Below, piece by piece: positions 1 to 33,702 of a stretch of 33,702 bases of DNA. Under the pieces are notes generated by a model. It did not search any database, was not told where the DNA came from, and saw nothing but the letters and a program-made list of their open reading frames with translations. The position numbers were made by a program, and so were the translations under genes. Position 1 is the first letter of the stretch, and every line of letters begins with the position of its first letter. This stretch comes from a virus, in the IMG/VR virus record IMGVR_UViG_3300027759_000024, positions 1 through 33,702 of that record; one strand, 5' to 3'.

Positions 1-106
1 AAAGCTGGACAACCAGCTTCGGGATAAAGGCTCTACGAGTTACGTAAGTCAGTTCAGTAAACTGAGATGACCCTGTAGCTGGTAGGATGCCGCCGCCAAT
101 AGCCAT
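1..106 (-). CDS. Major capsid protein, duplicated 5' fragment
   Basis: This partial gene encodes the first 35 residues of the capsid protein, starting at the ATG complementary to 104-106 and running off the left edge. It is not a second gene: the complete copy is at 32671-33681 and the bases are identical. The AAGGAGG ribosome binding site lies just upstream, at about 109-115. On the circular molecule this is simply where the late transcript crosses the contig join. Confidence 0.93.
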   Translation of the reverse strand, partial: MAIGGGILPATGSSQFTELTYVTRRAFIPKLVVQL

Positions 107-127
107 AAGGCCTCCTTACGAACAGAT
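1..127. repeat. Left copy of 127-bp terminal direct repeat (circular join)
   Basis: This segment is identical to 33576-33702. It contains the first 35 codons of the major capsid gene, its AAGGAGG ribosome binding site and a few bases of leader. A 127-base overlap inside a capsid gene is what a circular contig produces when the assembler repeats its final k-mer; true phage terminal repeats usually lie between genes. The unique genome is therefore 33,575 bp and position 33575 joins position 1. Confidence 0.95.
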
Positions 128-147
128 AAACAAAAGAATACCCTCTT

Positions 148-678
148 TTACAAACCTATCGGACGATTTGGTCTACGCAAATCGTTCAACGCATTCATAG
201 CTTCAGTCCGTGCAGCACCAACTGGATTTTTCCAGTAACGGTTTAAGTCAAATTGCTTTACGGGTGAAGCGTTGTAGCCGGAAGAAGTAGGAATTGCTGC
301 CTGCTTCATCCACGCATGGTACTGCGCCGCAGTCTCATGGTCATGGATTTTTTTATCAAGCATGATTTTTTCCACTTCTTCGATTTCGCCTTCGGACTGA
401 ATCAGTCCTTTCTTCATCAGACTATTGCGCCGCTTTTGAAGTTCTTCCACAGCGTCACGTTCCCGCAGCTTTGCTTCCAACTGTTGAACGCGCTGTTCAG
501 ACTTGCCCACAGCATTGCGGGTGTAGTCTTCCATGTCGAGTTCTGGAATTGGCAAGTCCGGCTTGACCTTCTTGGTCATGCGGAGAAAGTCTTTGCGAGT
601 CTCGGGATTTTCAGCCAGCATCTGGGACAGAGCGGCTAACTCATCACGAGCCTCAAGAGAAATGTTTTCAAGCGACAT
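148..678 (-). CDS. Putative capsid scaffolding protein
   Basis: The 176-residue protein is strongly charged and mostly helical. A central stretch (about residues 58-110) rich in Glu, Lys, Arg and Gln looks like a coiled coil, and the C-terminus is short and basic (DLRRPNRPIGL). Scaffolding proteins of tailed phages are small, helical, coiled-coil proteins encoded directly upstream of the major capsid gene, and usually act through a basic C-terminal helix. This gene lies immediately upstream of the capsid gene in the direction of transcription, with a 41-base gap. The start is preceded by AGAGGGTAACACT, a spacer-plus-Shine-Dalgarno pattern also seen at other late genes. No protease motif is visible, so prohead maturation cleavage is not evident. 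The assignment rests on position and composition. Confidence 0.7.
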   Translation of the reverse strand: MSLENISLEARDELAALSQMLAENPETRKDFLRMTKKVKPDLPIPELDMEDYTRNAVGKSEQRVQQLEAKLRERDAVEELQKRRNSLMKKGLIQSEGEIEEVEKIMLDKKIHDHETAAQYHAWMKQAAIPTSSGYNASPVKQFDLNRYWKNPVGAARTEAMNALNDLRRPNRPIGL

Positions 679-698
679 AGTGTTACCCTCTTAATGTC

Positions 699-884
699 TT
701 AGATTACGCGCTTACCGTCACCAGGCTTTTGTACAGCCATGCCCATTTTCCCACCCAGCTTGGACGGGTTAGATAGACCGCCGAGTTGAGCAAAACGGGG
801 GGTGTTGGTTACAACGCCATTTTGTTGATTGTTGTCAGTGGGTTTGCGGGGAGCCGCTGCGCCACGGGGTTTGAACAAGTCCAT
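699..884 (-). CDS. Small basic, Pro/Gly-rich phage protein
   Basis: This 61-residue protein is basic and looks disordered, with Pro, Gly, Asn and Lys throughout and no hydrophobic core or recognisable domain. The start has AAGGAAATATC directly upstream, a good ribosome binding site. It lies between the proline-rich protein gene (stop at 894) and the scaffold gene (start at 678) in the morphogenesis operon, so a minor head component or assembly factor is plausible. I do not recognise a family. Compact spacing and a clear ribosome binding site support it as a real gene. Confidence 0.65.
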   Translation of the reverse strand: MDLFKPRGAAAPRKPTDNNQQNGVVTNTPRFAQLGGLSNPSKLGGKMGMAVQKPGDGKRVI

Positions 885-893
885 GATATTTCC

Positions 894-1367
894 TTACATT
901 GGTGGGGGAGGAGGTGGCATACCGCCGCCAGCGGACGGGATACCTGGAATTGGCGCAGCAGACATAGCTTTAGCCTCAGGTGATGCGCCACCAGCCTGAG
1001 GAAGTGTTTGAAGCATTTGCAAAATTTCAGACTGCTGCAATTCGTTGGTCTTATTTTTGCGCGGCCCTATTAAGCCGGACAGTTGCCGAATAGCAGCCAA
1101 TGCTTTTTGGCCTTCTGGAGATTCTGACCCAAAAGCGGGCAATGACTGTTCTAGCAAGTCCATTGCCATGCCAATGTTAATCAATGCACCTTCTCTGCTA
1201 CCCATCTTCGGTTCGGGGGTAGACATAGGCGCAGACATAGGCGGGGTTTCCGCATCCGACATTGCACCAGGAAGGGGAGCGTCTGCACCAGGAGGCATTG
1301 GCATAGCAGCGCCAGCAGAACGACTGCCTCGCATTAGCTCTCTCAACTTCTCTTCTGGCACACTCAT
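894..1367 (-). CDS. Proline-rich protein upstream of scaffold and capsid
   Basis: This 157-residue protein has a short charged N-terminal helix (SVPEEKLRELMRG), a Pro/Met/Ala-rich linker, a helical middle (about residues 60-120) and a Gly/Pro-rich tail ending in a run of six prolines and Met. The ATG at 1367 is preferred over an upstream in-frame start because AAAGGAG lies seven bases upstream of it. The proline-rich ends suggest flexible arms binding a partner such as portal or scaffold, but this is inference. It is the first gene after the hairpin-rich spacer at 1386-1490, which may carry an internal late promoter serving this gene, the scaffold and the capsid. Confidence 0.7.
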   Translation of the reverse strand: MSVPEEKLRELMRGSRSAGAAMPMPPGADAPLPGAMSDAETPPMSAPMSTPEPKMGSREGALINIGMAMDLLEQSLPAFGSESPEGQKALAAIRQLSGLIGPRKNKTNELQQSEILQMLQTLPQAGGASPEAKAMSAAPIPGIPSAGGGMPPPPPPM

Positions 1368-1385
1368 AACTAACTCCTTTGGTCG

Positions 1386-1415
1386 CGTTTGTACCATATA
1401 CAAACGGTTTGTCAA
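1386..1415 (-). promoter_or_regulatory. Putative internal late promoter with overlapping palindrome
   Basis: On the minus strand a perfect TTGACA (1415-1410) is followed after 16 bases by TACAAA (1393-1388), a 4/6 match to the -10 consensus. The -10 sits inside a perfect inverted repeat with 8-base arms CGTTTGTA and TACAAACG around five bases (1386-1406). The inverted repeat could be a repressor operator, or, in RNA, a hairpin just before the ribosome binding site of the gene starting at 1367. The predicted start point would leave a very short leader, which argues for caution. Confidence 0.4.
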
Positions 1416-1418
1416 TAG

Positions 1419-1445
1419 TGGCGGTTATTTAGCATCCAACCGCCA
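1419..1445 (-). other. Perfect 8-bp inverted repeat (RNA hairpin candidate)
   Basis: Arms TGGCGGTT and AACCGCCA flank 11 bases. It lies between the 12-residue micro-ORF and the proline-rich gene. There is no following T-run on either strand, so it is not a standard terminator. It may be an RNA processing or stability element. Confidence 0.5.
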
Positions 1446-1468
1446 AATGATGTGCTGCTCTAGGCAAC

Positions 1469-1484
1469 CAGAGGTTCCCCTCTG
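1469..1484 (-). other. 6-bp hairpin with GGAA tetraloop
   Basis: On the minus strand CAGAGG and CCTCTG pair perfectly around GGAA, a GNRA-type tetraloop that makes short RNA hairpins unusually stable. It starts two bases after the stop codon of the 12-residue micro-ORF. No T-run follows. Confidence 0.55.
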
Positions 1485-1485
1485 A

Positions 1486-1524
1486 TTACTTGCGAGACTT
1501 ACGTCCTTTACGACCTTTACGCAT
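1486..1524 (-). CDS. Micro-ORF, 12-residue Arg/Lys/Gly peptide
   Basis: The reading frame encodes MRKGRKGRKSRK and stops at TAA. It is preceded by AAGGAG with a seven-base spacer (GCGCATT), as good a ribosome binding site as any in this genome. Eight of twelve residues are Arg or Lys. The peptide resembles a nucleic-acid-binding tail rather than a folded protein. A second micro-ORF of the same character lies 79 bases upstream in the transcript. Real translation is suggested by the ribosome binding site and the repeated theme, but peptides this short cannot be confirmed by sequence alone. It could instead be a translational coupling or leader element. Confidence 0.5.
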   Translation of the reverse strand: MRKGRKGRKSRK

Positions 1525-1586
1525 AATGCGCTCCTTCATCAAGGCGGCCACTTACTTTACAGGGGAAGCAGCCATACCCTTTTATC

Positions 1587-1598
1587 GCCCTTGCGGGC
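1587..1598 (-). other. Short hairpin with GCAA tetraloop
   Basis: On the minus strand GCCC and GGGC pair around GCAA, a GNRA tetraloop. It lies just after the stop codon of the 13-residue micro-ORF, mirroring the GGAA hairpin that follows the 12-residue one. The stem is only four base pairs. Confidence 0.35.
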
Positions 1599-1603
1599 AA
1601 TTC

Positions 1604-1645
1604 TTACCGACGAGTCTTACGACCGCGCTTTGCCATTTTGTACAT
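1604..1645 (-). CDS. Micro-ORF, 13-residue Arg/Lys peptide
   Basis: The reading frame encodes MYKMAKRGRKTRR and ends at TAA. AAGGAG followed by six T residues precedes the ATG, a strong ribosome binding site. Seven of thirteen residues are Arg or Lys, and the RGRKTRR end matches the character of the neighbouring 12-residue micro-ORF. It follows the stop of the 57-residue gene by 16 bases, so the region reads as a packed series of tiny genes between portal and head genes. Function is unknown; nucleic-acid or capsid-interior binding is a guess from charge. Confidence 0.5.
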   Translation of the reverse strand: MYKMAKRGRKTRR

Positions 1646-1661
1646 AAAAAACTCCTTGTGG

Positions 1662-1835
1662 TCAACGACGGGCATAGTCACGCTGACTGCGCCCTGTGTA
1701 GTTTTTAACCCCGTCCTGACGGTATGTCAAGGAGGGAGCCGCTGCTTTTCTTTGCAAAGAAGATGTATTTACGCGGGGTTGGTCTGCCTTGGGCTGGGTA
1801 ACGCCTGCGCCGGATGAACCTGGTGTAGCTGCCAT
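1662..1835 (-). CDS. Small basic protein overlapping the portal 3' end
   Basis: This 57-residue protein has a Gly/Ser/Ala-rich N-terminus and a basic, Tyr-containing C-terminus (RSQRDYARR). Two consecutive ATG codons (1838 and 1835) overlap the portal stop codon. The second is chosen because it lies five bases after the AAGGAG in the last portal codons. The overlap suggests translational coupling to portal. No domain is recognised. It begins a group of short, basic reading frames (this gene and the micro-ORFs at 1604-1645 and 1486-1524). Confidence 0.6.
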   Translation of the reverse strand: MAATPGSSGAGVTQPKADQPRVNTSSLQRKAAAPSLTYRQDGVKNYTGRSQRDYARR

Positions 1836-3454
1836 CATTGCTCCTTGGGTGGTGGGCCTGGGGGCTTGGGTGGAGCAGCAGCGGCTTTTTCAGCCTGCGT
1901 CTTCTCCATCTTCTTGAGCCTGTCCTTGAGTAATTGTTTCATAGGAGGCTCTAGCAAGTCAAGCAAAGATTCCTTGTCGATTGCCTGCGCCTTAAACAAG
2001 TTGAACGCCAGTTGCCGCAAGTCTTCTGTGAAGATAGGACTGTTGCTGTGTGCATCCACTTTGACCACAAAGTCTTTGGTGAACTGTTCGGAAATAAACG
2101 GCAGACCTTCTACATCTTTGAAGTGCGTGTTGTCGTATGACTGCATACACTTGAGATACAGCGTAGCCAACTTCTCTAGGCTGTCTTCAATCACTAACGC
2201 ACGTTTTTTGGCGCGGCTGCTTCCCATTCTGGCAAGCTGGCTGGCGTGACCAGAAGAGCGGACACCCGCTTCACCCTTGCCTTGCAGCACGTTGCCAATG
2301 CCGGACACTTCCTCAAACATTTGGTCTATCTGACCTAGTTCTTTGAACAAGTCTGGCGGGATGGTAGGAGCCAACTTTTCGACCTTGGCGTTAGGCATGT
2401 CAGTTGCCAGCAAACCACCAGCGCGGTTGAGTGCAAAATTCTTCTCATCCAAGATGCCCGTAAATCCAATCAACGCCGTGGGCGGCGAGACTTGTTTGCT
2501 TAACAGGTCAAGGATTTCAGCAAGACGCTTTGTCCGCAGTTGCTGTAGGTAAATCAAACGCGCTACTTCTGACTGACCCCAGTAATAGTCATACAGAGGG
2601 TTGGGGCAGATTTGAATGAATGGCAATTCGCCTTTCAAAAATACTTGCTCACCTGGGCGGTCATAGATGATGATGTCAGGGTCAGCACGGGTGACTACTT
2701 GGTAGTCGGCAATATCATCATTCCACACCCACAACTCAATCATTTCCACAGTCTCTTCTGACACCGTGGCTTTGTACTTGTTGCTGCCAGCAAGGTCGAG
2801 GTTGACGTTGCCGTACATGGTTGGGTTGGACGCAGACAAGATGATGCGCTCTACCCCATTGGCAATCTCTGTGCGCTCATGCTGTGTGGCACTCACGCGC
2901 TTAACGATTGCCTCGCGCTGTGGGTGGTTGTACAGCCGAGCGTATAGCTCAGACTTGGTGATGTAGTAACTTTGGACGATGGCCTCTTGCCTGTCGGTGT
3001 ACGGGGTATCTTCTCGCAACACACCCATGCTTCCAGGTTCCACCATGTACGGGTGAATGCCGTTGTTGATGATGAGTTTGACAAAGGTGGAGGAGTAACA
3101 CAAAGACCAAGAGACTGCCTGCGAGAACACCTGGTCAGCATTGCTGTTGAGCCACTCATCATTGAGTGCGCGGGTCAGCACAGGAATCTTGCGGTGCTCT
3201 AGCTCATTGACCGCCGCACCGAGGTTGATAGAGAAGCGGGTTGTCTCTGCTGAATACAGGAACGAGGTTAGCTGGTCAATGTGCGGATAGATTTTGTTGA
3301 AAATTGCGGGCGATTCGCTGGGCGCATTCCCAAAGAGGTAGTAGCTACGCAGAGAAGCGTAGTCAGGGCGGCGCTCTTCCCGAGAGACAAGACACTTCTG
3401 TATCAAGTCAAGGTAGAACAATTCCCTCTGTACTGGCTCTTTTGGGATTCTCAT
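1835..3454 (-). CDS. Portal (head-tail connector) protein
   Basis: At 539 residues it has the usual length of a podovirus portal. It starts with a helical region (PVQRELFYLDLIQKCLVS...), followed by mixed alpha/beta sequence, a long helical C-terminal half (about residues 330-520) and a Pro-rich end. Portal proteins form the dodecameric ring at the capsid vertex, through which DNA is packaged and ejected. Its position, after the large terminase and two small genes and before the scaffold and capsid, is the standard packaging-to-head order. The start ATG at 3454 overlaps the stop of the zinc-ribbon gene by ATGA. Assignment is from general resemblance, length and synteny; no single diagnostic motif exists for portals. 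Confidence 0.85.
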   Translation of the reverse strand: MRIPKEPVQRELFYLDLIQKCLVSREERRPDYASLRSYYLFGNAPSESPAIFNKIYPHIDQLTSFLYSAETTRFSINLGAAVNELEHRKIPVLTRALNDEWLNSNADQVFSQAVSWSLCYSSTFVKLIINNGIHPYMVEPGSMGVLREDTPYTDRQEAIVQSYYITKSELYARLYNHPQREAIVKRVSATQHERTEIANGVERIILSASNPTMYGNVNLDLAGSNKYKATVSEETVEMIELWVWNDDIADYQVVTRADPDIIIYDRPGEQVFLKGELPFIQICPNPLYDYYWGQSEVARLIYLQQLRTKRLAEILDLLSKQVSPPTALIGFTGILDEKNFALNRAGGLLATDMPNAKVEKLAPTIPPDLFKELGQIDQMFEEVSGIGNVLQGKGEAGVRSSGHASQLARMGSSRAKKRALVIEDSLEKLATLYLKCMQSYDNTHFKDVEGLPFISEQFTKDFVVKVDAHSNSPIFTEDLRQLAFNLFKAQAIDKESLLDLLEPPMKQLLKDRLKKMEKTQAEKAAAAPPKPPGPPPKEQ

Positions 3455-3972
3455 GGTTTAGGAACCGTTAGGTTTTCGTGGTCAGCATAATAACTTGCTG
3501 GCTTTGGCCCTGTCAAATTGCCCGCTTCACGGGGGTTGATGCCCACAGACTCCCCTGCTACCGACTTAAACTGCCCGCCAAGAACTGACTTCATGTTGAT
3601 GTTGCCCCCGTTACCCCAGATGGCGGCATCACCAGCCCGTCCTTCTTTCTGCTTTTGGCTCTCATTCTGGCTCTCAAAGTGTTCACTGGCGGCTGTAGCC
3701 TCTGCATATTCCTTGTCAGTGAGCTTATTGTTCCGCTTGAGGTAGCCAGTTTGGTGTTCGCCTTCCTTGGTGGACTTGATGTCCGTCATTTGGAAGTCTT
3801 TTGCCAAACCTTCCAGCGTTTTGTCCGTCTTGGCGGTTTTTGCGGACTTCACCCCCACTGGTTTGAGGTGGATGATGGAAATGGTGGCCTTGCAATGCTT
3901 CATGGGGCAATCAGGCTCCCATGCTTCAAATACACCGTGTGATTCGCAGTAGTAGTCTCTCAATATAGCCAT
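3451..3972 (-). CDS. Zinc-ribbon-like protein linked to portal
   Basis: The 173-residue protein begins with a Cys/His cluster (C9, H12, C22, H26, C27 in a C-x2-H ... C-x4-C arrangement) compatible with a single zinc-binding ribbon. The remainder is Lys/Glu/Gln/Ser/Gly-rich and probably disordered. It ends four bases into portal and starts just after the gene at 3975-4364, so it is co-translated with the packaging module. The role is unknown. A DNA- or portal-binding accessory protein is an inference from the ribbon and the location. The start follows AGAGGGTAACT, the same Shine-Dalgarno pattern as the scaffold gene. Confidence 0.6.
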   Translation of the reverse strand: MAILRDYYCESHGVFEAWEPDCPMKHCKATISIIHLKPVGVKSAKTAKTDKTLEGLAKDFQMTDIKSTKEGEHQTGYLKRNNKLTDKEYAEATAASEHFESQNESQKQKEGRAGDAAIWGNGGNINMKSVLGGQFKSVAGESVGINPREAGNLTGPKPASYYADHENLTVPKP

Positions 3973-3974
3973 AG

Positions 3975-4364
3975 TTACCCTCTAAGTGCTTCCTGTAGGT
4001 CAATTTCACTGTAATCATGGCGGTTGACCATTCCAACCTTGATTTTTATGCCGTCTGGCGTAACTTTTAGCCCCATTCCAGGCATCATGGCGGGCTGTGA
4101 CTCCCGCCTGTACTCCACAAAGCGGGTGTTGTCTTTGCGGCGCATGACCTTCACGTTGCCCTCTTTCCACTGCTGATAGGCTTTGCTAACCCGCAACTGC
4201 ATCATTTCGGTCTGTGGATAAATCCTGTGGACAAATACATCATAGAACTGTTGCTTACTTATGCCCGCAAGTTCGCAAAACAAGGCTATAGAGATGCCTC
4301 TATCCTGGTCTTTTACAAACCGCTTCATCTGCCGGAACAATTCTTGTTTGGTTAAAGCCTTCAC
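3975..4364 (-). CDS. HTH-containing protein, candidate small terminase subunit
   Basis: The 129-residue basic protein has a likely helix-turn-helix at about residues 24-45 (ISIALFCELAGISKQQFYDVF) and a basic C-terminal half with beta-like sequence. Small terminase subunits are small DNA-binding proteins with an N-terminal HTH encoded beside the large subunit, and this gene overlaps the end of the large terminase gene by four bases. It lies downstream of the large subunit, whereas small subunits more often lie upstream, so the assignment is tentative. An alternative is a general DNA-binding or regulatory protein of the late operon. Confidence 0.5.
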   Translation of the reverse strand: MKALTKQELFRQMKRFVKDQDRGISIALFCELAGISKQQFYDVFVHRIYPQTEMMQLRVSKAYQQWKEGNVKVMRRKDNTRFVEYRRESQPAMMPGMGLKVTPDGIKIKVGMVNRHDYSEIDLQEALRG

Positions 4365-6115
4365 GACCCGTACATTCCTATCTTCTTAAGGTAGTTGCTG
4401 ACGTTAGTGGCTGTGGATAACTCTTCTGCTGACCGCATTTCTTTCATAGCACTAATCTCACGGGTGAGCTTGGCAGCTATTAGGCGGGGCTGGACTTGCT
4501 CTGCAAAGGCTACGCAGGCCAGCGCGGCAGCAATCACCCTATCATCCTTGGCTCTGCCAGGTGCGCCTATGAATCCGTTCTCACGCACGATGGTCTTCAT
4601 CTCTTCCAGCAAGTCCATGCTGAACACGTTCATCATCCCGCGCTCAAAGTAGTCCTTATAGTACGCCAGCATACGCTCTTTGGTGCTGCTGGTGGTCAAG
4701 TACCCCATGCTGTTGCCAGGGCCGCCAAGGTTGTCATTCCTGCGCCAGAGGTAGTTCTGCATGTTGCCCAGTACGTCCATCAAGTCTTTGCCCATGACGT
4801 TGCCCATGCTGGCTGCTGTCCGGCGCAGCGTCCTGATTTCGTTGATGACCGCCTGCCCAGGGCCGTTGACCTCTAGGTTAAGGGTAGAGTTCTTGTAGGC
4901 TCCGGCAAGGTGGGCAATCACCCAAGCAAACTGGTAGGTGTTCATTTCGCTGGTAGCAAACTCTGCCACCTGGTCTAACCCGTTGGCATACACCCTAAAG
5001 ACCTGGATGCAGAAGCGGTCTGCCCAATCAGAGGAGCCGTAGGCAGGGTCAGCACCGATGACGTAGTAGGCGGCATCGTTAGGCTCTTCCCAGATACGCA
5101 GTGTACCCAGCCGCTCTGTAGAGCGCATAACTTCCGTGTCTTGAAAGTTCTGCCCAAAAATGTAGCGGTAGCAGTCAGGCAGATTCTTCTTGGCTTCCTT
5201 GGCAGCGTCTGTGCAGCGGCTGCTGGAGAAGAAACTAGTGCCTGTCATCACAAAAGCGTAGTCCTCTGTAGGCGGAAACTCTTGGTACATCAGGGATTCA
5301 TCCTTGATACCTTCCAGCATCTTCCACCGCCACCAGGCCATCTGTCTGGAATTGATTTCAATTCCGTACATCTTCTTGATGTCCTTCGTCCACTCACGTT
5401 CTTCTGGGCTTAACTTGCCATCCCAGTAGACCTTATAGATGTTGCTGTCCGCAGGAACAGAATAGTATTCATTACGCCACCATCCGCAGAAGATGGCACG
5501 CTGGGTCTTGGCAGACTTGGCGGTCTTGTACATGTCGTGGAACATGTTGAAGCCCTGGGCGGTACTCTCAAACATGTAGAGACGCTCTGGGTTCTTTTCT
5601 GCCAGCGAGGCTATCAGGGAAGCCAGACCTTCTTCGTTGCCCCAAGAGGCTGTCTCTGTGCCGTGTAGATAAGTGATAGCTTTACCCTGCCCCAATCGAG
5701 ACTTGTTTCCCGCAATTTGGTAGAAGATTCGGCTTCGGTTCTTAAGAACCATCTGGTTCCTATTGTGGGCAACCAACGGAATCTTGTATTCTTTGGGTAA
5801 CCCTTCCATATACATAGCGAGAGTAGAGCGGAACATGTCTCTGTTCTCTTCTGTATCTGCAACCAGAGTGCCTTGCCACCCAGGGTGTGTGAACTGCCAG
5901 TAAAGGTCAAGTGCCAAGCTGACAGTGGTAATGCCCAACTGACGGCCCTTGAGGATGACAAAGAAGTGGACATCTTGCGCTAACCCTTTCTGTATTTCTT
6001 CCATGACATACGTCTGCGTCCCCAGCAGCTTGCCCATCTTCTTGAGACCTTCCTCCTTGGTCTCAATCTTCAGTTCTGAGCAAAACTTGTAGAACTTCTG
6101 TAGGTCAAATTTCAT
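4361..6115 (-). CDS. terL: Terminase large subunit (packaging ATPase and nuclease)
   Basis: The 584-residue protein powers DNA packaging into the prohead and cuts the DNA. A Walker A-type loop is visible at residues 57-64 (GRQLGITT), a Walker B-like strand with catalytic Glu at about 147-154 (ITYLHGTE), and a coupling motif at 182-188 (FESTAQG). The C-terminal RNase H-like nuclease shows its acidic residues at D356 (GADPAYG), E415 (LEVNGPG) and D524/D525 (AKDDRVIAAALA). Length and motif order are standard for the family. The start overlaps the upstream small gene by 11 bases. Packaging strategy cannot be told from the sequence; circular assembly with no physical ends would fit headful packaging but does not prove it. 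Confidence 0.95.
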   Translation of the reverse strand: MKFDLQKFYKFCSELKIETKEEGLKKMGKLLGTQTYVMEEIQKGLAQDVHFFVILKGRQLGITTVSLALDLYWQFTHPGWQGTLVADTEENRDMFRSTLAMYMEGLPKEYKIPLVAHNRNQMVLKNRSRIFYQIAGNKSRLGQGKAITYLHGTETASWGNEEGLASLIASLAEKNPERLYMFESTAQGFNMFHDMYKTAKSAKTQRAIFCGWWRNEYYSVPADSNIYKVYWDGKLSPEEREWTKDIKKMYGIEINSRQMAWWRWKMLEGIKDESLMYQEFPPTEDYAFVMTGTSFFSSSRCTDAAKEAKKNLPDCYRYIFGQNFQDTEVMRSTERLGTLRIWEEPNDAAYYVIGADPAYGSSDWADRFCIQVFRVYANGLDQVAEFATSEMNTYQFAWVIAHLAGAYKNSTLNLEVNGPGQAVINEIRTLRRTAASMGNVMGKDLMDVLGNMQNYLWRRNDNLGGPGNSMGYLTTSSTKERMLAYYKDYFERGMMNVFSMDLLEEMKTIVRENGFIGAPGRAKDDRVIAAALACVAFAEQVQPRLIAAKLTREISAMKEMRSAEELSTATNVSNYLKKIGMYGS

Positions 6116-6302
6116 CTTCTAACCTTGTTGCTACCGCAATCAACCGCGCACCAAAATACGCTATGTGGTAATTGGTAGCTTTGTCAGAAACCCAGTGCAT
6201 GGAGTCTTCTTCATCAAACCAAGCAACAACGTAAGGCCGTCCAGCAGGCACGTTGTCAACAGGGCGCAAACCAACAACCTTGGGTTCTTTTTCTTGGTTC
6301 AT
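6105..6302 (-). CDS. Small conserved phage protein upstream of terminase
   Basis: This 65-residue acidic protein has alternating beta-like segments (RPYVVAWFDEED, HIAYFGARLIAVATR) and no motif I recognise. Its ATG overlaps the stop of the preceding gene (ATGA), and its end overlaps the large terminase start by 11 bases, so it is embedded in the packaging operon and probably translationally coupled. It has no obvious independent ribosome binding site, which fits coupling. Function is unknown. Confidence 0.6.
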   Translation of the reverse strand: MNQEKEPKVVGLRPVDNVPAGRPYVVAWFDEEDSMHWVSDKATNYHIAYFGARLIAVATRLEDEI

Positions 6303-6733
6303 TTGCGCGGCTTGTCTTCAAAGACAACATCTCCGCTGGGCGCTACCAGCTTGTTGCCTTTCCAGGTTGGCGCACCAGACGCAGCCCACTGAGACTCTGC
6401 ACTAAACGATTCATGGTACGGAGTCTTGTAAGTGTCTGGGTAGTGCAAGGACTTGGTTGTGGTGTTCATAGCGGCTTTGGGGGCATCACCCTTCTGCAAC
6501 GACTGGTAGTAGCCACGCATGTCGTAGTCAGGATATTTATCCTGTGCGTTAAACGGAACCTTGTTAGCCTTGACCCAATCCATAAACGCCTTCTCTTTTT
6601 CTGGCGGCAGTTGGGTCATTTGTTTTTGCCAATCAGGCTTTGCATACGCTGCATTACGTTTGAGCAAATCCTCGCGCATCTTTTGATAACGCTGTTGCTC
6701 AATAAGGTTCATCATCTCTTCAGAGGTAGCCAT
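6299..6733 (-). CDS. Conserved phage protein (YDMRGYY / TPYHESFS motifs)
   Basis: The 144-residue protein has a helical charged N-terminus, the segment LPPEKEKAFMDWV, then YDMRGYY and HYPDTYKTPYHESFSAESQW. This combination recurs in a family of small proteins found near terminase and head genes of many tailed phages, whose function I do not know. The gene directly precedes the packaging genes. A role as a virion component or packaging accessory is inferred from context; a small terminase role is possible, but no HTH is visible. The start is supported by AAGGAAATGAC just upstream. Confidence 0.65.
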   Translation of the reverse strand: MATSEEMMNLIEQQRYQKMREDLLKRNAAYAKPDWQKQMTQLPPEKEKAFMDWVKANKVPFNAQDKYPDYDMRGYYQSLQKGDAPKAAMNTTTKSLHYPDTYKTPYHESFSAESQWAASGAPTWKGNKLVAPSGDVVFEDKPRK

Positions 6734-6745
6734 GTCATTTCCTTG

Positions 6746-7426
6746 TTAGGGGACGATACGTCCGTGGTACGGTGCTTTGGTGGGAATCAGGAATTCTGTA
6801 GACAGGTTGTCCTTGACAATGCTGTCACAGGTGTTCACAAACATCTGGACGTTCTTATCCATACGACCCTGGTACAGGTGGTACACACCTTCCTCAAAGT
6901 GCGTGCCTATGCCGTACAACCCGTAGGTATGCAGCCGCCACGCGCCTTCCTCCGGCTCTGCTGTCCAGTGGGTAGGAAACAAGGTCTTGTAACGTAGCCC
7001 AGCCATCTCTGCGGCGTAGCACACGTTCTCTGCCACATCACTCTGTTCTGTCTCCGAAAAGGTGGGCTTCCGCAGTTCTAGCCACGCATCACGCCACATA
7101 AAGAAGAAAGCAGGCGCAGCAAAGATATGGGACTTGGGCCAGATGTGGTTACTTGCCTGCGCTATGCCCACAAACGATTCATTCTGGGCAGCCCACGCTG
7201 CCGCTTGGTTAACAACGCCTGGGTTGGTAGGAACACAGTCGATGTCTAGAAAGCCAACAACGTCCGCAGTGCTGTTGTCCATAACAATGTCCATCCACTT
7301 GCCGTGCGGGGTCTGTGTCATGTGGTACGCCACATTCAGCCCTAAGTGCTTACATGTATTGGTGTGTGCCTCCACCATTTTTACGTTGGTGTTGGGCCAG
7401 GCAAGGGTGTGTATCTCTATGTTCAT
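6746..7426 (-). CDS. Putative glycosyltransferase (GT-A-like, DxD)
   Basis: The 226-residue protein starts with a beta-strand (IEIHTLAW) and carries FLDIDCVP with a DxD motif at residues 61-63, the metal and nucleotide-sugar site of GT-A glycosyltransferases. It also has the later segment FFFMWRDAW and a C-terminal YHLYQGR. It overlaps the next glycosyltransferase gene (start of this gene within the stop of 7423-8124), so the two are co-translated and may act on the same target. It is more divergent than its neighbour. The acceptor is unknown; a virion protein or host surface sugar is more likely than DNA because no base-modification pathway is visible. Confidence 0.6.
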   Translation of the reverse strand: MNIEIHTLAWPNTNVKMVEAHTNTCKHLGLNVAYHMTQTPHGKWMDIVMDNSTADVVGFLDIDCVPTNPGVVNQAAAWAAQNESFVGIAQASNHIWPKSHIFAAPAFFFMWRDAWLELRKPTFSETEQSDVAENVCYAAEMAGLRYKTLFPTHWTAEPEEGAWRLHTYGLYGIGTHFEEGVYHLYQGRMDKNVQMFVNTCDSIVKDNLSTEFLIPTKAPYHGRIVP

Positions 7427-8124
7427 GCTGTTGCTTTCAGTTCTGCGTACTTCTTAATTTGCGGCACACCGTTCTTGAGTAAAACCACCTTGCTGTCATC
7501 AGGAGGAACTTCCCCCGCCTGCTGGTAATGAAAGGCCAGGGTGGTAGGGTAGTTGACAGTAGCTTTCATAGACCGCGCTATCTTGACCCCTGAGTCCTGC
7601 ACGGCTTTCCAGAAGTATCTGTCCCCTATGTACCCGTACTCTCGGGGCCGAAAACCCCACTCCTTGCACAGCGAGAATGTTTCACGTGAAAGCAAGAAAC
7701 AGTTGGTGTCATTCCAGTGGACACCATTGCTCTCAGTATCCACGCCCATCTGTGTCCCGTCCATCCTCCACAGAACGCGAGGACAGGTTACCACCTTCGC
7801 CTGCGACTGTTGCATGACCTCCACCATAGTAGCTATGTGGTCAGGCTCAAACCAGCAGTCAGCATCCAGCAAGCAGATAGCGTCAGCACCCTGCACACTA
7901 GCTACCGACAGACCTACTATCCTGGGCGTGTTGCCAGAGTCATTGCAGTTGGGCAGAGAGATGTGGACAACATCCGCACCCTTCTCAAAAGTCTGTACAG
8001 GATGACCGTCTGCCACCATGTAGTGAACAATGTCGCAGTGGGTCTGCTTCCGGACACTACGCCAGCAACGCTCCAACACGGCTATAGGTTCTTTCCAATA
8101 AGGGGTGACAACTGCTACTCTCAT
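7423..8124 (-). CDS. Family 2-like glycosyltransferase
   Basis: The 233-residue protein has the standard GT2 layout: an N-terminal strand and turn (VVTPYWKEP, residues 5-13), LERCWRSVRKQT, the DxD motif in LLDADCW (residues 85-91), then TNCFLLSR and the acidic segment YIGDRYFW near the acceptor site. GT2 enzymes move a sugar from a nucleotide donor to an acceptor. There are no membrane segments, so it should act in the cytoplasm. It overlaps the following glycosyltransferase gene by ATGA. Location in the late operon, just before packaging genes, suggests a late role such as decorating virion proteins, but this is inference. Confidence 0.8.
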   Translation of the reverse strand: MRVAVVTPYWKEPIAVLERCWRSVRKQTHCDIVHYMVADGHPVQTFEKGADVVHISLPNCNDSGNTPRIVGLSVASVQGADAICLLDADCWFEPDHIATMVEVMQQSQAKVVTCPRVLWRMDGTQMGVDTESNGVHWNDTNCFLLSRETFSLCKEWGFRPREYGYIGDRYFWKAVQDSGVKIARSMKATVNYPTTLAFHYQQAGEVPPDDSKVVLLKNGVPQIKKYAELKATA

Positions 8125-8126
8125 GC

Positions 8127-8360
8127 TTACTCCTTTACAGGTTCGTAGGTCATCTCAAAGATGTCAGGCTTGCAGGGATAGTGTTCGCCCTTTACGCCAG
8201 TGATGATGTAGTCGCCAGGGGTGACGATATGACCACCCTCAAGAGTTTCAATCCAATAAATATGCATACCGTTCATTTTGTACTCAACCACCTCTGGATG
8301 GTCGCCTATGTTGAACCACTGCACGGCATCAATGACCACGGGCTTTTTGCGGTACTTCAT
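8127..8360 (-). CDS. Conserved small phage protein (MKYRKKPVVIDAVQW family)
   Basis: The 77-residue protein starts MKYRKKPVVIDAVQW and contains GGHIVTPGDYIITGVKGEHYPCKPDIFEMTYE, a pattern I recognise from a small protein family spread widely through tailed phages and prophages. Its function is not established. The repeated beta-like segments suggest a small beta barrel. The start has AGGAGTAAGC upstream. It lies in the first part of the leftward operon, between small helical proteins and the glycosyltransferases. Confidence 0.8.
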   Translation of the reverse strand: MKYRKKPVVIDAVQWFNIGDHPEVVEYKMNGMHIYWIETLEGGHIVTPGDYIITGVKGEHYPCKPDIFEMTYEPVKE

Positions 8361-8362
8361 GC

Positions 8363-8575
8363 TTACTCCTCATAGAACGTCTCTGTGTCTTTCACACGGC
8401 GCATGTACTGCTTGATACGTACATCCGATTGTTTACCGTATAGCTTCTCTAGCTTGGTTAACTGGGCGGCTAGAAACTTGTCTGCCTGCGGCTTCCCGTA
8501 GGTACGCTTGGCAGCAAAGTAAGAGTGCAGCAACACCCTAGCCTCTGCCATCTCTAGCTGTACTCTGTCTGACAT
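8363..8575 (-). CDS. Small helical basic protein, unknown function
   Basis: The 70-residue protein is helical and basic (VQLEMAEARVLLHSYFAAKRTYG...). The ATG at 8575 is chosen; an in-frame GTG at 8584 would add three residues. Neither has a clear ribosome binding site, but the start lies within two bases of the preceding stop codon at 8577, so it is probably coupled to that gene. I recognise no domain. Confidence 0.55.
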   Translation of the reverse strand: MSDRVQLEMAEARVLLHSYFAAKRTYGKPQADKFLAAQLTKLEKLYGKQSDVRIKQYMRRVKDTETFYEE

Positions 8576-8576
8576 G

Positions 8577-8765
8577 TCAGTCACGGATGTAGTCCAGCAG
8601 TACCTTGCAGGCTGCTATCTCCTTGTCGGTGTGACCCTCCTCCAGCACGTTGTCCAACATGTCCTGTAGGTACTGGGCCACAAAGTCATCCATACCCTGC
8701 ATGAAGCTCTCTGTGAGGTCTATGCTAATAGGGATGTTGAGGGTTATCTTCTTAGTCTTCGGCAT
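8577..8765 (-). CDS. Small acidic protein, unknown function
   Basis: This 62-residue protein starts with a basic strand (KTKKITLNIPISIDL), followed by helices ending in HTDKEIAACKVLLDYIRD. The end resembles that of the protein encoded just upstream (SDREIQEACLALLDWM), so the two may be diverged paralogues from a tandem duplication. It overlaps the upstream gene by 14 bases. Function is unknown. Confidence 0.55.
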   Translation of the reverse strand: MPKTKKITLNIPISIDLTESFMQGMDDFVAQYLQDMLDNVLEEGHTDKEIAACKVLLDYIRD

Positions 8766-8937
8766 TTGGTTTTCCCATCCAATCCAACAAGGCTAGGCAA
8801 GCCTCTTGTATTTCGCGGTCACTGTCCCAGTCCGCAAGACCTTCCTGTATCTGCTTCAACCTAGCCCGCACAATCTGGTCTAGCACTTCATCAGCAGCAG
8901 TGTTTTGTTCAAACTTGAGAAGTATCTTGTGAGTCAT
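8752..8937 (-). CDS. Small acidic protein, possible paralogue of its neighbour
   Basis: The 61-residue protein begins MTHKILLKFEQNTAADEVLDQIV and contains DWDSDREIQEACLALLDWMG, close in layout to the C-terminal part of the neighbouring 62-residue protein. The ATG at 8937 is preferred over the one at 8949 because GGAGG lies five bases upstream and the ATG overlaps the upstream stop (ATGA). Function is unknown. Confidence 0.6.
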   Translation of the reverse strand: MTHKILLKFEQNTAADEVLDQIVRARLKQIQEGLADWDSDREIQEACLALLDWMGKPNAED

Positions 8938-9152
8938 GCCATCCTCCATACTCTGATTAAGTCACCTTCTGTCCTAGCTACAAACACACGCTGTAGCCGC
9001 TTACCAGCCCTGTAGTTGGCATTCAGCACCTTCGCCCTAGCCTCCACAGGCACGGTGAAGGAATCCCCTATCTCCATGTCCTCATAAGGGTAGGCATACA
9101 CCACCCTGGGCTTCGGCATAGCAATACCGCTTTCTCTCTCTATCGCTTGCAT
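8934..9152 (-). CDS. Conserved small phage protein (YPYxxMxxGDSFxVP ... RVWR)
   Basis: The 72-residue protein holds YAYPYEDMEIGDSFTVPVEARAK, a central region with basic residues (NYRAGKRLQRVFVART) and a final RVWR. This layout recurs in small proteins of many phages, usually near early or regulatory genes; function is unknown. The start at 9152 is chosen because GGAG lies eight bases upstream. An in-frame ATG at 9191 would add 13 residues but has a weaker site. It is the first gene of the leftward operon. Confidence 0.7.
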   Translation of the reverse strand: MQAIERESGIAMPKPRVVYAYPYEDMEIGDSFTVPVEARAKVLNANYRAGKRLQRVFVARTEGDLIRVWRMA

Positions 9153-9338
9153 ATCAACATCTCCACTGTGTCTATAACCTAATACTAGCATAGTTCCATC
9201 AGCGGAGAGAAACCTATTTTTTTCTGGGGGGGACGGAGAGTTGGGTGCACACCCACACGGAGTTTAAGACCCATCGCAAGGGCCACGCGGCAGGGTGAGA
9301 CTAGGCTGGCAGGGCATGGCGACCATAGTCCAATGCAG

Positions 9339-9390
9339 ACTAGCAGGCAGGCAAGCAGACTAGATGCAGAGTGATGCAACTAGCAGGCAG
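9339..9390. repeat. 12-bp direct repeat pair ACTAGCAGGCAG
   Basis: Exact copies at 9339-9350 and 9379-9390, spaced 40 bp start to start (about four helical turns), with a third AGACTAG at 9357-9363 between them. Such phased repeats are typical of protein-binding sites. They would lie in the untranslated leader of the leftward transcript. Confidence 0.6.
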
Positions 9391-9504
9391 ACAGGGGGAC
9401 AATTGACTAGAGGGGGACGGGATGTGGCGACCTACCGCAAACCCTTGCGACTACGCTACCAGGTGTCCTAGTAACTAAGTACCTAAACCCCTAATTGAAT
9501 TACT

Positions 9505-9533
9505 AGTATACATCTATCTAGGTTACTAGTCCA
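9505..9533 (-). promoter_or_regulatory. Putative leftward promoter
   Basis: On the minus strand TGGACT (9533-9528, 4/6 to consensus) is followed after 17 bases by TATACT (9510-9505, 5/6). Transcription would start near 9498, leaving a leader of about 350 bases before the first gene at 9152. A second candidate is the extended -10 sequence TGCTAGTAT close to the first gene, at about 9180-9188. Neither has been tested. Confidence 0.4.
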
Positions 9534-9596
9534 CTAGACTAAGAACGGGTGTTTATCCAGGGTAAACCCTAGTGTCAATTGTTCAAATTGATTGTG

Positions 9597-9630
9597 TTGC
9601 AGACTGTGATTCTAGTCTTATAATCTAGTC
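9597..9630 (+). promoter_or_regulatory. Rightward early promoter
   Basis: A perfect TATAAT lies at 9619-9624 with only a weak -35 (TTGCAG at 9597-9602, 16-base spacer). The -10 is framed by a direct repeat TCTAGTC at 9611-9617 and 9624-9630, a possible regulator site that a bound protein would use to cover the -10. Predicted start is near 9631, directly followed by a hairpin. Confidence 0.6.
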
Positions 9631-9631
9631 A

Positions 9632-9647
9632 CCTACTAACCAGTAGG
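9632..9647 (+). other. Hairpin at predicted 5' end of early transcript
   Basis: CCTACT and AGTAGG pair perfectly around AACC. The stem would begin at or one base after the predicted transcription start. A 5'-terminal stem-loop commonly protects transcripts from 5'-dependent decay. The second early promoter (12712-12717) has the same arrangement. Confidence 0.5.
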
Positions 9648-9671
9648 CAACACTTTAAGAGGAAAGTTTCC

Positions 9672-9887
9672 ATGATTACACCTAACACTCATGAGAAAGC
9701 AGAATGGTCACGTTTTGCACAGTCTTTGTATTCCAAAGGACTAAACAAACATGGACACATGTTTAGTGCTGCTGCTTCTTTGCCTACAGAGGGCAAGATG
9801 GACAACTGGCGTTTCGATTACCTGCAAGACCTCTACAGGGCTTGGCTGTGCTTTGACACTTATCCCACACCCTCCAATGTTTATTAA
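9672..9887 (+). CDS. Small conserved phage protein, first early gene
   Basis: The 71-residue protein (AEWSRFAQSLYSKGLNKHGHMFSAAASLP ... FDYLQDLYRAWLCF) is helical, with a conserved-looking central HMFSAAASLP. Similar small proteins occur at the start of early operons in other phages, but I know no function. The start is preceded by AAGAGGAAAG. As the first gene after the early promoter it should be expressed immediately on infection, which fits a host-takeover role (inference). Confidence 0.7.
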   Translation: MITPNTHEKAEWSRFAQSLYSKGLNKHGHMFSAAASLPTEGKMDNWRFDYLQDLYRAWLCFDTYPTPSNVY

Positions 9888-9897
9888 GGAGCAGACC

Positions 9898-10083
9898 ATG
9901 ACCAAAATCACAGAACAAAAGAACGGCGCATACACCACATTCGAGCGCCTATTCCCTAGCGGCATGTACCTAGTGATGCTGTACAGCACTAGAGGCGAGG
10001 TGATGGATAAGATTCGCTGTGACACCTACCGCGCAGCACGGGAATACCTAGCGGCATTCAACCGCATAGCCAAAGCACAGTAA
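9898..10083 (+). CDS. Small early protein, unknown function
   Basis: The 61-residue basic protein has beta-like sequence in the first half (YTTFERLFPSGMYLVMLYSTRGEVMDKI) and a helical second half (TYRAAREYLAAFNRIAKAQ). AAGGAG lies six bases upstream of the ATG. A strand-strand-helix layout is consistent with a small DNA- or protein-binding fold, but I recognise no family. Confidence 0.7.
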   Translation: MTKITEQKNGAYTTFERLFPSGMYLVMLYSTRGEVMDKIRCDTYRAAREYLAAFNRIAKAQ

Positions 10084-10160
10084 TGCACTCTTACAGCCTT
10101 ACGTGTAGGGCTGTGGGGTTTGCACTACCGCAAGCCATAACCTTTAAGGAGTTAGTAACT

Positions 10161-10445
10161 ATGACCGATACAACATACAACGGATGGACTAACTACGCCA
10201 CATGGCGTGTGCAGTTGGAGATTTTCGACAACATCCCCGCCCAAGACTTTGTGAGCGTGGATGATGAAAAACCTGACACTTATCAGATTGCCCAAGGTAT
10301 GCAAGAAATGGCGGAGTATTACATTGAATGCTCTAGCCAAGAGGGCTTTGCCCGTGATTACGCAATGGCGTTTCTGTCCGATGTCAATTGGCGCGAATTA
10401 GCCGAGCATATGGTGGCGGCCTACATTGAGGAGAACCAAGCATGA
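10161..10445 (+). CDS. Conserved phage protein (YNGWTNYATWRV family)
   Basis: The 94-residue acidic protein begins with YNGWTNYATWRVQLEIFDN, a signature of a phage early-protein family that I recall under a DUF name (possibly DUF7249; not checked). The rest is helical. Function is unknown. The ATG at 10161 is chosen because AAGGAG lies eight bases upstream and the family starts here; the longer upstream reading has no ribosome binding site. The 77-base gap before it contains a 6-bp inverted repeat ACAGCC/GGCTGT. Confidence 0.8.
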   Translation: MTDTTYNGWTNYATWRVQLEIFDNIPAQDFVSVDDEKPDTYQIAQGMQEMAEYYIECSSQEGFARDYAMAFLSDVNWRELAEHMVAAYIEENQA

Positions 10446-10915
10446 ACATCGAACTCAAGAACGTCAAGCACAGCGAGTTTGCTTCACATGAGACAAACTG
10501 TTTCGAAGCCACAATCTACATTGATGGGAAGAAAGCAGGGGAGGCAAGCAACAACGGCTATGGCGCATCCACTAGCATCTTCCCGAACACGCTGTGCCAA
10601 AAGCTGCAAGCCTATGCAGACACCTTGCCGCCTACAGAGTACAAGGGGCATTCTTTCAATCAGACAGCGGATGGGCTGATTGATGACCTAGTGACTGCGT
10701 GGCTGTATGCCCGCGACCTCAAGAAAGCCATGCAGAAACGCATCCTGTTTGTGCGTGGGCGGGACATGTTGGAGACTGTGGGCATGAACGCAGCCAGTTT
10801 GCAGAAGTGGCTATCACGCCCCGACCTACAACAGAAACTCAACGCAGACAAGGTGCTAAACCTCCTCCCGTTCGGTGAGGCCGTGTCTGTTTATCGGGAG
10901 ATGCAACATGGTTGA
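10442..10915 (+). CDS. Conserved phage protein (MNIELKNVKHSEFASHET family)
   Basis: The 157-residue protein starts with IELKNVKHSEFASHETNCFEATIYIDGKKAGEASNNGYG, an N-terminal beta-rich domain typical of a phage protein family of unknown function. A helical C-terminal half follows, with a basic patch (LKKAMQKRILFVRGR). It overlaps the preceding gene by ATGA. Its place in the early operon and basic patch would fit a nucleic-acid-associated function, but nothing visible proves it. Confidence 0.75.
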   Translation: MNIELKNVKHSEFASHETNCFEATIYIDGKKAGEASNNGYGASTSIFPNTLCQKLQAYADTLPPTEYKGHSFNQTADGLIDDLVTAWLYARDLKKAMQKRILFVRGRDMLETVGMNAASLQKWLSRPDLQQKLNADKVLNLLPFGEAVSVYREMQHG

Positions 10916-11222
10916 TAACGGCTATATCTTCCCCCGCGCCCGTAATAGCGACCCTGTAACGTCCCACCTAGCGGCGGCCCAAGTGACCACAGTAGATAGC
11001 CACTACAAGGCTATCCATGATGCCCTTACCCTGTACGGGCCTGCCGGAAAGGACAGGATAGCTGCTCTCGCGGGGCTAGACCCCTCTCAGGTCGCCCGTA
11101 GGTTGCCGGAGATGCGCCGCCTTGGTTTGGTGGGGCTAACGGGCGAGACGGTGCAGTCCTACAGTGGACGGCAAGAGAGAGAGTGGCAAGCGATAGACCA
11201 AAAGGAGAAAACCCATGAATGA
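10908..11222 (+). CDS. Winged-helix DNA-binding protein
   Basis: The 104-residue protein has a winged-helix layout: a leading helix (HYKAIHDALTLYG), a helix-turn-helix (GKDRIAALAGLDPSQVARRLPEMRRLGLV), then a short wing (GLTGETVQSYSGRQEREWQ). This matches the MarR-like HTH found in small phage regulators. Likely roles are controlling the early or late promoters, possibly through the CTAG repeats in the control region, or origin binding. The ATG at 10908 overlaps the end of the previous gene and has GGGAG upstream. No ligand domain is present. Confidence 0.75.
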   Translation: MVDNGYIFPRARNSDPVTSHLAAAQVTTVDSHYKAIHDALTLYGPAGKDRIAALAGLDPSQVARRLPEMRRLGLVGLTGETVQSYSGRQEREWQAIDQKEKTHE

Positions 11223-11376
11223 CACTATGCAAGATTTTGTCCTAATTCCCCCGCATGACGATATTGAATTGTGGGAGGCGTATCACAGGGCAAACCCCCA
11301 TGAAGAACGATATGGACGCACGCCCGTTCTCGCCCTTATGCGTGCATTTTTGGCAAATCAGGAGAAGACAGCATGA
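11215..11376 (+). CDS. Small acidic early protein (53 residues)
   Basis: This 53-residue protein (QDFVLIPPHDDIELWEAYHRANP ... TPVLALMRAFLANQEK) overlaps the winged-helix gene by eight bases and the next gene by ATGA. AAGGAG lies seven bases upstream of its ATG, so translation is well supported despite the short length. It is probably a small helical protein; function is unknown. Confidence 0.65.
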   Translation: MNDTMQDFVLIPPHDDIELWEAYHRANPHEERYGRTPVLALMRAFLANQEKTA

Positions 11377-11549
11377 CCGACCACAACCACACCACGCGCA
11401 GACACCCGCGCACCTTGCAAGAGGCATTCCCGCGCAACCCTGAGTGGCGGGAGCATGACTCGCATGGGGACGATTGGGATTTTGTAATCACTATCTTGGG
11501 CATTGTGATGATAGGGTTAACCCTGGTTTTGACTTGGCTGGGGCATTAG
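11373..11549 (+). CDS. Small single-span membrane protein (58 residues)
   Basis: The N-terminal half is polar and His/Arg-rich (HTTRRHPRTLQEAFP). The C-terminal half has one hydrophobic segment of about 22 residues (FVITILGIVMIGLTLVLTWLG), probably a membrane helix with the N-terminus in the cytoplasm. The PRTLQEAFP segment recurs in small proteins of phages and plasmids. Function is unknown. It directly abuts the methyltransferase-like gene. Confidence 0.65.
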   Translation: MTDHNHTTRRHPRTLQEAFPRNPEWREHDSHGDDWDFVITILGIVMIGLTLVLTWLGH

Positions 11550-12173
11550 ATGAGAGTCCTTGTCGCCTGTGAATACAGCGGGACAGTCAGGGACGCATTC
11601 CTACGGGCGGGACACTATGCAGCGAGTTGTGACTTGTTGCCTAGTGACTCCCCGCTAGGTGACCACTACCAATGCAGCGTCCTAGACATCCTCGACCATG
11701 ATTGGGACTTGATGATTGCCCATCCCCCGTGTACGCACCTCGCGGTGAGCGGAGCCAAACACTTTGCGCGTAAGGCCGTAGAACAAGCGGAGGCGTTGGA
11801 GTTTGTCCGTGCGCTCCTGGACGCACCTATTCCGCGCATCTGTTTGGAAAACCCCGTGTCCGTGATTTCCTCGCGCATACGCAAGCCAGACCAGATAGTC
11901 CAGCCGTGGATGTTCGGGGAAGAGGCGACCAAGACCACTTGCCTGTGGATTAAGGGTTTACCCCACCTAACCCCCACGCGCATAGTGGGCAAGGGGGAGA
12001 GGCACATTACCAAGTCCGGCAAGAGTTTGCCCAAGTGGTACAACCTCCCGCCTAGCCCTGATAGGTGGAAAAAGCGGAGCGCGACCTTCCAAGGGATAGC
12101 AGACGCTATGGCTACCCAATGGGGTGTTGACACGCCCAAGCAAGCTATGCTAGAGTTCGCCCCGTTGCCGTAG
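11550..12173 (+). CDS. Minimal cytosine-C5-methyltransferase-like protein
   Basis: The 207-residue protein shows the motifs of DNA cytosine-5 methyltransferases in order. These are motif I near residues 3-12 (VLVACEYSGT), an acidic residue after the second strand (D28), the catalytic-Cys motif IV as HPPCTHL (59-61 = PPC), motif VI as LENP (residues 99-102), and a C-terminal FQGIADAMATQWG like motif X. Classical enzymes are over 300 residues; here almost no room remains for a target-recognition domain. Such short relatives are common in phages and their activity is mostly unproven. It could methylate phage DNA against restriction, bind DNA without catalysis, or modify another substrate. It is the last gene before the terminator. 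Confidence 0.75.
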   Translation: MRVLVACEYSGTVRDAFLRAGHYAASCDLLPSDSPLGDHYQCSVLDILDHDWDLMIAHPPCTHLAVSGAKHFARKAVEQAEALEFVRALLDAPIPRICLENPVSVISSRIRKPDQIVQPWMFGEEATKTTCLWIKGLPHLTPTRIVGKGERHITKSGKSLPKWYNLPPSPDRWKKRSATFQGIADAMATQWGVDTPKQAMLEFAPLP

Positions 12174-12188
12174 GAAGCGACAGATGAG

Positions 12189-12261
12189 AGCCGTTACACA
12201 TGCCTTCGCCCTTGGTCTTTACCGATGGGTTCCTACCGAGGGCAGTTGTAACGGCTTTTTT
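12189..12261 (+). terminator. Rho-independent terminator with long structured loop
   Basis: A perfect 10-bp stem (AGCCGTTACA at 12189-12198, TGTAACGGCT at 12247-12256) is followed by a T-run (12256-12261). The 48-base loop itself folds: GCCCTTGGT pairs with ACCGAGGGC (nine pairs, one G-U). It lies 16 bases after the methyltransferase-like gene and should end or attenuate the first early transcript. The long, branched loop is atypical and could also mark a processed small RNA. Confidence 0.75.
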
Positions 12262-12548
12262 CATGTACTTTTTACGCAGCCGTCAGGGCGCGTTAGCTTT
12301 AGCTTGTATCGGCTGAACCCAAGAAAGACCGCATGTGTGCATCACCCCGCGCGTGCGCCCAGGCTGTCTGCTAGGCACTGGGTAAGGTAGGGGGACATGG
12401 TGAGACAAGACCCCTACCGAATGAATAGCAGCCTTATGGGTGCGCTAGTGTGGACGCTAATAATAAGTGCGCCCACATGGGCGAGGGACGATAAGTATCG
12501 GCTTATCACCCTTGGGGAACCCATGCCTAGTAACTAGAGGAGTAAAAC
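12262..12548 (+). other. Structured non-coding stretch, candidate RNA or origin element
   Basis: No convincing gene is present. Visible elements are a perfect 8-bp stem GGTAGGGG/CCCCTACC at 12386-12393 and 12411-12418; a 9-pair stem (two G-U) between TGGGTGCGC near 12438 and GTGCGCCCA near 12470; the competing hairpin CGCCC-ACAT-GGGCG near 12472-12485; an inverted repeat GATAAG/CTTATC at 12490-12495 and 12502-12507; and CCTAGTAACTA at 12526-12536, repeated from the divergent control region (9467-9477). It lies after the terminator, so a transcript would need its own promoter or read-through; TAATAATAA near 12460 is a weak -10 candidate. Confidence 0.5.
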
Positions 12549-12716
12549 GTGCAGCATAAAGGCTACAAAGAGTGGGCTTACAAGCTCCAGGACAAAGAAG
12601 CAGCAGGGATACCGCTATCCGAACTCCAGCGTAAGTACTGGAGGGAAGCACTCAACAAAAGAAAGGAAGAACCAGCAGTACGCAGGCCTCGTACGCCTAA
12701 TCAGATAGTGCTATAA
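12549..12716 (+). CDS. Small basic protein with GTG start (55 residues)
   Basis: The reading frame starts at GTG, preceded by AGAGGAG and a six-base spacer, and encodes a helical basic protein (GYKEWAYKLQDKEAAGIPLSELQRKYWREALNKRKEE...RRPRTPNQ). The ribosome binding site is strong and the amino acid composition looks like real protein. Its last codons overlap the -10 element of the next promoter (12712-12717), so the stop codon TAA is part of TATAAT. Function is unknown; the basic C-terminus suggests nucleic-acid contact. Confidence 0.6.
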   Translation: MQHKGYKEWAYKLQDKEAAGIPLSELQRKYWREALNKRKEEPAVRRPRTPNQIVL

Positions 12717-12717
12717 T
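12709..12717 (+). promoter_or_regulatory. Second early promoter (extended -10)
   Basis: TGCTATAAT combines a perfect TATAAT (12712-12717) with the upstream TG of an extended -10 element, which compensates for the lack of a recognisable -35. Predicted start is about 12724. It would drive the recombination module after the terminator at 12189-12261. Confidence 0.65.
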
Positions 12718-12723
12718 TCTCTC

Positions 12724-12739
12724 GCGGGATGTTCCCCGC
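12724..12739 (+). other. Hairpin at predicted 5' end of second early transcript
   Basis: GCGGG (12724-12728) and CCCGC (12735-12739) pair around six bases, beginning exactly at the predicted transcription start. This repeats the arrangement at 9632-9647. Confidence 0.5.
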
Positions 12740-12762
12740 TAACCTTAATGAAAGTTTTCACC

Positions 12763-12978
12763 ATGAAATTCTGCATCAACTGCAAGCATTTTTCCCCAGC
12801 GAAAGATGACCCCAACCATCTCTACGCGAGATGCTCTCGCAACCAACCCATCTCCCTAGTAACAGGCATCCACCAACGGGACACCATGTCCTTTTGCTCT
12901 GTCGCCCGTATGTCTGGCGACCACAAGTGCGGCGTGGACGGTATCCACTACGAAGAGCAGGAGGCTGCCCATGTCTGA
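12763..12978 (+). CDS. Small Cys-rich protein, possible zinc binder
   Basis: The 71-residue protein begins MKFCINCKHFSP with a C-x2-C pair (C4, C7), then C24, C45 and C56, enough ligands for one zinc site. Similar Cys-rich small proteins starting KFCxNCKHF occur in phages and prophages; function is not known. The ATG at 12763 is preferred over the one at 12748 because it matches the usual family start and has GAAAG upstream, although both sites are weak. It overlaps the exonuclease gene by eight bases and leads the recombination module. Confidence 0.65.
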   Translation: MKFCINCKHFSPAKDDPNHLYARCSRNQPISLVTGIHQRDTMSFCSVARMSGDHKCGVDGIHYEEQEAAHV

Positions 12979-13870
12979 TTTCTCACCCGAAACCCGTAAC
13001 AGTGCCTGGTGGTCAGGCGACAGCCGCCTAGCCGCCCAAGGCAGGGCTAACGAAGCCATCCTGGTCAAGCAGGGCAAGATGGAACGCCCAGACCTGTCCG
13101 GCATAGAGGCCGTGCAGATGGGGCATGTCATGGAACCCGTTATAGGGCAACTGGCACAGCAGAAGCTGGGCGTGGAGCTACAGAAGATAGAGCAGTCCTA
13201 CACGCACAAGACAGAGCCTTGGCTCAAATCACACTTTGACTTTGTTGGAAGGGGTAATGATGGTCAAGCATTTCTGGTGGAAGCTAAGAACTACAACGCA
13301 GGCACACGCAACAAGTTTGACGTTGAAGCTGGACTTATGCCTGCTGCTGACCTTTCTCAGCTTGTCCACGAAGCCACTGTTTTCGGGGTGGAGAAGGTTT
13401 ACCTGGCAGTCCTTTTCGGTGGTCAGGAGTTTGTACTCATTCCTCAGACCATCACTGAGGAGATGAAGCAGACGCATGTGCAGGAGATGGCAAAGCTGTG
13501 GGCACATGTCCAAGCAGGGACAGCCCTGCCGCCGGAGACTAGCGACCAAGCACGGGCACTCTACCCAGTATCGCAGGAAGGGCTGAAAACAGCCTCACAG
13601 AGCGTAGAACAGGCTGCGGCAATACTGGCAGACATCAAGGCCAAGATAAAGGCTCTAGAGGCGCAGGAAGACCAACTAGCCACTATGCTGCAAGGCTACC
13701 TAGCAGACAGCGACACGCTGGTAACAGTGGACGGGCGGGTGCTGGCTACTTGGAAGTCTGCCAAACCCAGCATGAAGTTCGACAGCAAGCTGTTTGCCAG
13801 TGCTATGCCGGACATCTACCGCCAGTTCACAGTCAGCTCCCCAGGCTCACGCCGTTTCCTTTTGAAGTGA
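12971..13870 (+). CDS. YqaJ-type (lambda exonuclease fold) recombination exonuclease
   Basis: The 299-residue protein carries the active-site layout of the YqaJ/lambda exonuclease branch of PD-(D/E)XK nucleases: E55 in GHVMEPVIG, D90 in SHFDFVG, and the E104-x-K106 pair in FLVEAKNYN, followed by LSQLVHEATVFG and a strand VYLAVLFGG. A coiled-coil-like segment follows at about 210-245. The C-terminal YRQFTVSSPGSRRFLLK is typical of the family. These enzymes resect double-stranded DNA ends 5' to 3', making single strands for an annealing protein. The RecT-like gene lies two genes downstream, as expected for a two-component recombinase. AGGAGG precedes the start. Confidence 0.9.
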   Translation: MSDFSPETRNSAWWSGDSRLAAQGRANEAILVKQGKMERPDLSGIEAVQMGHVMEPVIGQLAQQKLGVELQKIEQSYTHKTEPWLKSHFDFVGRGNDGQAFLVEAKNYNAGTRNKFDVEAGLMPAADLSQLVHEATVFGVEKVYLAVLFGGQEFVLIPQTITEEMKQTHVQEMAKLWAHVQAGTALPPETSDQARALYPVSQEGLKTASQSVEQAAAILADIKAKIKALEAQEDQLATMLQGYLADSDTLVTVDGRVLATWKSAKPSMKFDSKLFASAMPDIYRQFTVSSPGSRRFLLK

Positions 13871-13878
13871 GGTTCACC

Positions 13879-14097
13879 ATGTTATTTTTTCAAGACGATA
13901 AAGACAAGCTCAAGCTAGAGCTAGACACCATTAACCGCAAGCTAGATGAGTTGAAGGGGATGCAGGAATATCAGCAGACATTGATAGACCAATGGGCCAT
14001 GGGCATCCGCATGGTCATGGACAAATACCCGCACGGGTCTAAGAAGGACGGGACACCCCGCGCTAAACCAGGGAGGAAACCCCGTGAGCAGCGTTGA
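13879..14097 (+). CDS. Small coiled-coil protein in recombination module
   Basis: The 72-residue protein has a heptad-like charged helix (DKDKLKLELDTINRKLDELKGMQEYQQTLIDQ) and a basic Pro/Gly/Lys/Arg tail (DGTPRAKPGRKPREQR) that looks like a DNA- or RNA-contacting tail. It sits between the exonuclease and the annealing protein and is likely to form dimers or to bridge recombination proteins (inference). The ATG at 13879 follows GTGAGGTTCACC, an acceptable ribosome binding site. Confidence 0.65.
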   Translation: MLFFQDDKDKLKLELDTINRKLDELKGMQEYQQTLIDQWAMGIRMVMDKYPHGSKKDGTPRAKPGRKPREQR

Positions 14098-14170
14098 CCT
14101 AGCCGTGTATGTCATGGCAATCAGCAGTGTCATTGACACAGTTTTAACCCTTATGGAGAAGTTCTTATGA
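14084..14170 (+). CDS. 28-residue hydrophobic peptide ORF coupled to RecT gene
   Basis: A GTG start lies seven bases after GGGAGG and opens a 28-residue frame (SSVDLAVYVMAISSVIDTVLTLMEKFL) that overlaps the previous gene by 14 bases and ends by ATGA on the annealing-protein ATG. It is amphipathic to hydrophobic and could be a membrane peptide or merely a coupling element that delivers ribosomes to the RecT-like gene. Short length keeps confidence low. Confidence 0.4.
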   Translation: MSSVDLAVYVMAISSVIDTVLTLMEKFL

Positions 14171-14922
14171 GTACCGCATTAGTGCCAGTGGCAGATATAG
14201 AGAAGATGGCAGTTGCCATAGCCAAGTCAAAGATGTTTGGCATGAAGACAGCAGATGAGGCTTTTGCTCTCATGTTGATAGCACAGGCAGAGGGTATGCA
14301 CCCTGCTATCGCTGCCCGTGACTACCATGTCATACAGGGCCGTCCTACGCTGAAAGCAGATGCCATGCTTGCCCGTTTCCAGAATGCGGGCGGCAAGGTG
14401 CAGTGGGATGTCTACACAGACGCAGAGGTCACAGGGACGTTCTCGCACCCGCAAGGCGGCTCTCTGAAGCTCACGTGGACGTTTGCCCAAGCCAAGTCTA
14501 TTGGCCTCACGGGTAAGGACAACTGGAAGAACTATCCCCGCGCAATGTTGCGTGCCCGCTGTATCTCAGAAGGTATCCGTACTGTGTATCCAGGCTGTGT
14601 GGTGGGCACGTACACCGCAGAAGAGCTAGAGGAAATCCCGAAGCCTAAAGACATGGGCATGGTGGAGGAAGTGGCTGCGGTGGTGGAGGAGGTCAAGACT
14701 GTGCCGGACGGGGCTTTCAAGCTCTACGTGCCTGGCAACAATGAACCCTACGATGCCCTGCACACTGAGGAAGAGTGGCTGACTGCCTACAACGACATGG
14801 TGGAGCGCATCAAGAACAGCAACAAGATGGATGCCATGCAGAAGGCTGCGAAGCTGGATGGCCTCAAGGCTTGCAATCTGGACATGTTGGATTACGTAAC
14901 ACCTTTGAAGGAGACTGTATGA
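14167..14922 (+). CDS. RecT-like single-strand annealing protein
   Basis: The 251-residue protein matches RecT-type annealing proteins in layout. An N-terminal helical region (FGMKTADEAFALMLIAQAEGMHPAIAARDYHVIQGRPTLKADAML) is followed by strands (KVQWDVYTDAEVTGTFSHP, SLKLTWTFAQAKSIGL), the segment NWKNYPRAMLRARCISEGIRTVYPG and an acidic C-terminus. RecT proteins coat single-stranded DNA left by a partner exonuclease and anneal it to complementary strands. The YqaJ-type exonuclease is encoded just upstream. Its start overlaps the preceding small frame by ATGA, and it overlaps the next gene the same way. Confidence 0.88.
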   Translation: MSTALVPVADIEKMAVAIAKSKMFGMKTADEAFALMLIAQAEGMHPAIAARDYHVIQGRPTLKADAMLARFQNAGGKVQWDVYTDAEVTGTFSHPQGGSLKLTWTFAQAKSIGLTGKDNWKNYPRAMLRARCISEGIRTVYPGCVVGTYTAEELEEIPKPKDMGMVEEVAAVVEEVKTVPDGAFKLYVPGNNEPYDALHTEEEWLTAYNDMVERIKNSNKMDAMQKAAKLDGLKACNLDMLDYVTPLKETV

Positions 14923-15227
14923 GTAACGCGCACCGCGAGATGCCAGGGTCAGGAGTGGCCTACTGGGAGACAGAGAAGAAGTCCGACAAAGGGCCGGACT
15001 ACAAGGGCTTCCTAGTCCTAGAGATGGACTACAAGGCTGGCGAGAAGCTGAAGGTGGCTATGTGGTTGAAAGACACTGCACAGGGCAACACCCTGCTGTC
15101 TATCAAAGAGGACAACTGGCTCAAGCGTAAGAAGCTGGAACAGGAAGCACCTGTAGAGGTCACCCCTGCCTACCGCCGTGCCCCGCCCCGCAGGGGGCAG
15201 GACGATGATTCGGATTTACCTTTTTAG
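14919..15227 (+). CDS. Small protein with SSB-like acidic C-terminal tail
   Basis: The 102-residue protein has a beta-rich core (YKGFLVLEMDYKAGEKLKVAMWLKDTAQGNTLLSIKEDNW), a basic stretch (AYRRAPPRRGQ) and ends DDDSDLPF. The end closely resembles the acidic tip of bacterial SSB (DDDIPF), which recruits repair and replication proteins. It overlaps the RecT-like gene by ATGA. A single-strand-binding or recombination accessory role is therefore likely, although an OB fold cannot be confirmed by eye. The long upstream reading (from 14775) is in the wrong frame for the RecT gene and has no start signal. Confidence 0.7.
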   Translation: MSNAHREMPGSGVAYWETEKKSDKGPDYKGFLVLEMDYKAGEKLKVAMWLKDTAQGNTLLSIKEDNWLKRKKLEQEAPVEVTPAYRRAPPRRGQDDDSDLPF

Positions 15228-15320
15228 TCAGAACGGGGGAAAGCGGATGCTGGGCGGTTTCGCCCGTGAACGCCAACAGTAAAGCGTTGGATACCCAGTG
15301 CAGCGAGTACCCCACCATAT
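15228..15320 (+). other. Structured 93-base gap
   Basis: Two hairpins are visible: GGGCG-GTTT-CGCCC (15252-15265) and AACGC/GCGTT (15269-15273 and 15284-15288). No T-run follows either. An 11-codon frame (MLGGFARERQQ, 15247-15282) with GGGGGAAAGCGG just upstream spans the first hairpin. It may be an attenuator-like leader for the downstream gene, which has no Shine-Dalgarno sequence. Confidence 0.35.
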
Positions 15321-15641
15321 ATGGCAAAAGAATCACCAACATCTAGGACGCTGGAAGTCCTGCGAGAGCAGGGCTACACAGTAGCGATAGTGGAGAAGTG
15401 GAACCCACACGCCAGGATACGACAAGACCTTTTCGGGTTTATCGACATCCTAGCTATCAAACGGGATGAGACTCTTGCTGTGCAGGCAACTGCCAGCGGT
15501 GTCTCTGACCGATTGAAAAAGATTATGGCTAGTGACCTTTTACCGAAAGTGAGGGAAGCAGGATGGAAGATACAGATTTGGGGGTGGAGAAAGTCGAGCG
15601 TGACAAAGAAGTGGGTCTTGAGGATATTAGACGTCTCATGA
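15321..15641 (+). CDS. PD-(D/E)XK-like nuclease family protein with altered core
   Basis: The 106-residue protein (TLEVLREQGYTVAIVEKWNPHARIRQDLFGFIDILAIKRDETLAVQATA) follows the layout of small phage proteins related to PD-(D/E)XK nucleases: helix, R-x-D-L-F-G-F, the core acid (D42) and a second strand. In place of the usual E-x-K it has Q55-A-T57, as do other members of this phage group. It may be a structure-specific nuclease using a variant active site, or a non-catalytic DNA-binding relative. It ends by ATGA on a downstream start. No ribosome binding site precedes the ATG. Confidence 0.6.
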   Translation: MAKESPTSRTLEVLREQGYTVAIVEKWNPHARIRQDLFGFIDILAIKRDETLAVQATASGVSDRLKKIMASDLLPKVREAGWKIQIWGWRKSSVTKKWVLRILDVS

Positions 15642-15712
15642 GAGATTCCTACCAGCAGGGCTTTATGGACGCTGTGGCCTGGATGCAGAGGCCAGAAGGA
15701 GAGATTCAATGA
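15563..15712 (+). CDS. Small helical protein overlapping the nuclease-like gene
   Basis: A 49-residue frame opens at ATG 15563, after AGGGAAGC, in a different frame from the nuclease-like gene, and runs past its stop by 71 bases. Its product (EDTDLGVEKVERDKEVGLEDIRRLMRDSYQQGFMDAVAWMQRPEGE) is a charged helical protein; the YQQGFMDAV segment is typical of small phage proteins. A shorter 24-residue version could start at 15638. The stop overlaps the next ATG. Confidence 0.5.
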   Translation: MEDTDLGVEKVERDKEVGLEDIRRLMRDSYQQGFMDAVAWMQRPEGEIQ

Positions 15713-15828
15713 ACGATGAAGACAGCGGCGGTGACTTTTTTGTAGACCTACTAAAGACGGTCATTGCCCTATTACTTTTTATGATTTTTGTTACCGTGAT
15801 TGGTAGCATTGTGTGGGGACTAACATGA
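15709..15828 (+). CDS. 39-residue single-span membrane protein
   Basis: A short acidic N-terminus (NDEDSGGD) precedes one hydrophobic segment of about 26 residues (FFVDLLKTVIALLLFMIFVTVIGSIVWG). ATGA overlaps on both sides and GGAGAG upstream support translation. Function is unknown. Confidence 0.55.
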   Translation: MNDEDSGGDFFVDLLKTVIALLLFMIFVTVIGSIVWGLT

Positions 15829-16277
15829 AAGATGCAGAGGACGAAGCGTTCGATGACCTTGCAAAGCGGCAGGGTGATTGGGGCGGTGGCTTTCAGGCCA
15901 AGCGTGCGGCGGCTGCGGACAAGTTGCAAGAGCCAGTGCAGGAGCCATGCATGAACGAAGAATTGTCTTGCGTATACAAAGCAACAACTAAGAAAGGCGA
16001 AGTCGCGCATTTTGGTGAGTATTCATCAGCAAAGGCATGGGCTGGATTTGGGAAAGTAGAACAAGTTCCGTTAAAAACGCTGGTGGTTATTGAAAAATCT
16101 GCAAAGCCTTGTGGCACTTGTGAAGCATTGGCTCGTACTGTAATGCTTGACCAAACAAGCCACGACGCACAACGCTCTTGGGTAGGGCTGACAGCAGAAG
16201 AAACATCAGGCTTCACTCAACATGAAATGACTGTGGTGAAGTACGTTAGCAAAGTTTTACAGGAGAAAAATACATGA
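15825..16277 (+). CDS. Mosaic small phage protein with Cys-containing middle
   Basis: The 150-residue protein reads as three pieces. The N-terminus (EDEAFDDLAKRQGDWGGGFQAKRAAAADKLQEP) and the C-terminus (RSWVGLTAEETSGF ... KVLQEKNT) are segments that recur separately in small proteins of other phages. The middle (CVYKATTKKGEVAHFGEYSSAKAWAGFG) looks unrelated to either. By eye the bases from about 15950 to 16270 are AT-richer than the flanks, which would fit a recently acquired middle. The ATG at 15825 overlaps the preceding stop and is preferred over a GTG at 15813. Function is unknown. Confidence 0.65.
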   Translation: MKDAEDEAFDDLAKRQGDWGGGFQAKRAAAADKLQEPVQEPCMNEELSCVYKATTKKGEVAHFGEYSSAKAWAGFGKVEQVPLKTLVVIEKSAKPCGTCEALARTVMLDQTSHDAQRSWVGLTAEETSGFTQHEMTVVKYVSKVLQEKNT

Positions 16278-17020
16278 CAGACAAGAAACACATTTTCGTA
16301 GCCACCCCTATGTATGGTGGCATGTGCAGCGGCTACTTCACCAACAGCCTTATTGCTATGACCAACGTGATGAAACAGGTGGGGTGGGACATGTCCTTCT
16401 CTTCCATGTTCAATGAGTCGCTGATACAGCGGGGCAGAAATGCGCTGGCTCACCAGTTTCTAAAAACACCCTGCACCCACCTGATGTTCATAGACGCAGA
16501 CATCAAGTTTGACCCAGCACACATCCCCGCTATGGTGGACGCTGACGTAGACATCATCTGCGGCATCTACCCTAAGAAGGAAATCAACTGGCACGGGGTC
16601 GAGAAGGCCGTGAAAGAGGGCGTGGAGGTGGACAAGCTGGCTACCCGCACTGGTAGCCTGGTTGTGAACCTTGTGGACTACACAGGCTCTGTGACCGTGC
16701 CAGAGAACCAGCCTGTGGAAATATGGAACGGTGGCACAGGATTCATGCTTATCAAGCGGGAAGTGCTGGAAGGCATGGCAGACAAGGTGTCTAGCTACGT
16801 CAACGATGTGACCATCATGGGTGGCAACATAGGCGACAACCGTATCGTGGAATACTTTGCTTGCAGCATCGAACCAGGCACAGAACGCCTGCTGTCAGAG
16901 GACTACCACTTCTGCTACATGGCTCGGAAGAACGGCTACAAGGTCTGGGCAGCACCGTGGGTGCGTTTGGGGCATTTGGGCAGCTACTTGTTTGAGGGCG
17001 GCTTGCTGCCTGCGCCTTAA
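16274..17020 (+). CDS. Phage GT-A glycosyltransferase
   Basis: The 248-residue protein has FVATPMYGGMCSGYF at the N-terminus, then FNESLIQRGRNALAHQFL, the DxD motif at residues 74-76 (MFIDADIKFD), ICGIYPKKEINW, IWNGGTGFMLIKREVL and LSEDYHFCYMARKNGYKVW. This is the layout of a GT-A family common in tailed phages that transfers sugars from nucleotide donors. No membrane segments are visible. It is the last gene of the rightward operon and overlaps the preceding gene by ATGA. Its stop overlaps the stop of the convergent gene at 17017. Target unknown; early expression suggests a host substrate or preparation of virion glycosylation. Confidence 0.85.
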   Translation: MTDKKHIFVATPMYGGMCSGYFTNSLIAMTNVMKQVGWDMSFSSMFNESLIQRGRNALAHQFLKTPCTHLMFIDADIKFDPAHIPAMVDADVDIICGIYPKKEINWHGVEKAVKEGVEVDKLATRTGSLVVNLVDYTGSVTVPENQPVEIWNGGTGFMLIKREVLEGMADKVSSYVNDVTIMGGNIGDNRIVEYFACSIEPGTERLLSEDYHFCYMARKNGYKVWAAPWVRLGHLGSYLFEGGLLPAP

Positions 17021-17160
17021 CGCTTGGCAGTCTTGGCAGAACGCTTGAAAGCCTTGGCGGTAGGGTAACCCCTCTGCCCTGGCTTCTTAGCTGGCAGGCC
17101 AGCCTTCCGGCGCTTGTTGATGTTGTAGTACAGCCCGCGCTTTGCTTTCGGTGTTTTCAT
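17017..17160 (-). CDS. 47-residue very basic protein, last gene of late operon
   Basis: The product (KTPKAKRGLYYNINKRRKAGLPAKKPGQRGYPTAKAFKRSAKTAKR) is Lys/Arg-rich. Sequences of the form RGLYxNINxKRxAGLPxKKPGxxGYP are frequent small proteins in tailed phage genomes, function unknown; DNA compaction in the head or nucleic-acid binding is plausible. The ATG overlaps the upstream stop (ATGA). Its stop codon shares bases with the stop of the opposing glycosyltransferase gene. Confidence 0.7.
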   Translation of the reverse strand: MKTPKAKRGLYYNINKRRKAGLPAKKPGQRGYPTAKAFKRSAKTAKR

Positions 17161-17384
17161 CTGCATCCCCAGCGTTTACGTGCGGCACGACCTCTTTCTC
17201 CAGTCCAATTTTTTGACCTACTGCAGAAAGACTTGTGGCGTGGGCCAGACTTTTGAGGAGCCTTGAGGTTGCTGCCAGTAGCACGGTTGTACTTCTTGCG
17301 GCCCTTCTCTGTCAAGCCACCGCCCTTCTTGACAGACTGCTTCTCTCCTCTGCCAACAGAGAGCTTCACATTCTTCTTAGGCAA
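17157..17384 (-). CDS. Basic phage protein with TTG start (DUF6321-like)
   Basis: The 75-residue basic protein contains KLSVGRGEKQSVKKGGGLTEKGRKKYNRATGSNLKAPQ, resembling a small phage family I associate with DUF6321 (name not checked), and ends RGRAARKRWGCR. The start codon is TTG; AAGGAG with a six-base spacer lies in front, and the family usually begins PKK at this point, so the TTG start is convincing. It overlaps the endolysin stop by eight bases. Function is unknown; likely a nucleic-acid-binding or virion protein. Confidence 0.7.
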   Translation of the reverse strand: MPKKNVKLSVGRGEKQSVKKGGGLTEKGRKKYNRATGSNLKAPQKSGPRHKSFCSRSKNWTGERGRAARKRWGCR

Positions 17385-17793
17385 TTTTGGCTCCTTGTTG
17401 TAGTTGAGCCAGGGTCAGTCCACCAGTGTATTGAAAGTGAGGGTACTCTTTGAACGTCTTCCAATCGCCAGCCCACTCTAGGCCGCAGGACTTGCCTATC
17501 TCACCCACCTGTTTCCACACGGCTTGGTCATCCCAGACCGCTTTCCCATTAACAAGAGGAACGACATCCAGAGCGCAGCGGTGGTTATGCCATGACTGCC
17601 CTGCCTTGGCTCTGGTGACGATGTTCCCAGGGGTTGTCCGGCCTTGTGCGTAGAGTGCGTCTTGGCTCTCGCTGTCGCGGTAGGTAGAGGTCACCAGCAA
17701 GTCGATACCCTTGGCCTTGGCGGCTGCAATAAAGGCTTCTGCCCGCTGCTTGGCGGGCGGTGCTAAGTCATCCAAGCTGCGGGAGTTAATCAT
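17377..17793 (-). CDS. Endolysin, M15-type peptidase
   Basis: The 138-residue protein has the zinc-peptidase motifs of the M15 (VanY/Ply-type) family: S67-W68-H69 ... A74-L75-D76 in SWHNHRCALDV, and H119 in EYPHFQY. H69 (or H71), D76 and H119 would bind zinc. LLVTSTYRDSESQDALYAQGR is the expected substrate-binding segment. Such enzymes cut peptide cross-links in peptidoglycan. No cell-wall-binding domain is present, which fits a Gram-negative host. No signal peptide is seen, so it should rely on the holin gene directly upstream, whose stop overlaps its start. Confidence 0.88.
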   Translation of the reverse strand: MINSRSLDDLAPPAKQRAEAFIAAAKAKGIDLLVTSTYRDSESQDALYAQGRTTPGNIVTRAKAGQSWHNHRCALDVVPLVNGKAVWDDQAVWKQVGEIGKSCGLEWAGDWKTFKEYPHFQYTGGLTLAQLQQGAKIA

Positions 17794-18197
17794 TTGGAAG
17801 CCACGCCCTGTATCTTCTCAGCGGTACGCATACCGCCTAGGCCAAGCATCCCCAGCAGCAGCGGCATCATCGTGCCCGTGTCCATAGCAGGGAACTTGAC
17901 GGGGTGACCGTAGAGCGCAGAACCCCACTCAGCGAGAGGGCCGACAACGAACTGCACGGCAAAGCCTGCGCCGCATATCCATCCTATAGCTGGTCGCCAG
18001 CCGGAGACAAAGACAGACGGGTTAGCCGCCTCTACCTTGTTGATTTCCATTTGTCCGGCAATCTGGGCAAGCTCACCTGACTGCTGTAGCTTGAAGAGTT
18101 CTAGCTTGGCTGCTGCCTGCTGTGCAGGGTCAGGCCACACACGGTCAATGACCTTGCCGCCAATGTCTAGCAGTGCTGATAGTGGGTCAAGCGCCAT
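17790..18197 (-). CDS. Holin, 3TM gene-transfer-agent type
   Basis: The 135-residue protein has an N-terminal amphipathic region (DPLSALLDIGGKVIDRVWPDPAQQAAAKLELFKLQQ), then SGWRPAIGWICGAGFAVQFVVGPL (about residues 65-88) and MMPLLLGMLGLGGMRTAEK near the C-terminus. This is the layout of the GTA-type 3TM holin family, including the conserved SGWRP-x-x-GW segment. Holins open the inner membrane at a set time and let the endolysin out. AGGAGAAACAA precedes the start, and the gene overlaps the endolysin. Confidence 0.85.
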   Translation of the reverse strand: MALDPLSALLDIGGKVIDRVWPDPAQQAAAKLELFKLQQSGELAQIAGQMEINKVEAANPSVFVSGWRPAIGWICGAGFAVQFVVGPLAEWGSALYGHPVKFPAMDTGTMMPLLLGMLGLGGMRTAEKIQGVASK

Positions 18198-18438
18198 TTG
18201 TTTCTCCTACTTTTACCTCATCCATGTGGCTACCAACTTTTAAGCCACTGAGCCAGCCAATGAGTCCACCAACAATGGTCTGAAAAGCAGGGCCAATGAT
18301 TTCAAAAATCTTAGTGTTGTCCACTTCTTTGACAAACAAGCCGTGGACAAGCGCACCGATAAGGACAACGACAACGGAACACAAAGTGGCGGTCACCATC
18401 ATTGTGACCCAGTAAATCAGTCTGTCTTTTGCATCCAT
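18187..18438 (-). CDS. Two-span membrane protein, possible second holin or antiholin
   Basis: The 83-residue protein has two hydrophobic segments (about residues 9-36 and 45-66: LIYWVTMMVTATLCSVVVVLIGALVHGLF and IIGPAFQTIVGGLIGWLSGLKVG) with short charged ends. Its position next to the 3TM holin and endolysin makes a lysis role likely, as a second holin or as an antiholin that sets timing. The ATG at 18438 shares a base with the upstream stop (TGATG). Confidence 0.65.
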   Translation of the reverse strand: MDAKDRLIYWVTMMVTATLCSVVVVLIGALVHGLFVKEVDNTKIFEIIGPAFQTIVGGLIGWLSGLKVGSHMDEVKVGETNGA

Positions 18439-18722
18439 CACTTTGCCTTTTCGTACAGCTTCTCTATCTTTGTCCTGATAGCAATAGTGTCGGCAGTGCC
18501 TACTGCTTGCGCCAGATTGTTGTAAATCGTAGCCAACTGCTCTTTAGTGCAGCTTGGGCCTGAGTCATCCAGCCACTCAACAATTCTTTCATGGCGCTCT
18601 TTCGGGTCGTGAATTGAGTACGCTATGTTGGCAAAGTCAGATACGCTGCATTCCTTCTTAGAGGTAGCACCCCACAGGATGCCACCCACAAACACCAGCA
18701 GGAATACATGTGCCTGCTTCAT
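18438..18722 (-). CDS. Exported small protein of the lysis cassette
   Basis: The 94-residue protein starts with a hydrophobic signal (KQAHVFLLVFVGGILWGATS), probably cleaved or kept as an anchor. A helical periplasmic part follows, with two cysteines (KKECSVSDF, GPSCTKEQL) that could form a disulfide. A spanin or antiholin-like role is possible given the neighbouring lysis genes, but it has no clear lipobox and no typical spanin pair, so the role is open. The start has only a weak ribosome binding site. Confidence 0.6.
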   Translation of the reverse strand: MKQAHVFLLVFVGGILWGATSKKECSVSDFANIAYSIHDPKERHERIVEWLDDSGPSCTKEQLATIYNNLAQAVGTADTIAIRTKIEKLYEKAK

Positions 18723-18728
18723 TCATTG

Positions 18729-19082
18729 TCAGAAACCCTCACCAGGGGTGAAGTAGCACTCAGACGCAGCGGCTCCGATAAACGCAACGTACAGCGGGTT
18801 AGAGGGGCCAAACTGATAGGGCACGGTAAAAATCTTAATGCTTCCAGGCACAGACACCAAGGCGTATTGTGGGCTGGCGTTAGCAGGCGCGGTGACGGTT
18901 ACGGCAGAGTTGGCGCTAACCAAAAAGTAGACGGGTTGACCGCCAGTACCAGTGGGTTGATGGTTGGCAACGCAAATCTGATTGCAAGGGCCATCGGGAG
19001 TGATGGTGACGGTTTGGGAGGCCGTAGTGGCATTGGCCTTGTACGTCTTGCCCATAGCCTGGAAAGCAATGTTGTTAGCCAT
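18729..19082 (-). CDS. Beta-rich small protein, probable virion component
   Basis: The 117-residue protein is Thr/Ala/Val-rich with short beta strands (GKTYKANATTASQTVTITPDGPCNQICVANHQPTGTGGQPVYFLVSANSAVTVTAPANASPQY) and resembles small decoration or fibre-associated proteins. The ATG at 19082 has AAGGTG seven bases upstream; an upstream in-frame start lacks support. It lies between the lysis genes and the ejection-type proteins. Function is inferred only from composition. Confidence 0.55.
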   Translation of the reverse strand: MANNIAFQAMGKTYKANATTASQTVTITPDGPCNQICVANHQPTGTGGQPVYFLVSANSAVTVTAPANASPQYALVSVPGSIKIFTVPYQFGPSNPLYVAFIGAAASECYFTPGEGF

Positions 19083-19083
19083 A

Positions 19084-19299
19084 TCAGTACACCTTGCATC
19101 CACCGCCGGAAGTAGGCGATTGTTTTGTGTTGTAGCTGCCCTCTGAGAAGTCAAAGGTTGAGCGGTAGCCGCCTTTCGGCAACTGCCCTGGCTCCCAACG
19201 GGTCATGTCCTTGCTGCCATCACGGGGCAGTTGAGGACGGGTGGACTTGGCTATTTGCTGGTTAACGTCATGTGGACGTTGTATTCCTGGGGACTTCAT
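19084..19299 (-). CDS. Small basic Pro/Gly-rich protein
   Basis: The 71-residue protein (RPHDVNQQIAKSTRPQLPRDGSKDMTRWEPGQLPKGGYRSTFDFSEGSYN...) looks mostly disordered. GGAGAAAAGTA precedes the ATG, and the gene overlaps the upstream membrane-protein gene by 32 bases in another frame. No family is recognised. It may be a minor virion or assembly protein. Confidence 0.55.
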   Translation of the reverse strand: MKSPGIQRPHDVNQQIAKSTRPQLPRDGSKDMTRWEPGQLPKGGYRSTFDFSEGSYNTKQSPTSGGGCKVY

Positions 19300-19489
19300 T
19301 ACTTTTCTCCTTTGCGGTTACGAGAAGATACGCGAATATCACATAAATTCCCAGCGTTGTCACTCTTTCCCAGCCCATGCCCCACATCGTCCAGCAACCA
19401 AGGCCAAACGATGTAAGCAGAGCGGCGATTGTTATCAAGCGGTCTGAGATGACCCCTAACGCTAGGCGAATGATAGATGTTGCATCCAT
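19268..19489 (-). CDS. Small membrane protein, two spans
   Basis: The 73-residue protein has hydrophobic segments RLITIAALLTSFGLGCWTMWGMG and TLGIYVIFAYLLVTA, so two membrane helices are likely, with a polar C-terminus. GAGGGTAACTATC precedes the ATG, the same site pattern as the scaffold and zinc-ribbon genes. Another member of the lysis region is possible, or a general membrane effector. Confidence 0.6.
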   Translation of the reverse strand: MDATSIIRLALGVISDRLITIAALLTSFGLGCWTMWGMGWERVTTLGIYVIFAYLLVTAKEKSNEVPRNTTST

Positions 19490-19524
19490 GATAGTTACCC
19501 TCTAGTTGTGAGGTAATCATCTTA

Positions 19525-19731
19525 TCATTTATCGTCATCATCGTCTAACCCAAAACCACTGCCCCACTCGGAGTCAGAGTCCTTCATCTTCAGTTGCTCT
19601 AGCTTTAGAGCGCGGTCTAGCACCCGCATCTTGTCGGTGATAGTTGCCGTGGGGTCAGCCATGACTTCCTTCATCAGCTTACTGATAGCACTCTCCAACT
19701 CAGGGTTGATGCCTTTTGCTTTCTTGCTCAT
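19525..19731 (-). CDS. Small helical acidic protein
   Basis: The 68-residue protein (GINPELESAISKLMKEVMADPTATITDKMRVLDRALKLEQLKMKDSDSEWGSGF) has two predicted helices and an acidic end of six Asp and a Lys. Similar small proteins occur in other phages between ejection-type and lysis genes; function is unknown. It overlaps the preceding gene by ATGA. Confidence 0.65.
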   Translation of the reverse strand: MSKKAKGINPELESAISKLMKEVMADPTATITDKMRVLDRALKLEQLKMKDSDSEWGSGFGLDDDDDK

Positions 19732-21623
19732 GGTTTTGCCAAATAAGAACTTGTTTGATACAAGCCAACACCAAGACCCATAGTGGCAAGAGTTTTGATG
19801 ATGATGGCACGCTTTAGCTCGGTTGCTTTTGCAGATGCCCCGTAAGCATCGTCAACCATCTTCATTTGCATGGTCAGGTTGTTGAGCTGACCTGGCGGCA
19901 AGATGGGCTTGCCATTGATGTCTCTCATGGTAGCCAAAGTGTCAATCATGGATTTTGCAGCGCCCGCTGATTGTTTTGGGTCAACAGTATTTAGCTTAAT
20001 CAACATGTCGTCAATTTGCTTCTGCTGAGATGTAGCCAAGTCTCTGATTTTTTGCTCAGTTGCTTGACCAGCCTCTACAACTTTTTCTTTTCTTTCTCCA
20101 AGTTTTCCCGCTTGAGTTTCTTTTGTTAGAGCGGTTTGTTCTAAGCGAGACAAATCTTGGACGTACTTATTCACCCTGTCATTAAGTCCAGGAACCTCAT
20201 CCACCCATGACTTGTTCTTCTCTAGCCACGATTGAGCTTGTTTGGCGTTCAGACCATCCAGTTCAATGCCAGCATGTGCGTTGGCAAATTTACGAACAGC
20301 AGCCTCATCTCCAGCCAACTGCTGACGCAAGACTTGAATAGTGTCTCTGTTTTTGAAATAGCGGGCTGGATAATCAGTCGGCATCATCTCAAGTTTTCCA
20401 GGAACTTTGGCTTCTTCTTTTACGCCTTTTCTGCCAAACAAGGTTTCATACGCATCAAGCGGAGTTTGGAATTCCTTGTACGTTTTCCTTGCTTCAATCC
20501 TTTTAGGCGCGTGAGTGTTTAAGGCTTCGCCAATGATGTCGCTGACAACTCTGCTGGCGTTTTGTTCTTCCGCGCCAAATCCCATTTGCTGGGGCGCAGA
20601 TGCCTCTTGGAAATACTTTTTGAACTCAATCTCAGCGCCCACAGCGTTTGTAGATTGCTCCAAATTGTTCAAAGCCTCTGCGGCATATTTACGCCCAGGA
20701 GAACCAGCAGAAGGAGACTCAGACAAAGCCTTCAACTTTTCCATCATGGCCTTGCGAGAAGCAGAATTTTCAAAGCCTTTAGCTTGTTCAAAGTATTCCC
20801 CGTAATCCCTAGAAGCCTGTTGTGAAGCTCTGGCAGAGCGCGTTGCTTCTGTGCCGCTGATACGCCGTTGCATTGCATCACCAAGTGTGGCGGTATCTTT
20901 GATGCGCGGGTCTGGAGACTTGAGGTCAGCAAACTTCATGGCTGCATCTTGCCGTTCTTTCTCGGCAGCAGTCATAAATTTCTTCTGTGCTTTTTTCAAG
21001 CTGGCTTCTTGACGCGCACGTTTCTCAAACTCAGCCGCCGACAATTCTTCTGCTCTTGCGCCAGCCGCTGTCTTTCCTGCTGCTCCAGTTTGGCGTATGG
21101 CTTCGGTTGTTCTTGCTGCTTCTTTTGCCGCTTCCTTTGTTGCTTTGCCAGTAATTGCTTCATAGCCAGTGGTCAATGCTTTTCCAAGGCGAGTGTTGCC
21201 AACATAATCAGCCGCAAGTCCAAGACCTTGTTTTAAGGCTTTGCCGCCAAGAACGGCAACGGGCGCAAGCTCTCCATACCCAGCGTACTTTTCTTCTTCT
21301 GGGGAAAGTTTGGAAACAATGCCAGATTTTTGCAAACCCTCTCTCAACTGTTGAGGAGTGGTAAATACGGTTTCTTGGCCTTTAAGCTCACCCTTTGATT
21401 CTGGGGTGACCATTTGCTCAATCTGCCCTAACGGAGTTGCCAACGATGTGCCTAACCCCAACATTAAAGCTCTGTTGCGCTTAACTGCTTCTTCTGGAAT
21501 TTTTGTTTTTTCCATCAAACCAGAAACTGGCCCAACTTTAGTTTTTGACTCTTTTGGAATTAAATCAGCATAGTCATCTCCCGCAGAGTTTTTCTTGGGG
21601 ACTAAATCTTCATAGCCTTCCAT
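19728..21623 (-). CDS. Large coiled-coil virion protein, candidate ejection protein
   Basis: The 631-residue protein begins with two short repeats (YEDLVPKKNSAGDDYADLIPKES), then a Gly-rich hydrophobic segment near residues 105-135, long Ala/Lys/Glu/Gln-rich helical stretches (about residues 155-560) and a final hydrophobic helix (IIKTLATMGLGVGLYQTSSYL). Three such proteins in a row match the internal-core or ejection proteins of podoviruses, which leave the head and help DNA cross the cell envelope. No transglycosylase motif was seen. The stop overlaps the next small gene. Confidence 0.65.
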   Translation of the reverse strand: MEGYEDLVPKKNSAGDDYADLIPKESKTKVGPVSGLMEKTKIPEEAVKRNRALMLGLGTSLATPLGQIEQMVTPESKGELKGQETVFTTPQQLREGLQKSGIVSKLSPEEEKYAGYGELAPVAVLGGKALKQGLGLAADYVGNTRLGKALTTGYEAITGKATKEAAKEAARTTEAIRQTGAAGKTAAGARAEELSAAEFEKRARQEASLKKAQKKFMTAAEKERQDAAMKFADLKSPDPRIKDTATLGDAMQRRISGTEATRSARASQQASRDYGEYFEQAKGFENSASRKAMMEKLKALSESPSAGSPGRKYAAEALNNLEQSTNAVGAEIEFKKYFQEASAPQQMGFGAEEQNASRVVSDIIGEALNTHAPKRIEARKTYKEFQTPLDAYETLFGRKGVKEEAKVPGKLEMMPTDYPARYFKNRDTIQVLRQQLAGDEAAVRKFANAHAGIELDGLNAKQAQSWLEKNKSWVDEVPGLNDRVNKYVQDLSRLEQTALTKETQAGKLGERKEKVVEAGQATEQKIRDLATSQQKQIDDMLIKLNTVDPKQSAGAAKSMIDTLATMRDINGKPILPPGQLNNLTMQMKMVDDAYGASAKATELKRAIIIKTLATMGLGVGLYQTSSYLAKP

Positions 21624-23207
21624 TTACAACTCCTGACCAGTTTTTTCTTTGAACCGTTTTTTTACTGCTTCTTCAGGTGCGCCAGCGGCAATAGCGGCTT
21701 TTGCTCTGCTTCTTTCTTCACCAACAGAAGCCGCATCTCCGGCTGCACCACCCCGCTTGCCAGCACCACCAGGGCCAGCAGCAACAGGAGCAGCAGGAGC
21801 CGCACCACTACCACCCTGCATACGAGAAAATGCTTCTATTGCATCTGGGTCACGTGTCTGAGCTACACCAAGTCGCATCAAACTTTCTGGAGTAATCTTA
21901 GTGCTAAGAGAGGCTGTACGAGCATGAATCTCACGTATTTGCTCTTTCATCAATCCATCAAAACCTTCTGGGTTAAATTGGTTTTGTTGCATCAAGTTGT
22001 TAAACCGATTCATAAATGCAACGGTAAAGCCTTTGGCGCTTCCAGCAAGAGCCTGCTCATAACGAATCAAGTAAGCAGCGTACCGCTTGCTAAACAACAA
22101 AGCCTCTTGCTCTTGTTTTGTTGTTGGAGCAGGAGTTTTTTCAGTCTCTAAACCATCGCTGCTGAGTGACTTGACATAACGGTCAATGAAACCTTTTGCT
22201 TGTCCAACTCTTCCGACAACATCAGGATTTTTTCTAACAGCATTTGATAGCGCCAATGCCTCTGCCGTTGTATTGGCGGCAGCAGCAACTTGGTCGTATT
22301 TGGTGTCGGCTTGTTTGCCAGTTCCAAAATTTACGCCTAAGAAATTTACAACATCACTTCTAGTGTCAGAACCAACACCTCCTTTAGAGGCTAAAGTTTC
22401 TTTGTGTTGCCGTTCTCTAGCAGCCATATCTTCTCTATGACGGCGTTCTGCTGCTGCGTCTTTTGCGGCATCTGCACGCAACTTTGCCTCTGCTGCTACA
22501 GCCTTGTCAACGCCAGCCTGACTTTCATCTACAAACTTGTAAGAGTCCAAAAGGCGACCCTGGTCAAGCATTGCTTTCACAATGTTGCTGCCAGCTTTTG
22601 TCGCGGCAAGTTTTGCGTCTGCCATAGCCGCTTCTTTGTCAGTGGATGCCAGCTTTACTGCGTCTTCCATTTCTTTCCGAAACTCAGCGTGTTTCTGCAC
22701 CATAGACTTAAAGTTCTTGTCAAACGTAGAAAGCTCTTGCTTGTACAAGTCTGCACGGCCTTTCTGGTGGCCTTCCAACATGCCGTTCATGGCAGACATG
22801 GCTTGTTGTGCGTTTTCTCTGCCACCGCCGCCCACCACCATGCCTATCACGCTGACAAGGGAAAACAACATAGCCAAGTCATCAGAGTTTTCTTTTGAAG
22901 GAACAAAAGCTGGCAACGGTTCTTTTTCTAGCTTTGTCTGGTATTGCTGCATTGCGCCTTTTTCGGCTTTTGCAAAACCTTTTGCGGCTGCTGCGCCGCC
23001 TTCCGCTTCAGTGACTTGTTGCGCTTGTTTGGCTTCTTCTACCCTACCTTTAGCAGCAGAAATCTCTGGAATCAAACGTGCTTTTTCCTTCATGTAAGGC
23101 TCTTGAATGCCTAATACATCCTTCATTCCAATTTGCCCAGTAGTAGGCAAAGAAGGAGTTTTAATTACCGCAAGAGGTTCTGTTCTTACGGGGTATGTGT
23201 CTGCCAT
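21624..23207 (-). CDS. Coiled-coil virion protein, candidate ejection protein
   Basis: The 527-residue protein has a helical N-terminus (KEKARLIPEISAAKGRVEEAKQAQQ...), a short hydrophobic Gly-rich segment (LAMLFSLVSVIGMVVGGGG, about residues 110-130), long charged helices (ERRHREDMAARERQHKETLA) and an Ala/Gly-rich flexible region near the end. The mix of coiled coil and one hydrophobic patch fits a protein stored in the head and inserted into membranes during DNA delivery. It abuts its neighbours with no gap, so the three genes are one unit. Assignment is by layout and context. Confidence 0.6.
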   Translation of the reverse strand: MADTYPVRTEPLAVIKTPSLPTTGQIGMKDVLGIQEPYMKEKARLIPEISAAKGRVEEAKQAQQVTEAEGGAAAAKGFAKAEKGAMQQYQTKLEKEPLPAFVPSKENSDDLAMLFSLVSVIGMVVGGGGRENAQQAMSAMNGMLEGHQKGRADLYKQELSTFDKNFKSMVQKHAEFRKEMEDAVKLASTDKEAAMADAKLAATKAGSNIVKAMLDQGRLLDSYKFVDESQAGVDKAVAAEAKLRADAAKDAAAERRHREDMAARERQHKETLASKGGVGSDTRSDVVNFLGVNFGTGKQADTKYDQVAAAANTTAEALALSNAVRKNPDVVGRVGQAKGFIDRYVKSLSSDGLETEKTPAPTTKQEQEALLFSKRYAAYLIRYEQALAGSAKGFTVAFMNRFNNLMQQNQFNPEGFDGLMKEQIREIHARTASLSTKITPESLMRLGVAQTRDPDAIEAFSRMQGGSGAAPAAPVAAGPGGAGKRGGAAGDAASVGEERSRAKAAIAAGAPEEAVKKRFKEKTGQEL

Positions 23208-23208
23208 A

Positions 23209-24321
23209 TTAGCCCTCCGCTCTTACGTAGGTTGGTGAGCCTGCAACTTGCGGAGCTTGCCCGTAAGCAGTGCGCGCAATATTGGTGAAGTAATTGCTGG
23301 TCAACTGATTGACGTAGCGGTCTGCTTCCAATCCTGTTTTGATAGCACCCATAGCAATGTTGTCGCCTATGCCAGAAACTTTCAGACCAAGGTCATACTG
23401 GCCTTGTAGCAGTTGCTGGCGGTATGCTTCTACTTGGGCCTGGGCTTGTTGTGCGCCTACACCGCCACGAGCTTGTGCGCCTTGTGCCGCTTGTGCTTGC
23501 ACTGCTTGTAGCTGCTGCTGACCAACAGCAGAAAGTTCCCCGCGCTGCGCTTGCTCAATAAGTTTTTTACCTTGCTGCTGGTAAGGCTGCGCCATGCGCT
23601 GCATCTCTTCTTTAGCCTGACGGCTTTGTTCTGACGCTTGCTGCGACTGATAAGCGCCTAACAAACCTTGAACGCTGGCAATGCCTAATCGTGCTTTTGT
23701 GTCAGAGCTTAAGCTCCCAAACCAATCTGCTGCTTTACCTAGCAAATCTTTATCTGGTTGTGGTGCGCCTATACGCTCTATTGCAGCAACACCTTCTGCC
23801 GCTTGTCTGCCAGCGCCATATTGTGCGTATTGGTCTGAAACTGGCATTTCGGCAGCGGGAAAAAATGTTTGACTTTGACCTAAGTCAACTCTAGGCGCTG
23901 CGCCAGCCGCTTGGTTTTCTTGAAAATAACGAGCTGTGTCTGGCGTGGTTGCCCTCTCATAAGCCGCAAAAGAAGACGTTGCGGCAGAAGGCGCACTTCT
24001 GTATTGAGAATATTGGTCTGCAAGATTTAGCTGTTCACCAGCAGTTTGATAAGGGTTTTGTGTACTGGTCAAATCTAACGGCTCAACATTGTCGTTAGTT
24101 TGAATTGGCTGAGGTTCTGCGGGGTAAAAATAATCTTCAAAAGAAGGAATGCCTGTATCCTCATGTGGCTCACCAGAACCTCCACGGGCTTTCAGCAAGT
24201 CAGCTTCCTCTTGGTTGATGTAGGCAAGCATGTGCCCTGGCGGGGCTTTCTTTTGCAACAGCCGCGCTATCTTGCGGACATCGCCGCCTACACCTGTCAT
24301 TTGCCGAATTGCTGATGCCAT
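23209..24321 (-). CDS. Gln/Ala-rich virion protein, candidate ejection protein
   Basis: The 370-residue protein has an N-terminal basic helix (SAIRQMTGVGGDVRKIARLLQKKAPPGH), a Pro/Thr/Tyr-rich middle and a Gln/Ala-rich helical part (about 235-320, with QQ repeats), then a final globular-looking end. The ATG at 24321 is chosen because AGGAG lies seven bases upstream and it follows the stop of the previous gene directly; the longer reading from 24369 overlaps that gene. Gln/Ala-rich helical proteins in this position are typical of internal virion proteins in podoviruses. Confidence 0.65.
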   Translation of the reverse strand: MASAIRQMTGVGGDVRKIARLLQKKAPPGHMLAYINQEEADLLKARGGSGEPHEDTGIPSFEDYFYPAEPQPIQTNDNVEPLDLTSTQNPYQTAGEQLNLADQYSQYRSAPSAATSSFAAYERATTPDTARYFQENQAAGAAPRVDLGQSQTFFPAAEMPVSDQYAQYGAGRQAAEGVAAIERIGAPQPDKDLLGKAADWFGSLSSDTKARLGIASVQGLLGAYQSQQASEQSRQAKEEMQRMAQPYQQQGKKLIEQAQRGELSAVGQQQLQAVQAQAAQGAQARGGVGAQQAQAQVEAYRQQLLQGQYDLGLKVSGIGDNIAMGAIKTGLEADRYVNQLTSNYFTNIARTAYGQAPQVAGSPTYVRAEG

Positions 24322-24323
24322 GC

Positions 24324-26363
24324 TTACACTCCTAGTGCGTCTTTGAGTTTCAGAGACTTTTCGTTCCAAACCTTCTTGCGTGCTTTGCCTGTGCTTGGGG
24401 CTTCGATTTCACCAGCGCCACGATACGATGTCAAGCCTGTAGTCCCCAGCGCAGAGCCTAAAGCACTGGTAGGTGCGGCAGCAGTTCTTGTTTTGGGAGA
24501 CAGGTAGGTGGTGGTAAAAATGTTTGGCTTGTAAGAGGTGGTGGTTGTATCTGTGCCAGAGTCTGGCAAATACGCACCTTTTTCAGCTCCAGCAAGTTCT
24601 GCTTCTTTTCTTGCCAGCCTCTCTGTTTCCGCATCACTCTGGTCTTCTGTTGGCTTTTCTGAAATCAAATCCAAAATCTGTTTATCAGTGTCAGACACAG
24701 GCGGCGTATCTATAAGGCCAGTACCAGTGCTGGGCGCTACCTCCACCGCAGGAACGTCTGGAGTTTCTGGAGCAGGCGCTGTATCCGGCAAGTACGCGCC
24801 CTGCTTGGGTTCCGTTGCAACAGGCGCTGGAGTTATCAAGTCTAGAATTTGCTGCTCTTTTGCCGCAAGACGGGCAGTTTCTGCCGCAGATTCGTCCGGC
24901 ATGGAAGTGCTGTACCCTTCAGCCACTGGCGTTGGTTCTATTGGAACAGTGCCAACGCCAGACACCTCAACGCGAGGAATACCTGTTGTATCAACCTCAA
25001 CTGGAGGTTCAACCGTTGTAACAGGTGTTTCCACTGGCAACTCAGTCACAGGCGTTTTGTCAGGCGTAGCAGGCTCATCACCAACTGCTGCTACGTCTGT
25101 AGTGGCTGGTTTCTCTGCTATCAAGTCTAGAATTTGTTGGTCTGTTGTTGGCGCAGTAACAGGAGCGGGCGCTGGTGCTGCCTCTGGTAAATACTCGCCT
25201 TGTTTTGGCTCGACCACAGGTGGCGTGGTAACGGTGGCTGTATCAACTGTTGGCGCAACATTGCTAGGTGTTGCTATCAAATCTAAAATCTTCTGGTCTG
25301 CTGCCGTAGGCGTTGTGCTTGGCAAATACGCGCCTTGTTTTGGTTCAGTTACGGGCGCTGGTGTTTGTTCTTTTGTAAGGTCAAGACCAGCCACTGGTGC
25401 TGGAGCAATTTCTATTGATGTTTGACTTGTGTCTACGTCTGATTGGCTAGTGGTGTCTGGAGACACAGCACCTCCTAAAGCAGCCACTTCACTTGGTGGC
25501 AGTGCAGCGGTGTCAGCAGGCTTGGGGGTTGGCTTTGCCAAATTAGAACCAAGAGCACCAGCAGCAGAAGAAAGACCACCCGTAACCGCGCCTTCTGTTC
25601 CTCCAGTAACTGCACCGCCAGCCGCGCCGCCAACTGCTGCGCTGGCAATAGTGCTAGAAGAATCTATAGCTTCTTTGTATGCCGTAGAAGCAGCAGAACT
25701 AACAAGTCCAGCCGTCATGGCTTTTTCAACATCTGCTTGTGAACCGCCTTTTGCTGCGGTTGCAAGTCCAGAAGTAACGGTAGATGAAATAGCGTTTGCT
25801 ACATTTGGATTTGTTACCACTGTGCCAATTTGCTTTGCTATTGCACTGCTTACTCCAGACGTTGCTACGTTTACTAGAGCATTTTCTGTGGCCTTTTCAA
25901 TAGGCACACCCTGTGCCACTTGCACAGTAATGCTAGTAATAGCTTGAGCAGCAACACCAGCATATGACCCAAAAGCTGTTAAATATGGAGCCAAAGAAGC
26001 CGCAGCATACGGAGCGGCTACAGCGGCTGCAATAGCAACAAGTGCTTTAGGGTCACTTGCTACAGCATTAGCTACTTTTTCTACAGGCTGCAAAGCCTGA
26101 GTAAGAGGCGTAGATATGTTTGTGTTAACAGCATTGATTAATGCTCCAAAAATGCCGCCACCTCCACCTGGATGTGTTTTTCTATATTCTAAAACTACTT
26201 TGTCAGCGACTTTGTTGGTTGGTTTCCCGTTGAGATCATACGTTGCAGTGCCGTATGGGGAAGGCTGTGAATAACCTATAAGTTGACCTCCCCCTCTTCC
26301 TTTTCTTGGAGAATAAATAAGAGTTGCGTTTTTTGGTGGTCTAAATCCTACGTTGCCGCCCAT
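24324..26363 (-). CDS. Large Ala/Pro/Thr-rich virion protein with alternating short motifs
   Basis: This 679-residue protein has a hydrophobic Gly/Ala-rich first half (GGGGGIFGALINAV, about residues 65-280). A disordered Pro/Thr/Val/Glu-rich half follows, built around two motifs: A, KQGAYLP-like, and B, QILDLI-like. They occur in the order A (about residue 340), B (356), A (385), B (410), B (505), A (518), B (563), A (592; degenerate EKGAYLP). The C-terminus is basic (GKARKKVWNEKSLKLKDALGV). It lies between the fibre and the ejection-type proteins. Membrane insertion and recruitment of a partner through repeated motifs are inferred, not shown. Confidence 0.65.
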   Translation of the reverse strand: MGGNVGFRPPKNATLIYSPRKGRGGGQLIGYSQPSPYGTATYDLNGKPTNKVADKVVLEYRKTHPGGGGGIFGALINAVNTNISTPLTQALQPVEKVANAVASDPKALVAIAAAVAAPYAAASLAPYLTAFGSYAGVAAQAITSITVQVAQGVPIEKATENALVNVATSGVSSAIAKQIGTVVTNPNVANAISSTVTSGLATAAKGGSQADVEKAMTAGLVSSAASTAYKEAIDSSSTIASAAVGGAAGGAVTGGTEGAVTGGLSSAAGALGSNLAKPTPKPADTAALPPSEVAALGGAVSPDTTSQSDVDTSQTSIEIAPAPVAGLDLTKEQTPAPVTEPKQGAYLPSTTPTAADQKILDLIATPSNVAPTVDTATVTTPPVVEPKQGEYLPEAAPAPAPVTAPTTDQQILDLIAEKPATTDVAAVGDEPATPDKTPVTELPVETPVTTVEPPVEVDTTGIPRVEVSGVGTVPIEPTPVAEGYSTSMPDESAAETARLAAKEQQILDLITPAPVATEPKQGAYLPDTAPAPETPDVPAVEVAPSTGTGLIDTPPVSDTDKQILDLISEKPTEDQSDAETERLARKEAELAGAEKGAYLPDSGTDTTTTSYKPNIFTTTYLSPKTRTAAAPTSALGSALGTTGLTSYRGAGEIEAPSTGKARKKVWNEKSLKLKDALGV
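24565..25346 (-). repeat. Array of two alternating peptide motifs (A x4, B x4)
   Basis: Inside the 679-residue gene, copies of EPKQG(A/E)YLP and of (D/E)(Q/K)(Q/K)ILDLI alternate with variable Pro/Thr-rich spacers. The DNA copies are similar but not identical, so these are selected peptide motifs rather than recent duplications. Confidence 0.8.
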
Positions 26364-26364
26364 A

Positions 26365-26703
26365 TCAAACTCCTAATGCAGATGCTATCTGCTCATGTAT
26401 TGTTAGATGAACACCCAGCCAATCGTAGAAATCATCCTCCACATTCCAGTCTACGTCTAGCAACTGAAACGGGTTGTCCAAAACTAAGATGGTTGCCAGT
26501 GATTCATGCTCTTGGTTGTGCACAAACAACCAATCATCCAGGTTGTCAGTGTTGGCATCTATGATGGGGTACTTGGGGTACGAGATGTTCTGGTCAGCAA
26601 GAATTTGGGAGAACAACCTGTGCTGCACGCCGTTCTCAAACAAGAACTGCCCCAGGCCGTCTTTGTCGCCAAACCGCACGTAGGACAAGTCATTCATGTT
26701 CAT
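26365..26703 (-). CDS. Acidic protein between fibre and repeat protein
   Basis: The 112-residue protein is acidic and rich in Asp, Trp, His and Phe (SYVRFGDKDGLGQFLFENGVQHRLFSQILADQNISYP ... DDWLFVHNQEHESLATILVLDNPFQLLDVDWNVEDDFYDWLGVHLTIHEQIAS). It looks like a compact alpha/beta fold. I know of similar small proteins beside tail genes of other phages, function unknown. Its ATG overlaps the stop of the upstream membrane gene. Confidence 0.6.
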   Translation of the reverse strand: MNMNDLSYVRFGDKDGLGQFLFENGVQHRLFSQILADQNISYPKYPIIDANTDNLDDWLFVHNQEHESLATILVLDNPFQLLDVDWNVEDDFYDWLGVHLTIHEQIASALGV

Positions 26704-26870
26704 AGTTTTTTCCTAAACACTTCATCCCGCAACAGCACGTAAGTGCGGAATATGGTGAAGAGAAGAGTCGCCCACAACACAGCATTTGACAGGGTGAAGT
26801 GCCCGAGAATGGTTCCTATCCAAACAATGATGAGGTCTGTGAAGGACGTGTTGTGTGCGTCTTGTTCCAT
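26700..26870 (-). CDS. 56-residue membrane protein
   Basis: The reading frame encodes a polar N-terminus (EQDAHNTS), hydrophobic segments FTDLIIVWIGTILGHFTL and AVLWATLLFTIFRTYVLL, and a basic C-terminus (RDEVFRKKL), so one or two membrane helices. It ends by ATGA on the next gene. Function is unknown; a holin-like or injection-related role is possible. Confidence 0.6.
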   Translation of the reverse strand: MEQDAHNTSFTDLIIVWIGTILGHFTLSNAVLWATLLFTIFRTYVLLRDEVFRKKL

Positions 26871-26904
26871 GAGCAATTACTCTGCATTTATGTGATGTTT
26901 TCTA

Positions 26905-27225
26905 TTAGCTGTTCCAAGGAAGTGGCTGAGAAGAAGGGGAAACAGATGGGTTAATCATGCTCTCAATTACAGCCTGCACATGCGTTTCCATGCTGCTTAC
27001 GGTTTGTGAGTCAGCCCAACCAACCACTTGCGCTTCGGTCAATTTAGCGTATGGTGTGAACGCCTCGCCCTGCTGGATGGTGAACTGCTGACTAAAGCTG
27101 GCATATGCGGTGTATTCGCCGTCCACTCCGGTGACAAAGTAGGTAACGTCCACAACGACATCGGTCTGCCCTGCCTCTTGGGGTAGCGTGAACATCTGGG
27201 AAACGGTGGTGGTGAAAGTGGTCAC
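26905..27225 (-). CDS. Small virion-associated protein next to the fibre
   Basis: The 106-residue protein has beta-like sequence (VSQMFTLPQEAGQTDVVVDVTYFVTGVDGEYTAYASFSQQFTI) and ends NPSVSPSSQPLPWNS. The combination TYFVTGVDGEY ... FTPYAKLTEAQVVGWA ... PLPWN recurs in small proteins beside phage fibre genes. It may be a fibre-assembly or attachment partner, but this is context inference. It follows the fibre gene after 12 bases. Confidence 0.65.
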   Translation of the reverse strand: MTTFTTTVSQMFTLPQEAGQTDVVVDVTYFVTGVDGEYTAYASFSQQFTIQQGEAFTPYAKLTEAQVVGWADSQTVSSMETHVQAVIESMINPSVSPSSQPLPWNS

Positions 27226-27237
27226 GGTAAGTCCTAG

Positions 27238-28668
27238 TTAAACCAAACGATAAAGAATAAAAGTGTTTGCCGCTGTTCTGCGGATGCGGAAGTGAGCAGA
27301 TGCACCAATAGCAATGGTCAACGAACCCAATGATGTAACGTTTGTATTTACAGCCATTGTGATTATTCCCGATGCGGTGTTGATGACAAAGAAGTCATAC
27401 GCAATGTTTGTGGTTGCCCATGTAGCCAATGTCTCTAGTGTTGTACCCAGCGGCATCGTGATAGTGTAGGTCGTACCCGTAGCACTAATGATTTGGCCTT
27501 GAATATTTGCATTGGTCAGCGTTGTTGCTGCGCTGATGGCGGCAGGCGCAGGTGCATAGGGCATTACTGCGCCAGTTGACACTTGTACGTTGCCGCTAAA
27601 GTCAATACGCATCTTCTCGGCTAACGTGCCTGCGCTGGTGGTGTAGATAGAAACTGAACCAGAGTGCGCTCCGGCTGTGTTAACCGTTATGTTTGGTACA
27701 AGCGCTCCATACACCACAGGAGTAGCGGCACTATCGTTCATCCACATTGAAACCGCCGAATACCCAGCGTTGGTAGTAAACGCGCTGCGGTAGGTTAAAA
27801 GCGATATGTTGTTCGTTGCGTCAACCTGCACGTTAAGCCTACCGTCCAAGACGGTGTTTGTACCAATACCCACGCTGCCAGCAAAGTAGTTTTGCGCCGT
27901 GCCAGATGCGTAAATGTTCCATTTGTTTGTACCGCTGGAGACTATGGTACGAACTCCATAGTTGTTTGTGCCATTTGTCTGGTCATCAACATACACGCCA
28001 TGCTGGTCAGTGATTGTTGAACCCGCGCCTTTGACAGCGTTGTTGGCGCGGAAGGCGTAGGTAGAGGCGCACGTAAACACCGCAACAGCAGTTCCCGGTT
28101 GCGACCCAACACCCTGTACTTGTGTGGTTGCAGCACTTGTCCCAACTGGCACAGACTGAAAGCCAATTTGACTTACTCCAGTGAGAGCGGAGTTTGATAT
28201 TTTGATGCCGGTAGTTGTCGCGCCAGCACCGCCCACACCCATGTACCCTTCCACCGTCACGGTGTCGGTGGAGGCATCGCCAAGTGTGGCGTTTCCAGAT
28301 ACAACAAGAGTAGCTACATTGGCAGTAGTGACGTTGGCAGTAGTGACCGTAACTTTTGTCAACGTAACATTTCCCGAGTTAACGGTCACATTGGCAAGCG
28401 TAAGACCGTCTAGCGTGGTAGCAGTGTTACCCAGCGGCACAGTGGTTGTGCCCAGAATGACGTTAGCGTTGGCAAGGTAGTTGTTGGGAAATGTAGAGCC
28501 AACACTGGTGATGATGACGTTGCCCAACGTCATGTTGTACGCTGTGGTGATGGTCGAACCCAGAGTAACGGCGGTGTTGCCAATGGTGATTGGCGTGCTG
28601 AAGTTGGTGTCAAGGTACGACAGGGGGATAGACCCCGTAGCACTTGCAAAGGTATATGGAACTGCCAT
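27238..28668 (-). CDS. Tail fibre or receptor-binding protein
   Basis: The 476-residue protein has an N-terminal repetitive region rich in Thr, Val and Asn (TLANVTVNSGNVTLTK ... VTTANVTTANVATLVVSGNATLG, about residues 85-135) typical of a beta-helical shaft. A globular middle follows (TDQHGVYVDDQTNGTNNYGV, SVGIGT, LNVQVD), as in fibre trimers. The C-terminal end (SAHFRIRRTAANTFILYRLV) is the type found at the tips of phage fibres. It would bind the host surface. No endosialidase or lyase domain is visible. It lies after the nozzle gene. Confidence 0.8.
   Translation of the reverse strand: MAVPYTFASATGSIPLSYLDTNFSTPITIGNTAVTLGSTITTAYNMTLGNVIITSVGSTFPNNYLANANVILGTTTVPLGNTATTLDGLTLANVTVNSGNVTLTKVTVTTANVTTANVATLVVSGNATLGDASTDTVTVEGYMGVGGAGATTTGIKISNSALTGVSQIGFQSVPVGTSAATTQVQGVGSQPGTAVAVFTCASTYAFRANNAVKGAGSTITDQHGVYVDDQTNGTNNYGVRTIVSSGTNKWNIYASGTAQNYFAGSVGIGTNTVLDGRLNVQVDATNNISLLTYRSAFTTNAGYSAVSMWMNDSAATPVVYGALVPNITVNTAGAHSGSVSIYTTSAGTLAEKMRIDFSGNVQVSTGAVMPYAPAPAAISAATTLTNANIQGQIISATGTTYTITMPLGTTLETLATWATTNIAYDFFVINTASGIITMAVNTNVTSLGSLTIAIGASAHFRIRRTAANTFILYRLV
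28319..28347 (-). repeat. Tandem 15-bp repeat in fibre shaft
   Basis: TTGGCAGTAGTGAC is repeated at 28319-28332 and 28334-28347, encoding VTTAN twice. It lies within the beta-helical shaft, where repeats by slippage or recombination can change shaft length. Confidence 0.8.
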
Positions 28669-28669
28669 G

Positions 28670-30673
28670 TTAGAACCTCACTCTCAATTCATGTTCAAAT
28701 TCAAACGTGTTGACCACAAAACCAGCACTGTTGCTGGTCATTGTTAACCCCAAATATTTGCCGTACTGCTGGGCATCCGACTTGTACAAGTTGTAACCGC
28801 CGGAAGACAACCACGGTATTGTCGTACTGAACGCATTTGTCCAGGTAACAATAGCACCGCTGTTGTTTATCCAACCTATTTGCGTGTTGGTCAATGTGTA
28901 AGACGGGCTGCTACCGTACTCGCTGTCCACGGTGACAACGAATGTGGCTGCGTTGGTTAGCGTAGCCTCTATGCCAAATTTCAGAGCTTGCTTGGTACGG
29001 ATGGGGTCGCCCATAGGCATAAGAGCCGTGCGGATGGTTGTAGCCACGTTGGCAGAAGCATCCCCGTAGAGTTTGTACAACGCAGTACCCGTAGTGCCGT
29101 AGAGGTTAATCACGCCGCCCAACGGGGAAGAAGTGATATACGTCAACGAATCCTGGCTGGTGATGAACCATTTTTTCTCAAAAAACACCGCTTGGATGGG
29201 TCGAGCAGAAGACAGAGGGTCGTTGTAGGTGAAAGAAAACGCCGCGCACAGGATGCTGTTGAGCAACACCTGGCCTGCGGTGACGGGCTTGGTGAAGTCT
29301 ATGTACGGGAAAATACCGTCCAACTGGTCGGAAATCTTGCTGGTGGTAGAACCAACTAGGGCGTACATGCCGTAGTCGTTCATAAACAGAACCGAGCGGA
29401 AGTACGGGAACACCGAATACAGCCGCTTTGTACCGATACTGGCGCTGACGTTGGTGTTGGTGAATAGGGTTACACCTGTGCTGGACACCCGCAAGTCAGA
29501 GAATACGTTAATGCTGTCATCACCAAAGATGTACAGAAAGTTGTTGGCAGACAGAAGTCCTTGTATGTTGCCATGCAAAGTTGAGTCTGTCAGAGTAAAT
29601 GACCCAGCCGATATAGAGGTAAAGTCATTGATGTTGGTGGCAGAGGAGTAATACACCGTCCTTCCAGCAGCTACCCATGCTCTGCCAGAAAATGTTGCTA
29701 CATCAACAATCTGGCTGGTGTTAACAATGGCTGTGGCAGTTGCACCCGTACCTGGTGTGCCGCTGCTGTCGGAAATAATTACTGTTACGTTGGACGCAGA
29801 AGTGTATCCAGCGCCTGCATTGGTCATAATGACTTGGGTAATCTGACCACCAGACACGATGGCATTTCCTACAGCCCGTGTTGTCCAGCCAGTAACATCG
29901 CCAATAGTGACCGTGACGTTGGAAGAATTGGTATAGCCCGTGCCCAAGGTGTTCATCATTACAGACACCGTTCCTGTCTTAAACGTGACCAGAGAAGCCA
30001 CCGCTGTAGCACTGGTAGTGGCTCCACCTCCGCTGATGGTCACAGTAGGCTCTGCCGTGTAGCCTTGACCACCGTTGGTGAGGGTGATGGCAGTGACCAC
30101 GTTGGAGGTAACAGTGACCGTTGCTGTGGCTTGCACATTGCCGCCTGTTTCTTGAGGGGCAGAAATAGTGATGCTAGGAGTGCTGGTGTAACCTGCGCCA
30201 GCGTTTCTGATGCCAATAACACCTACAGCGCCAATGCTAGACAAGTTGCCTCCGTCCCAAGAGAACAAGCCCTTGTCAGGGTCGCCGATGATGACGTTCT
30301 GGTTCTTGTACTGCGCGGTGGTAACTCCAGAAGCGGAAAACGTGCTTGCTGCGGCTACATTGCCTTTTGTGCTGGTGGTCAGGTTAAAGTATTCTGCCCG
30401 CCCGTTGGACTCAAACCCCAGCAAGTAATCGCTGACGTTGATGTTAGCAGAGGTCAGGGATGTGACCGTGTTGGCAAAAGAAACTGCGCTGTTGCCAGAG
30501 TCTTTGACCGTTGTCTGTGCTGGAATGACTTTGATGTTGCCGTGCCCAATAGGCATGGCATTTTCTATCCAGGCAAATTCATCCTCTTTGATAGCCGTTC
30601 TATTGGCTTTGGTGTTAAGAGTTGTGAAATTCTTAACAACAGCATAAGACTTCTTTTGCTCTGCTGCTGCCAT
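28670..30673 (-). CDS. Nozzle-like tail protein with GxGYT repeats
   Basis: The 667-residue protein begins with a basic segment and a long beta-rich core (YLLGFESNGRAEYFNL; LLSANNFLYIFGDDSINVFSD; RLYSVFPYFRSVLFMNDYGMYALVGSTTSKISDQLDGIFPYIDF) that reads like a propeller-type nozzle or stabilisation protein of short-tailed phages. Four repeats with the core G-x-G-Y-T lie at about residues 157-300 (AGAGYTST, GGQGYTAE, GTGYTNSS, AGAGYTSA), each followed by a TVTIS-like strand; they look like inserted bacterial-surface-type repeats. Located between the adaptor and the fibre, as expected for a tail-tip component. Confidence 0.75.
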   Translation of the reverse strand: MAAAEQKKSYAVVKNFTTLNTKANRTAIKEDEFAWIENAMPIGHGNIKVIPAQTTVKDSGNSAVSFANTVTSLTSANINVSDYLLGFESNGRAEYFNLTTSTKGNVAAASTFSASGVTTAQYKNQNVIIGDPDKGLFSWDGGNLSSIGAVGVIGIRNAGAGYTSTPSITISAPQETGGNVQATATVTVTSNVVTAITLTNGGQGYTAEPTVTISGGGATTSATAVASLVTFKTGTVSVMMNTLGTGYTNSSNVTVTIGDVTGWTTRAVGNAIVSGGQITQVIMTNAGAGYTSASNVTVIISDSSGTPGTGATATAIVNTSQIVDVATFSGRAWVAAGRTVYYSSATNINDFTSISAGSFTLTDSTLHGNIQGLLSANNFLYIFGDDSINVFSDLRVSSTGVTLFTNTNVSASIGTKRLYSVFPYFRSVLFMNDYGMYALVGSTTSKISDQLDGIFPYIDFTKPVTAGQVLLNSILCAAFSFTYNDPLSSARPIQAVFFEKKWFITSQDSLTYITSSPLGGVINLYGTTGTALYKLYGDASANVATTIRTALMPMGDPIRTKQALKFGIEATLTNAATFVVTVDSEYGSSPSYTLTNTQIGWINNSGAIVTWTNAFSTTIPWLSSGGYNLYKSDAQQYGKYLGLTMTSNSAGFVVNTFEFEHELRVRF
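29780..30205 (-). repeat. Four GxGYT-type protein repeats in the nozzle gene
   Basis: Repeat cores are near 29795-29815, 29925-29945, 30050-30072 and 30175-30200. Each has GxGYT followed by a short Thr/Val-rich strand and a Gly/Ala-rich link. Such repeats are common in secreted or surface adhesive proteins; within this protein they form an insert of about 140 residues. Confidence 0.7.
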
Positions 30674-30675
30674 GA

Positions 30676-31518
30676 TTAGTACGGGCTAGAGTATGGGTCG
30701 GGAATGCGGCGCGTAAAGACAGAGTTCTGAACAGCATTGACATGCTTCATGTACTCTTGCTTGTAGATTTCAGCCTCACCATAACTTTGTTCCTTGTACT
30801 TGGCTTTGTAGGCTGCGTAGAAAGGAACAGGCGTTGTGTAAGGGTCGTTGATGGGGTCAACATCGTCAGGCGTGGATTGGCTCAACGGTGTAGGCAAAAT
30901 GGTGGTGTCAATCTCAATCGCATAAGATTGGTCTGGCACAGGTGCAATGTAAATCTGTTGCTGCCCGTAAACAGAAAAACAGATGGGCCTACCAACATAG
31001 TTCTGCCAGTACCGTAGCTGGGCATTGAAGTTGCTCCAGGGTAAATAACGCAGCGGAATACGGCTGTTTCCCCAGTACAGGGTGATGTTCAGAATGTCCA
31101 GCGTAGTGCCGTTGCTCAACGTGGCAAACGGAATAATTTCAGCAGGGCCGGAATACTGAAGTGTGGCTGTGCCGTTGGTAAACGGCGTTGACGGCGGGAA
31201 CGTGCTGTTAGATGCTGGGTACGGCGGTGGAGTGGTGTCAGTAGTTCCGCTGACTGTTACTTCATAAATGAAGATGTTAGAAAACAAGTAGTCTCCAGCA
31301 GTAACAGGCGTACTTGCTGCCCACATAGTCGCTACATTGCCTGTGGACGCGATTGGAGTAGAGCTTATTTGCAGTGTACGCAGGCAACCAGTGTCCCGCG
31401 CAACCCTCTCCCGAGCATCGTTGATGTAGTCGGTTAGCTCAGAGGTTGACCAGAAAACAGAGTTTGCATCATGTAAGAGCCGCTGGACATCTGTAATGTA
31501 GGAAGAAAGTGTTGCCAT
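30676..31518 (-). CDS. Head-to-tail adaptor protein
   Basis: The 280-residue protein starts with DVQRLLHDANSVFWSTSELTDYINDARERVARDTGCL, a helical segment typical of adaptor or connector proteins placed between portal and tail in short-tailed phages. A beta-rich middle follows, and a C-terminal helical part (FYAAYKAKYKEQSYGEAEIYKQEYMKHVNAVQNSVFTRR). It should form a ring under the portal. It lies between the small head proteins and the nozzle gene, the usual order. Confidence 0.78.
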   Translation of the reverse strand: MATLSSYITDVQRLLHDANSVFWSTSELTDYINDARERVARDTGCLRTLQISSTPIASTGNVATMWAASTPVTAGDYLFSNIFIYEVTVSGTTDTTPPPYPASNSTFPPSTPFTNGTATLQYSGPAEIIPFATLSNGTTLDILNITLYWGNSRIPLRYLPWSNFNAQLRYWQNYVGRPICFSVYGQQQIYIAPVPDQSYAIEIDTTILPTPLSQSTPDDVDPINDPYTTPVPFYAAYKAKYKEQSYGEAEIYKQEYMKHVNAVQNSVFTRRIPDPYSSPY

Positions 31519-31530
31519 GTTGCTTCCATT

Positions 31531-31872
31531 TTATGCCGCCCTTTGCGTAACTTTTCCCCCTACGGATTTTTCAATCCGCAGAGGTACTACGCTAACCGCC
31601 GAGGGTAAGGAGCGGTTCTGCTCTGGCTGCTGCTCAGAGATGTCAAACTGAGCCAGCAATTCCAATCCTGTCGTTAAATCTGCGTGGGACTTAATCCATC
31701 CCAGGCGGGACAGAAAAGGTTCCTTGTTGGGTTTTCCGTAACCAAACACATGCTGCGCCACATGGAGAGGAACCTCCACGGTCTGGTCTTTTACAAAATC
31801 ATAAAAGACACCACCGAACCCATCTCTGAGTTCGGTGTTGCTGCGGTTGGTTACAAAAACCGTTTGCGTCAT
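31531..31872 (-). CDS. Small head- or neck-associated protein
   Basis: The 113-residue protein (VFVTNRSNTELRDGFGGVFYDFVKDQTVEVPLHVAQHVFGYGKPNKEPFLSRLGWIKS) has beta-like segments and the recurring motif HVFGYG ... EPFLSRLGW, which I recognise from small proteins next to adaptor genes in other phages, function unknown. A neck or capsid vertex role is likely from context. Its start overlaps the preceding gene's stop by ATGA. Confidence 0.65.
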   Translation of the reverse strand: MTQTVFVTNRSNTELRDGFGGVFYDFVKDQTVEVPLHVAQHVFGYGKPNKEPFLSRLGWIKSHADLTTGLELLAQFDISEQQPEQNRSLPSAVSVVPLRIEKSVGGKVTQRAA

Positions 31873-32273
31873 AGATTCACAATGTCACCGTAAACCGTCA
31901 CTTCACAAGTTGCATCATTGGCAGTGGTTACTTTTACCCACAGAGCGCCAGAGCTATACACGTTGGAAACGGCATTAGCGGTAGGAGCAATGTCTTGGAA
32001 AGTCGTAGTGCTGGTGATGTTTGAGAGCTTGGTTGTTGCAAAAACAGCATTGGCAGCGTTGCCATCGCTAGACGTAATGATACTTACGTTAGCGGTGGCA
32101 GCACTTGCGTTTGCGTTAGAGATGGTGACACGGCGAACTATGTAGTTTGTGCCTACCACAGACATCACAACAGCAGCATTGCTTACCGCATTAAGCGGGA
32201 CAGTGTTTGCTGTGGCAATAACAAAATTGCCAAACGAGTCTGGGTAGCGTGCGCCTACATGGTTTGCGTTCAT
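31869..32273 (-). CDS. Small Thr/Ala/Asn-rich beta protein, probable decoration protein
   Basis: The 134-residue protein is rich in Thr, Ala, Val and Asn with strand-like alternation (VVGTNYIVRRVTISNANASAATANVSIITSSDGNAANAVFATTKLSNITSTTTFQDI) and resembles capsid or tail decoration proteins. It is encoded two genes after the capsid gene. Its Ser/Thr density would make it a good acceptor if any of the glycosyltransferases modify virion proteins, an inference only. Confidence 0.6.
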   Translation of the reverse strand: MNANHVGARYPDSFGNFVIATANTVPLNAVSNAAVVMSVVGTNYIVRRVTISNANASAATANVSIITSSDGNAANAVFATTKLSNITSTTTFQDIAPTANAVSNVYSSGALWVKVTTANDATCEVTVYGDIVNL

Positions 32274-32282
32274 GTCAACTCC

Positions 32283-32657
32283 TTAGGTGTTGTACGTGCC
32301 AGTGGCGTTATTGCCGCCATTGGATGTGTACAGCGTAAGGCTCTGAGTGGACGTAGTTGCGTTTGCACGCACGTTGAATCCATCAGAAATAACAGTGCCA
32401 CCAGTGTTGGCTGCAATGTATGTAGTCCACGCATTTGCGCCAGCCGAGGTATACGCATTCATTTCAATAGCCACGTTGTTGGTGGTTTGAGGAAGAATGT
32501 AAGTACCAGCAGGGACGTTTTGTGCGCTAGACACACCAGCGTTCATCAGCGTGGTGTTGCCAATGCCGATGCTGGTGATAGTGACACCTTGCAGATACGC
32601 ACCAGCCGTGTTGGTAGCTGCGTTAGCAAGTAGGATTTTATTGAGTGCTAAAGACAT
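32283..32657 (-). CDS. Small Thr/Asn-rich beta protein, probable decoration protein
   Basis: The 124-residue protein (ALNKILLANAATNTAGAYLQGVTITSIGIGNTTLMNAGVSSAQNVPAGTYILPQTTNN ... ATTSTQSLTLYTSNGGNNATGTYNT) has the same character as its neighbour at 31869-32273 and directly follows the capsid gene. It is likely to sit on the capsid surface or at the neck. Its C-terminus is very rich in Thr, Ser, Asn and Gly. No motif proves function. Confidence 0.6.
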   Translation of the reverse strand: MSLALNKILLANAATNTAGAYLQGVTITSIGIGNTTLMNAGVSSAQNVPAGTYILPQTTNNVAIEMNAYTSAGANAWTTYIAANTGGTVISDGFNVRANATTSTQSLTLYTSNGGNNATGTYNT

Positions 32658-32670
32658 GGTGGTCTACTCC

Positions 32671-33681
32671 TTACAGTGAAAGGTAGTTGTAACCCGTCAC
32701 CTTGGTCATTGACTTGGGCTTGACGTTCACCAGTTCGGCAATCATCAGCACCGCGCCAACATAACCAATTTGCCAGTTGGGCAGAGTGGACTCAAATCCT
32801 GTGAACACAAACGAACCTTGCTCATGGATGTAGAGCGACAGGTAGTTGGTGTTGAGGAAGTAGACCGTGCCTTCGGGGCAGTAGGGGTCAGGATAGATTG
32901 GCACACCAGCAACCATCAAGGCGCGGAACGCAGCCTGGGGGCCGTTGTTGTCGCCGTCAAAGCCGGAACCTGGGGTGATGACATACTGTTCTTGACCAAC
33001 AAAGTCTTGAGCCAGCAGCGTCCAAGTACCAAAGCCGCAAACACCAAAGCTAGGCATCTCAGCACCGTTCTTCACAGTACCAGAGATGTATTGCAGGATG
33101 TTCTGACGGGTGGGGTTAACAGAACCAGCAGCGTACTGCTTCGACTTCCACCAGGTGTAAGTCGAGCGGTTAATGTTGCCGTAGGTAGCCAAAGTTGTAC
33201 CGTCATCAACAGCACCAGGCAGTCCGATGAACTGTTGGGTGTTGGTGGTGTTGGTGTACAAGGCAGTTGCCATTGCGTCCATCATCACGTTGGTCGCATC
33301 GTTCATACGAGCTTCAATCAACGGGATGATTGCTGCGTCTTGCTGAACTGCACCTTCCATACCGAGGAACGGCACGGGAGAAATCATCAGCTTCAAGTCA
33401 AACTCAGCGTTGTAAGCACCTTGCTGGACTGACGGTTGGGCAAAAGAGCCGCTGTAGTCAGACCATTGGGCATTCACAAACTGTGCGCCTTGGACGGGAA
33501 CAGTGATGGAAGAAACACCACCAGAGGCTTGCTGACTATTGCTAATCAGGGCCGCAAGTAGCGGGGTCGAGTTGTAAAGCTGGACAACCAGCTTCGGGAT
33601 AAAGGCTCTACGAGTTACGTAAGTCAGTTCAGTAAACTGAGATGACCCTGTAGCTGGTAGGATGCCGCCGCCAATAGCCAT
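32671..33681 (-). CDS. Major capsid protein
   Basis: The 336-residue protein (FTELTYVTRRAFIPKLVVQLYNSTPLLAALISNSQQASGGVSSITVPVQGAQF ... NVMMDAMATALYTNTTNTQQFIGLPGAVDD ... GVPIYPDPYCPEGTVYFLNTNYLSLYIHEQG) has the length and overall layout of an HK97-fold shell protein: an N-terminal arm, an extended beta region and a long central helix (about residues 123-150). It follows the scaffold gene in the operon and has a perfect AAGGAGG ribosome binding site, fitting its need for high expression. The gene crosses no break on the circle; only the contig ends duplicate its first 35 codons. The subfamily is not clear. Confidence 0.85.
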   Translation of the reverse strand: MAIGGGILPATGSSQFTELTYVTRRAFIPKLVVQLYNSTPLLAALISNSQQASGGVSSITVPVQGAQFVNAQWSDYSGSFAQPSVQQGAYNAEFDLKLMISPVPFLGMEGAVQQDAAIIPLIEARMNDATNVMMDAMATALYTNTTNTQQFIGLPGAVDDGTTLATYGNINRSTYTWWKSKQYAAGSVNPTRQNILQYISGTVKNGAEMPSFGVCGFGTWTLLAQDFVGQEQYVITPGSGFDGDNNGPQAAFRALMVAGVPIYPDPYCPEGTVYFLNTNYLSLYIHEQGSFVFTGFESTLPNWQIGYVGAVLMIAELVNVKPKSMTKVTGYNYLSL

Positions 33682-33702
33682 AAGGCCTCCTTACGAACAG
33701 AT
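33576..33702. repeat. Right copy of 127-bp terminal direct repeat (circular join)
   Basis: Exact copy of 1-127 covering the capsid start and its ribosome binding site; see the left copy. It shows that the contig closes on itself. Confidence 0.95.

Follow-up and report, generated by a model that had tools for sequence, protein, structure and literature searches.

The internal head proteins IPI to IPIII of phage T4 are basic, folded proteins of about 10 kDa with cleaved targeting peptides, and are carried with the DNA. Basic peptides of the size considered here are typical RNA binders, as exemplified by the lambda N peptide and its boxB target, and the complete N protein, of about 107 aa, contains parts that bind RNA polymerase and NusA. 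A catalogue of Fremin et al. 2022 (Cell Rep 39:110984) reportedly lists predicted, conserved, unannotated phage small gene families. In adenovirus, a protease releases core protein X (Mu), a mature peptide of 19 residues, from a precursor of 79 residues; Mu is present at 100–300 copies per virion and helps to condense the DNA (PMC7998265). In T4, the protein gp32 represses its own mRNA by way of a pseudoknot that precedes the ribosome binding site (PMC535899). Here we describe one to three polybasic genes of only 10–16 codons, lying between the portal and capsid genes of hundreds of lake and freshwater bacterial viruses. In the literature that we searched we found no description of such tandem polybasic peptides or of the pseudoknot RNA that accompanies them, although the family may already be listed in the Fremin catalogue.

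The window, i.e. the whole stretch of DNA that was analysed, corresponds to a virus record 33,702 bases long. A direct repeat of 127 bases at its two ends (1–127 and 33576–33702) makes a complete circular or circularly permuted genome probable. The features of interest are collected in Table 1. Across relatives the order of the head-gene cassette is kept, running from TerL through a zinc-ribbon-like protein, the portal, ORF58 (where present), the micro-ORFs, P161, s61 and a scaffold-like protein to the major capsid protein, and P161 lies downstream of the micro-ORFs at every locus where it was detected. This setting agrees with the first-pass annotation of the window, which had linked the peptides to head genes in general terms. 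ORF58, of 58 aa, has a conserved KADQPRV motif and a basic C-terminus, has no PHROG match, and is absent from L242, L325, L307 and other distant relatives. The proteins encoded on the minus strand at 894–1367, 699–884 and 148–678, between the micro-ORFs and the capsid gene, are conserved into distant relatives and gave no PHROG or Pfam match, apart from a weak one for the last.

Table 1. Positions of the features discussed, in window coordinates
Feature	Position	Strand	Remarks
Portal protein	1835..3454	-	Pfam SU10_portal, PF23899; upstream of the micro-ORFs
ORF58, small protein between portal and A	1662..1838	-	conserved in near relatives only
Shine-Dalgarno AAGGAG of A	1652..1657	-	6 nt ahead of ATG; SD-like motif at the same place in relatives
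Micro-ORF A, MYKMAKRGRKTRR, 13 codons + TAA	1604..1645	-	conserved in most relatives
Hairpin 3' of the A stop	1584..1601	-	ATTGCCC-GCAA-GGGCGAT; stem variable in relatives, loop partly GNRA
H-type RNA pseudoknot, leader of B	1546..1580	-	covariation; in most relatives
Pseudoknot S1	1580–1577 with 1564–1561	-	AGGG/CCCT, 4 pairs
Pseudoknot S2	1573–1566 with 1553–1546	-	GGCUGCUU/AAGUGGCC, 8 pairs
Shine-Dalgarno AAGGAG of B	1531..1536	-	6 nt ahead of ATG
Micro-ORF B, MRKGRKGRKSRK, 12 codons + TAA	1486..1524	-	conserved in most relatives
Hairpin over and past the B stop	1464..1489 (core 1484..1469)	-	CAGAGG-GGAA-CCUCUG
Second hairpin GGCGGTT...AACCGCC, A-rich loop (GGATGCTAAAT)	1420..1444	-	just before the promoter-like site
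Promoter-like TTGACA-N16-TACAAA	1387..1415	-	overlaps perfect inverted repeat GTTTGTA-N5-TACAAAC; upstream of P161
P161, conserved proline-rich head-cassette protein	894..1367	-	next gene after B
Major capsid protein	33681–32671	-	PHROG major head protein

Both micro-ORFs that had been proposed in the window were confirmed as a tandem pair on the minus strand, each with its AAGGAG at a distance of 6 nt. A detector for such frames (8–26 aa, at least 40% K+R, an SD-like motif) returned one further match besides A and B on the two strands of the window, shuffled versions of which gave a mean of 0.6 matches per strand, and outside the spacer it found 23 matches in 2.22 Mb strand-bases of related contigs, equivalent to a background of 0.005 per 500 nt. 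The first 80 relatives were fetched by portal similarity, and nearly all of those having the spacer carry A and B in the same place with an SD; later portal searches enlarged the set to 168 loci. In this larger set, the counts of which include near-duplicate contigs, 150 loci have two micro-ORFs, one has three, 15 have one and two have none, i.e. 166 of 168 keep at least one and about 90% at least two. The detector covered 600 nt, so that L019, scored with one micro-ORF, in fact has both, B being beyond the cut. Chance, already judged unlikely from the parallel layout, is excluded as the origin of A and B by this conservation, set against 0.005 matches per 500 nt of background. Copy number varies, being one in e.g. 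L190, L197 and L242, and three in L171, L188, L192, L202, L218, L245 and L303. One relative, L326, has neither peptide, yet its portal, ORF58 and P161 are in place, indicating that the function is not absolutely required, or is replaceable.

Portal-independent scans of 2.9 million viral contigs, made with the peptide pattern and SD only, led to the same cassette. The pattern MARKARKGRK yielded at least 79 newly fetched loci and, among the matches listed, all 74 with a portal match have a micro-ORF 212–466 nt past a portal of the same family; with MARKxBBxBRK, 67 loci were obtained, and all 62 with a portal match have the micro-ORF beside a homologous portal, including neighbouring portals of only ~27–31% identity. 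Both peptide scans, among the matches listed, recovered loci of this head-gene cassette only. In MW202803, BUCT555 and MW202566, annotated phages whose capsid proteins are distant relatives (MCP 23–28% identity), no such micro-ORF was found there. Two GenBank relatives, MW202825.1 (L082) and MW202753.1 (L083), do carry the micro-ORFs, unannotated, in keeping with the expectation that gene finders would miss both: their records annotate antisense ORFs instead. These hypothetical proteins, at 7779–8039 in L082 and 4740–5038 in L083, are probably spurious calls.

Several relatives are rearranged around the cassette. L332 has an inverted portal, its micro-ORF remaining beside the head genes, and extra genes have been inserted 3' of the micro-ORF in L242/L285, L325 and L356. 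The insertion in L356 includes, judged by eye, an HNH homing endonuclease-like gene, some 190–700 nt past the micro-ORFs and ahead of the head genes. L224 has no portal match despite enough DNA, and its TerL fragments are inverted or rearranged, although ORF58, P161 and the capsid genes are retained; this arrangement is probably an assembly fault. Contigs of this phage group, L319–L326, fall in MAGs labelled Saccharibacteria, Legionella, Balneolaceae, Nitrosomonadales and others, and were probably mis-binned in these unrelated MAGs, whose labels thus give no host.

The coding check suggested in the first-pass annotation gave conserved starts and stops, a preserved K/R pattern and mainly synonymous substitutions in relatives. 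For this test distinct sequences were each paired once and compared with 2000 null draws. In A, 182 nucleotide changes in 41 independent pairs were distributed over codon positions 1/2/3 as 49/20/113 and produced 50 amino acid changes, versus 119.7 under the null (minimum 104; 0/2000 draws as low), and in B, 130 changes in 30 independent pairs were distributed as 28/25/77 and produced 35 amino acid changes, versus 84.6 (minimum 70; again 0/2000). At fixed sites Ser swaps between TCT and AGC and Arg between CGN and AGA, and indels among relatives comprise whole codons, e.g. MYKAKRGRKTRR versus MYKMAKRGRKTRR. Taken as comparative evidence, these patterns indicate that the two frames almost certainly code for protein and are genuine micro-genes. 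Two other frames were considered and set aside: a tiny third frame located between the two (ATGGCTGCTTCCCCTGTAAAGTAA, MAASPVK), the start and stop of which are not conserved and whose conserved letters are accounted for by the pseudoknot described below, and readthrough of the A stop into the open frame beyond, where relatives such as L005 soon have a stop.

The encoded peptides are more constant in charge than in sequence. Among 121 distinct peptides, 116 have a net charge of +6 to +8. Arg occurs 463 times in the whole set and Lys 426 times, with nine Val and a single Leu, and Ile, Phe and Trp are absent; one peptide has an acidic residue, and its start was probably called too early. In near relatives A follows MYKxxKRGRKTRR and B follows M(A)RKARKGRKxRK, whereas distant examples include MARKHKRAKRK and MARHMRRSRRK (L307). 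A longer form of 24 aa, which exceeds the minimum of 20 residues for the family searches, had no PHROG match. The resemblance between A and B (AKRGRKTRR versus ARKGRKSRK) suggests that the two are tandem paralogues that arose by duplication.

Nearly all relatives carry GGGTRTGGCTGNYTNCCC...AAGTGGCC, or variants of it, between A and B, which can be folded into an H-type pseudoknot. In a sequence-anchored alignment of 50 distinct sequences, 91.5% of the pairs are standard and 73 cells are changed on both sides, versus 21.0 in shuffles (0/500), and when the partners were slid as a control at most 12 cells were changed on both sides. The pairs of S1 vary between AU, GC, CG and UA, and the sixth and seventh pairs of S2 between CG and AU or UA; a minority of sequences have mismatches at three inner pairs of S2, which interrupt that helix. 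The distance from the end of S2 to the start codon of B is 20–23 nt in 204 of 225 loci. A scan with the pseudoknot pattern only gave at least 63 newly fetched loci and, among the matches listed, 62 of 63 have a basic micro-ORF directly 3', the remaining locus having the 24-residue peptide form as in L081. Rfam 15 gave no gathering-level match anywhere in the window, and its sole match within 1300–1850 was a snoRNA at chance level (E 3.3). Covariation and the fixed position thus make it very probable that a conserved H-type pseudoknot, a newly recognised RNA, precedes B. This element, the strongest regulatory candidate in the B leader, was missed by the first-pass annotation.

The presence of the pseudoknot tracks that of B rather than that of A: it is retained in L242, L190, L201 and L236, where A is missing, and was lost together with B in L326, while L293 and L322 have neither. 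It was also recognised by eye in L353 and L356. The distant loci L297, L303, L307 and L309 have peptides without the pseudoknot core, which shows that it is unnecessary for peptide function. In L307, L309 and L310, also without the core, another hairpin (CCCACGCCCGGCTGGG-like) lies directly 5' of the SD of the first micro-ORF, and this may be a replacement leader structure.

Each micro-ORF of the window is followed by a GNRA-tetraloop hairpin (GCAA after A, GGAA after B), as had been described, the stem of the latter overlapping the B stop codon. The loop is a preference and no invariant: post-stop hairpins are common across relatives, with varied loops, and the strict GNRA loop occurs in 25 of the 122 distinct sequences that follow A and in 44 of the 134 that follow B, versus 0.4% in shuffles, an enrichment of 50- to 80-fold. 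GNRA hairpins are also present elsewhere in the window. Being restricted to a minority of relatives, the strict loop was dropped as an essential partner of the peptides, and the post-stop hairpins are probably mRNA-stabilising or spacing elements. At the site of the second hairpin, relatives have similar structures with variable stems and a recurring A-rich loop (TGACATAAAAT-like). The promoter-like site recurs in relatives 5' of the P161 gene with a spacing of N16/17, and its sequence suggests that it could be a promoter with an operator. It was missed in the window by a consensus promoter scan because that scan requires the second hexamer to end in T; the consensus scan of the region found no terminator-like site. 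With a crude promoter pattern, as an unshuffled count, 167 of the 237 loci scored have a site 3' of B and 36 have one 5' of it, and in L332, L242, L325 and L341 a promoter-like site was recognised by eye just 5' of the leader.

Our best overall explanation, to which we assign a probability of roughly 45%, is that A and B are head-cassette micro-genes whose products would serve as polycations in assembly or packaging, with B under the control of its pseudoknot. The peptides would be free, presumably unfolded polycations of 13 and 12 residues with a net charge of about +8, probably synthesized late, alongside the portal and capsid proteins. They would bind nucleic acid electrostatically, most likely the phage DNA or the portal/prohead–DNA interface, and would act during head assembly or packaging, while translation of B would be controlled by the H-type pseudoknot that closely precedes its ribosome binding site. 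The molecular role itself, as late polycations for head assembly or genome packaging, is put forward tentatively, at somewhat below even odds. Neutralising the charge of the whole 33.7-kb genome would take ~8,000 peptide copies, which makes histone-like bulk condensing unlikely and a local or partial role likelier. DNA packaging in tailed phages generally relies on an ATP motor, and these phages group separately from viruses whose capsid proteins have Arg-rich arms (PMC7096446), which counts against a polycation role in the head. A more specific version, in which free polycations of 10–16 residues encoded in tandem are assembly or packaging peptides and B is autoregulated by binding the pseudoknot in its own leader, appears rather doubtful to us; if true, it would add a novel class of component to phage heads, and B would be among the smallest autoregulated genes known.

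The main rival to this assembly and packaging reading is that the peptides serve as arginine-rich regulators that bind RNA, in the manner of a minimal lambda N. Their targets would be the pseudoknot or the GNRA-type hairpins next to their own frames, and through these they would autoregulate the head operon at the level of translation or transcription. We consider this unlikely as a full account, and RNA binding, including autoregulation of B, could operate simultaneously with the preferred role. Peptide size and basicity are typical of RNA binders. The GNRA enrichment after A and B and the tie between pseudoknot and B point the same way. Moreover, repression by T4 gp32 of its own mRNA offers a precedent that works through a pseudoknot (PMC535899). 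However, most relatives lack the GNRA loop, other loops occur on the same hairpins, GNRA hairpins are found elsewhere in the window, the four distant loci named above keep peptides without the pseudoknot core, and a 12-mer is without the polymerase-binding region that lambda N needs. If instead the frames were regulatory upstream ORFs, ribosome stalling or transit, and not the peptide, would govern the neighbouring head genes, in line with the earlier suggestion that the frames merely tune downstream head genes. Support for such a reading comes from the strong SDs of these short frames and from the RNA structures adjoining them, and in the four loci with a promoter-like site 5' of the leader the micro-ORF could start the head transcript. 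Several observations weaken it and make it improbable: in the window, as in 167 of 237 loci, a promoter-like site stands between B and the next head gene, so that the transcript starting there would exclude the micro-ORFs; in some relatives foreign genes, e.g. the HNH endonuclease-like one in L356, separate micro-ORF and P161; copy number varies from one to three; the Arg/Lys codons are common ones that are freely swapped for synonyms; and the peptide sequence itself is conserved.

The peptides might alternatively act on the host, by binding host nucleic acid, the ribosome or the nucleoid, or as cationic antibacterial peptides. Small polycations in free form are capable of poisoning the functions of nucleic acids, and host machines are the targets of many phage small proteins (review, PMC11323111). 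However, the genes stay in the structural cassette and not with early genes, and they lack sequence diversification of the kind usual in host-targeting genes; membrane action is unlikely given essentially no hydrophobic residues, and we rate this reading a shade less probable than the upstream-ORF one. That the frames are untranslated, their conservation reflecting an RNA or DNA element, can hardly be right: RNA structures do flank both frames, but such an element would leave unexplained the codon-position pattern, the synonymous swaps, the preserved starts, stops and SDs, and indels of whole codons (MYKAKRGRKTRR versus MYKMAKRGRKTRR).

Protein genes of 10–16 codons can thus persist across deep phage divergence, with portals down to ~27% identity, even though gene finders overlook them and may report antisense ORFs there instead. 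With its pseudoknot, B offers a compact system in which translational control of a micro-gene could be tested, and the peptides are short enough for synthesis, hence for simple binding tests.

Compared with the systems described at the outset, the locus shares some traits with each. Like lambda N and boxB, it pairs an Arg/Lys-rich peptide segment with a nearby hairpin of GNRA-type fold; unlike them, its peptides are complete at 12–13 aa, without NusA- or RNA polymerase-binding regions in either the 12- or the 13-aa product, and the GNRA loop is not conserved, a boxB-type GNRA hairpin being absent in distant relatives. In leader-peptide attenuators the leader frame shares the transcript of the regulated gene and precedes a terminator; here most loci have the promoter-like site between B and P161 and a few have it 5' of B, and the scan of the region gave no terminator-like site. 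The T4 proteins IPI to IPIII are likewise basic tailed-phage proteins encoded with head functions, but they are folded, of ~10 kDa and without evident similarity to the present peptides, for which carriage with the DNA is a prediction. For the pseudoknot 5' of the B ribosome binding site, the T4 gene 32 operator is, by analogy, the nearest model: in both phage mRNAs an H-type pseudoknot, here with both helices covarying, immediately precedes the site at which ribosomes bind for the linked gene, although the sequence differs, the UUAAA repeats are absent here, and the gene is a polybasic frame of 12 codons. Adenovirus Mu resembles the peptides as a very short, strongly basic product of a dsDNA virus made with structural genes, and A and B are indeed short, highly basic and encoded in the head cassette; Mu is cut from a precursor, whereas the phage peptides, which have no homology to it, come directly from genes of 10–16 codons. 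If the peptides are in virions, they would represent a tailed-phage counterpart of Mu, with a bearing on how the charge of packed DNA is handled.
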